Shown: piece by piece, positions 1 through 64,000 of the stretch
Layout: each line of letters begins with the position of its first letter
Position numbering within the stretch: the stretch's first letter is position 1
From: Mycoplasmatota bacterium
Lineage (GTDB): Bacteria > Bacillota_I > Bacilli_A > Acholeplasmatales > Acholeplasmataceae
DNA length: 64,000 bases
NCBI GenBank assembly: GCA_018622495.1
Contig: CP076021.1
Location: 1,426,501-1,490,500 of the forward strand
Direction: 5' to 3'
Notes under the pieces: model-generated
Seen by the model: the letters and a program-made list of their open reading frames with translations, nothing else
Databases searched by the model: none
What the model was told of the DNA's origin: nothing
Program-made: the position numbers and the translations under genes

Positions 1-1
1 A

Positions 2-328
2 CTTGAAGAGATTTTAAAAAATAATCCTCAAGTCGATGGTATATTTACATTTTCTGATACCATTGCACTTGCGACATTAAATATTCTTAAAAAACTCGGT
101 CGTCGAGTTCCTGAAGATATATCATTAATTGGTTATGATGATACACAATTTAGTAAATGGGCAACCCCTTCAATTACAACCATTCATCAATCAGTTAAAT
201 TTATGGGCCAACAATCTTTTGTTAATCTAAGTCGATTAATACGAAATGTTGAGTTAGAAAGTCTACACGATATTATAGATGTTAAACTTATTGAACGAAG
301 TTCAACAAAAAAAGAGCTATTGAAGTAA
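2..328 (+). CDS. LacI-family transcriptional regulator, C-terminal part (5' end outside window)
   Basis: Only the last ~108 codons are present, open from base 2 and ending with TAA. The product carries the effector-domain signature of LacI/PurR repressors: a 'DGIFTFSD' segment, then 'ALATLNILKKLGRRVPEDI', then 'SLIGYDD', then a Thr-rich 'PSITTIHQS' strand. The DNA-binding helix-turn-helix would lie upstream of the window. It converges on the glycogen/maltodextrin genes, so control of that cluster by a sugar-responsive repressor is a reasonable inference, but the ligand cannot be read from this fragment. The final codons form the left arm of the downstream terminator. Confidence 0.85.
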   Translation, partial: LEEILKNNPQVDGIFTFSDTIALATLNILKKLGRRVPEDISLIGYDDTQFSKWATPSITTIHQSVKFMGQQSFVNLSRLIRNVELESLHDIIDVKLIERSSTKKELLK

Positions 329-362
329 TCTGTTAACTCAGGCTTCATTGCTCTTTTTTTTA
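307..362. terminator. Bidirectional intrinsic terminator between the LacI-type gene and glgB
   Basis: An A-run plus GAGC...TTGAAG on the left pairs with CTTCA...GCTC plus a T-run on the right. The stem overlaps the stop regions of both convergent genes and has an A-tract on one side and a T-tract on the other, so it can work in both directions. Confidence 0.75.
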
Positions 363-2204
363 TTTTATAAATTTAAATATACAAGCTGAAAGTGGACCTA
401 ATTTAGGTTTAATTACATATTTAAATCCATTCATCATTTTTTTAGTCGTATAAAGTTGTATGCCATTATATTGATCACTACCATCATAAATATCTTTATC
501 GCTATTTAATATTTCTTTATAACGACCAGCTCTTGGTACACTAATTTCATAAGTTTGATGAACATTAGGTGTCATATTTAACACTATAACTAATATTTCA
601 TGATCACTTTTTCTTATATACGCAAATACACTTTGATCTCTATCATCAACAATTGACCACATGAACCCTTTTGGATCATGATCGAATTGATATAATGCTG
701 GGTGATATTTATAAACTTTGACTAAATCTTTGAAATATCTATTTTGTTTTTGATGTGCTTCTATCTCTAAAAGATGCCAATCAAGTTCACTATTAAAGTC
801 CCATTCACTAAACTGAGCAAATTCTTGACCCATAAATAATAGTTTTTTACCTGGATGTGTCATCCATAGTGTCATGAGCAAACGCCAATTTGCTAATTTT
901 TGAAAATAGTCGCCTGGCATTTTATTCACTAAGCTACCTTTCATGTGAACAACTTCATCATGTGAAAAAGGTAATATATATTGCTCATTAAATGCATAAA
1001 CTAATCCAAATGTGATTTTATCATGATGATATTTACGATTTATAGGATCTTCTTTAAAATAACTTAAGACATCATTCATAAATCCCATATTCCATTTATA
1101 ATTAAATCCCATACCACCATCACTGACTGGATGTGTTACTTTTGGATAAGATGTAGAATCTTCTGCCATAAAAAGTAATCTATCATCTTTAGAAAATAAA
1201 TGCGTAGACAATTGTTTAATAAATGCGATTGCATCTTGGTTAACACCTTCATTTTCCTGCCCTAAGTAATATATAAGATTAGAAACTGCATCAATTCTAA
1301 AACCATCTACGTGGAAATAATCCATCCAAAATGTTAATGCTGAAAGCATAAAACTACGTGTAATACCTTTTGAAAAATCTAAATTATTAGTGCCCCATAC
1401 GACATTTTCTCGATGATGCTTATCGTTATATTCATAAAGTGGTGTTCCATCAAAATAAGATAGTCCATGCGCATCTCTACATATATGTCCTAATACCCAA
1501 TCTATAATCAAACCAATGTTTGCTTGATGAAGGCGTTCAATTAAATACATTAAATCTTTGGGAGACCCAAATCTAGAATTTGCAGCAAAATAACCAGTAC
1601 CTTGATATCCCCATGATGCATCTAATGGATATTCATAGACTGGAAGAAATTCGACATGTGTAAATCCTTGATCTAAAACATAAGCAATAAGCTCATCAAC
1701 GATTACATTATATGGTTTAAATTCATTAAAACTACGACGCCAAGATCCTAAATGAAGCTCATAAATTAATAATGGTTCTTCATATGGTTTTTTCTTATGA
1801 TAATGCCATGCTTGATCTTTCCATTGATATTGATTGATATGATATACTTTAGAAGCATTTCCTGGTCTCACTTCTGCATTAAATGCAAATGGATCTGCTT
1901 TATATAATATTTCATTATCTTTTGTATGAATTTCATATTTGTATAACTTATACTCTGTATTTAAAGGGATAGTGATTTCGAAAAAACCAAAATCTGAAAT
2001 TTTAGTGAGTACATGCTTCCATCCTTCAAAATTATTAAATTCAGCAACTAATCTCACTTCTTTGGCATGTGGTGCATAAACTCTAAAGGTAGTCGACACA
2101 ATCTTATCTAATTCAAAATTTAGATGTGCCCCTAAATAGTCATGCAAATTTGCACATTCACCATTAAAAAATTGATTAATGATGGTTTCATTTAATTCTA
2201 ACAT
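360..2204 (-). CDS. glgB: 1,4-alpha-glucan branching enzyme (GH13)
   Basis: 614 residues, full length for a GlgB without a long N-terminal extension. An N-terminal CBM48 domain (about 20-110) is followed by the GH13 barrel. Visible motifs are 'ELHLGSW', 'EFLPVYEYPLDASWGYQGTG', nucleophile Asp in 'DGFRIDAV', acid/base Glu in 'FMAEDST' and the third Asp in 'PFSHDEVV'. 'AHGLSYFDGTPLYEY' is typical of branching enzymes. It makes alpha-1,6 branches in glycogen in the cytoplasm. It is the last gene of the minus-strand operon glgP, amylase, pullulanase, glgB. No ADP-glucose synthesis gene (glgC, glgA) is in the window, so here the enzyme may act on imported dextrins or on glycogen made elsewhere. 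Confidence 0.93.
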   Translation of the reverse strand: MLELNETIINQFFNGECANLHDYLGAHLNFELDKIVSTTFRVYAPHAKEVRLVAEFNNFEGWKHVLTKISDFGFFEITIPLNTEYKLYKYEIHTKDNEILYKADPFAFNAEVRPGNASKVYHINQYQWKDQAWHYHKKKPYEEPLLIYELHLGSWRRSFNEFKPYNVIVDELIAYVLDQGFTHVEFLPVYEYPLDASWGYQGTGYFAANSRFGSPKDLMYLIERLHQANIGLIIDWVLGHICRDAHGLSYFDGTPLYEYNDKHHRENVVWGTNNLDFSKGITRSFMLSALTFWMDYFHVDGFRIDAVSNLIYYLGQENEGVNQDAIAFIKQLSTHLFSKDDRLLFMAEDSTSYPKVTHPVSDGGMGFNYKWNMGFMNDVLSYFKEDPINRKYHHDKITFGLVYAFNEQYILPFSHDEVVHMKGSLVNKMPGDYFQKLANWRLLMTLWMTHPGKKLLFMGQEFAQFSEWDFNSELDWHLLEIEAHQKQNRYFKDLVKVYKYHPALYQFDHDPKGFMWSIVDDRDQSVFAYIRKSDHEILVIVLNMTPNVHQTYEISVPRAGRYKEILNSDKDIYDGSDQYNGIQLYTTKKMMNGFKYVIKPKLGPLSACIFKFIK

Positions 2205-2219
2205 GATGAAACCTCCCCT

Positions 2220-4178
2220 TTATTTTTTAATTTCGATAATATAAATCCCCGGCTGATCAATAAATAATTGGTTTTTCTCTGTGATTGCTTTTTGTGAAGG
2301 AAAGATGAGTTTACCTTCATTTAATGGTAATTTTTCTAATGTAAAATAATTTTTAATATAATGTATTAATTTGTAGTCTTTATCTTCAAGTGTATAAATG
2401 ATAAGTTTATCTGCTTTTTCAATTTTAACTTGATTTTGATCGTATTGATTTAAGCGATACAACTTATATCTTTTTCTTATCTTTAATAATTTTCTTAATT
2501 GCTTAACGCTTTGTTCATATGGACGCCACAATATTTTATTAATATGATCTGATGATTCATAAGAATTTTCGTCACCTTTTTTACTTCTATAAAATTCTTG
2601 ACCTGCATGATAAAAAGGTATACCCTGTGAGATTGCTATCATATGATTAACAAAATCTTGTACCACTTTAAAATCCGGTAATTCAAAACCATGATTTTTT
2701 ATCATACGGTCATAAAATGTAAGATTGTCATGACATTCTACATAATTGATACTTTGATTTGGATTTGTAAACATATGTGGAGAACCAACAATTGATTTCA
2801 TTGCTTTTTTATGTGTGTTCCCACCCATTGCAAATCCTAATTCATCAGTGTTTAAATCACCTTTCATTGTATTTCTATAAAAATCATTGAAATGAGCGTA
2901 ATATTGAAATTTAGATTGATTGTTCATATTCGCTCTATGCTTTGATGGAATTTCAGTTTGCATATTCCAACCTTCACCATATAGCATGATATAAGGATTA
3001 ACCTCTTTTAATTTTTCTTCAATCAGTGCCATAGTATCTAAATCTAGTAAACCCATTAAATCAAATCTAAATCCATCCATTTGAAATTGTTTAGCATAAT
3101 GAACTAAACTATCTACAATTAGCCTTCTTACCATATAATGTCTAGTTTCTATTTCATTGCCACAAAATGAACCATTAGTCATTTGATTAAAGCCATCATG
3201 TCTATAAAAATAACCAGGTACGATATCATCATAAGGAAATGTTTCATGATTAAAAACATGGTTATAGACAACATCCATATTAATACCAAGTTTTAGTTTA
3301 TGTGCTTTCTCGATCGTTTTTTTCAAGCTATTAATGCGATCATATGGATCATTTGGATTTTTACTAAACCAGCCTTCTAAAACAAAATATTGGCTAGGAT
3401 TATAACCCCAATTGTATTTTTTATCTTTTTCGATTTCATCGACAAGTTCAAAATCATATATAGGCAATAATTGTAAATGCGTCATACCAAGTTTTTTAAC
3501 ATAAGATAATACGGATTGACCTAACTGACAACTTTCTTCAGCTAATCCATCAAATGTACCTGGATGCTCAACATCTAGAGTAACACTCATATCTCTAACA
3601 TGTCCTTCATAAATTACTGCATCAACATTATTTTTCACTTTAATTGGTGTCTTTTTCATTTGATATGTTTTGTTAAAATCAATGATCATGTTTGCTTCTG
3701 GAGTTGCTGCATTTGCATAAGGGTCTCTAACTTTTTTAAATGTATCATAAAGTCTTATATCATATAAGTATGATTTACTATCTAAATCGCCTGATACGGT
3801 CGTTTTCCATACTGGCATATCATAAGTCATATCATAAGATATGCCATCTATAATCACTTTAACTTCTTTTGCTACTGGTGAAAAAAGTACAAAGTCAGTA
3901 TGTGTTTTATGATATATATATCCAAGAGGTCCATCATATCTATATTTCTTATCAAAAGCATCTGTTAGTGTAACAATACCTAATTCAAGTTTATATGGTT
4001 TTTCATTGATATATATCATTTCATTTAAATGAAGATCAATATCTTTTTTTGTTGCAAAGTATTGAGATCCATTTTCATTTTTTTGCCATTCTAATTGATT
4101 ATCATCAAGTGATATTTGATAAATATATTGATCACTTTCTATGCGAATCAACCTTAGTTCATCTATAAAAATCCTCAT
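2220..4178 (-). CDS. pulA: Type I pullulanase, cytoplasmic (GH13_14)
   Basis: 652 residues without signal peptide. A beta-rich N-terminal part (about 1-170) precedes the catalytic barrel. Diagnostic pullulanase motif 'YNWGYNPSQYF' near 250, then 'DVVYNHV', nucleophile Asp in 'GFRFDLMGLLD', acid/base Glu in 'MLYGEGWNM', and 'VECHDNLTFYDR' with the third catalytic Asp. It debranches alpha-1,6 links in imported maltodextrins or glycogen. It overlaps the upstream amylase gene by 4 bp (ATGA), implying translational coupling, and lies 15 bp from glgB. It differs from the secreted pullulanase at 14146-16947, so the cluster has separate intracellular and extracellular debranching enzymes. Confidence 0.92.
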   Translation of the reverse strand: MRIFIDELRLIRIESDQYIYQISLDDNQLEWQKNENGSQYFATKKDIDLHLNEMIYINEKPYKLELGIVTLTDAFDKKYRYDGPLGYIYHKTHTDFVLFSPVAKEVKVIIDGISYDMTYDMPVWKTTVSGDLDSKSYLYDIRLYDTFKKVRDPYANAATPEANMIIDFNKTYQMKKTPIKVKNNVDAVIYEGHVRDMSVTLDVEHPGTFDGLAEESCQLGQSVLSYVKKLGMTHLQLLPIYDFELVDEIEKDKKYNWGYNPSQYFVLEGWFSKNPNDPYDRINSLKKTIEKAHKLKLGINMDVVYNHVFNHETFPYDDIVPGYFYRHDGFNQMTNGSFCGNEIETRHYMVRRLIVDSLVHYAKQFQMDGFRFDLMGLLDLDTMALIEEKLKEVNPYIMLYGEGWNMQTEIPSKHRANMNNQSKFQYYAHFNDFYRNTMKGDLNTDELGFAMGGNTHKKAMKSIVGSPHMFTNPNQSINYVECHDNLTFYDRMIKNHGFELPDFKVVQDFVNHMIAISQGIPFYHAGQEFYRSKKGDENSYESSDHINKILWRPYEQSVKQLRKLLKIRKRYKLYRLNQYDQNQVKIEKADKLIIYTLEDKDYKLIHYIKNYFTLEKLPLNEGKLIFPSQKAITEKNQLFIDQPGIYIIEIKK

Positions 4179-5467
4179 AAAGTTTTATCCTTTTTAGTGA
4201 GTATAATGATTGGTTGATCATTTAACTCAATTATTTTGTTTTTAACTTCTATGTGCGTGTGGTCCATCATGTTTTTATATTTATCATCTTTTAAGTTTGT
4301 CATAACTTGAAGATTATTTTCTAAGTTAAATATACCTATGATTATATCATTATCTCGTTCATATGTCGCATAGACGACACCTTTATTTTGTTCGATGTTA
4401 AAATATCCATCTCTAAATAATGGATTCTTTTTAATATGTGTTAATTTCTTAATAACATGCTCTACGGACATTTCTTTTTGCCAAACAACAAAATCATCAT
4501 CAAATAATGATGGTTGTTTTTTATCTTGATGTTCCATGCCTGCATATATAAAAGGTGAACCTTTTAAGAAAAACATGAATGCAAGCATTTGAATAAAATG
4601 CGCAGTATCTCTAGTTCTACTACTTAATCTTGGTTGGTCGTGATTTTCAAAACTTCTAAGTTTAATATAATTTTTAGGATATATGACTTCTTGTTGTTTA
4701 ATTGCATGAATCCATGCGTTTAATTTACGTGGTTGTTTTAAGTAGTTTTCCATATGTTCGAAAATATCATAATCGTAACATATATCAAATGCTTGATACA
4801 TCTCACTATCAGAATGACAATCAAATCCCATATCTCTCAAATATTTTATAAATCCAGGATGTACTGATTCTGTTAACCAAATAAAGTCTGGTCTTAATTC
4901 ATTAATATATTTTCTGGTTTCTAACCAAAAATCAAGAGGAATCATAGGTGCAACATCACATCTAAATCCATCAACTTTTTTTGCCCAAAACATAAGCATA
5001 TTTTGCATATATGTCCAAACATCATGATGACGATAATCTAAATCTGTAATATCACTCCAATCACCAACACGATTTGCAAAATCACCCTTTTCATTTTTAT
5101 AAAACCATTCTGGATGTTTTTTTGTTAACACAGAATCTTTTGACGTATGATTTATCACTATATCGATCATGACTTTCATACCAAGCTGATGTGCCTTTTG
5201 GATCAATCTTTCAAAATCTTGCATCGTGCCATATTCTGGATTTATTTCATAATAATCTTTAATAGCGTATGGACTTCCTTTACTTCCTTTTCTTGCAATC
5301 TCTCCAATGGGATGAATAGGTAATAAATATAAAATGTCCACACCTAAATTTTTAATTCGTTCTAAATCATCTACAACACCTGCAAAGTTTTGCTTTAAAG
5401 TGTGTTGACGCGGAAAAACTTGATAAAACGTCATAAGACGTAAATCAAGATTTGTTTGTTTCGCCAT
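4175..5467 (-). CDS. Alpha-amylase family protein, cytoplasmic (GH13)
   Basis: 430 residues, no signal peptide. GH13 signatures in order: 'LYLLPIHPIGE', 'KVMIDIVINHTSKDS', nucleophile Asp in 'VDGFRCDVAPM', putative acid/base Glu in 'FIWLTESVHP', and 'FENHDQPR' with the third Asp. The C-terminal beta domain is short. Family members act on alpha-1,4-glucans (alpha-amylase, maltogenic amylase or neopullulanase type); the exact specificity cannot be decided from sequence. It sits 23 bp downstream of glgP and overlaps pulA by 4 bp, so it is part of a cytoplasmic dextrin-processing operon. Some residues around the acid/base Glu differ from classical amylases, so a transferase-like activity is possible. 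Confidence 0.85.
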   Translation of the reverse strand: MAKQTNLDLRLMTFYQVFPRQHTLKQNFAGVVDDLERIKNLGVDILYLLPIHPIGEIARKGSKGSPYAIKDYYEINPEYGTMQDFERLIQKAHQLGMKVMIDIVINHTSKDSVLTKKHPEWFYKNEKGDFANRVGDWSDITDLDYRHHDVWTYMQNMLMFWAKKVDGFRCDVAPMIPLDFWLETRKYINELRPDFIWLTESVHPGFIKYLRDMGFDCHSDSEMYQAFDICYDYDIFEHMENYLKQPRKLNAWIHAIKQQEVIYPKNYIKLRSFENHDQPRLSSRTRDTAHFIQMLAFMFFLKGSPFIYAGMEHQDKKQPSLFDDDFVVWQKEMSVEHVIKKLTHIKKNPLFRDGYFNIEQNKGVVYATYERDNDIIIGIFNLENNLQVMTNLKDDKYKNMMDHTHIEVKNKIIELNDQPIIILTKKDKTL

Positions 5468-5490
5468 CCTTTTGACTCCTTATCTTTGTT

Positions 5491-7872
5491 TTATTTATAT
5501 ATTTTAGATAAATGCCAAATATCGTTATTATAATTTTCAATCGTACGATCAGAAGTGAAATAGCCTGAGTGAGCTATATTCATCATAGATTTTGTTAACC
5601 ATGCACTTTGATTTTTAAATGCTTCATTAGCAGTTTCATGTGCTTTAACATATGCATCAAAATCTTTTAATACAAAGAAATAATCTTTATTTAGTAATCC
5701 ATCTTTAATATCATTAAAATAATTTGGATCAGTATTTAATTGTGACATAAATTCAAATGCTTTTTGTAATCTTGGGTCATTTTCAAATACTTTACGTGGT
5801 TGATATGTATTATTTTTATATAATTCATTAACTTCTTTTGAACTCATACCAAATATAAATTCATTTTCTAAGCCTGCTTCTTCAACAATTTCAACATTAG
5901 CACCATCCATGGTTCCAATGGTTAAAGCACCATTCATCATGAATTTCATATTACCAGTACCGCTTGCTTCTTTTGAAGCTGTAGAAATTTGTTCTGATAA
6001 ATCAGCAGCTGGCATAATATATTCCGCATATGTGACATTATAGTTTTCAACAAACACAACTTTTAATAAATGATTTGTATCTTCATCTTGATTGATAACT
6101 TCAGATACGGTTGAAATAAGTTCAATAATTTTTTTAGCCATATAATAACTTGGTGCTGATTTTGCACCAAAGATAAATGAGTGCGCACTATAATTATCTT
6201 TAAACGTTTTATCTGTTTTAAGTCTTTGGTATACATAAATAATATGCAATAAATTCATCAATTGACGTTTATATTCATGAAGTCTTTTCACTTGAATGTC
6301 AAATAACGAGTTTACATCTAATTTAATGCCTTGTAATTGATAAATACGATCAGCAAGTGCTTGTTTTTTCGCTAATTTCATTTGAAGTACTTGTTGTTTA
6401 GTAGCTTCATCATCTTTAAACTTATCAAAAGCTTCAAGTTTGGTTAAATCCTGTCTCCAACTTGTTCCAATTTTTTCATCAAGAATTTTAACAAGTTCAT
6501 GATTTGTATGTATTAACCAGCGACGATGAGTAATGCCATTTGTTTTATTATTAAACTTTTGTGGATACATCTTATAAAAGTTTTTCATTTCAATATTTTT
6601 TAATATTTCTGTATGAAGCGCTGCAACACCATTGACACTAAAAGATCCGAAAATACACATATGTGCCATACGAATTTGGTGATCACCTATAATGCTCATT
6701 TGTTTTATTTCAACATCACTAAACATTTTTTTAGCACGAAGTGCTTTTGTAAATCTACGATTGATTTCTAAAACAATTTCATAGATTCTTGGTAATACTG
6801 TTTTAAAGAAATCTACATTCCATTTTTCCAATGCTTCAGCAAGAATTGTATGGTTAGTAAATGCACAAGTTTCAGTTGTGATTTTCCAAGCATCATCATA
6901 TCTTAAACCTTCTTCATCCATTAATAAACGCATAAGTTCTGGAATGACTAAAGTTGGATGAGTATCATTGATTTGGAATGTATAATATTTAGCCAAGTCT
7001 TTAATATCACGACCTAATGATTTATGTTCACGCAGTGCATGCATGACACCTGTAGCACTAAAGAGATATTGTTGTTGTAAACGAAGTTCTTTACCCGCAA
7101 ATGTAGAATCATCTGGATATAATTGATCATCAATCGTATCTACCATTTTAAGATATGCATCATCTTGGTTTTTTTGTCTTTCTGAAGGTTCAGTGCCCCA
7201 AAGTCTAAGAGTTGTAACAACACCATTTTGATCGCCAACGACTTTTACATCATATGGTACTGCTTTTACCCATGTAGGGTTTTTAAGTACTGTATCTTCT
7301 ACAAAACCATAAAAAGGCACATGAAGTGCTTCATCTTCTTTTTTAGTTTCCCAAATAAAAGGTTTATCTAACCAATGATCTTCATGTTCCACTTGTTGAT
7401 GATTTTTTATTTCTTGTGTGAAAAATCCTTTTTCGTATCTTAAACTATTCCCATATAAAGGTAGTGATAGTGATGCTGCGTAATCCAAGAAACAAGCTGA
7501 TAATCTACCGAGTCCGCCATTACCTAAACCTGCATCACTTTCTGCATGTTCTACTTCATTAAGATCAACATTGAAATCTTTAAAGGCTGATTTAACCACA
7601 TCGTAATATCCACTATTTTCTAGATTGTTTGTAATTAATCTTCCCATTAAAAACTCTGCCTAAAAATAGATAGTTTTCTTTAGATTTTGTTCCTTAATAT
7701 ATTGCGTTGTGTTTTCATAATTTTCTTTAAGTGATTGATCTAAAAGCGTTGCTAATGCACTATATCTTTCATATGCCGTTGTTTCTTTTAAAGTTTTATT
7801 ATAAGTATTTAATATTTCTTTTTGATATGCCTTTTTAAAGGTCTCTTTATTTTCAAATATATTTGTTGTCAT
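5491..7872 (-). CDS. glgP: Glycogen/maltodextrin phosphorylase, with one in-frame TAG
   Basis: The reading frame runs unbroken from the ATG at 7872 to 5491 except for one TAG at 7660-7662. It gives about 793 residues, normal for the family. The 70-residue N-terminal piece ('FENKETFKKAYQKEIL...') and the remainder fit one protein: the stop falls in the conserved 'YF-x-AEFLMGRLI' block, where relatives have Ser. Further motifs are 'DAGLGNGGLGRLSACFLD', 'QINDTHP', 'KFNNKTNGITHRRWL' and 'EASGTGNMKFMMNGALTIGTMDGANVE', including the pyridoxal-phosphate lysine region. The enzyme releases glucose-1-phosphate from alpha-1,4-glucans. TTTTCAGCAG read as TTTTAGGCAG would explain the stop with no length change; I favour read error over a true null allele. 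Confidence 0.88.
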
Positions 7873-7934
7873 TTATTCATACTCCTTCAGTTTTATCACT
7901 TACATTTTATCATGAATGCTCTATTTTAAACGTA

Positions 7935-7948
7935 TGCTACCGTTTTCA
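7935..7948 (-). promoter_or_regulatory. Catabolite response element (cre) upstream of glgP operon
   Basis: On the minus strand the site reads TGAAAACGGTAGCA, a full match to the TGNAANCGNTNNCA consensus bound by CcpA in low-GC Gram-positives. It lies about 65 bp upstream of the glgP start. A LacI-family operator for the regulator at the window's left edge would look similar and cannot be excluded. Confidence 0.6.
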
Positions 7949-8022
7949 TTTTATATTTATAAAATAAGAGCACATCATGTTGATGTACTCTTATTCATAT
8001 ACATTTTATATGGAATTAAAAA

Positions 8023-8586
8023 TTATTTTTCGATTAATGCCATACCTTTATAACCATCAAATACCACGAATACAAAATCATAAGTACCAGCTTTTAATGC
8101 AACTGGATTATCATTCCATGTACCAGAACCATCCTCTGAAGTTTCAACAAATGATGGAACATATAATGTATCAGGTGTTAAGTTTTTAACTTCTAAACTT
8201 TCTGGACTTTGTGCCCAATAATTAGGAACTTCTGAATCAACATCAGTTTGAATAACTTTTACTGTTAAATTACCATCGAATACTGTTTCAGTACCATCGA
8301 TAGTATAAGTTACATCCCATCCAGCTGCTTCAGATGGTAAAGTTATTTCAAGAATATAAATAGCTTCTGCATCTTTAGTTTCTTTAACGATTGAATCAAT
8401 TCTTTCGTCATTACGTGCAATAGCTTCCATTTTATAATCATCACTTGAAGTTACTGCATCCCATCCAGCAAAATTCCCTGTTGCAAAATAATCATGACTA
8501 GTATCTTCTAATACTTCTCCACTAACACAACTTGCTAAAGTAAATGTTAATGCTAAAACAACTAATAAACCAAAAAATTTTTTCAT
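8023..8586 (-). CDS. Unknown secreted lipoprotein in the starch cluster
   Basis: 187 residues. The N-terminus is a lipoprotein signal with lipobox 'LASC' (Cys about 20), so the mature protein should be tethered to the outer membrane face. The rest is acidic and beta-rich with many aromatic residues ('NFAGWDAV', 'AAGWDVTYTIDG', 'NYWAQSPESL', 'TWNDNPV', 'YDFVFVVFDGYKG'), a pattern found in starch-binding and other carbohydrate-binding beta-sandwiches. I do not recognise the family. It has its own promoter with a cre-like operator, sits between the glgP operon and the amylase lipoprotein gene, and has a short gap on each side. A role in holding starch or dextrin at the surface is inference from location and composition only. 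Confidence 0.8.
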   Translation of the reverse strand: MKKFFGLLVVLALTFTLASCVSGEVLEDTSHDYFATGNFAGWDAVTSSDDYKMEAIARNDERIDSIVKETKDAEAIYILEITLPSEAAGWDVTYTIDGTETVFDGNLTVKVIQTDVDSEVPNYWAQSPESLEVKNLTPDTLYVPSFVETSEDGSGTWNDNPVALKAGTYDFVFVVFDGYKGMALIEK

Positions 8587-8619
8587 TCTTTTTTCTCCTT
8601 TTATATATTAATTATCTCT

Positions 8620-8661
8620 TATAAGCGCTTTCATTTTACCACTAAAGATACCCTCTTACAA
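8620..8661 (-). promoter_or_regulatory. Sigma-A promoter with overlapping cre-like operator for the lipoprotein gene
   Basis: On the minus strand, -35 TTGTAA (8656-8661) and -10 TAAAAT (8633-8638) are separated by 17 bp. Immediately downstream and overlapping by one base is TGAAAGCGCTTATA (8620-8633), close to the cre consensus. An operator at the start site fits repression by CcpA or a LacI-family protein. Confidence 0.6.
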
Positions 8662-8683
8662 TTGATTTCAAGTATTTTTAGTG

Positions 8684-8697
8684 TGGTACCGTTTTTA
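8684..8697 (-). promoter_or_regulatory. Second cre-like site upstream of the lipoprotein promoter
   Basis: Minus strand TAAAAACGGTACCA, one mismatch to TGNAANCGNTNNCA. It lies about 50 bp upstream of the operator at 8620-8633, so the pair could allow looping. It overlaps the last codon of the amylase gene. Confidence 0.35.
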
Positions 8698-10287
8698 TTT
8701 TATTATCACACTTGTCAAACCATCAATGGTTAATAAATTCCCATCTAGATTTGCGGTTCCCATACCAACATATGCTCTAATGATGCTAAAATCTAAATCA
8801 GTATAATCACTTAAATTGATCGTTACTGCTTTACCACTTGTATTGTGCAGAACTATAACTGATGAATTTTCATAGGTTGAAACGAATCCTCCAATAGAGA
8901 AAAACTCACTAAAATCTAAATCAGTATATGTTCCTCTTGCAATTTCTGGATTAGCATGTCTAATCATAATCAATTTCTTATAATGATTATATAAACTATT
9001 TTCATCATCAATTTGATCTTTAACTGTACCGTTTGTCTGTTTATCTATGCTATATGTTGATCCTATAGGGTCTTCAACACTATCTTTATCTCCCCATAAC
9101 ATCGCAAGTCTTCGATTTGCATCAGTATTTTCTGTTGAACGACTTCCTTTCATGCCTATCTCTTCACCATAATATATAAATGGTGTACCATAGGTTAACA
9201 TGTAAAGGTTTGCTGCCATATGCATACGATAGTCATCAACACTTAAATAACCTGCAGCTCGATTCATATCATGATTTGAAATAAACGGTTGTAAAATAAC
9301 ATTTTCGTCAACCAATGTTGCGCGATTTCTATAGCTTATGAGGTAATCGACATAACTATCTACTGAATATGTAGCATTTGCTGTCAACGCTACTTCACCA
9401 GATGATTCTGCCATACCAAAATCAAAATTACTAAAACTTTCATAATACTCTAATATTTCATTATCAGAAGACCAAGTTTCTCCAACAATATAAGCATCCT
9501 CATTGAGTTTTTTTGCTTCACTTGAAAACCAATTCCAAAACTCTATATTTTTGCTGTCATCTCCATAATATACATATTTTGTCGCATCTAGTCTAAATCC
9601 ATCAACACCTAAATCAAACCAAAAAGACATGATATTAACAATTTCATCAAGCACATCTTGATTATCCATGTTTAATTCAGGCATCGTACTTGAAAAATTA
9701 CCTTCATAAAACAAATCGCCAGCAAATTCATAATAAGTGTGTCCACTTAGTTTTTCATCTTCTGTAACTAAAGTATAATAATCAATATACTTATTATCAA
9801 GATCACCATCAATCACTGCTTGTTTTGCTTCAGTAAACCAAGCATTATATTTAGAAGTATGATTTAAGACAAAATCTATAATGACATTAATTCCTCGATC
9901 ATGAGCTTGATCTGTTAATGATTGGAAATCATCTAACGTACCATAATCACTATCAATTGAATAATAATCTATCACATCATATTTATGATAGCTTGGTGAG
10001 TCCATAATTGGCATTAACCAAATACCAGTAATACCTAAACTCTCACCAGAATCAGGATCACCATCATTTAAATAATCTAATCGATTGATGACACCTTGCA
10101 AATCACCTATACCATCTTTATTACTATCCTAAAATGCACCTACAAATATTTCATAGTATTCTCTATAATTATCATCAATATTTTGAGATACAAGTAACTC
10201 ATCATCTATCTTATATTCTTTCGAACATCCTGATAAACTTATACTTATACCCAATATGAGGACAAGAAATGTTATTTTCTTCATCAT
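8695..10287 (-). CDS. Extracellular alpha-amylase lipoprotein (GH13), with one in-frame TAG
   Basis: The frame is open from ATG 10287 (overlapping the malG stop as TAATG) to 8695, 530 residues, except for TAG at 10129-10131. The start encodes a lipoprotein signal ending in 'SLSGC'. The stop falls in 'EIFVGAF-x-DSNKDGIGDL', where GH13 lipoproteins have 'FSDSNGDGIGDL', so TCA is expected (CAG read as AGG). GH13 motifs: 'GIWLMPIMDSPSYHKYDV', 'NVIIDFVLNHTS', Asp in 'DGFRLDATKY', Glu in 'AYIVGETW', 'ISNHDMNR' with the third Asp. It should cut starch to maltodextrins on the cell surface beside the MalE binding protein. It is last in the malE-malF-malG-amylase order. Confidence 0.88.
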
Positions 10288-11180
10288 TATCCTTTTACAG
10301 CTCCAGCTGTTACACCTTCAACATAATGTTTTTGCATTGACATAAATAAAATAACAATAGGTACAGCAATCAATAGAGATCCCGCTGCAAACTGTGTAAA
10401 CACATTTGAATCAACATGTTCACCATATAACATCAAATACAATCCAGCAGCAACGGTTAATTTTTCTGTGTTAGCTTCACCAATAATCACCCTGGCAAAA
10501 ATGAAATCCATCCAAGGACCAGTAAATGCTAATAAAGCAGTATAAATGATAATAGGTTTACTTAAAGGCATAATGATTTTATTAAAGATTTGAGCATTCG
10601 TTGCGCCATCTAATCTCGCAGATTCTACTAAGGAATTTGGAATGATATCAAAAAATCCTTTTGCTACATAAAAACCTAAACCTGCACCAGATGAATAAAC
10701 CAAAATTAAAGCAAATAATGTTTGTGTTAAATTAAAAGCTTTTAAAATATAATAAATTGCAATCATAGACATAAATCCTGGAAATAATCCTAAAATGATA
10801 GCAAGATTTAAAAATGGTTTTCTCATTTTAAACTTCAATTTACTCATGACATATGCAACTGATAAAACTAACAGTGTTGATAAAACCAATGTTGAAAGCG
10901 ACACAAGTAACGTGTTAGAAAACCAACGAATAAAATATGTTTCTGAAAATAAATTCGAGAAGTTTTCAAACCCAACTTCTTTAGGTATATAGTTTGAAAC
11001 TACTGTTCCAATAAGCGCGCCTTGGTTATTTCTTTCAGTTCTAAAAGCACTAAGTACAATCCACACAATTGGATACAACCAAATAACGGATAATACAGTA
11101 AGCAATATATGCGAGAATGTCGTAGAAACTTTACTTTTTGTTTTTTGACTCATAAAAGATTTCTTATTTTTTTCTATCAT
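10287..11180 (-). CDS. malG: Maltodextrin ABC transporter permease MalG-type
   Basis: 297 residues with six predicted membrane segments (first near 25-45). The EAA loop that contacts the ATPase is visible as 'LVESARLDGATNAQIFNKIIMPLSKP'. The 'SYIP'-like periplasmic loop and overall length fit MalG of the CUT1 family. It pairs with the MalF-type permease upstream, overlapping its end by 4 bp, and shares a junction TAATG with the amylase gene downstream. No ATP-binding MalK/MsmX gene is nearby, so the ATPase is probably a shared one encoded elsewhere. Confidence 0.9.
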   Translation of the reverse strand: MIEKNKKSFMSQKTKSKVSTTFSHILLTVLSVIWLYPIVWIVLSAFRTERNNQGALIGTVVSNYIPKEVGFENFSNLFSETYFIRWFSNTLLVSLSTLVLSTLLVLSVAYVMSKLKFKMRKPFLNLAIILGLFPGFMSMIAIYYILKAFNLTQTLFALILVYSSGAGLGFYVAKGFFDIIPNSLVESARLDGATNAQIFNKIIMPLSKPIIIYTALLAFTGPWMDFIFARVIIGEANTEKLTVAAGLYLMLYGEHVDSNVFTQFAAGSLLIAVPIVILFMSMQKHYVEGVTAGAVKG

Positions 11181-12570
11181 TGGAAAGTTTCCTCCTCTTT
11201 ATAAGCTTTACTTCTTCTATATGTTAATAACGTTCCAGTTGCGATGATTATAAAAGTGAATATGGCAATAACTGACCCCATATTATATTCATTTTCATCA
11301 ATGGTTAACTTATACAACCACGTAACTAATAAATCAGTAGATCCCGCACTATATCCAGTGACAGAAGGTCCTCCACCTGTTAATAAATATATAATATTAA
11401 AACTTGTAATATTACCCACAAAAGGCGTTGTATAAATATGTGATAGTGATTTTGAAAAATAATTGTCTTTTATTTGCATACATCAACAATTGCTGGTTCA
11501 TATAAATCAGCAGGAATAATAAATATGTCACGCATCGTATAAGGAATACCTACCCATAAATTAATAAATAATACAGTTACTCTAGCCGTAAATGGGCTTG
11601 CATCTTCACTTAAAAATGCAAAAGAATCACTAAGTATACCCAACTGTTGAAGCATATTGTTTACCGGACCATATTCAGATAATAAGTTTCTCATCGCTAG
11701 CAATGAAATAAATTGAGGAATAGCAATTGTCATAATGAAAACAGTTCGCCATACTTTTTTAAATCTTACAGTTTTTTTATTAATCAATGTCCCTAATAAT
11801 ATACCTAAAAAATAATTTGAAAAAGTTGCAATAACCGCCCAAATTAAAGTCCAAGTTAATACCGGAATAAATCTAGTCCCAACTTCTCCTTGACCCTTTA
11901 ATACCGTAATAAAATTATCGAAGCCTACCCATTCAAATAATGCTGCACCAGCAGTAATCGTTGAATCATAATTCGTAAATGCAATTAAAATCATAAATAT
12001 TGTTGGTAATACGGTAAATATAATAATACCTATGATTGCTGGTGTTAACATCAAAATATGAAATTTACTATCTGTGAGTTCAAAAATATCTTCTTTGATA
12101 CTTCTTGGTTTCAACCCTTTCGCAATACGTTCATCATTAAAAACTGAACTTTTAATGTTAGAAAGATATGTTGCAATAAACATTGAGATCAAGCCAATCG
12201 TTAAAACACCAAATAATAACATTAACATGGAATTATCTGCAGGTGTGAAAATATCTCCTTCTTCAGTTCCCAAAGTAATTAAATTCCCTAAGGCTTTGAA
12301 ACCAATTGGTGTATCATTTACTTTAGGTGATGCAATAAACACAAATACAAATGCACATTGCAAAAGCAAGAAAATTAATCCTTTATATATTTGTTTTCTT
12401 GCTAAGTTGCCATACCCCATAACAAAATGAGAGATTTTTGTAGGTGTTGATCCATTTTTAAATCTCAATCCAAAATTTTTGAATTTATGATAAATATCAA
12501 CACCTATTTTTATAAAAAAATGTTTGATGGCATGCAAAATTTGCATGCCAATATTTTGTTTAACTTCCAT
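11177..12570 (-). CDS. malF: Maltodextrin ABC transporter permease MalF-type, frame broken near 11475
   Basis: Two frames join into one MalF-like protein of about 460 residues. The upstream part (12570-11470) has an extended N-terminus with extra membrane helices, as in Firmicute MalF, and ends in 'IPADLYEPAIVDV' within the EAA loop. The second part (11479-11177) resumes with 'TTPFVGNITSFNIIYLLTGGGPS', the following MalF block. Around 11470-11545 several residues of the loop are missing or altered compared with relatives, so more than one small error or lesion is present. This break does not clearly follow the CAG rule seen elsewhere. It is between malE and malG, 35 bp after malE. The frame break could be a real mutation in this gene. 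Confidence 0.8.
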
Positions 12571-12604
12571 ATGTAATTCCTCCTAGACTAGGTGGTCTTG
12601 AATT

Positions 12605-13932
12605 TTATTCTGCACTACCAGTTTTCCATATATTTTGAATAACCGTTAATTGATCGATGATTGCTTGATCTGTACCATATAAATCATCTTCATTAACTAA
12701 GATTGCATAAATATAATCAGGTGCTCCTTTTGAATAAAAATAGAAATTGAAAGTTGTAGAATATCCAAATGGTTGAGGAATTCCATATTCAAACATTTCT
12801 AATTGTGAACTTGCTAAAGTTGCTTCTAAAGTATCTGCTTGCATTTCATTAAATTCATCTAAAGCATTTTTATATGCTGGTAAGTTTTGAACTTCATTAA
12901 ATGATGCTTCTTGCATTTCACTAGTAGATAAATATTTTAAGATATCTTGTAAATAATCTGCTTTATCACTTGCTTTTTTCATCACAAACACTTTAGTGTC
13001 AGTAAATGATCCAGATTGAAATACTGTACCGGCAGGATAATCACCATATGCATCTCGCTTCTGTTAATGTAAATGTTGGTAATTTAACTATACCTAAGTT
13101 ATCACCTAATGCTGATTTTGCTGCATCATAATCCCATGCACCAGAAATAACTGATAAGGTAATTTCATCTTTTAATTCAACTTCCCATCCACTATCACTT
13201 GCACGTTTACCACCGTTATCATCTCAGAAGAATCTTTGTCCCCATTTCATTGTAGCGATTCTATCATCACCAAGAACATAATTATTTTCAAGTGATCCAT
13301 CTTCATATAATTTAAGTGATGAATACCCAGTTTCTGCTACAGTTGATAATAATAAGAATGAATTATTATATCCATCAGTGTCAGTCACTGTCATGGCATA
13401 TTTATCAGCAGTTTTAGCTGCATCCCAAATACCTTCCCAAGATTGTGCTTGAGTTTCAGTAATATATTGTGTGTTGTAATATAAAATAAGTGATTGTGCA
13501 ATATAAGGTACACCAAATGTATATTCAGTACCATCAACTTCATTTTTAATTACATCTAAGAAAGTTTCAGGATTATCTGCACTAATTTGTGCAAGTAAGT
13601 CTCTATCTCGTAATTGGAGCAATACTGCTTGATCCAGAAGTTAATTTACCTAAATTATCATGAGCTACAGTAAATATATCCGCCCCAGCGTCTGTATCTT
13701 CTAAAAATGTTGCTGCAGCTGATCCAGTATCTACACCAACAACTTTAACTTCATATGGAAAGTCTTCTCCATTTTCTGTTGCATAATCAGAAACATATGT
13801 ATCCATCATTTCTTGATAGAAATCTACTGATTCAGATCCAACCCAAATTGTCAGTGGATCTTCTTTTCCACATCCAACTAATAGTGTAAGAACACTTAAA
13901 AATATCAATGACATAACAAGTTTTTTTCTCAT
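12605..13932 (-). CDS. malE: Maltodextrin-binding lipoprotein MalE-type, three local lesions
   Basis: Four frame pieces assemble into one 441-residue binding protein. It starts with lipoprotein signal 'LTLLVGC', then 'DPLTIWVGSESVDFYQEMM', and continues with 'IISVISGAW...' style and C-terminal 'STTFNFYFYSKGAPDYI' segments typical of CUT1 binding proteins. Breaks: extra base near 13607 ('IT-DRDLLAQIS'), in-frame TGA at 13224-13226 ('WGQRFF-S-DDNGGKRASDS'), and extra base near 13055 ('TLTEADAYGDYPAG'). Each is restored by reading CAGA at the site; the corrected length is a multiple of three. It delivers maltodextrin to MalF/MalG. The first gene of the transporter operon, divergent from the secreted pullulanase. 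Confidence 0.88.
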
Positions 13933-13969
13933 TTTTTTCTCCTTTTATTTAATCATCTTTATCACCGTC

Positions 13970-14007
13970 ATTTTAACAAAATAGCGTTATTTTTGCAAGC
14001 GTTTACT
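13970..14007 (-). promoter_or_regulatory. malE promoter with overlapping LacI/CcpA-type operator
   Basis: Minus strand -35 TTGCAA (13993-13998), 17-bp spacer, -10 TAAAAT (13970-13975). The operator AGTAAACGCTTGCA (13994-14007) overlaps the -35 and has one mismatch to the cre consensus; its near-symmetric centre AAACGCTT also fits a MalR-type LacI repressor. The rest of 14008-14145 leads to the plus-strand pullulanase; I see no clear promoter pair there. Confidence 0.6.
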
Positions 14008-14145
14008 TACTTTCAAAAATGTTTACTTTTAATTGATTTCATGTATACTAAAAGCGAATTCCACAAGTTTTCATTCCATATGTTTTCAAAAAAATGACTT
14101 GGCGGAATACACAAATAATACTAACTTTATAAAGGGAGAAAAAGA

Positions 14146-16947
14146 ATGAAGAAAATACTAGTTATTATCTTAGTAATGCCATTGTTAATGCTGATGAGCA
14201 TCACTGTTTATGCTGCTTCAGAACCAACAAATTTATATATTCATTACTATCGTTATGACAATGATTATACCGATTGGAATGTATGGTTGTGGGCAAGCGA
14301 ACCGGAGAGTTTAGAGGGTGTAAGTTATGATTTTGAACAAGATGATACCGATACCATTTTTAACTACGGTGGCAGAGTTGCTAAAATCTCACTTGAAGGT
14401 GATTTAAATGGGACAACAAAAATCGGTATTATTATTAGAAAAGGCGATTGGTTAGAAAAAGATGTTGCAACAGATCGTTTCATTATAATACCTGATGAAA
14501 CAGACAACGGAGAATTGCATACATATTTCGTAGAATCCGATCCAAATATAGGATATAGTTTAGATGATGAAAATGGACCTGACAAAAGTCCAAAATTCAC
14601 TTCTGCTTATTTCACTTCATTAAATACTATCTTTTATCAAGCAACTGAAACACTTGCTGCTGAAGACTTAGTCATTTATGAAAATGATATGAGTATTGAT
14701 ACAGCTGATATACAAATTACTGAACAATCAGGAATAATTACGCTTGATCAAGATATGTCATTTGAAAATGCTTATACGATTGAAGCTAAATTTCAAGATG
14801 ACACAACAAATACTCTATCTATTACATATGATGGTATATATGATACTGAAGCATTTGAAACAGCATATAATTATGAAGGTGACGATTTAGGGGCAATTGT
14901 TAACAACAATAAAACTAGTTTCATGTTATGGGCACCAATATCTGAAAATGTAACATTAAATTTATATGATACAGGTACTCCAGCGATATATGGTGGTACT
15001 GATACACCTACTCAAACATATCCAATGCAAAAAGATGTGAATGGTACTTATTATTTAGAAATTAACCAATCTCTTCACGGTTATTATTACACTTATAGTG
15101 TGACTAACACTGGAACGACAAATGAAGTTGTCGATCCATATGCGAAAAGTACTGGTATTAATGGCCTTAGAGGATTAGTTGTAGATTTTAGCCAAACAAA
15201 TCCACAAGGTTTTTCATATGCGTCAAGAGCTAATAATATGACAAATTATAATGATGCTATTATATATGAACTCCATGTAAGAGATTTAACATCACATTCA
15301 AGTTGGACTGGAACAGAAGAAAATCGTTCAAAATACCTTGGATTAATCGAAAGTGGCACAACTTATAATGGTGTAACCACTGGATTTGACCATATAGTTG
15401 AACTCGGTGTAACTCATGTTCAATTACTTCCATTTTTTGATTATGGAGTTGTTGATGAAACTAAATTAGATGATTTAACATATAATGCTTTTAATTGGGG
15501 ATATATGCCTTTAAACTTTAACAGTTTAGAAGGAACATATTCATCTGATCCTTATGATGGTTTGGTTAGAATTAATGAAATGAAACAAGTTACAACAGCT
15601 TTTACTGAAGCAAATATACGTGTCAATATGGATGTTGTATATAATCACACTGGTTTATCAGCTGATTCTAATTTCGACCTTATTGTGCCAGGATATTATT
15701 ATAGAATGACAGAAAACGGATCTTTTAGTAACGGCTCTGGGACAGGTAATGAAACAGCATCAGAAAGATCAATGATGAGTAAATTTATGGTCGATTCAGT
15801 TCTATTTTGGGCAAATGAGTATAATATTTCAGGATTTAGATTTGACTTAATGGCTCTTCATGATATTGAAACCATGGAAACTCTCACAGAAAAATTACAT
15901 GAAATAGATCCAACAATCATGGTCTATGGTGAACCATGGATGGGTGGAACAACAACCCTCGCTTCTGATTTTCAAGCAAATAAAACAAATCTTTCTGAAA
16001 TTGAAGGTGTTGCTGCATTTAATGATGATATAAGAGATGGAATTAAAGGTTCAGTATTCATTGGTGAAATGGGTGGTTACATACAAGGTGATTTTTCAAG
16101 TCAAAATGAATCTAAAGTTAAATATGGTGTCGTCGGAGGTATTACTTTCGATAGTATTTCAGAATCACTGCTATCAGCAAATAAAGCATGGCATACCTCA
16201 CCACAAAAAACACTCAACTATGTGACTGCGCACGATAACAACACTTTATATGATAAACTCTATCAAACCGTTGAAGATCCTGAAAATAATCAAGAACTCA
16301 TTGCTTCTCTTGCCAAACAGGCAAATGCGATAGTCTTAACTTCTCAAGGTATTCCTTTCTTACATACAGGTGATGAAATACTAAGATCTAAACCTAGTGC
16401 AGATGGTTCTGGTTTTGATCATAACAGTTATGAATCTCCTGATTCAGTGAATCAAATACGTTGGGATTTAAAAACGAACGATTTAGAAATGTCTGTCTTT
16501 GAATATTATAAAGATATCATCGCATTTAGAAAAAATCATGGTTCATTATCTATGGACACATCACAAGAAATTACAGATAACTTATCTTTTGTGTTTGATG
16601 AAAAAGGTGTAATTGCCTATACGATAAAAAATACAAGTTCAAATGACACTTATGAAAATATGCTAGTTATTCATAATGCAAATAGTAAAACTGTCAAACT
16701 AAAATTACCTAAAAATGGTGGATGGGTACTTGTAGGAAATGAAAATACTGTTGGTGATGAATCTATAGAAACTTATTTAGGTGGATCAAAAATAAAGGTT
16801 TCTGCTAATAGTTCTTATATTTTATATCAAGATACATCTATTGAAGATATCAATCGTACACCATTAATCATTGGGTTATCTATTGGAGCACTACTTATAT
16901 TAGCAGGTGGTACTTACCTATTTATACATAAAAAAACTAAAAAATAA
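14146..16947 (+). CDS. pulA: Secreted, membrane-anchored type I pullulanase
   Basis: 933 residues. Signal peptide at 1-24 ('...SITVYA-ASEP'), then a CBM41-like pullulanase-associated domain (about 25-130, 'LYIHYYRYDNDYTDWNVWLW'), a linker domain, CBM48 (about 245-340) and the GH13_14 barrel. Motifs: 'FNWGYMPLNFN', 'VNMDVVYNHTG', Asp in 'GFRFDLMALHD', Glu in 'MVYGEPWMGG', and 'VTAHDNNTLYDK'. The C-terminus has one hydrophobic helix followed by 'HKKTKK', with no LPXTG sorting motif, so it is held directly in the membrane, which suits a wall-less cell. It debranches starch or pullulan outside the cell for MalEFG uptake. RBS AAAGGGAG precedes the ATG. Transcribed away from malE. Confidence 0.93.
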   Translation: MKKILVIILVMPLLMLMSITVYAASEPTNLYIHYYRYDNDYTDWNVWLWASEPESLEGVSYDFEQDDTDTIFNYGGRVAKISLEGDLNGTTKIGIIIRKGDWLEKDVATDRFIIIPDETDNGELHTYFVESDPNIGYSLDDENGPDKSPKFTSAYFTSLNTIFYQATETLAAEDLVIYENDMSIDTADIQITEQSGIITLDQDMSFENAYTIEAKFQDDTTNTLSITYDGIYDTEAFETAYNYEGDDLGAIVNNNKTSFMLWAPISENVTLNLYDTGTPAIYGGTDTPTQTYPMQKDVNGTYYLEINQSLHGYYYTYSVTNTGTTNEVVDPYAKSTGINGLRGLVVDFSQTNPQGFSYASRANNMTNYNDAIIYELHVRDLTSHSSWTGTEENRSKYLGLIESGTTYNGVTTGFDHIVELGVTHVQLLPFFDYGVVDETKLDDLTYNAFNWGYMPLNFNSLEGTYSSDPYDGLVRINEMKQVTTAFTEANIRVNMDVVYNHTGLSADSNFDLIVPGYYYRMTENGSFSNGSGTGNETASERSMMSKFMVDSVLFWANEYNISGFRFDLMALHDIETMETLTEKLHEIDPTIMVYGEPWMGGTTTLASDFQANKTNLSEIEGVAAFNDDIRDGIKGSVFIGEMGGYIQGDFSSQNESKVKYGVVGGITFDSISESLLSANKAWHTSPQKTLNYVTAHDNNTLYDKLYQTVEDPENNQELIASLAKQANAIVLTSQGIPFLHTGDEILRSKPSADGSGFDHNSYESPDSVNQIRWDLKTNDLEMSVFEYYKDIIAFRKNHGSLSMDTSQEITDNLSFVFDEKGVIAYTIKNTSSNDTYENMLVIHNANSKTVKLKLPKNGGWVLVGNENTVGDESIETYLGGSKIKVSANSSYILYQDTSIEDINRTPLIIGLSIGALLILAGGTYLFIHKKTKK

Positions 16948-16952
16948 CATGA

Positions 16953-16982
16953 CTAAAAGCCTTAATGATTAAGGCTTTTTTC
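16953..16982 (+). terminator. Intrinsic terminator after secreted pullulanase
   Basis: AAAAGCCTTAA (16955-16965) pairs with TTAAGGCTTTT (16969-16979) and is followed by a T-run, just after the TAA. Confidence 0.85.
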
Positions 16983-17072
16983 ATGCTTTAAGTAGATCAT
17001 CATCTTTTATCTTTATGCACACCTATATTTTATAATTTATGTATGCTATAATATCAAAGAATGAGGTGTATC

Positions 17073-17639
17073 ATGAAAAAGGAACACATATTATGGGAAA
17101 TTTTTAAAACTTTCTTTAAAATAGGCGCACTGACTTTTGGTGGTGGATATGCCATGATGCCAATCATGCATAGAGAAGTTGTTGACAATAAACATTGGGT
17201 TGAAGATGATGATGTTTTAAAAATGCTTGTCATTTCAGAATCAACACCAGGTGTTTTTGCGATTAATTCTGCAACATTTATAGGATATAAAATTGCAAAA
17301 TTCAAAGGTGCATTAGTCGCAACCTTAGCAGTCATTATTCCATCAATTATAACCATTTCAATTATTTCTTTTGTTCTTGTATGGTTTCAATCATATCTAC
17401 CTGTTCAATATGCACTCATTGGTATTCAAGTAGGTGTTTCCGTACTCATCTTTAGAGCTGCTTTAAAATTATCTAAAAAGATTCATTTCAATATACTCAC
17501 AACTCTAGTTTTAATCGCTGCTTTTTCAATTTCACTATTCACTTCATTTAGTGTCATCTATATTATTTTAGTTGCTGCAATTTTAGGTATCATTATTGGT
17601 GAAATTAATATATTCCAAAAAGCAGGTGATCAACAATGA
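17073..17639 (+). CDS. Chromate transporter (CHR family), first half-size subunit
   Basis: About 188 residues from the ATG at 17073, chosen because GAGGTG lies 7-12 bases upstream; a longer frame starts at 17061 without spacing for an RBS. The CHR signature 'KIGALTFGGGYAMMP' and 'SESTPGVFAINSATFIGYK' appear once, followed by several hydrophobic segments. Short-chain CHR proteins work as pairs of half-length subunits; the partner follows with a 4-bp ATGA overlap. The family exports chromate or moves other oxyanions. Substrate here is not shown by sequence. Confidence 0.88.
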   Translation: MKKEHILWEIFKTFFKIGALTFGGGYAMMPIMHREVVDNKHWVEDDDVLKMLVISESTPGVFAINSATFIGYKIAKFKGALVATLAVIIPSIITISIISFVLVWFQSYLPVQYALIGIQVGVSVLIFRAALKLSKKIHFNILTTLVLIAAFSISLFTSFSVIYIILVAAILGIIIGEINIFQKAGDQQ

Positions 17640-18217
17640 TTATCGAATATCTTAAACTGTTTTGGATTTTCTTTAAAATAGGTTTATTTACATTCGGTGG
17701 AGGATATGCGATGATTCCTCTTATCGAACAAAACTTATTAGGTGCAGGTTACATTGGTAGTGAAGAAACACTATATCAATTAATTGGTTTAGCTGAATCA
17801 ACACCTGGACCAATTGCTGTTAATATGGCAACTTTTATTGGTATTTATGAATTCGGTATCGGTGCAGCTATATTTGCAACCTTAGGTGTCGTACTTCCAT
17901 CATTTATTATTATCTTGCTTATTGCAAGTTTTGGTAGTAAAGTGATTGAATCTAAATGGGCACAACATGCATTTGTATTTTTAAAACCTGCAGTCATTGG
18001 TTTAATTATTAAAGTGTCAATTACTTTAATGACTAGACTCTTATTTCCAGGTATTGATTTCTCGCATTTAATATTTGATTTTAATATATTCACATATCAA
18101 AATATCATTATTTATGGCATATTAATAGGCGTGATCTTTGCATATAAGAAAATTTCACCAGTACAAATTATTCTTACCTCTGCAATATTAGGAATCATCG
18201 TTTATTACATTTTCTAA
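17636..18217 (+). CDS. Chromate transporter (CHR family), second half-size subunit
   Basis: 193 residues. The same signature as its partner: 'KIGLFTFGGGYAMIPL' and 'LAESTPGPIAVNMATFIG', with about five hydrophobic segments. The start overlaps the previous stop by 4 bp, so the two subunits are probably made in equal amounts. It ends 10 bp before the GDPD gene, which suggests a three-gene transcript finishing at the terminator near 18963. Confidence 0.88.
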   Translation: MIIEYLKLFWIFFKIGLFTFGGGYAMIPLIEQNLLGAGYIGSEETLYQLIGLAESTPGPIAVNMATFIGIYEFGIGAAIFATLGVVLPSFIIILLIASFGSKVIESKWAQHAFVFLKPAVIGLIIKVSITLMTRLLFPGIDFSHLIFDFNIFTYQNIIIYGILIGVIFAYKKISPVQIILTSAILGIIVYYIF

Positions 18218-18227
18218 GGGGCATAAA

Positions 18228-18962
18228 ATGAAAGATTTATCTTGGTTAAAAGAATTTAACATTGCACATCGTGGATTACACACAAAAGATTTAAAAGTTG
18301 CAGAAAATTCACTCGAAGCTTTTCGACTTGCTATTGCAAAAGGATATGCGCTTGAGCTTGATCTTAATATGTTAAAAGATGATACAATTGTCGTTTTTCA
18401 TGATAACAACTTAAAAAGAGTTGTTGGTCTTGATGCTCATATAAGTACATTAACTTATAACGATATAAAAGATCTTACACTACACCATACACAAGCACAT
18501 ATACCAACACTAAAAGAATTATTAGACTTAACTGCTGGAAAAGTTCCACTACTCATTGAATTAAAACCTTATGGTGAAATTAAGAAGTTTTGTGCATTAG
18601 TTTATGAACAACTAAAAAATTATCAAGGAACCTTTGCTATATTTTCATTTCACCCAGGCGTTGTAAAATGGTTTAAAATAAATGCCCCTGACATCGCTAG
18701 AGGACAAATATCTAGTTTTTTCACAGAAAGAAAAGCATTTAATCCAATGCTTAAGTTTATGCTTAAAAGGCTTATGTTTAATCCTTTTACAAAGCCAGAT
18801 TTTATAAGTTATAACATAATACATTTACCAAATAAATATGTCGATAGAGCACAAAAAAATGGAAAAGTTATTATTAGTTATACAGCTACCTCTCAAAAAG
18901 ATCTAGATTTTGTTAAATCTACATATACCAATGTTGTCTTCCAACATTTCATTCCCAAATAA
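18228..18962 (+). CDS. Glycerophosphodiester phosphodiesterase (GDPD)
   Basis: 244 residues, no signal peptide. GDPD motifs: 'IAHRGLHTKDLKVAENSLEAF' is split by one insertion around the catalytic His-Arg-Gly, then 'ALELDLNMLKDDTIVVFHD' with the metal-binding Glu/Asp and second catalytic His, and 'PLLIELKPYG' with a further metal ligand. It hydrolyses glycerophosphodiesters from lipid turnover to glycerol-3-phosphate and an alcohol. It follows the chromate transporter pair by 10 bp in the same direction. Confidence 0.88.
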   Translation: MKDLSWLKEFNIAHRGLHTKDLKVAENSLEAFRLAIAKGYALELDLNMLKDDTIVVFHDNNLKRVVGLDAHISTLTYNDIKDLTLHHTQAHIPTLKELLDLTAGKVPLLIELKPYGEIKKFCALVYEQLKNYQGTFAIFSFHPGVVKWFKINAPDIARGQISSFFTERKAFNPMLKFMLKRLMFNPFTKPDFISYNIIHLPNKYVDRAQKNGKVIISYTATSQKDLDFVKSTYTNVVFQHFIPK

Positions 18963-18996
18963 AAAAAGGTGAAACACTTAAGTTTCACCTTTTATA
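18963..18996. terminator. Bidirectional terminator between GDPD and the MFS carrier
   Basis: AAAGGTGAAAC (18965-18975) pairs with GTTTCACCTTT (18982-18992). An A-run precedes and a T-rich tract follows, between convergent genes. Confidence 0.85.
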
Positions 18997-19009
18997 TTTT
19001 ATATTTAGT

Positions 19010-20617
19010 TTAGTCTAAATCTACATCAAAACTTTCAAGTAAACTCTTATTTTCTAAATGAATAGGATCACCATGCTTTGTAAAGAACATTGTGAAAAAG
19101 CTTGCTGCAACAAAGATTGCTGCATATGGGAACAATACTAATCTTGTTTTAAATACATAATCCATGAATACACCTGATAATATTGGAGTTAAAATTTGTG
19201 CTGCCATTGAAAATGCATAATAATATCCAGTATATTTACCAACATTTGATCCTTTAGCAAGTTCAACAACCATTGGGTATGAATTTACATTGATCGTAGC
19301 CCAACCTATCCCTGTCAATCCAAAGATAATATACATAATCCAACCTGAACTTTCATTAACAAATGAAGCAGATCCGAAACATAATGTTAATAATACAATA
19401 CCAATTAAAATAGATTTTTTACGACCGATTTTTGTAGATAATATACCAATCGGTATAAACGCAATAATAGCTGTTACATTTGCTACTAATAATGGTAATG
19501 TAAATGATGGTAATTGAAGAATGTGTGGTACATAATCTGAGACTTTAGAAATCACAGCATTATAACCCATAAACCACAAAAACACAGATGCTAGTATAAG
19601 AATTAGCGAGATTCTCTTATCTTTTGGTAATTGGTGCATATCTTCTGTTTCTTCTTCATCAATTTCAAGATTTAATTTATGCTCTAAATCAATCTTTTCT
19701 TTAACCAATTTTGGTTCATTAACTTTCCATAAAAACAATCCTAAAACAATTAGCATCACAATACCTACAATCACAAAAGCTAGGGTATAGTGAACATATG
19801 ATTTTCCAGATAATCCTAAGACCGTTAATAATATAAGTGATGTAGTACCAGCAGCTGCACCCATTAGATTAATAATAGCATTTGCTTTACTTCTAAGTGG
19901 TTTAATCGTAACATCTGGCATTAAGCTTACTGCAGGAGATCTAAATACTGACATAGCTACTAAAGCAATAAGTAATACACTCACAAAAACAACGAAATTA
20001 ACTGGATCTGATGCTGTTTCTTCCCATGCAAGTGTTGATAAATATGTTTGATAATAATCACTTAAGTATGCGAGATCACCAACAGTTAATTCACTAGATT
20101 GATTTTCAACTAAAATATCATTAATTTGCTCATAAGTATTTTCATACCATTTATCATAGTTTGCTTGACTAATTAATTCAGCATCTAGTTTATCGCTTCT
20201 TTCAGCTTCCATATCAACTAATAACGCTGCCCAATATGATTCTAAAATTCTATCTTCATTGTCATCATTAGCATCATATAAATCTATAATCTCAGTTTGT
20301 TCAATACGCACTGTTTGGATATTATCCATAAATGCTAATCCCATAAACGCAAATGCTGCAATCACGGTACCAACAATAATAAAAGGTGTTCTTCTACCTT
20401 TTTTAGCATTTGAGCGATCGGATAATGCACCAAATATTGGTAACATAAATAGTGCTAAAACATTATCAAGTGCCATTACGATACCTGAAGTTGTTTGATT
20501 TAATCCAAACTTATCAATCATTATTTTAGCAATAATATTATCATATGTTTGCCAAAATATCGTAATAATGAAAAACGCTAAACCTATATAAAAGGTTTTT
20601 TTATAATCCAGTTTCAT
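19010..20617 (-). CDS. MFS carrier of the sugar/GPH type with large extracytoplasmic insertion
   Basis: 535 residues, about 12 membrane segments. Cytoplasmic loop 'GALSDRSNAKKGRRTPFIIVG' matches the GPH/SLC45-like sugar carriers. Unusual is a hydrophilic, acidic stretch at roughly residues 100-200 ('IEQTEIIDLYDANDDNED' through 'LAYLSDYYQTYLSTLAWEE') between helices 3 and 4 or equivalent, likely outside the cell. A second acidic loop (about 310-340) lies centrally. Substrate is unknown; a disaccharide or glucoside is plausible from family. It ends at a terminator shared with GDPD and is monocistronic. Confidence 0.82.
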   Translation of the reverse strand: MKLDYKKTFYIGLAFFIITIFWQTYDNIIAKIMIDKFGLNQTTSGIVMALDNVLALFMLPIFGALSDRSNAKKGRRTPFIIVGTVIAAFAFMGLAFMDNIQTVRIEQTEIIDLYDANDDNEDRILESYWAALLVDMEAERSDKLDAELISQANYDKWYENTYEQINDILVENQSSELTVGDLAYLSDYYQTYLSTLAWEETASDPVNFVVFVSVLLIALVAMSVFRSPAVSLMPDVTIKPLRSKANAIINLMGAAAGTTSLILLTVLGLSGKSYVHYTLAFVIVGIVMLIVLGLFLWKVNEPKLVKEKIDLEHKLNLEIDEEETEDMHQLPKDKRISLILILASVFLWFMGYNAVISKVSDYVPHILQLPSFTLPLLVANVTAIIAFIPIGILSTKIGRKKSILIGIVLLTLCFGSASFVNESSGWIMYIIFGLTGIGWATINVNSYPMVVELAKGSNVGKYTGYYYAFSMAAQILTPILSGVFMDYVFKTRLVLFPYAAIFVAASFFTMFFTKHGDPIHLENKSLLESFDVDLD

Positions 20618-20705
20618 AAGTTCTCCCTAAGTAATCTTCATTTTAAAAATAGTATATCATGAAAATGACTGTTTAACGTGGAATTTTTACAATTAGATTA
20701 CAAAA

Positions 20706-20729
20706 AAAAGAAAGCATTTGCTTTCTTTT
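20706..20729. repeat. 24-bp hairpin direct repeat, left flank of IS copy 1
   Basis: Identical to 22354-22377. Each copy is itself a perfect inverted repeat: AAAAGAAAGC, loop ATTT, GCTTTCTTTT. It reads as an intrinsic terminator duplicated on insertion. Confidence 0.85.
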
Positions 20730-22353
20730 CAGACTGTTGAAAAAAGCCCCATTTAAAAACTCAAGGTTAATTTGAGATTAAAAAAGGGCTTTTTCTTTTG
20801 CCATTTTGATAAGAGTTTGACGATCAGAGTTGATAAATTAATGGATACGTGTTCTTTTAATGCTCTTTCAGCTAATCTTAATGCCATTTTTTTGACATTC
20901 ATGCATGAGAAAGTAAGCGATATATGATCGCTTGCTTTTTTTAAGCCCCGATAATAGGTGAATCGCCCCTGGTGTCTTTCCTTGAAATCTCCAAAACACC
21001 TTTCTATGGTCTGTTTCCTTAAGGCGTATTTCTCTTTTCCATATGCTGATTTTCTAATCTCATCAGAAAATCTAAAGTAGTCTTGGTACACGGAAATTCT
21101 AAGTGTTTTTTTCTTTTCTTTTGGACTCATACATTTGCTTTTAAATGGACATGCCTGACATATCGTCTGATCGCAGCTATACGCTTTATAGCCTTGACGG
21201 TTTGTGGTTTTATAGATGAGTGTTTCATAGTTTGGGCACGTATAACTATCTGTTTGCTCATCATATAAAAACTTATGATTGCCAAAGTCACCTTTATGAG
21301 CATTTGTACGCTTATAAGGCATTAAAGGGAGTATCTCGCTTGTCAGAGATTGCTTTGATGATCGGACCTGTTTTATAACCTGCATCTAATCCAGCAGCTT
21401 CAATAAGTCCTTCATACCTATCATTGATGCGTTCAAATACCTCTTTAAATATTTGTGAGTCATGGATGTTTGATGGTTTTAATACTTGTCCTAGAATAAA
21501 TCCATGTCTATCACACACTGCGTGTGAGTTATAGGAGAAATTATGTTCTTTTTCACCTTTATTAAGCCATCCTGAATCAGGATCTGTTTTACTTTCTTTT
21601 TTTCGTTTCTTTTCATCTTTTTGCTTTTGAGGTGGCAGCGGCTTTTTATCGTTTTCTTTGCGATCTTCATTAATCACTTCTAAAACTTCTTTTTCAAACA
21701 CACTTTTTTCTTTTTGAATCATTTTATCGACATATTTCTTTTTGTTTGCACTTGCTTTAATATGTGTGCTATCGATAAATATATAGGTTGGATCAATTAA
21801 GTTTGATGCTTCTATTTGTTTTAAAAATCCTTCAAAGACTTTCTCATAAATGTCGGTGTCATAAAATCGGTTCGTATAAGCTTTAGAATAGGTTGAATGA
21901 TCAGGTACATTTTCGTAAATGGTATACCCAAAAAATATCGATATGCGATATTGACTTTAATTTCTTCACAGGTCCTTCTCGATACTTGATATCCCAAAAG
22001 TTGATTTTAAAATTGCGATTTTAAAGAGAACGACTGGGTCATATCCTGGTCGTCCAATATCACTATAATAAGGTTTTGCTAACTCTCTGATAAATGTATA
22101 ATCCACATGTTTGATGAGTTTTCTTACTAAATGATCTTTTGGTACGATATCTTCCATCGTTGACATAATAAACTCATCTTTTGCTTGTGTCTTTTGATGA
22201 CTCATAATTCCACCGCCCTTATAATTGTATTTTATTATTTGACGATTCACTTTTATAGAGTTGTGTGATATTTTTCACAACTTTGTGGATAACTTTTTGT
22301 TCTATATTAAAAAAAGCACCTTTCACAAAGAAAAGTACTTTTTCAACAGTCTG
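20730..22353 (-). mobile_element. IS1182-like insertion sequence, copy 1
   Basis: 1624 bp bounded by inverted repeats CAGACTGTTGAAAAA and TTTTTCAACAGTCTG. One transposase gene on the minus strand. Near-identical to 58611-60232 (1622 bp); small indels account for the difference, and correcting them gives 1623 bp for both. Flanked by a 24-bp direct repeat that is a complete terminator hairpin, downstream of msrB. Confidence 0.9.
20753..22205 (-). CDS. IS1182-type transposase (copy 1), frame broken at three sites
   Basis: The start ATG at 22205 follows GGGCGGTGG; the longer frame from 22250 lacks this. Corrected length is 483 residues. Order: N-terminal 'DYTFIRELAKPYYSDIGRPGYDPVVLFKI', 'PDHSTYSKAYTNRFY', DDE-type 'YIFIDSTHIKASANK', 'NFSYNSHAVCDRHGFI', 'AGLDAGYKT', zinc-like Cys cluster 'CDQTICQACPFKSKCMSP', and 'RKQTIERCFGDFKERHQ' with the last acidic residue. 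Breaks are near 21336 (+1), 21911 (-1) and 21980 (+1). Each is at an expected CAGA; correction yields 'SSIRRTCEEIKVNIAYRYF', 'GIPFTENVPDHS' and 'AISDKQILPLMPYKR', which fit the family. Probably intact in the cell. Confidence 0.88.
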
Positions 22354-22377
22354 AAAAGAAAGCATTTGCTTTCTTTT
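22354..22377. terminator. 24-bp hairpin direct repeat, right flank of IS copy 1; msrB terminator
   Basis: Same 24 bp as 20706-20729, starting one base after the IS end. It is AAAAGAAAGC-ATTT-GCTTTCTTTT and directly follows the msrB stop, so msrB keeps a complete terminator despite the insertion. Confidence 0.8.
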
Positions 22378-22378
22378 A

Positions 22379-22813
22379 TTATGGTTTGAAAATATCTAAA
22401 TATTTTTCATATCCTTCTTTTTTTAAATCTTTTTTAGCAATAAATCTTAGTGCTGCTGAATTTATACAAAAACGATTCCCACCTAGTTCTCTAGGTCCAT
22501 CATTAAATAAATGTCCTAAGTGACTGTCAGCATCTTTACTTCTAACTTCAGTCCTTGTCATAAAATGGCTTTTATCAACAAGTGTTTCAACTGGTTCTAA
22601 TGCTTTTGCAAAACTTGGCCATCCACAACTACTGTCAAATTTATCTTTACTTGAAAACAAAGGTTCTCCTGATACAATATCAACATAAATACCATCTTCA
22701 TGATGATCCCAAAATTCATTTTGAAAAGGTCTTTCAGTACCATTTTCTTGTGTTACATGAAACTGTATTGGGTTTAACTTCTTTTTTAAATCTTTTTTAT
22801 CCATCACATTCAC
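22379..22813 (-). CDS. msrB: Peptide-methionine (R)-S-oxide reductase MsrB
   Basis: 144 residues, usual length for a single-domain MsrB. Motifs: '[18 protein letters not shown]', '[10 protein letters not shown]' , '[17 protein letters not shown]' and catalytic Cys in '[13 protein letters not shown]'. The first of the usual zinc-binding CxxC pairs is not present, so this is the non-zinc form. It repairs oxidised methionine in proteins using thioredoxin. No msrA is adjacent. Confidence 0.93.
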
Positions 22814-22854
22814 CTCAATTATAACTTAACATAAAATGAATTGTTATGCTTTTA

Positions 22855-23352
22855 TTATGCAAAACGATGAGCAAGTGAACTTGCAGCTGCTGCAGATATC
22901 GCACCAATGATGTCATCAATAAATGTATAGCATTTACCTGTCTTTTTGCCTTCTTCATCAAGTTTCTTAATAATACCGTATTTCATTTTATCAACATACC
23001 CAAAATTAGTAAATCCAATAGATCCATAAACATTAACAATAGATAGTGCCATAATTTCATCTATGCCATATAAACTATAGTCATTTAATAACATTGATTG
23101 TAGTGGTTCACTTAATAGATTTTCTTCAGCTAAACGATCAAGTTCTAAACCAGTTAGTGCAGCATGTTGTACTTCTCTTTTCATTAATACTTTTTTTACG
23201 TGTTCCAAACATAGTTCTAATGTTAACTGAGAAATATATTTTTTTTGTAAATCATAAGTAATTTCTGCAATATCCTCTAATTTAACACCACGTTCTAAAA
23301 ATCTATCAACGATGATTTGATAATGCTCACTTTTATCTATAATTTTTGCCAT
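22855..23352 (-). CDS. Phosphatidylglycerophosphatase A-like protein (YutG type)
   Basis: 165 residues. Matches the PgpA/YutG family: N-terminal 'RGVKLEDIAEITYDLQKKY', central 'HAALTGLELDRLAEENLL', 'YGIDEIMALSIVNVYGSIGFTNFGYVDK', 'KCYTFIDDIIGAISAAAASSLAHR'. Members are implicated in dephosphorylating phosphatidylglycerophosphate, though the YutG branch lacks strong membrane helices and its substrate is less certain. RBS GGAGATG precedes the start. Separate from msrB by about 40 bp on the same strand. Confidence 0.8.
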   Translation of the reverse strand: MAKIIDKSEHYQIIVDRFLERGVKLEDIAEITYDLQKKYISQLTLELCLEHVKKVLMKREVQHAALTGLELDRLAEENLLSEPLQSMLLNDYSLYGIDEIMALSIVNVYGSIGFTNFGYVDKMKYGIIKKLDEEGKKTGKCYTFIDDIIGAISAAAASSLAHRFA

Positions 23353-23473
23353 TTTTAATCATCTCCTAAAAATAGTGTATGATTATTATACATCTTTTTA
23401 TTAATTTTACAATATATGATGTATTTTTATGCATAATCTTATGTGTTATAATATGTTTGTTGGAGGATAATTT

Positions 23474-24682
23474 ATGACAAATATTAAAGTAACTTCTGAA
23501 ATTGGAAAATTAAAAACTGTATTAGTTCACAAACCTGGAGATGAACTTTTACATTTAACACCAGAATGGTTAATAGATTTGTTATTTGATGATATCCCTT
23601 GGCTTAAAAAAGCTAGAGAAGAACATCAAATATTTCAAGATATTTTAAAAGAACAAGGTGTTTTAGTCCTTGAGCTTGTCGATCTCGTCGTTGAAAGTTT
23701 ATCAACTAAAAAAATTCAAAAAGCATTCTTTGAAGAATTTCTTGATGAATCTGATGTTATTGATATAGAAACAAGAAGAAAAATATTAACATTTCTTTCT
23801 AAATTCACATTACATCAAGCAATCTCTAAAACAATGGCCGGTATTTTAAAAACTGATCTAATGGCATATAAAAAAACTCATTTAAAAGATTATATTGATG
23901 ACTACCCTTTTTATACAGATCCAATGCCAAATCTATATTTCACGAGAGACCCTTTTACTATCATTGACAATTCAATGAGTATCCATGCAATGTTTAAAGG
24001 TGCAAGAAAACGAGAAACGCTTTATGCAAAATATATTTATACTTATCATCCAAGTTTTAAGCATTTAAATCAAGTTTATGAAAGAACCGCTTCTTTCTCT
24101 TTAGAAGGTGGCGACATTCTCAATCTAAATCATAAAGTTGTTTTAGTGGGCATGAGTGAAAGAACTGAACCAGATGCAGTTGAAATACTAGCAAAAAATA
24201 TTTTTGATCAAACATCTTACAAAAAAGTACTTGCTGTGTTATTGCCTAAAAAAAGAACCTACATGCATTTGGATACTATATTTACACAAGTAGATTTTGA
24301 TAAATTTGTCATTCATCCCGATTTCTTAAGTAAACTCAAAATATATGAAATTATAAGTGATGAAACAAAAAAAAGTCGTATAAGTATCAAAGAGACTTAC
24401 ACAACTTTAAAATTAAGTTTAAAAAAACATTTACAACAAGATATTCATATGATCGCATGTGGTGGAAAAAACGCCATGTCTGCTGATCGTGAACAATGGA
24501 ATGATGGTGCCAATGTATTTGCTATCTCACCAGGTGTCGTCATTGCTTATGAAAGAAATGATTTAACAAATAAAAAACTTGAGCAAAATGGTATTAAAGT
24601 CATTCGAATACCATCAAGTGAATTATCAAGAGGTCGCGGTGGACCTAGATGTATGACGATGCCCCTTTTAAGAGATATATAA
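23474..24682 (+). CDS. arcA: Arginine deiminase
   Basis: 402 residues, full length. Guanidino-group enzyme motifs: 'GKLKTVLVHKPGDEL', 'PNLYFTRDPF' (substrate Asp), 'SLEGGDIL', 'RTYMHLDTIFT' (catalytic His and Asp), and nucleophile Cys in 'SRGRGGPRCMTMPL'. It converts arginine to citrulline and ammonia, the first step of the arginine dihydrolase route for ATP and pH defence. No arcB, arcC or arcD is next to it, which is unusual for a fermentative operon. RBS TTGGAGGA is 8 bases before the ATG. Confidence 0.94.
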   Translation: MTNIKVTSEIGKLKTVLVHKPGDELLHLTPEWLIDLLFDDIPWLKKAREEHQIFQDILKEQGVLVLELVDLVVESLSTKKIQKAFFEEFLDESDVIDIETRRKILTFLSKFTLHQAISKTMAGILKTDLMAYKKTHLKDYIDDYPFYTDPMPNLYFTRDPFTIIDNSMSIHAMFKGARKRETLYAKYIYTYHPSFKHLNQVYERTASFSLEGGDILNLNHKVVLVGMSERTEPDAVEILAKNIFDQTSYKKVLAVLLPKKRTYMHLDTIFTQVDFDKFVIHPDFLSKLKIYEIISDETKKSRISIKETYTTLKLSLKKHLQQDIHMIACGGKNAMSADREQWNDGANVFAISPGVVIAYERNDLTNKKLEQNGIKVIRIPSSELSRGRGGPRCMTMPLLRDI

Positions 24683-24688
24683 ATATAA

Positions 24689-24766
24689 AAAGAGCTCCCG
24701 CGCCTTGGGGGGGAATGAGGCGCGGGAGCGAAGGAAAGTTGCTGTTCAAAAAAGTTAACTAGCAAC
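24689..24766. other. GC-rich perfect hairpin plus second hairpin in the arcA to P-ATPase gap
   Basis: 12-bp perfect stem GCTCCCGCGCCT (24694-24705) with AGGCGCGGGAGC (24718-24729), loop with seven consecutive G. A second hairpin GTTGCT (24738-24743) with AGCAAC (24761-24766) follows. There is an A-run before the first stem but no T-run after it, so it is not a standard terminator. The base composition is far above that of the surroundings. The remaining 24767-24975 holds AT-rich sequence and the RBS of the next gene; I see nothing else in it. Confidence 0.6.
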
Positions 24767-24975
24767 ATAATGTATTATACAACAGCGAAACCCTATAGTC
24801 AATTTATTTCACCGTCCTTTAAGGTTATTTTTAGGAAAAAAACTTTTTTATATAATTAATTAGTCTATATTTAATATAAACGTTTAAAAATGAAATTTTT
24901 ACTAGGTTTTTACTTAAAAATTTAACTTAAAAATACCACAATTACACATAAAATTATAAAACATTTGGAGGAATT

Positions 24976-27660
24976 ATGGCAAAACAACACACACATCAAC
25001 AATCAGTTGAAGCATTATCAAAAGCATTAGATTCACATATTGAAAACGGATTAAACGCTGAGAAAGTCAGCACACTTCAAGCCTCTCAAGGCTATAACGA
25101 ATTATCAGAATCAAAACAAAGACCCTGGATATTGAAATTTTTCGATCAAATTAATGATTTTATGATTTATGTTTTATTTGCTGCATCTATTATTTCATTT
25201 TTAACAGATGAAACTGCAGAAGGTTTTCTTATATTAGCAATCATATTAATTAACGCTTTTCTTGGATTATTTCAAGAAGCAAGAGCAGAAAAAGCTTTAT
25301 CATCAATAAAAGCAATGTCTTCTCCTCACACAAAAGTTATAAGAGATGGTGTTGAACAAGTCATTGATGTTAAAGAAGTATGCGTTGGTGATATTGTAAT
25401 ATTAGATGCTGGCGATTATATGCCAGCTGATGTTAGAATTATTGAAAGTTTTAATTTAAAAGTTGATGAATCAGCATTAACAGGTGAAGCAGTTCCAGTA
25501 GATAAACATGCAAAAGTGATAGAAAAAAGCGATGTTGCACTTGGTGATAGATTAAATTTAGGATACATGGGTACGGTTGTTACTTATGGTAGAGGAAAAG
25601 CTATAGTTACTGCAATTGGTATGCATACTGAATTAGGTAAAATAGCAACTATGCTTGATGAAACACAAAATGAATCAACACCACTTCAAAAGAACATGGC
25701 ACAATTAGGAAAAACACTAGCTTTTATTGCATTAGGTATTACATTCCTTATATTTTTAATTTCCATTGTAGAAGCTTATATTATTGATGGTTCAATTTCT
25801 GTTGAGGTTCTAACAGAATCTCTACTTACCTCTATTGCATTAGCGGTTGCTGCAATTCCAGAAGGGTTACCAGCAATTATTACCATTGTCTTAGCTTTAG
25901 GTATGCAAAACTTAGTTAAACAAAAAGCAATTATTAGAACATTACCTGCTGTTGAAACATTAGGCTCAACTAAAATCATTTGTTCTGATAAAACAGGAAC
26001 GTTGACACAAAACTTAATGACAGTCACTCATGTATATACATCAGCTAAAATGTTTAATGTCAATGATTACAAAAATATACCTGAAGAAGTTTCAACTTTA
26101 ATGACTTATGGTGTTTTATGTAATGATACGAAAATTAATAAAAAAGATGGTCAATATGTTAAGATTGGTGATCCAACGGAAATAGCTTTTGTTGATTTAG
26201 CGATTGCAATAAATCAAGACCCCAAGGCTATATTTGAATCACATAAAAGAATATATGAATTACCTTTTGATTCAAATCGTAAACTTATGACAACTGTCCA
26301 CGATTTTAAAGATGGTCGATATGCTGTGATAAAAGGTGCTCCTGATGTTGTATTTAAAAAATTGAAACATATTTATCATGATGAAATTAAAAATTTATCA
26401 ATATTTGAAAAAGCTAATCAAGATATGGCTAATCAAGCGCTTCGTGTATTAGCAGTTGCTTTTAAAAAGATTGAAACTAATAAACCCTTAGAAAATCTCA
26501 CAAACGATGACCTTGAAACCGACTTAACATTAGTAGGACTCGTCGGTATGATAGATCCTGCTAGAGATGAAGTTAAAGACTCAATTGCACTTTGTAAATC
26601 TGCTGGTATTAAAACTATTATGATTACTGGTGACCACATTAACACAGCAGTTGCTATTGCAAAAACACTTCATATACTTTCAGATGATGAATTAGCCATC
26701 ACAGGTCATGACCTTGATCAAATGGATGATCAAGCATTTATCGAAAAAATAGAGAAAATACGCGTGTATGCACGTGTTTCACCAGAACATAAGGTTAGAA
26801 TCGTTGAAGCTTGGAAAAATCAAAATATGGTTGTTGCAATGACTGGTGATGGTGTTAATGATGCACCTTCAATCAAAAAGGCGGATATTGGCATTGCAAT
26901 GGGTATTACAGGTACTGAAGTTGCTAAAGGTGCTGCCGATATGATCCTTACAGATGATAACTTTTCAACAATTGTTAATGCCGTTAGTGAAGGGCGTAGA
27001 ATATTTTCAAATATTAAGAAATCAATTCATTTCTTATTAAGTTGTAATATTGGTGAAATCATTACCATTTTCTTAGGTACAACATTAGGTATCCTCTTAT
27101 TTGGTGGTAGAGTTACAACATTAACTGCTGTTCAAATTCTATGGGTTAACCTCGTGACAGATTCATTAATAGCGATTGCATTAGGTTTGGAACCTAAAGA
27201 AGATGATATTATGAGTCAAAGTCCAAGAGATGCAAGTCAATCTATATTTGCAAATGGATTTGGACGTTTAATTGCGATGCAAGGTATTATGATAGGTCTT
27301 ATATCGTTTGCAGCATATTTTATTGGATGGCATAGTGCACCTGTTGGTGTAGATCCTGAAATATCAGCTGAAACATTGACATTTATTGTATTAGCATTTT
27401 CACAATTAGTTCATGGATTTAATGTTAGAAGTCAAAATCAATCAACATTTAAACTTAAGATGAATAAATATATGTTTTATGCTTTCTTTGCAAGTGCTGT
27501 CTTACAGTTACTTGTTGTATTCTTACCATTCGCAAGAAATATATTTGGTATATCACTTCCAAATATAACTCAATGGATTTATATTATCATTTTGACAAGT
27601 TTACCTCTTCTCATCGTTGAAAGTATTAAGTACTTTAAAAATAAAAAACATAACATCTAA
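24976..27660 (+). CDS. Calcium-type P-type ATPase (P2A/PMR1-like)
   Basis: 894 residues, usual length. Cation ATPase N-terminal domain (about 8-75, 'GLNAEKVSTLQASQGYNEL'), then actuator 'VDESALTGEAVPVDK', helix 4 'AIPEGLPAIITIVLALG' with the PEGL calcium-site motif, phosphorylation site 'ICSDKTGTLTQN', nucleotide site 'VIKGAPDVVFKK', 'MITGDHINTAVAIA' and hinge 'MTGDGVNDAPSIKKADIGIAMG'. C-terminal helices include 'ILWVNLVTDSLIAIALGLEP'. It should export Ca2+ (or Mn2+) with ATP. RBS GGAGG 6 bases before the ATG. Monocistronic, ends in a terminator. Confidence 0.93.
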   Translation: MAKQHTHQQSVEALSKALDSHIENGLNAEKVSTLQASQGYNELSESKQRPWILKFFDQINDFMIYVLFAASIISFLTDETAEGFLILAIILINAFLGLFQEARAEKALSSIKAMSSPHTKVIRDGVEQVIDVKEVCVGDIVILDAGDYMPADVRIIESFNLKVDESALTGEAVPVDKHAKVIEKSDVALGDRLNLGYMGTVVTYGRGKAIVTAIGMHTELGKIATMLDETQNESTPLQKNMAQLGKTLAFIALGITFLIFLISIVEAYIIDGSISVEVLTESLLTSIALAVAAIPEGLPAIITIVLALGMQNLVKQKAIIRTLPAVETLGSTKIICSDKTGTLTQNLMTVTHVYTSAKMFNVNDYKNIPEEVSTLMTYGVLCNDTKINKKDGQYVKIGDPTEIAFVDLAIAINQDPKAIFESHKRIYELPFDSNRKLMTTVHDFKDGRYAVIKGAPDVVFKKLKHIYHDEIKNLSIFEKANQDMANQALRVLAVAFKKIETNKPLENLTNDDLETDLTLVGLVGMIDPARDEVKDSIALCKSAGIKTIMITGDHINTAVAIAKTLHILSDDELAITGHDLDQMDDQAFIEKIEKIRVYARVSPEHKVRIVEAWKNQNMVVAMTGDGVNDAPSIKKADIGIAMGITGTEVAKGAADMILTDDNFSTIVNAVSEGRRIFSNIKKSIHFLLSCNIGEIITIFLGTTLGILLFGGRVTTLTAVQILWVNLVTDSLIAIALGLEPKEDDIMSQSPRDASQSIFANGFGRLIAMQGIMIGLISFAAYFIGWHSAPVGVDPEISAETLTFIVLAFSQLVHGFNVRSQNQSTFKLKMNKYMFYAFFASAVLQLLVVFLPFARNIFGISLPNITQWIYIIILTSLPLLIVESIKYFKNKKHNI

Positions 27661-27667
27661 ACAAAAC

Positions 27668-27700
27668 AAAAAGGACATTTCTAGGAAATGTCCTTTATTT
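27668..27700. terminator. Intrinsic terminator after the P-type ATPase
   Basis: AAAGGACATTTC (27670-27681) pairs with GAAATGTCCTTT (27685-27696), flanked by A-rich and T-rich tracts. Confidence 0.85.
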
Positions 27701-27754
27701 TTATGTACTTAAATATGACAAAATAAAAAAATAGATTTTTCGCTTTATTTGTAA

Positions 27755-28879
27755 TTATATGATTTTTAAAGCTTTCGCCATCTTTATATAGTAGTCTAAT
27801 CCAGTTTCTAGTATTTTTTCATCAAAATTAAATAAATTACTATGTAGTGGATGTACAAAACCCTTGTTTTCATTTTTAGAGCCAACGAATGCAAACATGC
27901 CAGGTATTTCTTTTAAATAAAATGCAAAGTCTTCAGCAATCATTAATGGTTCAACCACCTCATATTCATCTGGTTGATATTGATGAATTGCAGTTTCAAA
28001 TAATGAACTATCATTAATCACGGCGGGATAATAATCGACTATCTTACATGTTATATCTACATTAAACATAAGTTCAATACCTTTATTGATTTCTTCAATA
28101 CGTCTAATAATTAAATCATACACATTTTGATCATATACTCTAATTGTTCCTGATAAAGATATTTCACCTGCTATAATATTTCTTGCTTCTCCGCCATTTA
28201 TTGTTCCAATTGTAATGACACTTGGTTTTAAAGGGTTAATATTTCTACTTACAATTGATTGATATGCTTGGACTAAATGACTTTGAGCAATAATTGCATC
28301 TTGACCTAAATGAGGCATTGCGCCATGCGCTGATTTAGCATGAATAGTAACATCAAACTCTCCATTTTGTGCAGTCATAGGCCCATTTGCAAATCCCATT
28401 TTACCTTCTTCAATTCCCGGGTATAAATGAAGTCCTAAAATTTGATTAACGTGATATTTTTCTAGAACTTTTTCATCAATAATAACTCTTGCTCCACCAG
28501 GACCTTCTTCTGCAGGTTGAAAGATAAACACAATCGTTTTATTAATAGTTTCTAATGTAGAGATATATTTTGCAAACCCTAAAAGCATTGCCATATGTCC
28601 ATCATGTCCACAAGCATGCATTTTACCTTCATGTTTAGATTTAAAGTCAATATCACATTTTTCAGTAACTGGCAATGCATCCATATCAGTTCTAAAAGCG
28701 ATAGCTTCTTCAACTGTTCCTTTTTTAAACGCAACCAGTCCTGTTTTAGCAACTGTTTCTGTAATATAACCAAATGATTCTAATTGTTCTTTAACATATG
28801 CTTGTGTTAAATACAAATCAAATTCAAGTTCTCGTATTTGATGTAAATCTCTTCTATATTTTAAAAGTTGTTCATTCAT
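27755..28879 (-). CDS. dapL: N-acetyl-LL-diaminopimelate deacetylase-like M20 peptidase
   Basis: About 374 residues from ATG 28879, preferred over a GTG 9 bases upstream because AAGGTG then has proper spacing. M20 amidohydrolase motifs: 'AFRTDMDALPV', 'MHACGHDGHMAMLLG' (zinc ligands), 'QPAEEGPGGARVIID', 'SAHGAMPHLGQDAI', 'MIAEDFAFY'. As last gene in the lysine operon directly after dapH it is the acetyl-route deacetylase (B. subtilis YkuR/DapL type). Other M20 family members cleave hippurate or amino-acylated auxins, but the context decides. The aminotransferase of this route (PatA type) is not in the operon. Confidence 0.87.
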   Translation of the reverse strand: MNEQLLKYRRDLHQIRELEFDLYLTQAYVKEQLESFGYITETVAKTGLVAFKKGTVEEAIAFRTDMDALPVTEKCDIDFKSKHEGKMHACGHDGHMAMLLGFAKYISTLETINKTIVFIFQPAEEGPGGARVIIDEKVLEKYHVNQILGLHLYPGIEEGKMGFANGPMTAQNGEFDVTIHAKSAHGAMPHLGQDAIIAQSHLVQAYQSIVSRNINPLKPSVITIGTINGGEARNIIAGEISLSGTIRVYDQNVYDLIIRRIEEINKGIELMFNVDITCKIVDYYPAVINDSSLFETAIHQYQPDEYEVVEPLMIAEDFAFYLKEIPGMFAFVGSKNENKGFVHPLHSNLFNFDEKILETGLDYYIKMAKALKII

Positions 28880-28884
28880 AAACG

Positions 28885-29592
28885 TCACCTTAAATCTTCT
28901 AATATTTGCGTCTTACTTATTGTTTTATCATCTTTTTGTTTTATAACTCTTGCTGGTGATCCAGCAACGACACTATTTGCAGCTACATCTTGTGTCACAA
29001 TTGAACCTGCAGCAACTACCGCACCAGTTCCAATACGCACACCTTCAAGAATAACTGCATTGGCACCTACTAAAACATCGTCTTCAATGATTACTGGATC
29101 TTTTGATGGTGGTTCTAAAACGCCAGCAACAACTGCGCCAGCACCGATATGACAATTTTTACCAATCGTCGCTCTAGCACCTAAAACAGCATTCATATCT
29201 ATCATTGTTTTTTCACCAACGACCGCACCAATATTAATCACAGCACCCATCATAATAACCGCTTGACTTCCTATAGTGACATGTGTACGAATAATAGCAC
29301 CTGGTTCTATTCTTGCATCTATCTTAGATATATCTAATAATGGTAAAGCGGAATTTCTTCGATCTATTTCTAAATGTGTTGATGTTAAAACATCTTTATG
29401 ATCTTCAATAAATTTATTTAAAATAGTGACTTCACCAATAAGTATTCTAAAACCATCTTCCCCAAATACATCTACCTCATCAGGTATTGTAATTGATTCA
29501 AAATTTCCTTGTGCATATAATTTACCTGGTGTTTTTTTAACCGCATCTTTAATGTATTTCGCAATAGCATATGCGTCTTGTAATTGTTCCAT
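28885..29592 (-). CDS. dapH: Tetrahydrodipicolinate N-acetyltransferase
   Basis: 235 residues, standard length. The C-terminal half shows left-handed beta-helix hexapeptide repeats ('[20 protein letters not shown]', '[20 protein letters not shown]', '[20 protein letters not shown]', '[17 protein letters not shown]'). The N-terminal '[19 protein letters not shown]' matches DapH. It acetylates tetrahydrodipicolinate, so the pathway uses the acetylase branch, consistent with a deacetylase gene next. Separated from dapB by about 10 bp. Confidence 0.92.
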
Positions 29593-29601
29593 AATATCTC
29601 C

Positions 29602-30300
29602 TTAAACTAAATCTTTCATATGATATAATCCAGATGTTTTATTTTCTAAGAATTTCGCTGCACGCAGTGCACCTTGCGAAAAAATTTGTTTTGATAATGC
29701 TTCATGTTTAATCGTAATCATTTCATCTTCTGATGCAAGTAATATTTCATGTTCTCCAACAATAGTACCTGCACGTACTGCATGAACGCCAATTTCATTT
29801 TTTTGTCTCTTTGTTTGATATGCATCTATGAATTTAACTTCTTCTCTATGTTGTTTAATCTCGGCCATAATTGTTTTTGCTGTTCCACTTGGAGCATCAG
29901 CTTTATAACGATGATGTTTTTCAGTGATTTCAATATCAAAATCATCTGTCATAGGTAATATTGCGTTTAATGCTTTAATTAGTACTTGAATACCATAAGC
30001 ATAATTATGACTATGAAATATTGCTATTTCACTTGATTTTTTTTGAATGTATTCAAAATCATCATCTGTCAAACCTGTTGTTGCAATCACCAATGGTGTA
30101 TTATTGTCTACTGCAAAATCAATCACTTTTTTAGTTTGACTCATATGAGAAAAATCTATAATTGCATCAAATTTCATTGTTCCTTTGTAATCTTCAATAA
30201 CATCAAAACCACCAGCAAATTCAAAGGTGTTTGATAATAAAACATCTGATTTAACCAATTGACCCATTTTACCAGATATGCCACTAATGAGAATTTTCAT
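29602..30300 (-). CDS. dapB: 4-hydroxy-tetrahydrodipicolinate reductase
   Basis: 232 residues. N-terminal dinucleotide-binding 'ILISGISGKMGQLV', 'AIIDFSH', 'VIATTGLTDDD', catalytic His pair region 'DIEITEKHHRYKADAPSGTA', and 'SLHAVRAGTIVGEHE'-like block ('IGVHAVRAGTIVGEHEI'). It overlaps the end of dapA by 17 bp, showing tight operon packing. Reduces the dapA product with NAD(P)H. Confidence 0.93.
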   Translation of the reverse strand: MKILISGISGKMGQLVKSDVLLSNTFEFAGGFDVIEDYKGTMKFDAIIDFSHMSQTKKVIDFAVDNNTPLVIATTGLTDDDFEYIQKKSSEIAIFHSHNYAYGIQVLIKALNAILPMTDDFDIEITEKHHRYKADAPSGTAKTIMAEIKQHREEVKFIDAYQTKRQKNEIGVHAVRAGTIVGEHEILLASEDEMITIKHEALSKQIFSQGALRAAKFLENKTSGLYHMKDLV

Positions 30301-31162
30301 ATAAGTTCTCCTTTAAATCGTAGTTTTCTAATACACTTAATAATAATGATTTGTGATCATGAGATAGTTCAACTAAAGGTAATCTTGTCTTTCCTACATT
30401 AAAGCCTAAGAAGCATAATGCTTCTTTTACAGGTACGGGATTACTTTCAATGAACATGATATCATGTAAGTCTTTTAAATATGCGCCTTTACGCTTAAAG
30501 GTTGCTATTTCATGGACTTCTTTTGGTAGTATATTAGCTGTAACTGATATAACACCTCGACCACCCATTTTTAATATAGCTTCTGTTTGATCATCATTTC
30601 CTGAATATACATCAAATGCTAAAGGTATTTTTTTTATCATGTTAGAAATTTGATCTAAATCACCACTTGCTTCTTTAATCGCAACTATATGCTTTACTTG
30701 TGATAAACGTAGAACAGAATCTATTTCTATATTCACACCAGTCCTACTTGGCACATTATATAATATGATCGGCATTTCAACTGAACTTGCAATAGCTTCA
30801 TAATGTGCTATTAACCCTCTTTGTGTTGGTTTATTATAATATGGTGCAACGATGAGTAATCCATCAACACCAACAGATTTAGCATATAAGGATAATTCAA
30901 TAGATGCTTTTGTATCATTTGAACCTGTACCTGCTATGACTGGAATTTTATGATTAGCAACTTCTACACTAAATTTTATGACCGCTTTTTTTTCTTCAGT
31001 GGATAACGTTGCTGATTCTGCTGTTGTTCCACAAATAATAAGTGCATCTGTTCCCATGTCAATATGCCATAAAATAAGTTTTTTAAGCATATCATAATTA
31101 ACTTCTAGTTTTTCATTAAATGGTGTAATTAATGCAACACCTGATCCTATAAACAAACTCAT
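30284..31162 (-). CDS. dapA: 4-hydroxy-tetrahydrodipicolinate synthase
   Basis: 292 residues, full length. Motifs: 'GSGVALITPFNE', 'GTTAESATLSTEEK', 'VIAGTGSNDTKASIELS', 'DGLLIVAPYYNKPTQRGL', 'PIILYNVPSRTGVNI' and Schiff-base Lys in 'IVAIKEASGD'. Condenses aspartate semialdehyde with pyruvate. Overlaps asd by 4 bp (ATGA). First committed lysine step. Confidence 0.94.
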   Translation of the reverse strand: MSLFIGSGVALITPFNEKLEVNYDMLKKLILWHIDMGTDALIICGTTAESATLSTEEKKAVIKFSVEVANHKIPVIAGTGSNDTKASIELSLYAKSVGVDGLLIVAPYYNKPTQRGLIAHYEAIASSVEMPIILYNVPSRTGVNIEIDSVLRLSQVKHIVAIKEASGDLDQISNMIKKIPLAFDVYSGNDDQTEAILKMGGRGVISVTANILPKEVHEIATFKRKGAYLKDLHDIMFIESNPVPVKEALCFLGFNVGKTRLPLVELSHDHKSLLLSVLENYDLKENLYENSH

Positions 31163-32142
31163 TTTAAGCCCTCCTTTATCATATATTCAGCAATTTGTAT
31201 CGTATTTGTTGCAGCACCTTTTCTGATGTTATCAGCAACAACCCATAAATTCAATCCATTTTCAACAGAATCATCAAGTCTTAAACGCCCTAGATGAATA
31301 TCATCTTGGTGTCTATATGCTTGAACTGTTGGATAATCTTTATCATGATAAATCAATCCATCAACTTCGTTAAAAGCCTTAATCAATAGATTTAAATCTA
31401 TTTTACGATACGTTTCAACATTCATAGAAACACTATGACCATATGTAATAGGAACTCTAACACATGTCGCTGTTACTTTTATATCTTTATTTAATAGTTT
31501 TTTAGTTTCAAATATCATTTTTTGTTCTTCTTTTGTATAACCATCTTCTAAAAATATATCAATATGTGGTAAACAATTATCATATATTGGTTTTTCAAAA
31601 TGAACTGGTTCTAAACCATTTTGTCCTCTTTTTAAATCTTCAAGTCCAGCATAACCAGCACCTGATGTTGCTTGATATGTTGAATATACAACACGTTTAA
31701 TACCAAATAGATCATCGATAACTTTAATTGGTACAACACTTTGTATCGTAGAACAATTAGGATTAGCTATAAGGTAATCATCTTTATCTAAAACATATCC
31801 GTTTACTTCCGGGACTACCAAAGGTATTTCAGCATCCATACGAAATGCACTTGAATTATCAATAACAACAATTTTTTTATCTTTCGCGATTGGACCATAA
31901 GTCAAACTAGTTTTAGCACCCGCTGAAAATAAAGCAAAATCAAAATGTTCATTAAAACTTTCTGTTGTTAATTCTCTAACCTGATAAGTTTCATTTTTAA
32001 ACAGCACTGTCTTTCCTGCTGATCTCTTTGATGCAAAAAACACAATTTTATTAATGGGGAAATTTCTTTCTTCTAATACTTTTATAAATGTTTGTCCAAC
32101 TAATCCAGTTGCACCAACAATCGCTAAATCATAAGTTTTCAT
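31159..32142 (-). CDS. asd: Aspartate-semialdehyde dehydrogenase
   Basis: About 327 residues from ATG 32142, placed after GAGTGG; the longer start at 32151 is also possible. NADP-binding 'LAIVGATGLVGQTFIKVLEER', 'ALFSAGAKTS', 'VIDNSSAFRMD', catalytic Cys in 'LIANPNCSTIQSVVPI', 'RVPITYGHSVSMNVE'. Reduces aspartyl phosphate to semialdehyde. Overlaps dapF by 14 bp. Confidence 0.94.
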   Translation of the reverse strand: MKTYDLAIVGATGLVGQTFIKVLEERNFPINKIVFFASKRSAGKTVLFKNETYQVRELTTESFNEHFDFALFSAGAKTSLTYGPIAKDKKIVVIDNSSAFRMDAEIPLVVPEVNGYVLDKDDYLIANPNCSTIQSVVPIKVIDDLFGIKRVVYSTYQATSGAGYAGLEDLKRGQNGLEPVHFEKPIYDNCLPHIDIFLEDGYTKEEQKMIFETKKLLNKDIKVTATCVRVPITYGHSVSMNVETYRKIDLNLLIKAFNEVDGLIYHDKDYPTVQAYRHQDDIHLGRLRLDDSVENGLNLWVVADNIRKGAATNTIQIAEYMIKEGLK

Positions 32143-32944
32143 CAATACCACTCATTTCTATTTTTGCAATATATGTTGCAGGACCTTTCATATAGACTTC
32201 ACCATTAAATACTTTAATCCAAAGTTTCCCACCTGGAACATCTATACAAACTTCTTCTTTTGTCTTATTTAACACATATGATAAATACTGAGATGCAGAG
32301 CTACCTGTACCACAAGATAAAGACCAACCAACACCTCTTTCATATGTTTTAACTTCTAAATGTTTTTGATCAACTACTTTAACAAAATTTATATTACTTC
32401 TATTTGGGAAAAACGGATGATGACATAATGCATTTGCAAGATGATCATATTGATTTACATCATCTACAAATACGATTGTATGTAGAGTACCTAAATTAAA
32501 TACGTAACTTGGTATAACTTGATTATTAACATTTAAATAATACTCAATAAGTTCTTTTTGAGTGCCATCTATATCGGGTTGCTGCAAATCTACTACAGGT
32601 TTTCCCATATTCACTTCATATAATTCATCTATTTTTTCAACAATCATAATGCCAGCTAATGTTTCTACTTTAACTATATTTTCATGAATCATATTTTGAT
32701 CATTTAAGAATTTAATAAAAGCACGTATACCATTACCACACATTGGTGCAATCGTTCCATCAGCATTATAATAATTCATTTTAATATCTGCAATTTCAGA
32801 TACCGAAGGATAAATAAGACCATCAGCACCAATACCAAAATGTCTATCACATACTTTTAGTGCGAATGCGTTAGGATTTACTGGTATTGTCTTAGTAAGA
32901 ATGAAATCATTACCTGTTGCATGATATTTATATATACTAGACAT
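32129..32944 (-). CDS. dapF: Diaminopimelate epimerase
   Basis: About 271 residues from ATG 32944, the start consistent with 'MSSIYKYHATGNDFIL'; a longer frame to 32968 runs inside lysC. Catalytic Cys residues lie in 'PMCGNGIRAFIKF' and 'WSLSCGTGSSAS'. Converts LL- to meso-diaminopimelate. Its start lies within the last codons of lysC (8-bp overlap). meso-DAP is used here by LysA for lysine; no peptidoglycan gene is in the window. Confidence 0.93.
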   Translation of the reverse strand: MSSIYKYHATGNDFILTKTIPVNPNAFALKVCDRHFGIGADGLIYPSVSEIADIKMNYYNADGTIAPMCGNGIRAFIKFLNDQNMIHENIVKVETLAGIMIVEKIDELYEVNMGKPVVDLQQPDIDGTQKELIEYYLNVNNQVIPSYVFNLGTLHTIVFVDDVNQYDHLANALCHHPFFPNRSNINFVKVVDQKHLEVKTYERGVGWSLSCGTGSSASQYLSYVLNKTKEEVCIDVPGGKLWIKVFNGEVYMKGPATYIAKIEMSGIDENL

Positions 32945-34157
32945 TTGTCTCACCCAAATCAAAAGCATTTGCGATAGCTTGAATTGCTTGTTCTTTTAAT
33001 TTTTTCGAAATAGTATATGAAATACTAATTTCTGATGTTGTGACTAATTTAAATTCTATTTGGTTTTCTGATAACACTTTAAATAGTTTAGCTGCAACAC
33101 CAGATTGATGTCTCATCGCTTGTCCTACAACTGATACCTTAACTACTTGATTATCCATAATGATTTCTATGTCTGGGTTATTTTGTAATAGTTTTTCTAA
33201 TACTTCATTAATTTGAGTAAGATCGTTTGCGCCTGCAGTAAAAGAAACATTAACAAAATCTTTGGAAGACGGTGATTGAGAAATCATATCAACGTTAACT
33301 TCATTTTCAGCAAGATTCATAAATAAATCTGCAACTATATTTAATTGATTTGCAACATGTTTAAGTGTCACCATGACTACTTTATCACTTACTGATAATC
33401 CAGTAATTGTTTGTTTTTCAATCATTTCTTTTCCCTCCGTAATATATGTACCTTTTTCCATCGTCATTGATGATGCAACATATATTCTAATTTGATGTTG
33501 ATGTGCAATTTCTATTGATCTAGGTTCCATCACTTTAGCACCTAAAAATGCCATTTCCTTCATTTCTTCATAACTAATATAAGATAGCTTCTTTGCAGTT
33601 TTGAAAATACGAGGATCAGCAGCATAAATACCATCAACATCCGTATATATTTCACAATCACATTGCAGTTTAGCTGCAATAGCAACTGCCGACGTATCTG
33701 ATCCACCACGTCCTAAGGTTGTAATATCACCTTGTTCATTCATCCCTTGAAAACCAGCAACAACAACAATTTGATGATCATTAAGATGCTTTGTTATATT
33801 TGAGGTATCAATATCATTAATTTTATTATTTAAGTGACTACCAAATGTTTTAATACCTGCTTGAGAACCTGTCAGAGAGACTGCTTCAATATCTCTAGCT
33901 TTTAATATCATTGTAAATAATGATATAGACACTTGCTCTCCAGTAGAAATTAACATATCTGTTTCTCTTTTTGAAGGATATTTAGTAACTTGTTTTGCTA
34001 AATCTAATAATTGATTAGTTGTTGATCCCATGGCTGAGAGTACAACGACAACACCATAGCCTTCTTTTTGTTTTTGGATGACTCGTTCAGCAACACGTTG
34101 CATATGTAGAATTGTTTGTATTGAACTTCCACCAAATTTCATTACAATATAGTTCAT
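32937..34157 (-). CDS. lysC: Aspartate kinase
   Basis: 406 residues. 'VMKFGGSSIQTI' nucleotide motif, 'VVVLSAMGSTTNQLLDLA', 'LTGSQAGI', 'TTLGRGGSDTSAVAIAAKL', 'YTDVDGIYAADPRI', followed by two ACT regulatory domains (about 255-400) such as 'VNVDMISQSPSSKDFVNVSF'. These suggest lysine (or lysine/threonine) feedback. It phosphorylates aspartate. Second gene of the lysine operon, 9 bp after lysA. Confidence 0.93.
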   Translation of the reverse strand: MNYIVMKFGGSSIQTILHMQRVAERVIQKQKEGYGVVVVLSAMGSTTNQLLDLAKQVTKYPSKRETDMLISTGEQVSISLFTMILKARDIEAVSLTGSQAGIKTFGSHLNNKINDIDTSNITKHLNDHQIVVVAGFQGMNEQGDITTLGRGGSDTSAVAIAAKLQCDCEIYTDVDGIYAADPRIFKTAKKLSYISYEEMKEMAFLGAKVMEPRSIEIAHQHQIRIYVASSMTMEKGTYITEGKEMIEKQTITGLSVSDKVVMVTLKHVANQLNIVADLFMNLAENEVNVDMISQSPSSKDFVNVSFTAGANDLTQINEVLEKLLQNNPDIEIIMDNQVVKVSVVGQAMRHQSGVAAKLFKVLSENQIEFKLVTTSEISISYTISKKLKEQAIQAIANAFDLGETNV

Positions 34158-34166
34158 AATTTTTCC

Positions 34167-35453
34167 TTATAGATCATTTCTAATTAAATCTTTTAATGTT
34201 TCTCTTTTGACGACAATTCTTGCTTTATCTTGATTGACAAATATAACCGCTGGTTTTAATAGACGATTATAATTTGATGCCATACTGTAATGATATGCAC
34301 CTGTTGTGAAAACTGCAATAATATCATTTTTCTTAACTTCTGGTAATTTAATATCATGAATAATCATATCTCCTGATTCGCATGCTTTACCAGCAATCGT
34401 ATATATCGTATTTTTTTCACCATTGACGCGATTTGCTATCACTGCTTCATATTTCGCTTGATATAATGCAGTTCGCATATGATCTGCCATTGAACCATCT
34501 ACAAAAATATAATTCTTTTGTCCATAAGTCGTTTTTAAGCTACCAACACTATATAATGTAACACCTGCATCAGCGACTATAGATCTTCCGGGTTCTATCA
34601 TTAATTTTTTTATATTTAAGTTTAATTTTTTTATATGTTCATCTGCAGTATTTAATACTTCTTTAAGCATTTCCTTGATATTTGGTACACGGTCTTCATC
34701 TGTATACTTAATACCAAATCCTCCACCTAAATTAATATAATTAATATCTACATTTAATTTTTGTTTAACTTTATATGAAAATTCAATCATTTCTATTGTA
34801 TGTTGTTGAAAACTAGAAATTTCAAATATTTGAGAACCTATGTGTGCATGTATACCCATAAAATCAAAAGGCGATTGGTTAATCATATTGATAAGATCAA
34901 GTGTTTTATCATCATATGCTGAAACACCAAACTTAGAATTGTGATGCGTCGTTTTAATATATTCATGTGTATGAGCTTCAACACCTGTATTAATACGTAA
35001 TAATAAATGAGGATAATAGTTTGTTGCAAGAGAACTTAATAATTCAAATTCATCTTTATGATCTATAATGATTGTTCCTACTTCAACATTTAAAGCATAG
35101 ACTATTTCTTCTTCAGTTTTATTATTACCATGAAAATAAATATTTTTCGGATCAAAACCCGCAGAAATTGCCGTATATAACTCACCAATAGATACTACAT
35201 CTAAAGATAAATTATTTTCTTTAATCAGTTTTACCATGGCTTTTGTTAAAAATGCTTTTCCCGCAAATATAACCTCAGTTTTTAACGATTGCTGTGAAAA
35301 AGATTGTTTCATATTTTTCATATTCTCAACAATTCTATGTTCATCCATCACATAAAGCGGTGTTTGATAAGTTTCTACTAAATTTTTTGCTGAAAAATTC
35401 CCAATCATTAGTTCATTTGATTCATTAATATTATAATTATGTACTTTTTCCAT
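34167..35453 (-). CDS. lysA: Diaminopimelate decarboxylase
   Basis: About 428 residues from ATG 35453, preferred to ATG 35462 because AAAGG then has a normal 8-9 base spacing. Type III PLP decarboxylase: Lys in 'EVIFAGKAFLTKAMV', 'GIHAHIGSQIFE', 'NLGGGFGIKYT', 'EPGRSIVADAGVTLY', 'ACESGDMI', 'AYHYSMASNYN'. Makes lysine from meso-DAP. It is the first gene after the lysine riboswitch, so end-product lysine likely controls all eight genes. Confidence 0.94.
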   Translation of the reverse strand: MEKVHNYNINESNELMIGNFSAKNLVETYQTPLYVMDEHRIVENMKNMKQSFSQQSLKTEVIFAGKAFLTKAMVKLIKENNLSLDVVSIGELYTAISAGFDPKNIYFHGNNKTEEEIVYALNVEVGTIIIDHKDEFELLSSLATNYYPHLLLRINTGVEAHTHEYIKTTHHNSKFGVSAYDDKTLDLINMINQSPFDFMGIHAHIGSQIFEISSFQQHTIEMIEFSYKVKQKLNVDINYINLGGGFGIKYTDEDRVPNIKEMLKEVLNTADEHIKKLNLNIKKLMIEPGRSIVADAGVTLYSVGSLKTTYGQKNYIFVDGSMADHMRTALYQAKYEAVIANRVNGEKNTIYTIAGKACESGDMIIHDIKLPEVKKNDIIAVFTTGAYHYSMASNYNRLLKPAVIFVNQDKARIVVKRETLKDLIRNDL

Positions 35454-35470
35454 TTTATTCATCCTTTACA

Positions 35471-35500
35471 TAAATAAAAACCACGGCAAAAGCCGTGGTT
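35471..35500 (-). terminator. Terminator of the lysine riboswitch expression platform
   Basis: Minus-strand stem AACCACGGC / GCCGTGGTT with a short A/T loop, followed by a T-rich tract (TTTTTATTT). Located between aptamer and lysA, as in transcription-attenuating lysine riboswitches. Confidence 0.85.
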
Positions 35501-35502
35501 AT

Positions 35503-35668
35503 GTCTACGCTTTTACCCTTCCGTAAATACGCTCGCTCATAGATCATTGGGTAATGATTTATAAACAGTCATATGTCTCTTAAACATATGCCCAGCGTGA
35601 CTTTCACACTTCGGCAAACACCCCTTTCCTTTAAAAAGTACTCTTGGTGCATGCAACCTCAATATTTA
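35503..35668 (-). ncRNA. Lysine riboswitch (L box)
   Basis: Read on the minus strand the leader has the L-box core in order: TTGAGGTTGC, then AAGAGTA, then GGAAAGGGGTGTTTGCCGAAG, then GCTGGGC, a GACTGT element, and TACGGAAGGGT near the 3' side. A terminator follows directly and then lysA, a lysine pathway gene. This combination is well known for lysine-sensing riboswitches that shut off transcription when lysine is high. Exact aptamer ends are approximate. Confidence 0.9.
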
Positions 35669-35688
35669 CAGTGATTTAATTTCATGTT

Positions 35689-35717
35689 ATTTTAACACAG
35701 TTATGCTTAGTTGTCTA
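35689..35717 (-). promoter_or_regulatory. Promoter of the lysine operon
   Basis: Minus strand -35 TAGACA (35712-35717), 17-bp spacer, -10 TAAAAT (35689-35694), about 20 bp upstream of the riboswitch. Confidence 0.55.
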
Positions 35718-35718
35718 C

Positions 35719-36351
35719 CTATTTATGCTCTAATATATATTTTTCTAACGCTTTTGGTGTTTCTGCTAAAAAATCTGGGTTTTCTTTTTCTAATACTGTT
35801 TTATCATCAAAGCCCCAGCTAACACTTGCAATTGGTATGTCGACATTTTTACATGACACAATATCTCTTGTTTCATCACCAATATATAAAACTTCACTTT
35901 TATCTAAATGATATTTATTTAATAGTTTATTTAACACTTTTTCCTTTTTAAGATATTTTGCTCTTCCATAAATATCTTCAAATAGATCTAGTTTATATTG
36001 ATTGATAAATATATTAATATTTTTCACACTATTAGATGATAGTATAAAAAGTTTAAAGCCATTTTTTTTTAATTTTATTAATAAATCAATAAGTCCATCA
36101 AAAGGTTTCACTTCATGCATTACAGTATGAATCTCTCTTCTTGCTCTTCTTGCTAATTTAGGTAATTTAAAAACTGACATATCATGGGCTCTAAATTTAT
36201 CCACTAATGATAATGTTTTTAAATGATCGAATGCAGCTTCATCAAGTTTATTAATACCATATTTATCACACATGTTTGAATAAAGTTGATATGCAAAGGC
36301 TTTAGTATTTGCGATAGTACCATCAAAGTCGAATATTATTGTGTTGATCAT
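35719..36351 (-). CDS. HAD-superfamily phosphatase
   Basis: 210 residues. HAD motif I 'IIFDFDGTIANT' (nucleophile Asp), motif II 'LFILSSNS', motif III Lys followed by motif IV 'VLYIGDETRDIVSC'. A cap domain of about 60 residues lies between motif I and II, as in phosphoglycolate phosphatase-like enzymes. The substrate cannot be assigned. It is transcribed toward the lysine operon promoter and ends just at its -35, and follows tRNA-Cys on the same strand. Confidence 0.85.
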   Translation of the reverse strand: MINTIIFDFDGTIANTKAFAYQLYSNMCDKYGINKLDEAAFDHLKTLSLVDKFRAHDMSVFKLPKLARRARREIHTVMHEVKPFDGLIDLLIKLKKNGFKLFILSSNSVKNINIFINQYKLDLFEDIYGRAKYLKKEKVLNKLLNKYHLDKSEVLYIGDETRDIVSCKNVDIPIASVSWGFDDKTVLEKENPDFLAETPKALEKYILEHK

Positions 36352-36443
36352 AATTAACCTTCTTTCAATTCACTATATTTTATCACGAACTAAGCAACTT
36401 ATAAATTTAAATGATTTATTTTGCATGTTTCATACATTTATTA

Positions 36444-36480
36444 ATAAAAAAAACAGATAGTATCATGCAACTATCTGTTA
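36444..36480 (-). terminator. Intrinsic terminator after tRNA-Cys
   Basis: ACAGATAGT (36453-36461) pairs with ACTATCTGT (36470-36478); the minus strand then runs into eight T. It lies just 3' of the tRNA. Confidence 0.8.
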
Positions 36481-36492
36481 TAAAAGTAAATA

Positions 36493-36566
36493 TGGAGGCC
36501 ACAAACGGATTTGAACCGATGATCAGGCAGTTGCAGTGCCTTGCCTTACCACTTGGCTATGTGGCC
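36493..36566 (-). tRNA. tRNA-Cys (GCA), CCA encoded
   Basis: 74 nt on the minus strand: acceptor GGCCACA pairs with TGTGGCC, discriminator T, CCA encoded. Anticodon loop CTGCAAC gives anticodon GCA; the T-arm contains GGTTCAAATCC. This fits cysteine tRNA. Confidence 0.93.
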
Positions 36567-36607
36567 TAATTGCGCTATATCATTATACCCTTATTTATAG
36601 GTGATTG

Positions 36608-37078
36608 TCAATCAATATTTAAGTCTAGTTTAAACTTTTCAATCCATGTATCTATGACACTCATAATATCTTCATAAGTTTGATTAAAATCGTGTGTATA
36701 ATATGGATCTGCAGCAGATTTACTCACTTGATTTTTATCAATATCCAAATATAAATGAACTTTATGTCCTAACGAAGGTTGCATGCGTAGTAGATGGTCT
36801 ACATTTTGCTCATCCATGCCTATTAAATAATCAAATTCAATAAAATCTTTTTCTCTTATTTGAGTTGAAATCATATGTGATACATCAATATTATTATTGA
36901 TTAAAATTTCTTCGGTTCCATGGTGAACTAGATTCCCTTCTTCCCAACTGGAAGTTGCTCTTGATTCAATATGAATATAATCTTTTAAACCTAATTCTTC
37001 AATTCTTTTTTTAAATAAACCCTCCGCCATCGGTGAACGACAAATGTTACCTAAACACACAAATAAGACACGAATCAT
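36608..37078 (-). CDS. Low-molecular-weight protein-tyrosine-phosphatase
   Basis: About 156 residues from ATG 37078, chosen since AAGGAG is then 8 bases upstream. P-loop 'VLFVCLGNICRSPMAEGLF' with the CX5R active site, then 'RATSSWEEGN', 'YLIGMDEQN', and the general acid Asp in 'AADPYYTHDF'. It hydrolyses phosphotyrosine or similar small phosphoesters. Divergent from clpB. Confidence 0.9.
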   Translation of the reverse strand: MIRVLFVCLGNICRSPMAEGLFKKRIEELGLKDYIHIESRATSSWEEGNLVHHGTEEILINNNIDVSHMISTQIREKDFIEFDYLIGMDEQNVDHLLRMQPSLGHKVHLYLDIDKNQVSKSAADPYYTHDFNQTYEDIMSVIDTWIEKFKLDLNID

Positions 37079-37128
37079 ATGCATCACTCCTTATCATATT
37101 ATATCATAATTAAACTATATATATTTTA

Positions 37129-37155
37129 TTGGCACTTAACTATTGACAGTGCTAA
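37129..37155. promoter_or_regulatory. CIRCE element (HrcA operator) upstream of clpB
   Basis: TTGGCACTT, 9-bp spacer, CAGTGCTAA: matches TTAGCACTC-N9-GAGTGCTAA at 15 of 18 positions. It overlaps the -35 of the clpB promoter, so HrcA should repress clpB until heat shock. Confidence 0.85.
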
Positions 37156-37171
37156 AAGATTGACATATAAT
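37143..37171 (+). promoter_or_regulatory. Sigma-A promoter of clpB
   Basis: TTGACA (37143-37148), 17-bp spacer, TATAAT (37166-37171): both hexamers are perfect. The CIRCE right half overlaps the -35. Confidence 0.85.
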
Positions 37172-37214
37172 ATAGTTGGCAATTGAATTGTCAAACTGCC
37201 AAAGGAGGTTAATT

Positions 37215-39344
37215 ATGAATTTTACACAAATGGATGATTTTAAAAATGATCCTAAAATATTAGAAAAATTTGGTAGAGATATTGTTGAAGAAGTAAAAAA
37301 TGGGAAGATAGACCCTGTGATTGGCCGAGAAGATGAAATCCGAAGAATCATAAAAATTCTATCTAGAAAAACCAAAAACAATCCAGTACTTATTGGAGAA
37401 CCTGGCGTTGGTAAGACAGCTATAGTCGAAGGATTAGCACGCCGTATTGTTGATAAAGATGTGCCTTTAGGCTTACAAAATAAAACTATTTATGAACTTG
37501 ATCTCGCATCACTAGTTGCAGGTGCAAAGTACCGCGGTGAATTTGAAGAACGCCTTAAAGCAGTGTTAAATAAAATCAAATCATCAGATGGTGAAATCAT
37601 CTTATTTATTGATGAAATACATGCTATTGTTGGTGCAGGTAGAGTAGACGGTGCGATGGACGCATCAAATATGTTAAAACCTATGCTAGCAAGAGGTGAA
37701 CTTCACTGTGTTGGTGCAACCACACTAAATGAATATAGAAAATATATTGAAAAAGATAGTGCATTGGAACGTAGATTTCAAAAAGTATTAATTGAAGAAC
37801 CTACTGTTGAAGATACAATCAGTATATTAAGAGGACTAAAATCACGTTTTGAAGCACATCACGGTGTTCACATTAGTGATCCAGCTATTATTGCAGCTAC
37901 TACTTTATCTAATCGATACATTACAGATAGATTTTTACCTGATAAAGCTATTGACTTAATTGATGAAGCTTGCGCTTCTATTCGTATGGAAATAGATTCC
38001 ATGCCAGTCGAACTAGATGATGTTACAAGAAGAATGCTTCAATTAGAAATTGAAAAAACTGCTTTGGATAAAGAAACAGATCCAATTTCAAAAAATCGTC
38101 TTATTAAGATTAAAGAAGACATTAAAACACTAAAAGAACGAGATAAATTACTAAGACAGCAATGGGAAAAAGAAAAATCTCACCTTAATAAAATTAAAAC
38201 AAAGAAAAATGAGTTGGAACTCCTAAGAACAGATTTACAAAATGCTCTAAATGATAATAACTATTCAAAAGCAGCTGAGCTACAATATGCTAAAATTCCT
38301 CAATTAGAAAAAGATATTAATCAAATGTCATTAGAAACACAAGGTGAAGGAAAACTTCTAACAGAAATTGTAAGTGAAGAAAGTATAGCTGAAATAGTAT
38401 CTAAATGGACTCACATTCCTATTTCAAAACTTATGTCTGGAGATAAAGAAAAATTAATTCATTTAGAATCTTCGCTTCAAAAACGTGTTATTGGTCAAGA
38501 TCATGCACTTAAACTTATTAGTGATGCTATTATTAGACAACGTGCAGGGATCAAAGATGAAAACAGACCTATTGGATCATTTTTATTTCTTGGTCCAACC
38601 GGTGTTGGTAAAACTGAAGTTGCTCGTGCTCTAGCAGAAAACCTTTTTGATGATGAACGTCAAATTATTCGTATAGATATGAGTGAATATATGGAATCTC
38701 ATAGTGTTGCAAAACTGATTGGTTCTCCTCCTGGATATGTAGGATATGATGAAGGTGGTCAACTCACAGAAGCCGTTAGAAGAAAACCATATGCAATCGT
38801 GTTATTTGATGAAATAGAAAAAGCACACCATGATATATTTAATCTATTATTACAAATATTAGATGATGGTAGACTTACTGATAATCAAGGTAGAAATATT
38901 GATTTTAAAAACACCATTATTATTATGACATCTAATATCGGTAGTGAACTACTTTTATCAAATGAAGAGGATGCAAAACAAAAAGTTAATCAACTTGTGA
39001 AATCCGCATTTAAACCTGAATTCCTTAATCGAATTGACGAACAAATTATTTTCAATCCATTAGGATTAAAAGTACAAATTAAAATAGCAGAAAAATTACT
39101 AAGTGATTTATGCTTAAGATTAAAAGAAAAAAACATCAAACTTGTGTTTGATGAAACAGTTGAAAAATACGTCATTAAGCATGGATTTAATAGTGAATAT
39201 GGCGCTAGACCTTTAAAACGTTTTATACAAAAACAAATAGAAACTTATATTGCAACACATATTATTGAAGGTGATTTCATCCCAAATAATGAATATCAAA
39301 TAAGCGTTGAAAATGATTTATTGCAATTTAAGAAATTATCATAA
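37215..39344 (+). CDS. clpB: ClpB disaggregase lacking the N-terminal domain
   Basis: About 709 residues from ATG 37215, set by RBS AAAGGAGGTT; the longer TTG start is unlikely. No Clp_N repeats: it opens with '[25 protein letters not shown]'. First AAA+ domain has '[17 protein letters not shown]' and '[13 protein letters not shown]'; a coiled-coil middle domain spans about 390-440 in long frame numbering ('[20 protein letters not shown]'), ClpB-like rather than the short ClpC form. Second AAA+ domain has '[19 protein letters not shown]' and '[12 protein letters not shown]'. It resolubilises protein aggregates with DnaK. Missing N-domain is known in Mollicutes ClpB. CIRCE control fits a heat-shock role. 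Confidence 0.9.
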
Positions 39345-39374
39345 AAAAAAAGCAGATACTATATCTGCTTTTTA
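39343..39374. terminator. Bidirectional terminator between clpB and the AEC transporter
   Basis: AAGCAGATA (39350-39358) pairs with TATCTGCTT (39362-39370), with A-run before and T-run after. Confidence 0.85.
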
Positions 39375-40376
39375 TAATACATTTAAACTTCTAAGCACAA
39401 CAATAATCATAAATATAGTCAGCACAGAGCCTATACATGTCCAAACAACAAGCTGCCCAGCTAATTGTTCATCATTATCCATTTCTGATGCCATAATCAC
39501 TGAAGACACAGCAACTGGTGAAGCAAATAATGCAACTAACGCTGGAAACATATTATCAAATTGATTATATCTAAGTGACATAAAATAAGCTATAGATAAT
39601 AATAAACCGGGCGCTATCACAATACGCCATAGAGTCCCTGAAATAATTTGATTTTTAAGTTTTTTAATTACAGATATTTCAAATTGTCCACCTAAAGCAA
39701 TAAGTGCTAGTGGTGAAGCTGTTTGACTAATCCATTGAATTGATTTATATAAAAAGGGTAATTGATTTTCAATTGTAAATACTCTAATATCTTCAGTATT
39801 TAATGGAATAAATGAGCGTATAGCAACGACAAATATACCAATAAACACTGCAATAATTAATGGGTTTTTTAATACACTTATAAAAATAGCTTTAGGACTA
39901 ACTTTACCAAATTCATTTTTTTGAAACAATGATAAACTTACAACAGCCATTATATTATTTAATGGAATTGCAATAGCAAATAAAATTGACATCATTTCTA
40001 TAGCTTGTTCACTTCCTAAAGCCTGTGCTAAAGGAAGACCAATTAATGCAAAGTTTGATCTAAATGAAGCCTGTAGAATGACCCCTTTTTGTTTTGAATC
40101 TTTGACAAATAATATAACCCAAAGCAATGCAAGAAAAAAAATGACAAACAATCCAGCAACAGCATAAATTATAATCATCCAATTAAGATTTGATAAATCA
40201 TTAATTGCATATATATTAAAAAACAATAGCACCGGTAGTGCTATTCTAAAAACATATTTATTCAACTGACTAAAGAATATATCATTAAACACCTTAAAGT
40301 GTTTTAATAAATAGCCAAAGACAAACAAAATAATAATTGGTAATACAGCATTTAAAGCGAAAAGAAACGCATCCAT
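39372..40376 (-). CDS. AEC-family transporter (auxin efflux carrier type)
   Basis: 334 residues, about ten membrane segments, in two halves with a central loop. Start 'ALNAVLPIIILFVFGYLLKHF' and 'IDDLSNLNW'-style second segment are typical of AEC permeases that export or import organic acids such as malate. 'ASFRSNFALIGLPLAQAL' is the family's first motif. No substrate can be read. The 3' end shares a terminator with clpB. Confidence 0.85.
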   Translation of the reverse strand: MDAFLFALNAVLPIIILFVFGYLLKHFKVFNDIFFSQLNKYVFRIALPVLLFFNIYAINDLSNLNWMIIIYAVAGLFVIFFLALLWVILFVKDSKQKGVILQASFRSNFALIGLPLAQALGSEQAIEMMSILFAIAIPLNNIMAVVSLSLFQKNEFGKVSPKAIFISVLKNPLIIAVFIGIFVVAIRSFIPLNTEDIRVFTIENQLPFLYKSIQWISQTASPLALIALGGQFEISVIKKLKNQIISGTLWRIVIAPGLLLSIAYFMSLRYNQFDNMFPALVALFASPVAVSSVIMASEMDNDEQLAGQLVVWTCIGSVLTIFMIIVVLRSLNVL

Positions 40377-40432
40377 AAATTTACCTTCAATCTAATTTTA
40401 ACTACCTTACTATTTTAACATAACCCTTAGGT

Positions 40433-40456
40433 AAAAAAAAGAAGCTAACGCTTCTT
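40433..40456 (-). terminator. Terminator after the DUF2188-type gene
   Basis: GAAGC / GCTTC extended by A and T runs (AAGAAGCTAACGCTTCTT); the minus strand ends in a T-run. Confidence 0.6.
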
Positions 40457-40959
40457 ATTTTTCAGAATAATCTTGTTTTCTAATTGAACCATCAACTTTA
40501 TGAATAACAATTGACGCATCTTGATTATCAGCTAATCCTTTTGCAAAATCAATAGCTTCTGCTTGTGTTTGAAAATACTTAATTGTTTTTTGAGATCCTT
40601 CTTTTCTAACACGCCACTCTTTGAATCTAGCAGATTTTTTATCTTTATTTTGAGAAACATGATACTTAGCTGCTTTTGGTTCTTCTTTTTTAGCAGGTGC
40701 TTTTTTTGCAGGTGCTGATTTTGGTTCTTCTTTTTTTGCAGGTGCTGGTTTTGGTTCTTCCTTTTTCACTGGAGCTGCTTTTGGTTCTTCTTTTTTAGCA
40801 GGTGCTTTTTTTGCAGGTGCTGATTTTGGTTCTTCTTTTTTTGCAGGTGCTGGTTTCGGTTTTTCTTCTTTTGAAGTTTCAACTGCTTCTCGCTTCTGCT
40901 ACTTCTACTTGTTTAGCTGCTTCTTTACGAGCTTTTCTTTTTCTAAAAAAATTAAACAT
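40455..40959 (-). CDS. Lys/Ala/Pro/Glu-rich protein with DUF2188-like C-terminus; one frame break
   Basis: The ATG at 40959 opens 'MFNFFRKRKARKEAAKQVEV', then frame shifts near 40890 at 'AEAEAVETSKEEKPK' (a CAGA read as CGAGA). The corrected protein is 167 residues. Middle part is a long repetitive tail of 'PAPAKKEEPKSAPAKKAP' units, coded by two near-identical copies 105 bp apart. The last 60 residues ('KYHVSQNKDKKSARFKEW' ... 'QTQAEAIDFAKGLADNQDASIVIHK') match the small DUF2188 fold. Family function is unknown; similar tails bind nucleic acid or anionic surfaces. Confidence 0.78.
40668..40860. repeat. Two copies of an ~88-bp direct repeat, offset 105 bp
   Basis: Units at 40668-40755 and 40773-40860 are nearly identical in DNA and encode the same Pro-Ala-Lys-Glu-rich peptide. 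Such in-frame repeats can change number by slippage. Confidence 0.8.
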
Positions 40960-41052
40960 AAGTAAAATCCCCTTTTCTATTATTTAACTTAATTATAATG
41001 TCATAGAAATCAAAATACAAGTTAACAACATTGAAAACTTACAAAAACATTA

Positions 41053-41078
41053 AAAAACACCCCGTTAAGGGTGTTTTA
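41053..41078. terminator. Terminator downstream of the flotillin gene
   Basis: AAACACCC (41055-41062) pairs with GGGTGTTT (41069-41076). A-run before and T-run after; effective for the minus-strand flotillin transcript. Confidence 0.8.
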
Positions 41079-41096
41079 ATTATTTGATTTTATTAA

Positions 41097-42524
41097 TTAC
41101 TCTTTAATTTCTTCATCTTCTACAACATTTGGAATTTCTTTTGTTTCTACATCTGCTTTTTTCTCACCTAAAAATTTTGGTAAATCCATACCAGCCATGT
41201 TAAATAACTCATTCATTGGAGGAATAGATTTCATTAAATTTTGTGCGAAATTAGCTGTTGATGAAGAACCGTCTTTAGAACCTGAATCCCAAACAGTAAT
41301 TTTATCAAATTTAAGATTTTGAATAGCTTTAACTTGAATTTCAACAAGATTTTCAAGTTTATCAGCAATAAGTAATTTAATAGCTTTATCAGCATCTTCA
41401 TTTGCGGCTTTCACTAATAATTCAAAACCTTGAGCTTGTTTAGACAAGATTTCCAAACTACCACGTGCTTCAGCATCAAGTTTTGCGAATATTGCGTCTG
41501 CTTGACCTTTAGCTTCACGTCTTAATACTTCTGCAGCAGCTTCAGCAGCAATTTCTTGTTGCTTTTTATCGATTTCAGCTTTAACAATAACATCAGCTTC
41601 AAGTGTTGCTTTTTCACGAGCTGCACGAGCTAACTCAGCATTTTGTTCTGCAACATATGCTTGTTCTCTAGATTTAGCTTCTGCAGTTTTTTCTGCAACA
41701 GTTGCTCTTCTTAATGATTCAGCTTCAATTTCACGACGATCCGCATCAGTTTTAGAAATTTCTGCTAAAGATTTATTTTCACCTTCAACTGCGGTTGCAT
41801 TTGCTGATGCTACTTGAACTCTTTGATCTCTATGTGCATTTGCTTCACCAATAGAACCATCTCTATTTTTTTCAGCTACAGATTTTTTCGCATCATTAAT
41901 TGCTTTTGCAGCAGCTTCTTTACCAAGTGCTTCAATATATCCAGATTCATCATTTATATCGGTAACATTAACATTAATTAATCTTAATCCAATTTTCTTT
42001 AATTCTGATTCAACATTACCACTAACAGCTTCTAAAAATTTATCTCTGTCGGTATTAATTTCTTCAATATCCATTGTTGCAACAACTAATCTTAATTGAC
42101 CAAAAATTATATCTTTTGCTAATTCTTGAATTTCAGTTAATTGAAGACCAAGTAAACGTTCTGCAGCATTTTGCATAACACCTTGTTCTGTTGAAATTGC
42201 TACTGTAAATCTTGAAGGTACATCTATACGAATATTTTGTCTTGATAACGCATTTGCCAAATCAACTTGAATTGACATTGGTGTTAAATCAAGAAATTGA
42301 TATGCTTGAATAAATGGCCATATAAATTTTACCCCACCATGAATACAGTTTGCTGATTGTGATACACCATCAACAGCTTTAACACTACCATAAATCACTA
42401 AAATTTTGTCTGAAGGACATTTTCTAACCCTAGATACAATAAATATTAGTACCATTGCAATAATCACAATCACTGTGACAATAATACCAATTACTGAACC
42501 TGGATCGACTGCTAAAATATACAT
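41097..42524 (-). CDS. floT: Flotillin-like SPFH membrane-scaffold protein
   Basis: 475 residues. Single N-terminal membrane helix (about 8-30), SPFH domain (about 40-200: 'GGVKFIWPFIQAYQFLDLTPMS', 'GQLRLVVATMDIEEINTDRDKF'), then a long Ala/Glu-rich coiled coil (about 205-370: 'AEAKSREQAYVAEQNAELAR') and a C-terminal tail. Matches bacterial flotillins (YuaG). It organises fluid membrane microdomains and partner proteins. Overlaps nfeD by 1 bp (TAATG), the classical nfeD-flotillin pair. Confidence 0.93.
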   Translation of the reverse strand: MYILAVDPGSVIGIIVTVIVIIAMVLIFIVSRVRKCPSDKILVIYGSVKAVDGVSQSANCIHGGVKFIWPFIQAYQFLDLTPMSIQVDLANALSRQNIRIDVPSRFTVAISTEQGVMQNAAERLLGLQLTEIQELAKDIIFGQLRLVVATMDIEEINTDRDKFLEAVSGNVESELKKIGLRLINVNVTDINDESGYIEALGKEAAAKAINDAKKSVAEKNRDGSIGEANAHRDQRVQVASANATAVEGENKSLAEISKTDADRREIEAESLRRATVAEKTAEAKSREQAYVAEQNAELARAAREKATLEADVIVKAEIDKKQQEIAAEAAAEVLRREAKGQADAIFAKLDAEARGSLEILSKQAQGFELLVKAANEDADKAIKLLIADKLENLVEIQVKAIQNLKFDKITVWDSGSKDGSSSTANFAQNLMKSIPPMNELFNMAGMDLPKFLGEKKADVETKEIPNVVEDEEIKE

Positions 42525-43132
42525 TATTTTTCTCCTTTATTATTTTTAACCATTAAAATGGTTTGATCATAAACACCTACAACTAAAACATCTTGATTAA
42601 CTAATATATCATCTTTATCTTCAGTCATCGCGTCAATTTCTGCATAACGACCACCAAGCAATAAATTAACTTTACCTTTACCAGTTTTATCTTTTGGAAT
42701 ACGTAAGTATACTGTTGCATGTTTACCTACAGCTTCTTGATAAATAATATTACCAGAAGATTCTAATTTCATTGCTTGTCTTAAAGCATATGCAAGTAGT
42801 AAAGCTGCAATTAATCCTGCGATGGCACCAATAACACCAGCAAGCCATACTTGATCAACAATATCTATAAATAATATCGTTACCCAAGAACCCATACTAA
42901 TAAAAGCGAGTGTTCCTCTAATCGTAAATATTTTTAATCCAGCGATATCACTGAAAGGCTCATCATTAATGCTATCAATGTCAAAATCGACATCTAAATC
43001 ATCAATACCATCAAAATCGCTATTATCAAAACCAATAAGCATGAGTAAAATCAAAACGATCATAATAACCGTTGATGTTACTGCAACTATAAACAATACT
43101 TGTTGTAAATCTGTATAATTATCCCACCACAT
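42524..43132 (-). CDS. NfeD-like membrane protein (YuaF type)
   Basis: 202 residues: N-terminal helix, acidic loop 'DNSDFDGIDDLDVDFDID', three more helices, then an OB-fold-like C-terminal domain ('EAVGKHATVYLRIPKDKTGK', 'YDQTILMV'). This arrangement matches the short NfeD proteins encoded with flotillin. It is upstream of floT in the same operon. Function in membrane organisation is inferred from the pair. Confidence 0.85.
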   Translation of the reverse strand: MWWDNYTDLQQVLFIVAVTSTVIMIVLILLMLIGFDNSDFDGIDDLDVDFDIDSINDEPFSDIAGLKIFTIRGTLAFISMGSWVTILFIDIVDQVWLAGVIGAIAGLIAALLLAYALRQAMKLESSGNIIYQEAVGKHATVYLRIPKDKTGKGKVNLLLGGRYAEIDAMTEDKDDILVNQDVLVVGVYDQTILMVKNNKGEK

Positions 43133-43189
43133 TTTAAAGCCCCCTTTAAGTCTGTCATTTGATTATATTTTATCATAAAGATTAATATT

Positions 43190-45154
43190 TTAATGCGTTT
43201 CAAACCATTTTGTAATCTCTTTTAATCTTTTCATTCTGGCTTGTGGTTTACCCCCACGTGATAGCTCATGCGTTTCACCTTTAAACCATACAAGTTTCGT
43301 GTCAATTTCTTTATATTGTAAAACACTATAAAACTGCATTGCTTGTTCAATAGGACATCGATAATCTTGATCTGAATGAATAAACAATGTTGGTGTTTTT
43401 ACTTGATCTACATATTTTAAAGGAGATTGTTCCCACATAAGGTCTAAATCTTTAATTGGTGTTGCTGCTGTTTGATCTTTAGCAAAATAGAAACCAATAT
43501 CAGATGTTCCAAAAAATGAAACCCAATTAGAAATACTTCTTTGTGATGCAGCAGCTCTAAAACGGTCAGTATGACCTACAATCCAATTTGTCATAAATCC
43601 ACCATAAGATCCACCAGTCACATAAAGTTGTTTTTTATCTATTTGTGGATTTCTCTTTAGAACGTAATCAACAAAACCCATAATATCATCGTAATCTATT
43701 GTGCCATATTTCCCTCTAATGTCTGCAAAATCATTACCTTTACCATCAGAACCTCTTGGATTACAAAAAGCAACGACATATCCTTGGTTAGCCCAATATT
43801 GCATCTCATGATAATAATTTGTACTATAAATTGTTTTTGGCCCACCATGAATATCTAAGATCATTGGATATTTCTTGTCTTTACTATAATCTTCTGGAAC
43901 AAGTGTAAATCCTGTAACTTCATGGTTTTCTTTTTTAAGTACATATTTTTTAGGTCTTGAAATATAATAATCTTTTAATGCTCTATAATTCAAACGTGTA
44001 AGTTGTTGTTCTCTTCCGTGATTAAATGCATATATTTCTTGAAGTCTTTGTTTTAGTGAAGCAACAAAATATACTTTATCTTCAACCATGGTTAATCCTT
44101 CAAGTGCCCCATAAGCTTCATACATGATTTCTAATGACCCATCTTTGTTTAATGATTCTAATACAGTATGATCATCTACTGTGGAAATAAATATAATACG
44201 GTCTTTATCAGCAATAACTTGTGGTTGACCACCAAGTCTAGCATCTGAACCTGTTGTATTTCCAATAGTTTTTCCAAATGAAGCAAACAATACTAAGTCA
44301 CCATCTATAATCTTATAAAAATCATCATTTTGATTAAGTCCATATGCCTCATGATTATTTGCTGCACAAACTAATTCATCATTAAGTAATTGTATCCAAG
44401 AGATACCATATTCAGATTTATGATAAAGAAAAGTTGTTTGTTTTGTTTCTATATCATATTGATAAACATAATCATATAGTAATCTTAATTTACTTTGTGG
44501 TTGCCCTAAATAATAAATCGATTTTTCATCTTTAGATAATATCATTTGCCCAACATTAACTTTTTCATCATTAATGAGTGTAAATGTTTTTTCATTAATA
44601 TCATATAGATATATTAATGATCTCGCATCATTAACAAATCCTCTACCATTAAAATAGAATGGTACTTTATCTATATCTTCATATAGATATTTTTCTTTTC
44701 TAGTTTTTAAATAATTCTTTCTTCCTTTTTCATCAGCGAAAAATAATATTTCATCCTCTTTAGTAATTTGTGTACGTAAAATAAGCTTACTACCTAATAC
44801 TTTTTCAATCTTAACTGGAATCGGGAATTCATAGGCTTTTTCAAATCCCTTGTTTTCAATATGATATCTATAATAAATAGCATGCATATCTTTTTTCTGT
44901 TTTTCTTCAGTCTTATTTTTTGTATAAGGGAATAAAACTGTATCGTCATCTTCCCAAATAAATTGCCCATTTGTTTTTAAATGAACGATTTTTGACATCT
45001 TATAATTTTCAATTTTATATAAATCATATCCATAGTTGTTTTTTTCCAAATCAGCTTTCGCACTTAAAAATGCGAGCTTTGATTGGGAAGGATTCGCCTT
45101 CATTTCTGAAATATATTTAAATTTTTCGAACAAATCTATTGTTATTTTTTCCAT
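43190..45154 (-). CDS. S9 family serine peptidase (prolyl oligopeptidase/acylaminoacyl-peptidase type)
   Basis: 654 residues. N-terminal beta-propeller (about 1-380) and C-terminal alpha/beta-hydrolase. 'MILDIHGGPKTIYS', nucleophile Ser in 'YVTGGSYGGFMTNWIVG', Asp in 'LFIHSDQDYRCP', His in 'FKGETHELSRGGKP'. No signal peptide. It should cleave short peptides after proline or release acylated N-terminal residues in the cytoplasm. Monocistronic. Confidence 0.92.
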   Translation of the reverse strand: MEKITIDLFEKFKYISEMKANPSQSKLAFLSAKADLEKNNYGYDLYKIENYKMSKIVHLKTNGQFIWEDDDTVLFPYTKNKTEEKQKKDMHAIYYRYHIENKGFEKAYEFPIPVKIEKVLGSKLILRTQITKEDEILFFADEKGRKNYLKTRKEKYLYEDIDKVPFYFNGRGFVNDARSLIYLYDINEKTFTLINDEKVNVGQMILSKDEKSIYYLGQPQSKLRLLYDYVYQYDIETKQTTFLYHKSEYGISWIQLLNDELVCAANNHEAYGLNQNDDFYKIIDGDLVLFASFGKTIGNTTGSDARLGGQPQVIADKDRIIFISTVDDHTVLESLNKDGSLEIMYEAYGALEGLTMVEDKVYFVASLKQRLQEIYAFNHGREQQLTRLNYRALKDYYISRPKKYVLKKENHEVTGFTLVPEDYSKDKKYPMILDIHGGPKTIYSTNYYHEMQYWANQGYVVAFCNPRGSDGKGNDFADIRGKYGTIDYDDIMGFVDYVLKRNPQIDKKQLYVTGGSYGGFMTNWIVGHTDRFRAAASQRSISNWVSFFGTSDIGFYFAKDQTAATPIKDLDLMWEQSPLKYVDQVKTPTLFIHSDQDYRCPIEQAMQFYSVLQYKEIDTKLVWFKGETHELSRGGKPQARMKRLKEITKWFETH

Positions 45155-45212
45155 AAGTTCACCCCTTCACATTGTCTACATTATAATATAATGTAAGCAT
45201 ATAGTAAACAAG

Positions 45213-45246
45213 AAAAGGGATGTTCTACCGAAAAACATCCCTTTTT
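45213..45246. terminator. Terminator after the M29 aminopeptidase gene
   Basis: AAGGGATGTT (45215-45224) pairs with AACATCCCTT (45234-45243), with A-rich left and T-run right sides. Minus-strand aminopeptidase ends at 45250. Confidence 0.75.
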
Positions 45247-45249
45247 GCT

Positions 45250-46485
45250 TTATATAACGAAATTTCCTTTTTCAAACACTTTAACTTCTTGATTGTCTTG
45301 AGTTACACCTGTAATTGTCATATCTTCGCTACCAAACATGAAATCTACATGGTTAAATGAGTTATTATAACCTCGTTTTTCTAGTTCAGCAATTGGTGCA
45401 CCAATACCATCTTTAATATTCATTGGATATGCTCTACCTAAAGCCATATGGCATGAAGCATTTTCATCAAATAATGTATTTAAAAATAGTATGTTTGTAT
45501 TTGAAATTGGTGAATCATGAGAGATTAAAGCAATTTCACCAATATATCTACTTCCTTCGTCTGTATCTAATAAACTTTGAAGTGTTGCTTGTTCTTTTTC
45601 AGCAGCAAAATCAACCACTTTACCATCTTTAAATTCTAACCAAAATTTATCGATTAATTTACCTTGATAATTTAAAGGTTTTGTAGAATAAACTCTACCT
45701 TGCGTACCAAACTTATAAGGCATTGTAAAAGATTCTTCAGTTGGAATATTTGGGTTAAAATATGTACCATTAGCAGCTACTTCTCCGCCACCAGCCCAAA
45801 TATGATCTTTAACTAATTCTACTTTTAAATCTGTACCTAATTTATTTTTAAATGTTAAATATTTAAAATTATAATTATTTAAAACTTTATTGTGTTTCAA
45901 TAATACATCGTTATGTTTTGCCCAAGCTGCAATTGGATCATTATCAACAGTCACACGACTTGCATCAAAAATAGCATCCCATAGTTTTTGCATAGCTTCT
46001 TCTTCATTTAGTTCTGGAAAAACTTGTTTAGCCCAAATAACATTTGGTTGAGATACGATTGTCCATTGTGATTTATTTCCCATCATATGCTCACGCCAAA
46101 AGTGAACAGCTTTACTTGATGCGATCATTGCTTTTTGTGAGCGTTTTGGGTCAACATCTTTTTGTAAACCAGGAATAGGTGAAGATATTGAAATAAAACA
46201 TGCATTACTATCAACAAAATATTGATATTGATTAATTAAATATGCCGGTATTTCTTCAAGTGTTTCCTCAGATGCATAGGTTAAAAAGTCTTTTGACATG
46301 TATTCATCTGACCATACAGTAAAAACTCTTTTTGCACCTGCAAGATATGCTTGTTTAGAAATTTCTCTTGCAAGTTCTTTTGTTTCTGTCGATGTTCTAA
46401 TTACGACATTTTGTCCTTTGTTCACATTAACACCAACTTTTACTGCTAATTGTGCTAATTTAACGATTCTTTCTTGATTTGACAT
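45250..46485 (-). CDS. M29 family aminopeptidase
   Basis: 411 residues, standard for thermophilic aminopeptidase T/AmpS. N-terminal 'LAVKVGVNVNKGQNVVIR', metal-binding region 'EESFTMPYKFGTQGRVYST', 'GEIALISHDSPISNTNILFLNTLFDENASCHMALGRAYP' contains the conserved His/Glu/Asp ligands, and 'FNHVDFMFGSEDMTITG'. It removes N-terminal residues from peptides using divalent metal. Confidence 0.92.
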   Translation of the reverse strand: MSNQERIVKLAQLAVKVGVNVNKGQNVVIRTSTETKELAREISKQAYLAGAKRVFTVWSDEYMSKDFLTYASEETLEEIPAYLINQYQYFVDSNACFISISSPIPGLQKDVDPKRSQKAMIASSKAVHFWREHMMGNKSQWTIVSQPNVIWAKQVFPELNEEEAMQKLWDAIFDASRVTVDNDPIAAWAKHNDVLLKHNKVLNNYNFKYLTFKNKLGTDLKVELVKDHIWAGGGEVAANGTYFNPNIPTEESFTMPYKFGTQGRVYSTKPLNYQGKLIDKFWLEFKDGKVVDFAAEKEQATLQSLLDTDEGSRYIGEIALISHDSPISNTNILFLNTLFDENASCHMALGRAYPMNIKDGIGAPIAELEKRGYNNSFNHVDFMFGSEDMTITGVTQDNQEVKVFEKGNFVI

Positions 46486-46545
46486 TTTTTATACACTTCT
46501 TTCTATCATTGATTTATATATATCATAACATTTTTTAACTTTATA

Positions 46546-46574
46546 AAAAAGTAGACTATATAATATAGTCTACT
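46546..46574. terminator. Hairpin terminator between pyk and the aminopeptidase gene
   Basis: GTAGACTATA (46551-46560) pairs with TATAGTCTAC (46564-46573); A-run on the left becomes a T-run for the minus strand. Just after the pyk stop at 46604. Confidence 0.75.
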
Positions 46575-46603
46575 TCACATAATTTATTAATACTTAAATC
46601 GAG

Positions 46604-48026
46604 TTATTCAGGAATAGTTACAATTCTAAGTGAGTTAGTTGCACCATGTTGTTGTGCATAACCTGAAGTTATTATAATTTGTTGACCTGCTTTATATCCT
46701 TCTTGCTTAGCAACTTCACAAGCTGCGCTATCATATTTAGTATAATCTGTAACATCTTCTCTAAATACTGCAGTTACACCCCAGTAATATGCAAGTTGAT
46801 GACAAGTATCTAAATGGTCAGAAATTGCGATTATAGGTACTGAAGGTCTAAATTTACAAATTCTTCTTGCTGTCCCACCAGTTTCAGTAAATGCAATAAC
46901 TGCAACAACATTATCTAATGATAATGCAGTTTGAGAAACTGCGATACCGATAGCATCATTTACTGTACCTTGTGATGTTTTAATTGAACGATTTAAAATA
47001 TCATCATAAGGGATACTATTTTCAATCGCTTTAGCAATTGTATCCATTGTTTGAACTGCTTCAATAGGATAATCACCTGCAGCTGATTCACCTGATAACA
47101 TAATGCCATCTGAACCATCTAAAATTGCATTTGCAACATCTCGATGCTTCTGCACGTGTAGGTCTTGGTGAATGTGTCATTGATTCTAACATGTGAGTTG
47201 CAGTAATAACTGGTTTACCTTTTTCATTTGCTAATTTAATAATTTTCTTTTGATATAGTGGCACTAATTGTGTTGATACTTCAACACCTAAGTCACCACG
47301 TGCAACCATAACGCCATCAGATACTTCTAAAATACCTTCTAGGTTATCTACACCTTCTTGATTTTCAATTTTAGCAATTAATTCAATATATGGTTTTCCA
47401 GCTTTTTTCAATATTTCTCTAACTTCTAAAACATCTTCTTTACGTCTTACAAATGATAATGCAATCATATCAACATTTTGTTCTGCAACAAAGACAATAT
47501 CATCATGATCTTTTTGAGAAATAAATGGCATTGATAATTTAGCATTTGGTACATTAACACCTTTACGTGTTTTAATAACACCCGGGTTATTAATTTCACA
47601 AACTAATACACCATCTTTTACTTCTTTAATGTTTAATTTCATCTTACCATCATCAATAAGTAAATAATCACCTACTGAAACATCGTTGTATAATTCATCA
47701 CAGTCAACATGAAATCTTTTGTTATCTCCCAATATGTTTTCTTTATGAACTTCAACAATATCGCCTTTTTTAAATGTAGCTTGATCGTTTTTGAATTGTC
47801 CACATCTGATTTCAGGACCCTTAGTATCTGCTAAGACTCCAATAAATTTACCCTTTTCTTTAGCAACCTTACGAATCATAGCAATTCTTTGGCCATGTTC
47901 ATCATGATTTGCATGAGAAAAATTCAATCTTGTAACGTTCATACCAGCATCCATCATCTTGCCAATCATCACTTCACTATCGATTGCAGGACCAACTGTA
48001 CAAACAATTTTTGTTTTTCTAGTCAT
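46604..48026 (-). CDS. pyk: Pyruvate kinase, frame broken once
   Basis: Starts at ATG 48026 after AGGAG ('[18 protein letters not shown]'); the longer frame start is not needed. Motifs: '[15 protein letters not shown]', '[16 protein letters not shown]', '[12 protein letters not shown]', '[24 protein letters not shown]' and, in the next frame, '[21 protein letters not shown]'. The break near 47142 is one extra base where 'TRAEASDVANA' needs CAGATG. Corrected length is 473 residues. It makes pyruvate and ATP from PEP, the last step of glycolysis. The long C-terminal regulatory domain is normal. Monocistronic. Confidence 0.93.
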
Positions 48027-48091
48027 ATTTATTAAAACTCCTATCTTCTTTTTCAAGTCTATTATACCATTTACATTTTATTTTCATAGAA

Positions 48092-48133
48092 AAAGCCTAT
48101 TCTTGAAAACATTTACATTTAAGAAAAGGCTTG
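48092..48133. terminator. Terminator in the degV-pyk gap
   Basis: AAAAGCCTATTCTT pairs imperfectly with AAGAAAAGGCTT; oriented to end the minus-strand degV-type transcript. Confidence 0.6.
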
Positions 48134-48145
48134 TAATTTATATTT

Positions 48146-49022
48146 TTATCGTGGTTCACCTAAGAAAAACACTGCAATTGTACCCGGACCAGAGTGTGCA
48201 CCAATAACGGGACCTATCATTCCAAAAATAATTGTTTTAACACCAATTTCTTTTTGAATTAATTCAGCAGTAAATTTCGCATCTTTTTCATCATCACCAT
48301 GAGAGATAAATATTGTTTGATTTTTTGGATCAACAATACGCTCTTTCATTAATTCTACAAGTGTTTCAAGTGATGTGCGTCTACCCCTTGCTTTTTTAAT
48401 AGGTACTAATTTACCATCATTAGTGACATGTAATACTGGTTTTACTTTTAGTAATGTACCAAGTAATGCTTGTGTCCCTGACAATCTTCCACCTCTTTTT
48501 AATGTGCCTAAATCATCAACAGTGAACAAGTGACATAATTGTAATTTATGTGCTTCAACCCAACTTGCTACTTCATCAATTGATTTGCCTTCACTTGCTT
48601 GTAAATAAGCATAATGAATAAGTAATCCAAGTCCCATTGAAGCGTAAAGTGAATCAACAATAACTATTTTGTTATCTTTATATTCTTCCGCAAGTGTTTC
48701 AGCAGCTATTTTAGCTGATTGCACTGTACCTGATAATGCCGAAGAAAAACCAATATATAAAATATCTTTTCCTTGTTTTAAATAAGGTTCAAAAAAATCT
48801 AAAAACTCGCCAACGTTTACTAAAGAAGTATTTGCAACTTCTTTGTCTCGAAGTGCTTGATAAAAAGATTTAATATTTAAGTTTCTTCCATCAGGATAAT
48901 GATAAAAGACTTTTCCTTTTAATTCAACAGATAATGGAATTATTTTTAAATCCATATCCTTAACTTGTTTTTCAGTTAAATCACTACAAGAATCATGCGA
49001 CGAAAACAAAAGATGGTTTCAT
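48146..49022 (-). CDS. DegV family fatty-acid-binding protein, probable frame break near the start
   Basis: 292 codons when corrected. ATG 49022 follows GGAGGA and opens 'MKPSFVFV', then the frame shifts near 49005 into 'DSCSDLTEKQVKDMDLKIIPLSVEL', the conserved DegV start. Further: 'GFSSALSGTVQSAKIAAE', 'YASMGLGLLIHYAYLQA', 'LGTLKRGGRLSGTQAL', 'HSGPGTIAVFFLG'. DegV proteins bind fatty acids as part of fatty-acid kinase. The break is probably another read error but here the local context is less clear than elsewhere. Confidence 0.82.
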
Positions 49023-49156
49023 GGGTAATCCTCCAATTATATTTAGGTATATTGCTATTTTATCATGTTAAAAACATTTTTGTAAACTAAATGGATTTTA
49101 ACGTGTATCATTAATGATATAAATATTAGTAAATACGTTTTCATAAATTTTTATGA

Positions 49157-49185
49157 TTGCATAAAAATAATAATCATGTTACTAT
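49157..49185 (+). promoter_or_regulatory. Promoter of the amino-acid ABC operon leader
   Basis: -35 TTGCAT (49157-49162), 17-bp spacer, -10 TACTAT (49180-49185), just before the structured leader. Confidence 0.55.
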
Positions 49186-49191
49186 TTGAAT

Positions 49192-49380
49192 ACACAAAGC
49201 AAAACCGCTTTGATTTCCAAGATAGGCTATTAAGTCCTTGAGTATATCAAGATGAATTAATCTTCGATACTTAACGTTTATAGTCCTTGAGTATAGAAGA
49301 TATTTTTTTTATTTTCTTTTTTCAAGGATGCTGACGTTCCTTGTTATATCAAAGTCTCGCTTGTGAGACTTTTTTTTTAA
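49192..49380 (+). ncRNA. Structured leader with terminator upstream of amino-acid ABC genes (unassigned riboswitch/attenuator)
   Basis: About 190 nt. A closing stem CTTTGAT (49208-49214) can pair with ATCAAAG (49348-49354). The latter abuts and overlaps the terminator stem AAAGTCTC / GAGACTTT followed by nine T (to 49378). Inside are two copies of AGTCCTTGAGTATA (49233-49246 and 49282-49295), a TTAAGT/ACTTAA stem, AAGAT/ATCTT, and a hairpin CAAGGA...TCCTTG (from about 49323). TCCTTGA of the repeats is also complementary to TCAAGGA, giving alternative folds. It lacks L-box or T-box signatures. The RBS (AAAGGAGAG) follows the terminator. I do not recognise a known class. Confidence 0.6.
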
Positions 49381-49395
49381 AAAGGAGAGAAGAAA

Positions 49396-50202
49396 ATGAA
49401 AAAAATATTGTTAAGTTTATTAGTCTTAACTGCAACACTTTCTTTAGTTGCATGTGATTCACAGTCATCAAATGTATTTAAATTTATATTAGATGATAGT
49501 TTTGATGAGTTTTTAGTGATGGAAACATCTGCTGATTATCCACCGTTCGAAAACATTGAAGAGGTTGATGGAAAAAATACTGTTGTTGGTATTGATATAG
49601 AAATTGCAAAAGCTATTGCACTTGCAGCTGGTAAAAACTTACAAGTTGTACATAAAGGTTTTGATTTCTTAATTACTGATATTCAAAATGGTAAAGCTGA
49701 TTTTGCTATTGCAGCAATTACACCGACACCAGAACGTTTAGAACAAGTTGATTTTTCTGATGTCTATTTAGATAATGAAGATGAACAAGTTGCAGTGATT
49801 AAATCAAGTGATGCAACTAATTATGTAACAATTGATGATATCAATTTAGAAACTGTTAGAGTTGGTGCACAAACAGGAAGTTTACAATCTTATATACTTC
49901 AAGATCAAGCTCCAGAATCGTATGCAACATATATTCAAGACTTAAATACTTTATTTGAAAACTTAAATAATGGTCAAATCGAAGTTTTATTATCAGAAAA
50001 AACAGTTGCTGAAACTTATATTGCTGATGAATATAGTGATCTTCAAATTGCTTTTAGCGTGTACTCACAATATAACGGTAACGCAATTGCTGTTCAAAAA
50101 GATAATGCTGCTTTATTAGCAATTATTAATGAAACGATTGCGACGCTAAAAGAATCTGGCCAAATTGATACTTGGGTTGAATATTACTCAGCACAAAGTT
50201 AA
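49396..50202 (+). CDS. Polar amino-acid ABC transporter, substrate-binding lipoprotein
   Basis: 268 residues. Lipoprotein signal with lipobox 'LVAC' (Cys 20). SBP_bac_3 fold: 'METSADYPPFENIEE', 'VVGIDIEIAKAIALAAGK', 'ADFAIAAITPTPERLEQVDFSDVY', 'VGAQTGSLQSYIL'. The binding Arg in 'PTPER' and Asp of 'VGIDIEIA' match the Gln/Lys/Arg/His binding proteins. Followed directly by permease (1-bp overlap). Ligand cannot be read; glutamine, lysine or arginine are plausible. Confidence 0.92.
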   Translation: MKKILLSLLVLTATLSLVACDSQSSNVFKFILDDSFDEFLVMETSADYPPFENIEEVDGKNTVVGIDIEIAKAIALAAGKNLQVVHKGFDFLITDIQNGKADFAIAAITPTPERLEQVDFSDVYLDNEDEQVAVIKSSDATNYVTIDDINLETVRVGAQTGSLQSYILQDQAPESYATYIQDLNTLFENLNNGQIEVLLSEKTVAETYIADEYSDLQIAFSVYSQYNGNAIAVQKDNAALLAIINETIATLKESGQIDTWVEYYSAQS

Positions 50203-50894
50203 TGATGATTACTGCATTAGATTTTGATTTTTTACTTAATCAAAATAATCTTTCAATGCTAGCTCATGGCCTTTTTATGACCTTGATTTTAGCATTTCTT
50301 GCTGTACTACTAGGTGCCATTATCGCATTAATTCCAGCGTTTATGCGTATGTCAAAAAATAAATTACTAAAAACCATAGCAACTACTTACGTTGAAGTTA
50401 TCCGTGGAACACCGATGTTAGTTCAAGTTTTAATTATTTATCAACTGATGAAATTACCTTTAATTTTATTTTTAGGTATTGATATGGGTTCATTTATTCC
50501 AGGACTTGTTGCATTAGTCATTAATTCTTCTGCTTATATCAGTGAGGTTATAAGAGCTGGTATATTAGCAGTTGATCAAGGTCAAAGTGAAGCTGCAAGA
50601 TCTCTTGGTATGTCACAAAAACAAACCATGATTAAAATTGTTTTACCTCAAGCAATTAATAATATTATTCCTGCACTTGGTAATGAATTCGTAACCATCA
50701 TTAAAGAAACTTCTATCTTTATGTATTTAGGAGTTGCTGAATTAATGTTTCAAATCAATATTATTAAATCAAATACATTTAGAGTCACAGAAGTCTATAT
50801 CGTCGCTGGTATATTATATATGATACTAACAATTCCACTTTCAAAGGTGATGAATATGCTTGAAAGGAGATTACGCTATGCCTATGCCAAGTAA
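50202..50894 (+). CDS. Polar amino-acid ABC transporter permease
   Basis: 230 residues, HisM/GlnP type. Several membrane segments beginning '[26 protein letters not shown]', family motif '[20 protein letters not shown]', EAA loop '[26 protein letters not shown]'. Start overlaps the binding-protein stop by 1 bp. Its end overlaps the ATPase start by about 17 bp, so three genes form one unit. Confidence 0.92.
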
Positions 50895-51624
50895 AATGAT
50901 AGAAATTAATCATTTAACTAAAACTTTTAATCAAAGTATACACGCTGTAGATGATGTTAATCTATTTATTAATAAAGGTGAAGTCGTTTCCATTATTGGT
51001 CCAAGTGGTAGTGGTAAATCAACCTTACTTAGATGCATAAATTTTATGGAAGTGCCAACTGCTGGACAAGTTATTTTTGAAGGAACAACATTATCAATCG
51101 ATAAAAATATAAATGAGCTTAGACAAAAAATTGGTATGGTTTTTCAATCTTTTAATCTTTTTCCTCATCTTAATGTCTTAAACAATATTATTGTATCTCT
51201 TACAACAGTAAAAAAAATAGACAAAGATGAAGCAGTTATCATTGCTAAAAATTTATTAAAACGTGTTGGTCTAAGTGATAAAATCGATACTTTTCCATCT
51301 CAATTATCCGGTGGACAAAAACAAAGAATCGCCATCGCAAGAGCACTCGCTATGAATCCGGATGTCATGCTATTTGATGAACCTACTTCTGCTTTAGATC
51401 CCGAGATGGTCGGTGAAGTTTTAGCGGTCATGAAAGAACTTGCAAAAGCTGGCATGACGATGGTCATTGTGACTCATGAAATGGGATTTGCAAAAGAGGT
51501 ATCTGATAGAGTGATTTTTATGGCTGATGGAAAGATCGTTGAACAAGGAAATCCCAAACAAATTTTTAATCAACCTCAAAAAGATAGAACAATAGATTTT
51601 TTAAAAAGAGTAAATCATATATAA
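50878..51624 (+). CDS. Polar amino-acid ABC transporter ATPase
   Basis: About 248 residues from ATG 50878, chosen because AAAGGAGA lies 8 bases upstream inside the permease gene; a longer TTG start is less likely. Walker A '[15 protein letters not shown]', Q-loop '[13 protein letters not shown]', signature '[17 protein letters not shown]', Walker B '[15 protein letters not shown]', switch '[13 protein letters not shown]'. GlnQ/HisP family. Energises uptake with the two genes upstream. Confidence 0.93.
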
Positions 51625-51625
51625 A

Positions 51626-51666
51626 AAAAGCGGATTATCTAAATCAAGATAATTCGCTTATATTTT
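51626..51666 (+). terminator. Terminator after the amino-acid ABC operon
   Basis: AAGCGGATTATCT (51628-51640) pairs with AGATAATTCGCTT (51647-51659), one mismatch, followed by a T-rich tract. Confidence 0.85.
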
Positions 51667-52474
51667 TTATAATAACAAACTTATAACGACTGCAATTGCT
51701 GTAGCTATAGCACCAAGCTGCCATGCTATCTTTAATCTTTTTACCGCTAAATCTTCATCATAAGGCAATATATCCCAATCTAAATTTTCAGGCTGTTTAC
51801 GTATATTTTTTGCGTAAATAAAATACTCTACATAAATATAAGCAAATAATGTAACCATCATCGCCATAATGAAAATAAAACCAATAAACTCATTTTCATT
51901 CACAATTGTTAGAATAAGAGCTAGTATCATTTGAGAAACTAAGATAATAAAAAATTTAGGCATAAAATATGATGATCTTTGCCAAGACTGATCTGCATAA
52001 TATGCTGTTTTAAAAAACTTATTTAACTTACTTTCTTGATACACATGTGATTGATCAATAGCATCTATTTCTAATTTAATGCGTTTTATCATTAATCCAA
52101 CATCTTTAATGGTCACCATTAATCTAAGTGGCTTTTTAGATTGACCATAAATCAGCATCCATCCACCAGTATATTTTATACTTTTCGAATTTATTCTAGT
52201 GATATCACTATACTTGATTTCATGTTTTACAACATCTTTCACTTTTAACACTATTTTTTCATCGTCTAAAATAAATTCTGCTTTTTGTAAAACGATCATA
52301 GCTTTTATACATTAGTAAATCATAAATCATCAAAAACACTGCGAATCCAATTAAAAAATATGCTTCTATAAAAAAACCTAAAACAACGAGTAAAACATTT
52401 ACTGGTATACCAATGATCAGCATCCATTTTTGTATTTTTTTTAAATGACTACGATAAATATATCTTTCTTCCAT
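51667..52474 (-). CDS. Membrane protein with bacterial PH-like domain, one frame break
   Basis: Two overlapping frames join as one protein of about 268 residues. The first part (from ATG 52474, 'MEERYIYRSHLKKIQKWM') has two membrane helices; the frame should continue at 'SYDRFTKAEFILDDEKIVLK'. An extra A in an A-run near 52282 breaks it. The second part contains a PH-like region ('EFILDDEKIVLKV', 'EIKYSDITRINSK', 'TGGWMLIYG') and two more helices at the C-terminus. Family members are of unknown function. Confidence 0.72.
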
Positions 52475-52533
52475 ATTAACCCTCCCAATATTTCATACTT
52501 AAACATATCATATCATAAAATACATAAATAAAT

Positions 52534-53007
52534 CTAGGTTAAATATTCTTTTAGTCTTTTAGTAAGAGAACCTCTAAGGGGACTTATAGTAGTTAGCGCG
52601 GATGGATGTAGAAATACAATGTCATCAACCTCCATATTTTCAACAAATGACCCACTTATAATCTGAGCTTCAAAAACTACCCATACTAAGCGAATACTAT
52701 CGAGTGTATCAACACGCAGCAACTTTAAATCATCAATGATAAATCCCGTTTCTTCAAAACATTCTCTTTTTGCAGCATCTTCTAAAGTTTCTCCTAAGTC
52801 TCGAAACCCACCTGGAAATGTATATGTTTGAGATTTTCTCATTTTAACCATAAGAATCTCACCTTTATCATTTCTAGCAATTACGACCGCTGAAATATTA
52901 ACCCAATTATCCCAGTCGATGTAACCACAACTACATTGATGATATATTTTATTTTCTATTTCGACATCTTGTTCTAATTTCTTTCCACAGTTTGGACAAT
53001 ATTTCAT
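52534..53007 (-). CDS. NUDIX hydrolase with N-terminal zinc ribbon
   Basis: 157 residues. Zinc ribbon 'YCPNCGKKL...YHQCSCGYI' with four Cys, then nudix box 'GGFRDLGETLEDAAKRECFEETGFI' matching GX5EX7REUXEEXGU apart from small variations. It hydrolyses a nucleoside diphosphate derivative; NudC-like NADH pyrophosphatases also have a zinc ribbon, though this protein is much shorter. Lies 13 bp downstream of a GNAT gene. Confidence 0.87.
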   Translation of the reverse strand: MKYCPNCGKKLEQDVEIENKIYHQCSCGYIDWDNWVNISAVVIARNDKGEILMVKMRKSQTYTFPGGFRDLGETLEDAAKRECFEETGFIIDDLKLLRVDTLDSIRLVWVVFEAQIISGSFVENMEVDDIVFLHPSALTTISPLRGSLTKRLKEYLT

Positions 53008-53019
53008 ATTATGCCTTCT

Positions 53020-53531
53020 TTATTTAATGTTTTCTTTTTTTAATCTTAAAAATGTATCAACATCATCTGAGTGATGTATAACTGCACCATTTTTGATTTG
53101 TGCTTTAATCGATGCTTTATTATATTTAAAACAACAAAAATATATTTCATCTTCTTTAATAATATGTTTTGCTTCTTTTAAAACTAAAGCAAGTCCTTTT
53201 GTTGCATATCCTTGTCTTCTATGTTTTGCATGAATCGCATAGCCAATATGCCCATTACCTTCACGCAACTCATCATTTAAGTAATGTCTTACCTTAAATA
53301 ATCCGACGATGGTTTTATGATGCCACAAGAAAAATATGTTTCTGGTACATAACCTTCTTTAAGTTCAATACCTTTTGAATAATTTTCTAATTTTTTATAA
53401 ATTTCATTTTTAAATGTATCAAAATCTATACCATTTAAATGATTTTCAAAACCATCTTGAGATTCAAGTTCAGACAAAAACTTATACTCTTTTTCTATAT
53501 CTTCTTTATTCAGTCTTTTAATATGTAACAT
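53020..53531 (-). CDS. GNAT acetyltransferase, one frame break
   Basis: Two frames join at 'YVPETYFFLWHHKTIVGLFKV', requiring one more T in a T-run near 53327. Corrected length is 170 residues. C-terminal acetyl-CoA motif 'GHIGYAIHAKHRRQGYATKGL' (Q/RxxGxG/A) and 'YFCCFKYNKASIKAQIKNGAV'. Substrate unknown. Probable single-base homopolymer error, not decay. Cotranscribed with the NUDIX gene, which follows 13 bp downstream on the minus strand. Confidence 0.82.
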
Positions 53532-54102
53532 AAAACACCCCTTTCAATTTTAAATTAATTAATAATAATTGTCGTAAAGTAAACCATATATATCCATTAT
53601 AACAAATATATGAGTAAAGATTGCAAACTTGAAAATCATCGATAAAAACGTATCATCTAGCTTATAAGTAAAAATCCATTTCACAATAACATGAAATAGA
53701 TTCTTTTAATTTAATAACACTTTAATTATACACGCTTAATAATTGTTTATTAAATCATCAATAAATTTCTTTTTTGTTTAACAATATCAATTAATGGAAC
53801 ACTTATAAATAATAGTTTAACATCCATTTTTCATTAATACTCCTTCTTTTCCAAGTTGTTTTGCACAATGAATGCATCCAATAACATTAACTCATACTTG
53901 CACCCCATATAATTAGATCGAATTCTTTTGAACTATTTAAAACAGTATTCATTGTTTTTAATTTTTACCATTGCATCAACTCGTTTGTTTCAAACTACAC
54001 AATTTAAAATACTTTATAATTAACTCAATAACTAATAAAAAAGATACACATAAAGTGCATCTTTATTATTAAGATGTTTAAAATATCGTATGGTCAATCA
54101 TA
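53532..54102. other. Gene-free gap with degenerate sequence before the ISL3-type element
   Basis: No full reading frame. A minus-strand stretch near 53860-53960 reads 'SSKEFDLIIWGAS' then stops, faintly like the nucleotide-binding start of a flavoprotein; it may be a decayed gene but support is weak. An ATCGTATGGTCA copy at about 54086 resembles the repeats in the element ends. Nothing else seen. Confidence 0.4.
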
Positions 54103-54222
54103 GGCTTTAAAATATTGTATGGTATACCATACGATTTTTGAAAGGCCTATTTTTTTATATAAAAAAGGAAGTCCTCATTTATAATAGAGTTATTAGCCAT
54201 AACTATAGAATAGGAGGACTTC

Positions 54223-55517
54223 ATGTCTTATGATACCATAAATATTTTACACTTAGAACAATTTAAAAGCAAGATTGAATTATTAGAAACAAGGCTTGAA
54301 AGAAATGTATTGATTATCGAATTAAAGTTTTATAAACAACAAATATTATGCCCTATCTCGTGGATCAGCTCATATAAGATTTTTAGAATATAAATATAAA
54401 AAAATCATACATTCAATATCTACACATGAAAAAAGCGTGATTAGATGGCATATGAGAAGATATCAATGTAAGCTTTGTAAGAAAACCTTTAGCGAGTCCA
54501 ATCCACTATCGACTCAAATGAAAATGTAAGTTTGTATACAAAGATGTCTATTTTAAACTATTTAAAAGATTATAATCATACATTTACATCTGCTGCGCAT
54601 CACTATTATGTTAGTATCCAAACAGTGATCAATATATTTGATCGTTATGTAGAAGCGAAGCGTCGAAAGCTACCCAAAGTGATCAATATCGATGAAGTAT
54701 TTATATCAAGAGCACACAAGTACAAATATGCATGTATCTTATATGATTTCATGCATAGAAAAATCATTGATGTATTACCAACAAGACATAAACGTTATTT
54801 AATTGATTACTTCGCTAGAATCCCTAAAACTGAGTTATCAAGCGTAGAAGTCGTCGTGATGGACATGTGGCAAACTTATAGAGATGTCATCAAATTATGT
54901 ATACCTCAAGCGAAAATAGCTGTTGATTCATTTCATTTAATTAGGACATTAAATGAAATCATCAAACGTATAAGAATTGATACAATGAATAAATACAAGC
55001 AACACAAAAGTGCACCAGTTCATGATGATATGTATTATTACATGTTAAAGAAATTTCATTACTTCTTTCTCAAGAACTATGAAGATATCTATGATGGGAA
55101 AATACGTATACAAAAACTACATGCATATTGGCATAAATCGATATTCTTCATTATTTGTTATCTACTAATGATGATTTAAAAGATGCATATCTTTTAAAAG
55201 AAAGGTATAGATCATTTAATCTAACAGCCTCTTATGATACGTGTGATGATGAGCTTAACCAACTCATAGATCTATTTAGAAATCATAAGTTAGCAGGGAT
55301 GAGATCATTTGGAAGAACGTTAAATAACTGGAGAGATGAGATTAAAAATTCTTTTTTAGTTTATGATAAAAGACGAATATCCAATGGTCCTATTGAATCT
55401 GTCAATAATAAAATAAAGACTGTGATCAAAACATCTAATGGTATTAAATCTTATAATCGATTGAGAAACAAGATTATGTATGCAATTAATAAAGATATAC
55501 CTATAAAAAACAAATAA
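54223..55517 (+). CDS. ISL3-family transposase, frame broken at three sites
   Basis: Start ATG 54223 with GGAGGACTTC upstream. Corrected length 431 residues. N-terminal Cys-type zinc finger 'QQILCPICGSAHIRFLEY' and 'RRYQCKLCKKTFSESNPLS', helix-turn-helix, then DDE motifs: Asp in 'PKVINIDEVFISRAHKY', Asp in 'VVMDMWQTYRDVI', Glu in 'RISNGPIESVNNKIKT'. Breaks near 54358 (+1), 54510 (-1) and 55140 (-1); each is restored if the expected CAGA (or TCTG) is read. This is typical ISL3-family architecture and it is probably intact. Confidence 0.85.
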
Positions 55518-55536
55518 AATAAGAGTTATGGCAAAA

Positions 55537-55560
55537 AAAGGCACTCCCGCGAGTGCCTTT
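55537..55560 (+). terminator. Terminator after the ISL3 transposase
   Basis: AAAGGCACTC (55537-55546) pairs with GAGTGCCTTT (55551-55560), loop CCGC, just after the stop. Confidence 0.75.
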
Positions 55561-55674
55561 AACTTACCATACAATTTTTTATAGGTCACATTGACCATAC
55601 AATTTTGGAAAGGTCTATTTAGTCTTTACCATACAATTTTTTAAAGACCCTATTATTATAACTTATTGTTAAGT

Positions 55675-56575
55675 CTAGGATACTTTAGATTGATTTCGAC
55701 CATTATGCTTAACATCATACATATTACTATCTCATTTTAGATATGATAGATTTAATGGTATCTTCAGGTTGTGCTAACGTGCCACCTATTGAGATTGTAA
55801 CTTTTATGTGTTTGTTGTTTTCCATCTTATAACTTGATGCACTAACAACCGTTCTTAATTTCTCAGCAACAATTTTTAATTCCTTTAAATTAGCAACATT
55901 GACAAGTACAACAAATTCTTCGCCACCCCATCTAGAGACTAAGTCAGTTCTTTTAATGTTTGAAGCTAATGTTTTTGCAACGACTTTCAATACCTCATCA
56001 CCAATTAAATGTCCATATGTATCATTAACATTTTTAAAGAGATCGATATCTATTAATAGTAATCCAAATGTATTAGAAAATGCTTTTGATTCTTCTAACC
56101 GTTTTTCTAATTGAAAATCACAATAATTTCTATTTGCAATTTGTGTTAATGTATCTATTTTAAGTCTATTTTTTAGTTCGATATTTTCACGATAAACCTG
56201 CTTTTGAAATCTTTCATCCGTAAATACTTCAATTGCAGCAACGATGTTTTGTTTTTCATCGTAGATAGGTAATGTTTTAACCATCACTGGAATACGATAA
56301 CCATCCTTATGCTTCAAATACACTTTTGATTCATTTATAATGCCATCATCTAGTGTTTTTTGAAGTGGACAACCGCCTAAACATAATTGTTTTCCTGTTT
56401 CATCAATATGTTGTAAAATATTTTGATAACAAAAACTATGAACTACTTCCTTAGCACTATAACCAGTAATACGTTCGCTTCCATCATTCCAAAATATGAT
56501 CTTTCTTTTTTGATTAACAACATAAACACCTTCGTACAAATATGGCATAATGTTTTGATTATTGTTGATGTTCAT
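55675..56575 (-). CDS. PAS-GGDEF diguanylate cyclase, frame broken near the end
   Basis: Start ATG 56575 after AATCC reverse (GGAGGATT RBS). PAS domain about 10-125 ('GVYVVNQKRKIIFWNDGSERITGYSAKEV') with a CX..C heme/iron-like 'LCLGGCPLQ', then GGDEF domain with active loop 'SRWGGEEFVVLV', 'LLLIDIDLFKNVNDTYGHLIGD' and 'ISIGGTLAQPEDT'. The frame in the DNA ends at 'SKMR', but one extra base near 55732 hides the expected continuation 'SKADSNMYDVKHNGRNQSKV', giving 299 residues. It makes cyclic di-GMP; no EAL or PilZ gene is adjacent. Confidence 0.87.
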
Positions 56576-56725
56576 GGCTAATCCTCCGAAAAATATGAAT
56601 TGTTTTATCACTATATTATAGCATACAAAAAGGTCTGATACTAAAACAAATCAAAATCGTTTCTTATATCAAACCTAAGTTTTTAATTTTAATTGAATGA
56701 AACATTTAAACTTAATTCACAAAAT

Positions 56726-58303
56726 TTAAAATATACTATGTATTTTGTAGTTTTTTCTTTTTAACACTTGTGTTTTTTTACCTGAAACTTTGACTAATCC
56801 TAATGTAGTAATGAGTGTAATAAAAGGTATAGATGTAAAAAATAATATCTTTCTTAATTTTGAAGGGATTAGAATGCTTGAAACTTGTTGAGAAAAATGT
56901 TCTATATGATATATTGTACCCTCATTAATTCCAATTAAGAAATTTCCATCTTCACTATCAATTAATAATGCTAACTCTTTCCCCGCCCATTTCTTATTAT
57001 AATAAGTTTTATCATTTAATATTTCCATATCTCGATTTCTAATTGTTCCTCCATCTAGATATGTACTATAACCAATTAATGTAATTCTTTTTGGATCATA
57101 GCTCATATAACCAGTTGGCCTTGCTTCTGTATCAAAGATTCGGATTATTTCACCATCAATTGAAGTTAATATCGTATGTTCATCTTGTTTTAATTCAATA
57201 TCATCATAAATATTCTCATCAAAAATTCTCCCAATACTTTCATAATCTTTATTAAAAGCATAAATATTACTCAAGTGTTGAACACTTGGAATTTCCACAG
57301 AATATACATAATTGAGTTGGCTAAATTTAACATCTTTTATGACAAATGTATAATGTTTTTCTAAAATAAGTTCTCTATTTAATAAAGTATAAACCGAACT
57401 TGAGTCTTGATAATTTTGTGTTCTAATATTAAATAAACTTAATGTTTCACCATCGGTAAATATGCTATATGGTTTAGTATCAGTATAAATATTTTCAATA
57501 ACGTAGTCATCTAATGAGAATTCATATATATCAAATGAACCTGTAAAAACAAAATCATAGGGTTCATATGAAGTAAAATAGATTGTATTCTCAATGATTT
57601 CAACTTCATTAACAATTTTATCATTTGAAGAAAAATACTGTTCCATTTCCTCAAATGGTTTTGAAAAATCATAAATATAGAAATCCGGATAATTAGGTAA
57701 ATAAACAATTGCTAAATTATAATCATCGTTGTTAACTCTTATGAATTCCGGTCTTGCATTTTGATATTCAAATACACTTTCAATATGTTGTACTTCTTTA
57801 AATTCTGGAACTTCATCAATACTAAAAAAATGATTAAATGTGCTATAAATAATTATTGTAATTAAATGTAAAGCACCTGTGAAATATAAATAAAATCTAC
57901 CTTTGTGCTTAACTTTTACAAAAATCATAATTAGCAATAATATAACAGTCATGAAAATGGACATACTCATCATAGCACTGATTGGATATAAAAAGAAAAA
58001 AGCTTGTACAAATAAAAATGTGAACGGAATTAACAAAATAGGGAATAAAAAATATCTTATATACCATGGTAATGATTTATACGTTACTTCAAAAGGTTTT
58101 TCTTGTAATAAAACCTCATCTACAGTGACATTAAAAATATCCTTAATTTTCAACAATATTTGTAGATCAGGTGTGTTCTTACCATTTTCCCAGCGAGAAA
58201 CTGCCTGATATGTAACTCCTAATTTTTTAGCAAGTTCGGCTTGGGTAAAACCTAATGATTTTCTTAATCTTTTTATTTTGTTACCTATTTCTTTAGCGTC
58301 CAT
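56726..58303 (-). CDS. XRE-family HTH regulator fused to membrane helices and a large C-terminal sensor region
   Basis: 525 residues from ATG 58303, preferred for the RBS GAGGTG; the in-frame extension to 58339 has none. HTH_3 at about 5-60 ('GNKIKRLRKSLGFTQAELAKK', 'GVTYQAVSRWENGKNTPDL'). About four hydrophobic helices at 80-175 follow, then about 320 residues of beta-rich sequence with repeated 'YNLAIVYLPNYPDFYIYDF'-like blades, and a final helix near 500. The layout suggests a membrane-held regulator with an outward beta-propeller-like domain. I do not recognise this large C-terminal part. Signal unknown. Confidence 0.8.
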   Translation of the reverse strand: MDAKEIGNKIKRLRKSLGFTQAELAKKLGVTYQAVSRWENGKNTPDLQILLKIKDIFNVTVDEVLLQEKPFEVTYKSLPWYIRYFLFPILLIPFTFLFVQAFFFLYPISAMMSMSIFMTVILLLIMIFVKVKHKGRFYLYFTGALHLITIIIYSTFNHFFSIDEVPEFKEVQHIESVFEYQNARPEFIRVNNDDYNLAIVYLPNYPDFYIYDFSKPFEEMEQYFSSNDKIVNEVEIIENTIYFTSYEPYDFVFTGSFDIYEFSLDDYVIENIYTDTKPYSIFTDGETLSLFNIRTQNYQDSSSVYTLLNRELILEKHYTFVIKDVKFSQLNYVYSVEIPSVQHLSNIYAFNKDYESIGRIFDENIYDDIELKQDEHTILTSIDGEIIRIFDTEARPTGYMSYDPKRITLIGYSTYLDGGTIRNRDMEILNDKTYYNKKWAGKELALLIDSEDGNFLIGINEGTIYHIEHFSQQVSSILIPSKLRKILFFTSIPFITLITTLGLVKVSGKKTQVLKRKNYKIHSIF

Positions 58304-58451
58304 ATGATTACACCTCAATAAAATTATAGCAAAAAACACAAGACATAAACAATTTAATCTTTATTTTGTATACTCAATTAAAAATTGAGTTGCTATTTTC
58401 GATAAATTATCACATATAATGCTCTTAACATTATCCGAATCAACTGTGTTT

Positions 58452-58583
58452 TTATAATAAGAATGTTAAAGAGATTAACGCTAATATACTAGATAAAACT
58501 AAACTTATATGAGTGATTGATAAGAATTCATTATCTTTGTATCGCTTTTTCTTTATAAATATTAATGGGTTAATTATATAAAA
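58452..58583 (-). pseudogene. C-terminal fragment of a membrane protein next to IS copy 2
   Basis: An open minus-strand stretch of about 40 codons without a start, ending in TAA: 'INPLIFIKKKRYKDNEFL' then a hydrophobic run 'SLVLSSILALISLTFLL'. It begins at the hairpin that IS copy 2 uses as target. Could be a remnant of a gene cut off by rearrangement or a chance frame. Confidence 0.35.
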
Positions 58584-58610
58584 AGATCTAATACAAATTG
58601 TATTAGATCA
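58584..58610. repeat. 27-bp hairpin direct repeat, left flank of IS copy 2
   Basis: Identical to 60233-60259. Core GATCTAATACAA / TTGTATTAGATC is a nearly perfect palindrome; minus strand continues into five T, so it looks like an intrinsic terminator. Confidence 0.85.
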
Positions 58611-60232
58611 CAGACTGTTGAAAAAAGCCCCATTTAAAAACTCAAGGTTAATTTGAGATTAAAAAAGGGCTTTTTCTTTTGCCATTTTGATAAGAGTTTG
58701 ACGATCAGAGTTGATAAATTAATGGATACGTGTTCTTTTAATGCTCTTTCAGCTAATCTTAATGCCATTTTTTTGACATTCATGCATGAGAAAGTAAGCG
58801 ATATATGATCGCTTGCTTTTTTTAAGCCCCGATAATAGGTGAATCGCCCCTGGTGTCTTTCCTTGAAATCTCCAAAACACCTTTCTATGGTCTGTTTCCT
58901 TAAGGCGTATTTCTCTTTTCCATATTCGATTTTCTAATCTCATCGAGAAAATCTAAAGTAGTCTTGGTACACGGAAATTCTAAGTGTTTTTTTCTTTTCT
59001 TTTGGACTCATACATTTGCTTTTAAATGGACATGCCTGACATATCGTCTGATCGCAGCGATACTCTTTATAGCCTTGACGGTTTGTGGTTTTATAGATGA
59101 GTGTTTCATAGTTTGGGCACGTATAACTATCTGTTTGCTCATCATATAAAAACTTATGATTGCCAAAGTCACCTTTATGAGCATTTGTACGCTTATAAGG
59201 CATTAAAGGGAGTATCTCGCTTGTCGAGATTGCTTTGATGATCGGACCTGTTTTATAACCTGCATCTAATCCAGCAGCTTCAATAAGTCCTTCATACCTA
59301 TCATTGATGCGTTCAAATACCTCTTTAAATATTTGTGAGTCATGGATGTTTGATGGTTTTAATACTTGTCCTAGAATAAATCCATGTCTATCACACACTG
59401 CGTGTGAGTTATAGGAGAAATTATGTTCTTTTTCACCTTTATTAAGCCATCCTGAATCAGGATCTGTTTTACTTTCTTTTTTCGTTTCTTTTCATCTTTT
59501 TGCTTTTGAGGTGGCAGCGGCTTTTTATCGTTTTCTTTGCGATCTTCATTAATCACTTCTAAAACTTCTTTTTCAAACACACTTTTTTCTTTTTGAATCA
59601 TTTTATCGACATATTTCTTTTTGTTTGCACTTGCTTTAATATGTGTGCTATCGATAAATATATAGGTTGGATCAATTAAGTTTGATGCTTCTATTTGTTT
59701 TAAAAATCCTTCAAAGACTTTCTCATAAATGTCGGTGTCATAAAATCGGTTCGTATAAGCTTTAGAATAGGTTGAATGATCAGGTACATTTTCTCGTAAA
59801 TGGTATACCCAAAAAATATCGATATGCGATATTGACTTTAATTTCTTCACAGGTCCTTCGATACTTGATATCCCAAAAGTTGATTTTAAAATTGCGATTT
59901 TAAAGAGAACGACTGGGTCATATCCTGGTCGTCCAATATCACTATAATAAGGTTTTGCTAACTCTCCGATAAATGTATAATCCACATGTTTGATGAGTTT
60001 TCTTACTAAATGATCTTTTGGTACGATATCTTCCATCGTTGACATAATAAACTCATCTTTTGCTTGTGTCTTTTGATGACTCATAATTCCACCGCCCTTA
60101 TAATTGTATTTTATTATTTGACGATTCACTTTTATAGAGTTGTGTGATATTTTTCACAACTTTGTGGATAACTTTTTGTTCTATATTAAAAAAAGCACCT
60201 TTCACAAAGAAAAGTACTTTTTCAACAGTCTG
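58611..60232 (-). mobile_element. IS1182-like insertion sequence, copy 2
   Basis: 1622 bp with the same terminal repeats as copy 1 (CAGACTGTTGAAAAA / TTTTTCAACAGTCTG). Near identical to 20730-22353. Flanked by a 27-bp duplicated hairpin. Same orientation as copy 1 relative to the window. Few substitutions between the copies suggest recent transposition. Confidence 0.9.
58634..60084 (-). CDS. IS1182-type transposase (copy 2), several frame breaks
   Basis: Same protein as copy 1 with start ATG 60084. Breaks near 58926 (-1), 58944 (+1), 59216 (+1), 59225 (-1), 59483 (-1, T-run), 59794 (+1) and 59858 (-1), net -1. Where copy 1 reads correctly (for example 'DYFRFSDEIRKSAYGKEKY'), copy 2 is broken, and the reverse. 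At 21910/59793 and 21980/59858 both are altered but differently, and both fit one CAGA. Corrected length is again 483 residues. Likely functional in the cell. Confidence 0.85.
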
Positions 60233-60259
60233 AGATCTAATACAAATTGTATTAGATCA
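60233..60259. terminator. 27-bp hairpin direct repeat, right flank of IS copy 2
   Basis: Second copy of the 27-bp palindrome, starting one base after the IS end. It is downstream of the minus-strand membrane gene at 60331-61196 and probably its original terminator. Confidence 0.7.
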
Positions 60260-60330
60260 ATTATATTGCTCATGATTCTTCGATATAATATTTTTTTATA
60301 ATAGAAATACTAATTAAATTATTTTATAGA

Positions 60331-61196
60331 TTATTGTTTACTATTGTTCTTAATTTTATATGCTTCGTCAATCTTTTTTCTATAATGATAATTAAATGTA
60401 CCAAATGTATTTTCAAATCGATTAGCATAATAAATTAAGAACACTTGACTTAAAATACTAAATGATAATGAAATAGAGATAGTAACTAGTGCTGCATTTA
60501 GACTATCTTGTATTGTATCAAGTTGGTTTCCAAATTCACCAAGATTAAACAACTCAAAACCCAAGATCATCACAAAAAGTGACCCAATGACAATAGTCAA
60601 AACTAAAATAACAACTAGATAAGTTTTTATCTTATGTACACTAGGTACTGAATCATATTGTCTATTAAAAGTTGTATGCAATTCTATAAAGAATTCCTTG
60701 AAGATAGCTAAAATATATAAAAATAAAACATAAAACACAGCTAGAATTATTATAAGAATTAAAATTAAAGGAACTGTAAACTCTTTTATCAAAGCTGATA
60801 TACCTATGAAAACTACGTAAATAGTTACAATTACTTTCACTATCTTGAAATACATAATTAACCAATTAATACCTGAATTCACTTGTTTAAAATTTTTCTT
60901 ATTAGAACCCATATATAGTTTATAAAATCCTATAGGAATAATTGCTCCTAATACAATATTTAATAACAATGATATTACTTCTAAAAAAATTCCATATTCA
61001 GCTCCAAAAGCACTAATTGAACCATATAAACTATAAATAAAACCAACCCATAATCCAATAACAACAATACTTGTTAAGTTTGAGGAAAAAAATTTATAAA
61101 TTTCTTTCCGTTTCTCTTCTAGTAACTTTTCATTTCCAATATCGAATCCTTTTTCTGCACCTTTTTTTCTTCATAAATATTGTCATATATATCCAT
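60331..61196 (-). CDS. Multi-pass membrane protein of unknown function, one frame break
   Basis: ATG 61196 opens 'MDIYDNIYEEKK', then one A is missing in an A-run near 61164; the next frame continues 'GAEKGFDIGNEKLLEEKRKEI' and runs on to the stop at 60331. About 288 residues. About five membrane segments, paired as short loops, with a Lys/Arg-rich C-terminus. I do not recognise the family. It is in the accessory region beside IS copy 2 and its terminator is the IS target. Homopolymer length error is the simplest reason for the break. Confidence 0.7.
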
Positions 61197-61720
61197 AATA
61201 CCCATTAATATTTTAGTTTTTATTATCTTACACATTTATATATGAAACTTTCTAATTTAATTATTATTTTAACATAATATATTTTGTTTTAAAAGACGAC
61301 ATCATTTACGTTAATAACTATTCTTACTAAATACAGTATGGATAGGAGAAAAAATTATGACAATCGAAAAACAATTGATATTAGCATTTTCAACCAATAA
61401 ATACATAGAACAACAAAACTAATACTTTAATATATTAGACTAAAGTTTTCAATATGTCTTGAATAACCTGTTTTGATACAATCACTTCACTCTTCTATTT
61501 CTTGCATATGTTTAAAAAACACCTTTATACAAAAGAATATAGTTGATTAACTGTAATTATCAAATAAAGAAAAGATTCCAATAATTACTCTAATTTGGTA
61601 GAGTATTATCAAAAGAAAGGTGGTATTTTAATGTAATCAAAAAGACTCTATAAAAATTTTGTATTAATCTTTTACAGAACACAAATTATTTAATGAGAAA
61701 GCAAATACCTTTCCTGTATA
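61197..61720. other. Gap without clear gene; small plus-strand frame only
   Basis: AT-rich sequence. The only candidate is a 21-codon frame at 61357. Other short stretches have many stops. The region may be decayed. Confidence 0.5.
61357..61422 (+). CDS. Possible small peptide or gene remnant
   Basis: 21 codons ('MTIEKQLILAFSTNKYIEQQN') with AGGAGA 8 bases before the ATG. RBS and spacing are good, but length gives no family evidence. It may be the start of a truncated gene. Confidence 0.25.
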   Translation: MTIEKQLILAFSTNKYIEQQN

Positions 61721-61955
61721 AAAAGGTCTGATACATTTGTATCAGACCTATATTTACAATATGCGTTGTATGACCTATTTTGCTACAATTTTACACCCCT
61801 AGTGAGAATTTTTACACCCTCACCCTAAAAAAATACACCCCTAAATTATGGCTTAGTTTAGAGGTTTTATTTTACGACTTTTTCTAGCGCTAAATTCTTT
61901 GTGTCAAAATAGGGTATTTAACTATCTGCTAAATGTTGGGTATCAAACCCTAAAT
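61721..61955. repeat. 235-bp direct repeat, copy A, with three phased TACACCC motifs
   Basis: Matches 63713-63948 over most of its length. Begins with a hairpin GGTCTGATACA / TGTATCAGACC, then TACACCC at 61792, 61813 and 61834 (spacing exactly 21 bp), and ends with TAGGGTA ... ACCCTA. Confidence 0.8.
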
Positions 61956-61967
61956 TAGTTATATTTT

Positions 61968-62144
61968 TCAATTCTTCTTTTTATTAGTTAAAATTCCGAA
62001 AACGATAACTATTAAAGCAGCGATTATCGACATGATTATTTCTAAAACTATACTAGAGATACTTGGATAAATATTTTCAAGCAATATCCCACCACTTAAC
62101 ATAACGACAAATACAATTAATGCTAGTAAAAAAACTTTCTTCAT
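61968..62144 (-). CDS. Small membrane protein, unknown
   Basis: 58 residues from ATG 62144 with AGGAGGATG directly upstream. Two hydrophobic helices ('VFLLALIVFVVMLSGGILL' and 'EIIMSIIAALIVIVFGIL') and a basic end 'TNKKKN'. Too short for family assignment. Strong RBS supports translation. Confidence 0.6.
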   Translation of the reverse strand: MKKVFLLALIVFVVMLSGGILLENIYPSISSIVLEIIMSIIAALIVIVFGILTNKKKN

Positions 62145-62175
62145 TTCATCCTCCTAAAACAATAGACATTCTAAG

Positions 62176-63018
62176 TTAATCAATATTCAATATTTCTTTT
62201 TCTTGTTCTGTCAGCATCCCTTTTGCAAGCACTCTATTTAAATAGATTAAAGGGTAATTCATTAAGATAGGTAATAGCATCAATAAAGTGATTGTATTTG
62301 GTCCTTCTATTGCTTTGATACCTATAGTTGCTAAGAACGAAAGATGTAAAAGTATCTATTCGAAAATATATATTCTTTTTAATCTTTGCTCAGTCATGAG
62401 TTGATGTTTAAGGATTCGTACAAATGTCTTCTTGTTAGATAGTTGAAATCTTCTATATAAATATATAGATAGTAAAGCAACTGATGCATTAATTAAAATA
62501 TCGAAAAACTCAAATTTTGGAATCTCTAAATAATGTATACTTCCAATTAAAAAACCTAGAGTAACGAAAGATAGACCAGTTTCGTTTCTATATTTAGTAG
62601 TTTCTTTTGCTTCTTCAGGATCCCTCATCACCTGTTTCATGCTATTTAAATATAAATCTTTATATCGTATTACTTGATTCTTTCCCCGTAACAAGAAATA
62701 TTCTACAATGCTTATTAAAATCACAGTACCTATAAATGCAATAAAAAACAGTGGTAAAGTGATTGTTTGTAATAAACCTAATGTAATATAAGTCAAAGCA
62801 AATTTCATTATAAATAATATGTAGTGAAGAACCTTGATGGCTGTTTGGTCTTTCCTCGTATGATTAAGTTGCGTTGTCAGGAAGATGTAATAGAGCATTG
62901 GTAAAAACCAGAATGCCAATACTGATATGTTATTTTCATTGTTTACAGCCCAAAATGATAAGAAAAATATCAGTAAATAATATAATGTATTTTGCATATA
63001 CACTCTTTTTAAAACCAT
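62176..63018 (-). CDS. Multi-pass membrane protein of unknown function, with one in-frame TAG
   Basis: The frame is open from 63018 to TAA 62176-62178 except for a TAG at 62356-62358, after 'RLKRIYIFE'. Sequence after it, 'ILLHLSFLATIGIKAIEG' and 'LLMLLPILMNYPLIYLNRVLA', continues the membrane-helix pattern, ending 'LTEQEKEILNID'. About 280 residues, seven or eight helices. No family recognised. Whether the stop is real is not settled; it lies next to GATAC, and I could not reconstruct it with the CAG rule. Gene ends before a small membrane gene and follows the HEXXH gene by about 14 bp. Confidence 0.65.
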
Positions 63019-63031
63019 TGATTAAACCTCC

Positions 63032-63497
63032 CTAAATGATATCCTTGATACAATCCGGAATCACAGTTTTTACATTGAAATGTTCTAACATCATCTTATG
63101 CGCAAATGCTATTGCATCAATCTCAATCTCCTGCTTTAGATACTCTACTTCTGAAATGTCTTTTTTTGTAGGAGAATTGTAATGATTCATCTCATCTTTC
63201 CATTTTTGAATTATGAATAAATCAACAATTTCTGATCCATTGTATTCGCTATTTATCACTTTCCATTGAAAAGCATGTCTACTCTCATGGAAACAAGTGA
63301 CTTGAACTTCCATTGGATTTGCTTGTTCTATCCACTCTTCATTAAATGCTATGATATATTCATCCTTTAGGAATATGGAATTGATTCCTTTTTTCGTTAA
63401 ATTTTGGTTATAAAAAAAACTGCACGTCAGGAGTTTCTATACCTAGAATCTGTGCAGCTAACTTTGTTCCGTTGATCGCAAATTGGTAATTATCCAT
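63032..63497 (-). CDS. HEXXH zinc metallopeptidase-like protein (ImmA/IrrE-like), one frame break
   Basis: ATG 63497 (AGGGGGA upstream) opens 'MDNYQFAINGTKLAAQILGI' and breaks in a T-run near 63416; one T too many hides 'PDVQFFYNQNLTKKG'. The corrected 154-residue protein has zinc motif 'HESRHAFQW' and downstream 'EIEIDAIAFAHKMM' with a possible third ligand. Such small HEXXH proteins occur with repressors in mobile elements (ImmA/IrrE). Here the neighbour is a membrane gene rather than an obvious repressor, so the role is open. Confidence 0.65.
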
Positions 63498-63567
63498 GAT
63501 GTGGTCCCCCTAGATATCCTCTTAAATAAAATTATAACATATTTTCTTAATTATAAAACTACAAAAA

Positions 63568-63616
63568 AATCGTGTAAATCCATTTTAAATCGTGTATTTC
63601 AAAATGTAATCGTGTA
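63568..63616. repeat. Three AATCGTGTA repeats spaced 20 bp
   Basis: AATCGTGTA at 63568, 63588 and 63608, exactly 20 bp apart (about two helical turns). No gene covers them. Confidence 0.7.
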
Positions 63617-63712
63617 GAAATTTGATGAGAACGACCGAAAATCAGTAAAATCAATGGACTTTTAAGAGTCCAAAAATATTAGAGAATAGAGAAACGGCCC
63701 TATATAGCGCAA

Positions 63713-63948
63713 AAAAAGGCCTGATACAATTGTATCAAACCTATGCTTTCAATATGGGTTGTATGAACTATTTTGCTACAATTTTACACCCCTAGTGAGA
63801 ATTTTTACACCCCTACCCGAAAAAATTACACCCCTAATTTATAGCTTTGTTTAGTCTTTAAATTTTATTGAATTTTTCAAGTGGTAATTTCTTTGTGTCA
63901 AAATAGGGTATTCCACTATCTATTTAATGTTGGGTATCGAACCCTATA
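63713..63948. repeat. 235-bp direct repeat, copy B
   Basis: Homologous to 61721-61955. Hairpin at the left (GCCTGATACA / TGTATCAAAC), TACACCC at 63785, 63806 and 63827 (21-bp spacing), TTTGTGTCAAAATAGGGTA and a TATCGAACCCTA end. The last 52 bases show nothing further. Confidence 0.8.
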
Positions 63949-64000
63949 TTTTACTATAAAAGTTCTAACTTACTAATTTCTATAATTTCAATCGTATTTA

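Follow-up and report, generated by a model that had tools for sequence, protein, structure and literature searches.

Among the described leader RNAs closest to the one analyzed here, the lysine riboswitch (L box, RF00168) is an amino-acid-sensing leader, as is proposed for ours, with a multi-stem model of 182 positions; T-boxes (RF00230) bind tRNA via a specifier and a UGGN bulge; and the glycine riboswitch (gcvT), whose aptamers are doubled, has an amino-acid ligand, a parallel to the ligand proposed below. According to the accessible part of one publication, the glycine riboswitch occurs upstream of degradation genes, and ppGpp riboswitches switch amino-acid genes ON (PMC7266159), a type of control that ykkC subtype 2a shares with the logic proposed here for our motif. 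The claimed fungal arginine riboswitch, for which arginine is likewise the proposed ligand, is set beside our motif by description, not by sequence, and is insufficiently supported according to the accessible part of a 2022 review (PMC10043782). In the open-licence PMC literature, we found no described bacterial riboswitch for arginine, citrulline, or ornithine, the term "arginine riboswitch" occurring there in one paper, which in its accessible part deals with magnesium. The Acholeplasma motif located before aroF, as given in the accessible part of its source (PMC8632094), is different from the present one.

The leader studied here lies at 49192-49380 of the window (the whole 64,000-nucleotide stretch of an Acholeplasmataceae genome that was analyzed, to which all coordinates refer unless a locus is named), before an amino-acid ABC transporter operon. 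The preliminary description could assign it to no L box, T box, or other known class; in line with this, neither the window leader nor any of 17 related motif loci reached the gathering score of an Rfam 15 family, and RF00230 gave no match in the window leader. The L box that had been noted elsewhere in the window was recovered at 35522-35670 (− strand, 70 bits), RF00168 matching only there and not at 49192-49380. Where the lysine riboswitch is a large multi-stem RNA, the core of our motif is an internal loop of about 30-60 nt. Arginine-type T-boxes take the same place in 10 of 28 orthologous operons and form tandems with the motif ahead of argG, but the motif shows, by eye, no conservation of a triplet or of a UGGN, for which reason its reading as a tRNA-binding mini T-box was dropped. 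Unlike the glycine riboswitch, the motif doubles either its 3' half only (window) or whole units with their own terminators (elsewhere). It has no Rfam match to the glycine riboswitch or to ykkC, and its genes are arginine-related.

Architecture of the leader and its operon

The features to which the text refers are the following.

23474..24682, + strand: arcA, arginine deiminase (TIGR01078, 477.9 bits, slightly below the cut-off of 489.1)
49135..49142, + strand: cre-like ACGTTTTC, upstream of the promoter (match to the pattern AACGTTT[TA]C)
49157..49185, + strand: probable promoter, TTGCAT, 17-nt spacer, TGT-TACTAT (extended -10; by eye)
49195..49212, + strand: hairpin P0, CAAAGC/GCUUUG, competitor of the P1 5' strand (folding)
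49207..49214, + strand: closing stem P1, 5' strand GCUUUGAU, with an outer extension at 49193-49199
49219..49223, + strand: core 5' half AAGAT, conserved (R3 match)
49224..49230, + strand: P2 5' strand AGGCTAT, able to pair with either 3' half (folding; P2 covariation)
49236..49246, + strand: first 3' half CCT-TGAGTATA, short P2 (R3 match, folding)
49239..49273, + strand: hairpin A, hiding the first TGAGTATA (folding; equivalent hairpin in G014)
49274..49337, + strand: hairpin B, hiding the second 3' half and including TCCTTGA/TCAAGGA (folding; equivalent in G014)
49280..49295, + strand: second 3' half ATAGTCCT-TGAGTATA, long P2 (folding)
49348..49355, + strand: closing stem P1, 3' strand AUCAAAGU, overlapping the terminator 5' arm
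49351..49378, + strand: intrinsic terminator AAAGTCTC-GCTTGT-GAGACTTT plus T-run (terminator scan)
49396..50202, + strand: SBP_bac_3 lipoprotein, substrate-binding, arginine-type (family profile match)
50202..50894, + strand: permease of the HEQRo family (TIGR01726, above cut-off)
50860..51624, + strand: ABC ATPase, TcyN/GlnQ-like (family profile match)

The closing stem, the two identical repeats, the alternative TCCTTGA/TCAAGGA pairings, and the terminator before the RBS, all of which had been noted in the preliminary description, could each be located. Folding places P1 at 49207-49214/49348-49355, extended outward by CACAAAG/CUUGUG. The repeats AGTCCTTGAGTATA (49233-49246 and 49282-49295) are identical over 14 bases and 49 bases apart, a repeat of this length being found in none of 1000 dinucleotide shuffles of 49187-49381, where the longest has 12. 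TCCTTGA lies at 49235 and 49284, and TCAAGGA at 49322. The terminator scan found one terminator against 0.2 expected, its stem (49351-49372) being followed by the T-run, the RBS, and the ATG at 49396. As for the claim that the closing stem abuts the terminator with its 3' strand, the contact is real, but it is more than abutment: the P1 3' strand and the terminator 5' arm share 49351-49355, so that P1 and terminator are mutually exclusive and, because P1 captures terminator strands, core and P1 together form an antiterminator.

The predicted fold of the leader (−58 kcal/mol, z = −5.4) is equaled in stability by none of 200 shuffles. Forcing P1 gives a predicted −49.6 against −52.0 kcal/mol for the free fold, a cost of 2.4 kcal/mol, and in the folding of growing prefixes, P1 is present at 49360 and the terminator has taken its place at 49372. 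The window copy has one 5' half and two rival 3' halves, a layout also seen in other genera; its P2 can form as AGGCUAU/AUAGUCCU with the second 3' half or as the shorter AGG/CCU with the first. Counting against the explanation that we favor, the predicted folds of the window leader place both 3' halves in hairpins, outside the core.

Downstream, the best family for the SBP is TIGR01096 (lysine/arginine/ornithine), with a score under the cut-off, and its closest solved structures are 4ymx, 4i62, and 4h5f, of which we take 4ymx and 4h5f to be arginine-binding proteins. The product of the window arcA is a likely consumer of the imported arginine. On the other strand, at 20753-21722 (−), two neighboring frames resemble by eye pieces of one transposase-like gene.

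A conserved core in orthologous leaders

When the SBP was searched for in the 88 genomes available for the bacterial family, 28 full-length orthologs were recovered, weaker paralogous SBP matches being left out and an ortholog cut by a contig end (G047) being dropped before the leaders were counted. When their 256-nt upstream regions were compared, 18 of the 28, the window included, displayed a core CAAGAY-[P2]-YGAGYAUA followed by a terminator, the first base varying in two, and the remaining 10 displayed a T-box, confirmed by Rfam in every case. Sixteen of the 18 motif leaders are single units, and in the other two, those of the window and of G014, the 3' half is doubled. A promoter sequence similar to that of the window is conserved in alignment A1, the window promoter itself falling short of the score required by the consensus scan.

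AAGA and GAG.AT do not vary among the 35 units of alignment A4, from which G067, a near-duplicate row of A3, was omitted. P2 is the best-supported helix of the core: in the 16 single leaders, all 4 pairs are changed on both sides; over the 18 leaders, 97.2% of it is paired; and over the 35 units, 98.6% is paired with 51 cells changed on both sides, when none of 500 shuffles reached as high on pairing and double changes and slid versions gave 43-81% (maximum 81.4%). The absence of conserved pairing in relatives had been named beforehand as what would refute the notion of an amino-acid-related leader, be it a new aptamer or an attenuator; this covariation, along with the Rfam null, supports that notion instead.

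P1 varies in sequence while each strand retains its partner: in A2, 86.7% of its outer cells are paired, and double-sided changes affect 3 of 8 pairs. Across 36 units, cognate P1 strands pair at a mean of −13.5 kcal/mol against −8.8 for non-cognate ones, and in only 9 of the 36 is the pairing superior to that of dinucleotide-shuffled 5' strands (≤15/300). The signal is weak among the A-rich family-1 leaders (1 of 16, one row being mis-anchored) and moderate among the others (8 of 20). In all 16 single leaders, the P1 fold, with the core open, and the terminator fold are predicted to be mutually exclusive and to lie within about 5 kcal/mol of each other; in predicted folds, the expression platform likewise excludes the closed core. 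Leaders of related genes show what is looked for in a riboswitch, a conserved aptamer-like core with covarying stems. Relative to the preliminary description, the conserved unit is now AAGAY-[P2]-YGAGYAUA closed by P1, P1 is an antiterminator, and the context suggests arginine.

Distribution, tandem arrays, and argG-type leaders

A DNA similarity search with the leader returned mostly low-complexity matches, the one meaningful match being G014 (71%), before the orthologous gene. The covariance models were of varying reach: R1, built on the full single leader, was specific and too narrow, with 16 strong matches and the rest chance-like; R2 was searched in 395 genomes of the class, 160 of the order, and 28 of family f19; and R3 in 392 genomes of the phylum, in 43 from the order to which G432 belongs, and in 15 from family f9. 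R3 matches the window at 49207-49260 (39.8 bits, E 9.7e-5), the window being one of its 35 training rows. Upon locus reading, 35 motif genomes were retained: 18 belong to f1, 5 to f3 of the same order, and, elsewhere in the same class, 10 to f19 and 2 to f9. In this covariance search for homologous leaders, of the kind proposed in the preliminary description for SBP operons, the core stands, by reading, before an SBP-type transporter in 29 of these genomes, before argG in 5, and before a HAD hydrolase gene in 1. For the 17 genomes outside f1, which span three families, the figures are 11, 5, and 1; three of these transporter genes, scanned against NCBIfam, are lysine/arginine/ornithine or glutamine SBPs below cut-off, the remaining ones being recognised by eye, and three argG genes were confirmed by NCBIfam (two above cut-off, one partial). 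In the phylum sample, R3 matched in 9 of 392 genomes, all inside the class and none outside. Named records that were read or recognised as carrying the motif are metagenome genomes labeled Bacilli, Bacillota, or Mollicutes.

Several candidates were rejected on reading: the R1 matches L084 and L085 and, as coding or unrelated sequence, the R2 matches in G006, G294, G233, G224, G239, and G396 (6 of 17 genomes in the class search), in G124, G117, G131, and again G006 (order search), and the second matches G356:C113 and G338:C4 (f19 search). Weak R2 order matches in G007, G077, G081, G082, G102, G109, and G130 were left unread and outside the count. A pattern scan of genome contigs gave 14 stretches, of which those from Bacilli (L166, L168, L171, L172, and L176, the last assigned by match coordinates only) are motif loci; the 9 non-Bacilli stretches stayed unread and outside the count, and two of them, L175 and L167, might conceivably be motif loci given their R3 scores of 33.4 and 32.3 bits.

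The motif also recurs within leaders. Before the SBP gene, G432 has a pair of complete units, both with a terminator of their own, and three units are found in each of G303, G356, G297, G222, and G367/L172. The combination of one AAGAU with two GAGYAU halves recurs in G303, G356, and G297, where the final unit shows it, and in G338 and G332, where it is the second unit; in these latter two, the second half gives a P2 of 7 bp (AGAAGUA/UACUUCU) against 4 bp for the first. Hairpins hiding a 3' half are seen in the window, in G014, and, by eye, in G332. At L103 1690-1770, behind two motif units and before the SBP gene, we observed a small frame that begins with MRGKKK, together with a third hairpin followed by a T-run, perhaps a third attenuator.

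Leaders of the argG type have an invariant AUAAUUAUG/CAUAAUUAU pair after the core, interleaved in pseudoknot-like fashion with a varying B/B' helix (GAAAGGAC/GUCCUUUC, GGAAGAACA/UGUCCUUCC, GACUAGC/GCUAGUC, and others), which is listed by eye because the alignment shifts its columns. This platform was found at L128, L129, L134, L144, L145, and L110, one transporter leader, that of G230, being included. The g17 argG-type leaders have an extra 5' hairpin, with a UUGGGC-type loop in 4 of 5. At L145 (G035), the motif leader stands before a HAD-type hydrolase gene, not argG, and a search of that genome for argG found none.

A probable link to arginine

Beyond the class of the SBP, several observations converge on arginine as the signal. 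The T-boxes of the orthologous leaders carry, by eye, CGU (9) or CGC (1) right after GAA and before a purine, a register that we adopt as specifier since it yields one amino acid, arginine, throughout, when the other register would give valine and alanine. Secondly, a search of 44 genomes recovered argG in 5, in each of which it lies directly behind the motif, with a T-box at gathering between motif and argG at 3 of the 5 loci; the specifiers of the argG-leader T-boxes of L129 and L144 are not readable as arginine. Thirdly, arcA is present in 15 of the 18 motif genomes of the family (the window's included) against 0 of 10 T-box genomes (Fisher p 2e-5), although these genomes are not phylogenetically independent and, by genus, the contrast of 3/4 motif against 0/3 T-box genera involves too few for significance. 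The 16 motif genomes searched beyond the family yielded arcA in 3 cases. Finally, short ORFs with an Arg-Arg pair are located downstream of the motif units and ahead of the SBP gene at six f19 loci (L104, L106, L153, L140, L149, and L139), such as MRRNKAITKNGVVME, MRRKISIEEKEWKSTI, MRRNNINTRNGVVIELALY, and MKTKIRRPYFFL, plus two longer ones, the codons being CGGCGG three times, CGGAGA, CGGCGT, and CGGCGA. These six were chosen after being sighted during reading, and the other f19 and f9 transporter loci show none by eye; they probably provide a further, arginine-dependent control by leader peptides.

Upstream of the promoter, the pattern AACGTTT[TA]C is found in 16 of the 18 A1 motif leaders (256-nt windows), the rows of G000 and G014 not showing it, and ACGTTTTC resembles what we take to be the cre consensus. 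These cre-like elements suggest a catabolite control of the arginine importer, which would fit a catabolic use of arginine.

Proposed mechanism and alternative explanations

It is very likely, in our judgment, that this is a real, conserved, and apparently undescribed antitermination leader. The analysis shows its conservation, the P2 covariation, the exclusion between P1 and terminator in predicted folds, and the gene context. Its class is probably that of metabolite riboswitches. We propose, with a probability of about 60%, an undescribed cis-regulatory RNA class that is probably a metabolite riboswitch, with arginine or a closely related arginine-pathway compound as ligand, and that switches import ON; the binding of a small molecule, its identity as arginine, and the turning ON of the genes upon binding are what we infer from the above. 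That the ligand is arginine itself we would put at even odds. A little short of this comes the fuller picture of a natural bacterial arginine riboswitch class with a tiny internal-loop aptamer, switching import ON, arranged in tandem arrays and stacked with T-boxes and Arg-Arg ORFs, and in which some leaders, the window's included, share one 5' half between two competing 3' halves in a strand-exchange design.

Under the proposed mechanism, the sensor would be the conserved internal loop AAGAY/YGAGYAUA between P1 and P2. When the core is stabilised, P1 would take the terminator 5' arm (in most units, also the loop or the 3' arm) and allow read-through into the importer operon; when it is not, the terminator would form. 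ON switches are typically laid out in this way, with P1 competing directly for terminator strands; stabilization of the core by a ligand would therefore be expected to increase read-through. In the window copy, the free 3' halves would be hidden in hairpins A and B, perhaps as a second decision step. Induction by arginine would be sensible in genomes that have both importer and arginine deiminase, and the T-box would exert starvation control in genomes without arcA. An arginine-ON switch before argG would be odd and counts against our explanation, as do the HAD hydrolase gene behind the G035 leader, the SBP matches under curated cut-offs, the small number of units whose P1 outdoes shuffles, and the phylogenetic dependence of the arcA association. 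Since argG-type leaders have another platform, their direction may differ from that of transporter leaders, and with OFF control of argG by arginine, one ligand would fit all loci.

The alternative that survives best, though we hold it to be unlikely, is a riboswitch for another signal of arginine need, such as citrulline, ornithine, or an alarmone like ppGpp. Being turned ON by such a signal would fit importer and argG alike; the ON-type platform of the predicted folds and the tandem arrangement with a T-box before argG speak for it, and ppGpp riboswitches work ON at amino-acid genes in the accessible part of the literature (PMC7266159); however, the genes behind the motif are almost exclusively arginine genes, and the arcA association suggests induction by substrate. 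Slightly less likely again is that the core is bound by an arginine-responsive antiterminator protein, of the LicT type or another RNA-binding regulator. A protein might recognize its AGUA/GA-like internal loop, and the P1-over-terminator layout is compatible with such control, but no candidate RNA-binding regulator adjoins the motif in the stretches read, and tandem complete units recur as they do in riboswitch arrays.

A leader-peptide attenuator, in which a short ORF of the window would couple ribosome stalling to the terminator, seems highly improbable: although a 15-codon TTG-start frame (MNTQSKTALISKIGY, from about 49187) can be spotted by eye and Arg-Arg ORFs follow the motif at six f19 loci, this weak frame overlaps P0/P1 with neither an Arg codon nor an RBS (by eye), and what is conserved is an RNA motif, the flanks varying in relatives. 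Least credible of all is a degenerate form of an RNA class already described (L box, T box, ykkC, etc.), a reading which the AGUA loop-E-like sequence might bring to mind by its presumed likeness to lysine and T-box RNAs but which is refuted at Rfam thresholds, the best sub-threshold matches being unrelated models.

If the riboswitch that we favor does bind arginine, it would fill a gap among amino-acid riboswitches and offer a very small aptamer for structural work, the single-unit leaders being short enough for direct testing. It would also mean that, in these bacteria, one amino acid is sensed before one gene by stacked layers of RNA, riboswitch units being combined with a T-box or a leader ORF.

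Follow-up and report, generated by a model that had tools for sequence, protein, structure and literature searches.

The insertion sequence (IS) described here, a member of the IS1182 family, probably encodes a DDE transposase that selects the hairpins of intrinsic terminators, joins the element at the extruded cruciform, and duplicates the hairpin enclosed between the two joints. The 64-kb stretch of DNA analyzed (the window) carries the following features of two of its copies.

20706..20729, no strand: left target duplication of copy 1, a 24-nt hairpin, AAAAGAAAGCATTTGCTTTCTTTT
20730..22353, minus strand: IS1182-family insertion sequence, copy 1, 1624 bp
22354..22377, no strand: right target duplication of copy 1, 24 nt, AAAAGAAAGCATTTGCTTTCTTTT
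58584..58610, no strand: left target duplication of copy 2, 27 nt, AGATCTAATACAAATTGTATTAGATCA, equal to 60233-60259
58611..60232, minus strand: IS1182-family insertion sequence, copy 2, 1622 bp, one of five near-identical copies in the genome
58611..58625, no strand: terminal inverted repeat of copy 2, CAGACTGTTGAAAAA
58634..60084, minus strand: transposase gene of copy 2, DDE type, frame broken by small indels
60218..60232, no strand: terminal inverted repeat of copy 2, TTTTTCAACAGTCTG
60233..60259, no strand: right target duplication of copy 2, 27 nt, AGATCTAATACAAATTGTATTAGATCA

Read directly from the sequence, the repeats to the left and right of copy 2 are identical at 27/27 nt, and each consists of a full 25-nt hairpin (a 12-bp stem with a 1-nt loop) plus 1 nt on either side. 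A preliminary description of this DNA had placed copy 2 inside a palindrome with a 27-bp duplication, and its coordinates are right to the base; it was also correct that this hairpin is unlike the one at copy 1, to which it is unrelated in sequence. The host genome, a single 1.6-Mb contig, contains five full-length copies of the element that differ by small indels and substitutions only, and the whole hairpin is duplicated on both sides in 5/5 of them. The duplicated hairpins measure 21 (with one loop mismatch), 24, 27, 29, and 36 nt, and all are unrelated in sequence. Because only 22 hairpins as strong as these occur in the window (four being the duplicated copies themselves, and compared with 2 after block shuffling), and yet each of the five genomic copies is inserted at one, chance can be excluded.

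The assignment to the IS1182 family is based on the curated model NF033551, which scored 290.7 bits (cutoff, 270) on a 400-amino-acid (aa) piece of L004, the longest open copy; the copies in the window are frame-broken. Further transposase matches were to DDE_Tnp_1_6, DDE_Tnp_1, and DUF772, and the inverted repeats present at the ends of all copies agree with this family. In copy 2, the transposase frame is open in two pieces (58940-59398 and 59371-60129), whereas the relatives L036 and L065 retain an intact single open reading frame (ORF) of 487 aa. The five copies (L001 to L005) differ mainly by 1- to 2-nt indels at GA/AG sites, with the transposase frame broken differently in each, a pattern that suggests early decay or else a systematic error of sequencing or base calling. 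Genome G016, which carries a transposase identical to the one in Peloplasma aerotolerans, is from the same family as the host genome. None of the solved structures was related by sequence to the transposase. An AlphaFold model of the Peloplasma protein (pLDDT of 84) gave TM scores of about 0.34 against piggyBac and Tn5, a predicted resemblance confined to the DDE fold, and because the likeness goes no further, the model is uninformative on cruciform binding.

Relatives of the element were gathered from public genomes with an alignment query, a single-protein scan of genome contigs having yielded none; their ends were anchored at CAG...CTG, and each empty site was rebuilt by script. A duplication was detected in 78 distinct insertions, of which 77 were analyzable; these are independent and nearly all from Bacillota. 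Every one of the 77 duplications lies on a stem-loop, with lengths of 17 to 42 nt (mean, 25.9) and a median stem score of 11.0, compared with 3.85 for random windows of equal length nearby, and every insertion site carries a different hairpin. The center of the duplication coincides exactly with the hairpin dyad in 67/77 cases and falls within 1 nt of it in 75/77, the 10 off-center duplications being displaced by 0.5 to 2.5 nt. A fitted local-sequence model that picks each end on its own predicts only 16.6 ± 3.4 exactly symmetric cases instead of the 67 observed, and the 77 duplication lengths have no helical phasing (10- to 11-bp periodicity; R of about 0.02). With dyad centering so far above the independent-end expectation and no helical phase, the two cuts are coupled through symmetry. 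Loci without a detected duplication lie mostly at contig ends or have two different hairpins, the latter being the expected outcome of recombination between copies. The elements L054 and L060 of genome G026 share swapped flanking hairpins, as homologous recombination between copies would give.

In textbook DDE transposons, enzyme geometry dictates a constant length of target duplication. The single clade studied here has lengths of anywhere between 17 and 42 bp, and the duplications are nonetheless mirror symmetric about the dyad, so that the fold of the target seems to set the length. Structure-guided targeting, which the preliminary description had proposed from two copies, is thus strongly supported by the wider set: measured over 77 insertions, the lengths are not constant, all of them fall on hairpins of unrelated sequence, and the two ends are coupled at the dyad irrespective of helical phase. 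Together, these properties suggest that the transposase recognizes a target by its folded shape.

By position and anatomy, the target hairpins are overwhelmingly predicted intrinsic terminators. A T or A tract, as in terminators, accompanies 71/77 sites; 78% of the sites start no more than 60 nt past a stop codon, compared with 7% of random positions, and only 10% lie inside an ORF, compared with 88% of random positions.

Pre-insertion sites bear on whether the hairpins are target duplications at all. For the Enterococcus faecalis element in L203, the rebuilt 320-nt empty site occurs uninterrupted in many E. faecalis plasmids, with matches of 319 nt at 99.4% identity that contain one hairpin and no IS. 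Empty sites for two Pseudomonas insertions are likewise uninterrupted in other plasmids, and no empty site was found in plasmids for a Providencia element. At the place orthologous to that of copy 1 in a genome of the same genus (G001), the neighboring genes are kept, the IS is absent, and a terminator hairpin is present whose sequence differs from that of the copy 1 hairpin. It is therefore highly improbable that the hairpins are terminators carried by the element or products of later recombination or assembly error: the swapped flanks of L054 and L060 do show that exchange between copies occurs, but the hairpin differs at every site, and the pre-insertion sites with a single hairpin refute the idea that the hairpins are parts of the element or artifacts.

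The preliminary description had also held that duplication length follows the hairpin and that structure rather than sequence is recognized, and both statements need qualification. Over the 77 insertions, duplication length correlates with palindrome length (Spearman coefficient of 0.51), which bears out the trend; the coefficient stays below 1 because in long palindromes the duplication ends inside the stem, nearly always symmetrically, as in L134, where 24 bp of a 50-bp palindrome are duplicated. In a choice model over symmetric positions, the log likelihood was −181 for the null, −162 for the stem foot, −110 for the local sequence AA|ARR, and −103 for both combined, with a penalty on cuts beyond the stem foot. 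A rule equating the duplication with the stem foot was accordingly rejected as a full account (−162 versus −110 for AA|ARR), and a cut at constant distance from the tip, with a log likelihood equal to that of the null, was likewise discarded for the whole-hairpin clade. Symmetric AA|ARR steps inside the stem are the cut positions in long palindromes. Guidance by structure is thus well supported, but its opposition to sequence is overstated, since AA|ARR predicts the cut along the arm better than the stem foot. As terminators carry A and T tracts in any case, structure and sequence are partly confounded.

We infer the extruded cruciform, the binding of its junction, and the order of steps from the geometry of the insertions, and the symmetry, end coupling, and lack of phasing are consistent with them. 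The palindrome would extrude as a cruciform, bringing the two strand-transfer points, one in each strand on the 5′ flank of that strand's hairpin, to meet at the four-way junction whatever the length of the arms. Both 3′ ends of the IS would then join there, at the stem foot or farther in, on a symmetric A-tract/T-tract step (AA|ARR), and branch migration could place the junction at such a step inside a long stem. Gap repair would finally leave the IS with a copy of the enclosed hairpin on either side. A likely benefit is that the host gene retains its terminator and the IS gains one on each side.

Two other ways of recognizing the same sites deserve consideration, both of them unlikely. A flexible dimer might read inverted A-tract motifs (AA|ARR...YYT|TT) around GC-rich DNA in a linear, unfolded target, and indeed no other single predictor locates the cut along the arm as well as local sequence does. 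Such an enzyme, however, must span 17 to 42 bp at any helical phase and yet cut mirror symmetrically; exact dyad symmetry is four times more frequent than independent ends allow, some sites, such as L083 and L098, are symmetric although they have no T tract on one side, and related clades cut at the loop. At marginally longer odds still, the enzyme might recognize a single-stranded hairpin, formed on the lagging-strand template or in the transcription bubble at a terminator, and not a double-stranded cruciform. Transposons of the IS200/IS605 family use single-stranded hairpins, and the targets here are active terminators as judged from position and anatomy. A single-stranded target, however, fits poorly with the orientation of the element, which has no significant bias relative to the T tract (32:20, P = 0.13) or to GC skew (38/73), and a DDE enzyme requires both strands to form the duplication. 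The double-stranded cruciform at a terminator remains the reading that we prefer.

Other branches of the family use hairpins differently. In the Pseudomonas ISPpu20 group (L211, L212, L213, and L229), the terminator is split and the duplication is the exact 4- to 5-nt loop in 4/4 independent insertions. A Bacilli clade with GARG..RCTGAAAA ends makes duplications of 8 to 9 bp (once 11 bp), mostly centered on the tip of a terminator hairpin or close to it; one element of this tip-targeting clade (L172/L263) has its 9-bp duplication within a single arm of a longer hairpin, away from the tip. No hairpin duplication was seen in the clade of IS1272, ISSau3, and IS1182, which agrees with the hairpin deletion published for IS1272 (PMC5678879, PMC4923244), and several proteobacterial members of the family have short duplications without a hairpin. 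In the transposase tree, the whole-hairpin mode forms one branch (SH-aLRT of 97) and the loop mode another (SH-aLRT of 100), and IS1272, ISSau3, and IS1182 itself fall in a clade separate from the whole-hairpin one. On balance, we lean toward viewing the IS1182 family as structure-guided DDE transposons that attack extruded terminator cruciforms at clade-specific landmarks, so that DNA structure rather than a fixed enzyme stagger sets duplication length. Attack at the foot or at an inner junction position would duplicate the whole hairpin, attack at the loop edge the loop, and attack at the tip 8 to 9 bp, with IS1272 representing a mode in which the hairpin is lost.

The closest known system is that of IS1272 and TnSha1, IS1182-family elements of staphylococci for which stem-loop-replacing transposition is described in two papers (PMC5678879, PMC4923244). 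The transposase family is the same, and the targets there are also hairpins, mostly terminators, without a sequence consensus; however, IS1272 removes the hairpin wholly or partly and makes no duplication (PMC5678879, PMC4923244), whereas here the hairpin is duplicated whole. The element in the window neither deletes its hairpin nor groups with IS1272 and ISSau3 in the tree. In figure 13 of the 2017 paper (PMC5678879), pathways b and c are drawn as untested alternatives, free of data in the passages at hand. Pathway b, attack at the 5′ feet with duplication of the whole stem-loop, corresponds to the whole-hairpin clade, and pathway c, attack at the loop edge with duplication of the loop, corresponds to the Pseudomonas ISPpu20 group; both are seen here in natural insertions, together with a dependence on A/T steps inside long stems. 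Palindrome targeting by some IS1182 members goes back to a 2015 review, cited in general terms in both papers, the first of which remarks that detailed data on it are absent (PMC5678879, PMC4923244). Insertions into REP palindromes (PMC1525189) similarly have palindromic DNA as the IS target, but those targets, as far as the portion of that paper used here goes, are one repeated sequence family, whereas ours are unrelated hairpins with a site-dependent duplication length.

Our search of the literature on IS1182, hairpins, and target duplications, in which mainly the two IS1272 papers were relevant, found whole-hairpin or loop duplication nowhere documented; ISfinder and TnPedia, which may list palindromic duplications, and the 2015 review were outside its scope. 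Palindrome targeting by IS1182 members was already known; new, as far as the literature searched goes, are the symmetry rule and the mapping of distinct modes to clades, with priority uncertain. The natural insertions provide large-sample support for a mechanism proposed only hypothetically in 2017, make it testable with simple target mutants, and show how insertion at the ends of genes can be compatible with an intact terminator for the host gene.

The window has two further features of note. A direct repeat of about 235 bp (61720-61956 and 63713-63950; 85 to 87% identical, at a spacing of about 1993 bp) includes a strong hairpin (61724-61749) and had no Rfam match at the gathering threshold. 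A lysine riboswitch (Rfam RF00168) lies at 35522-35670 on the minus strand.
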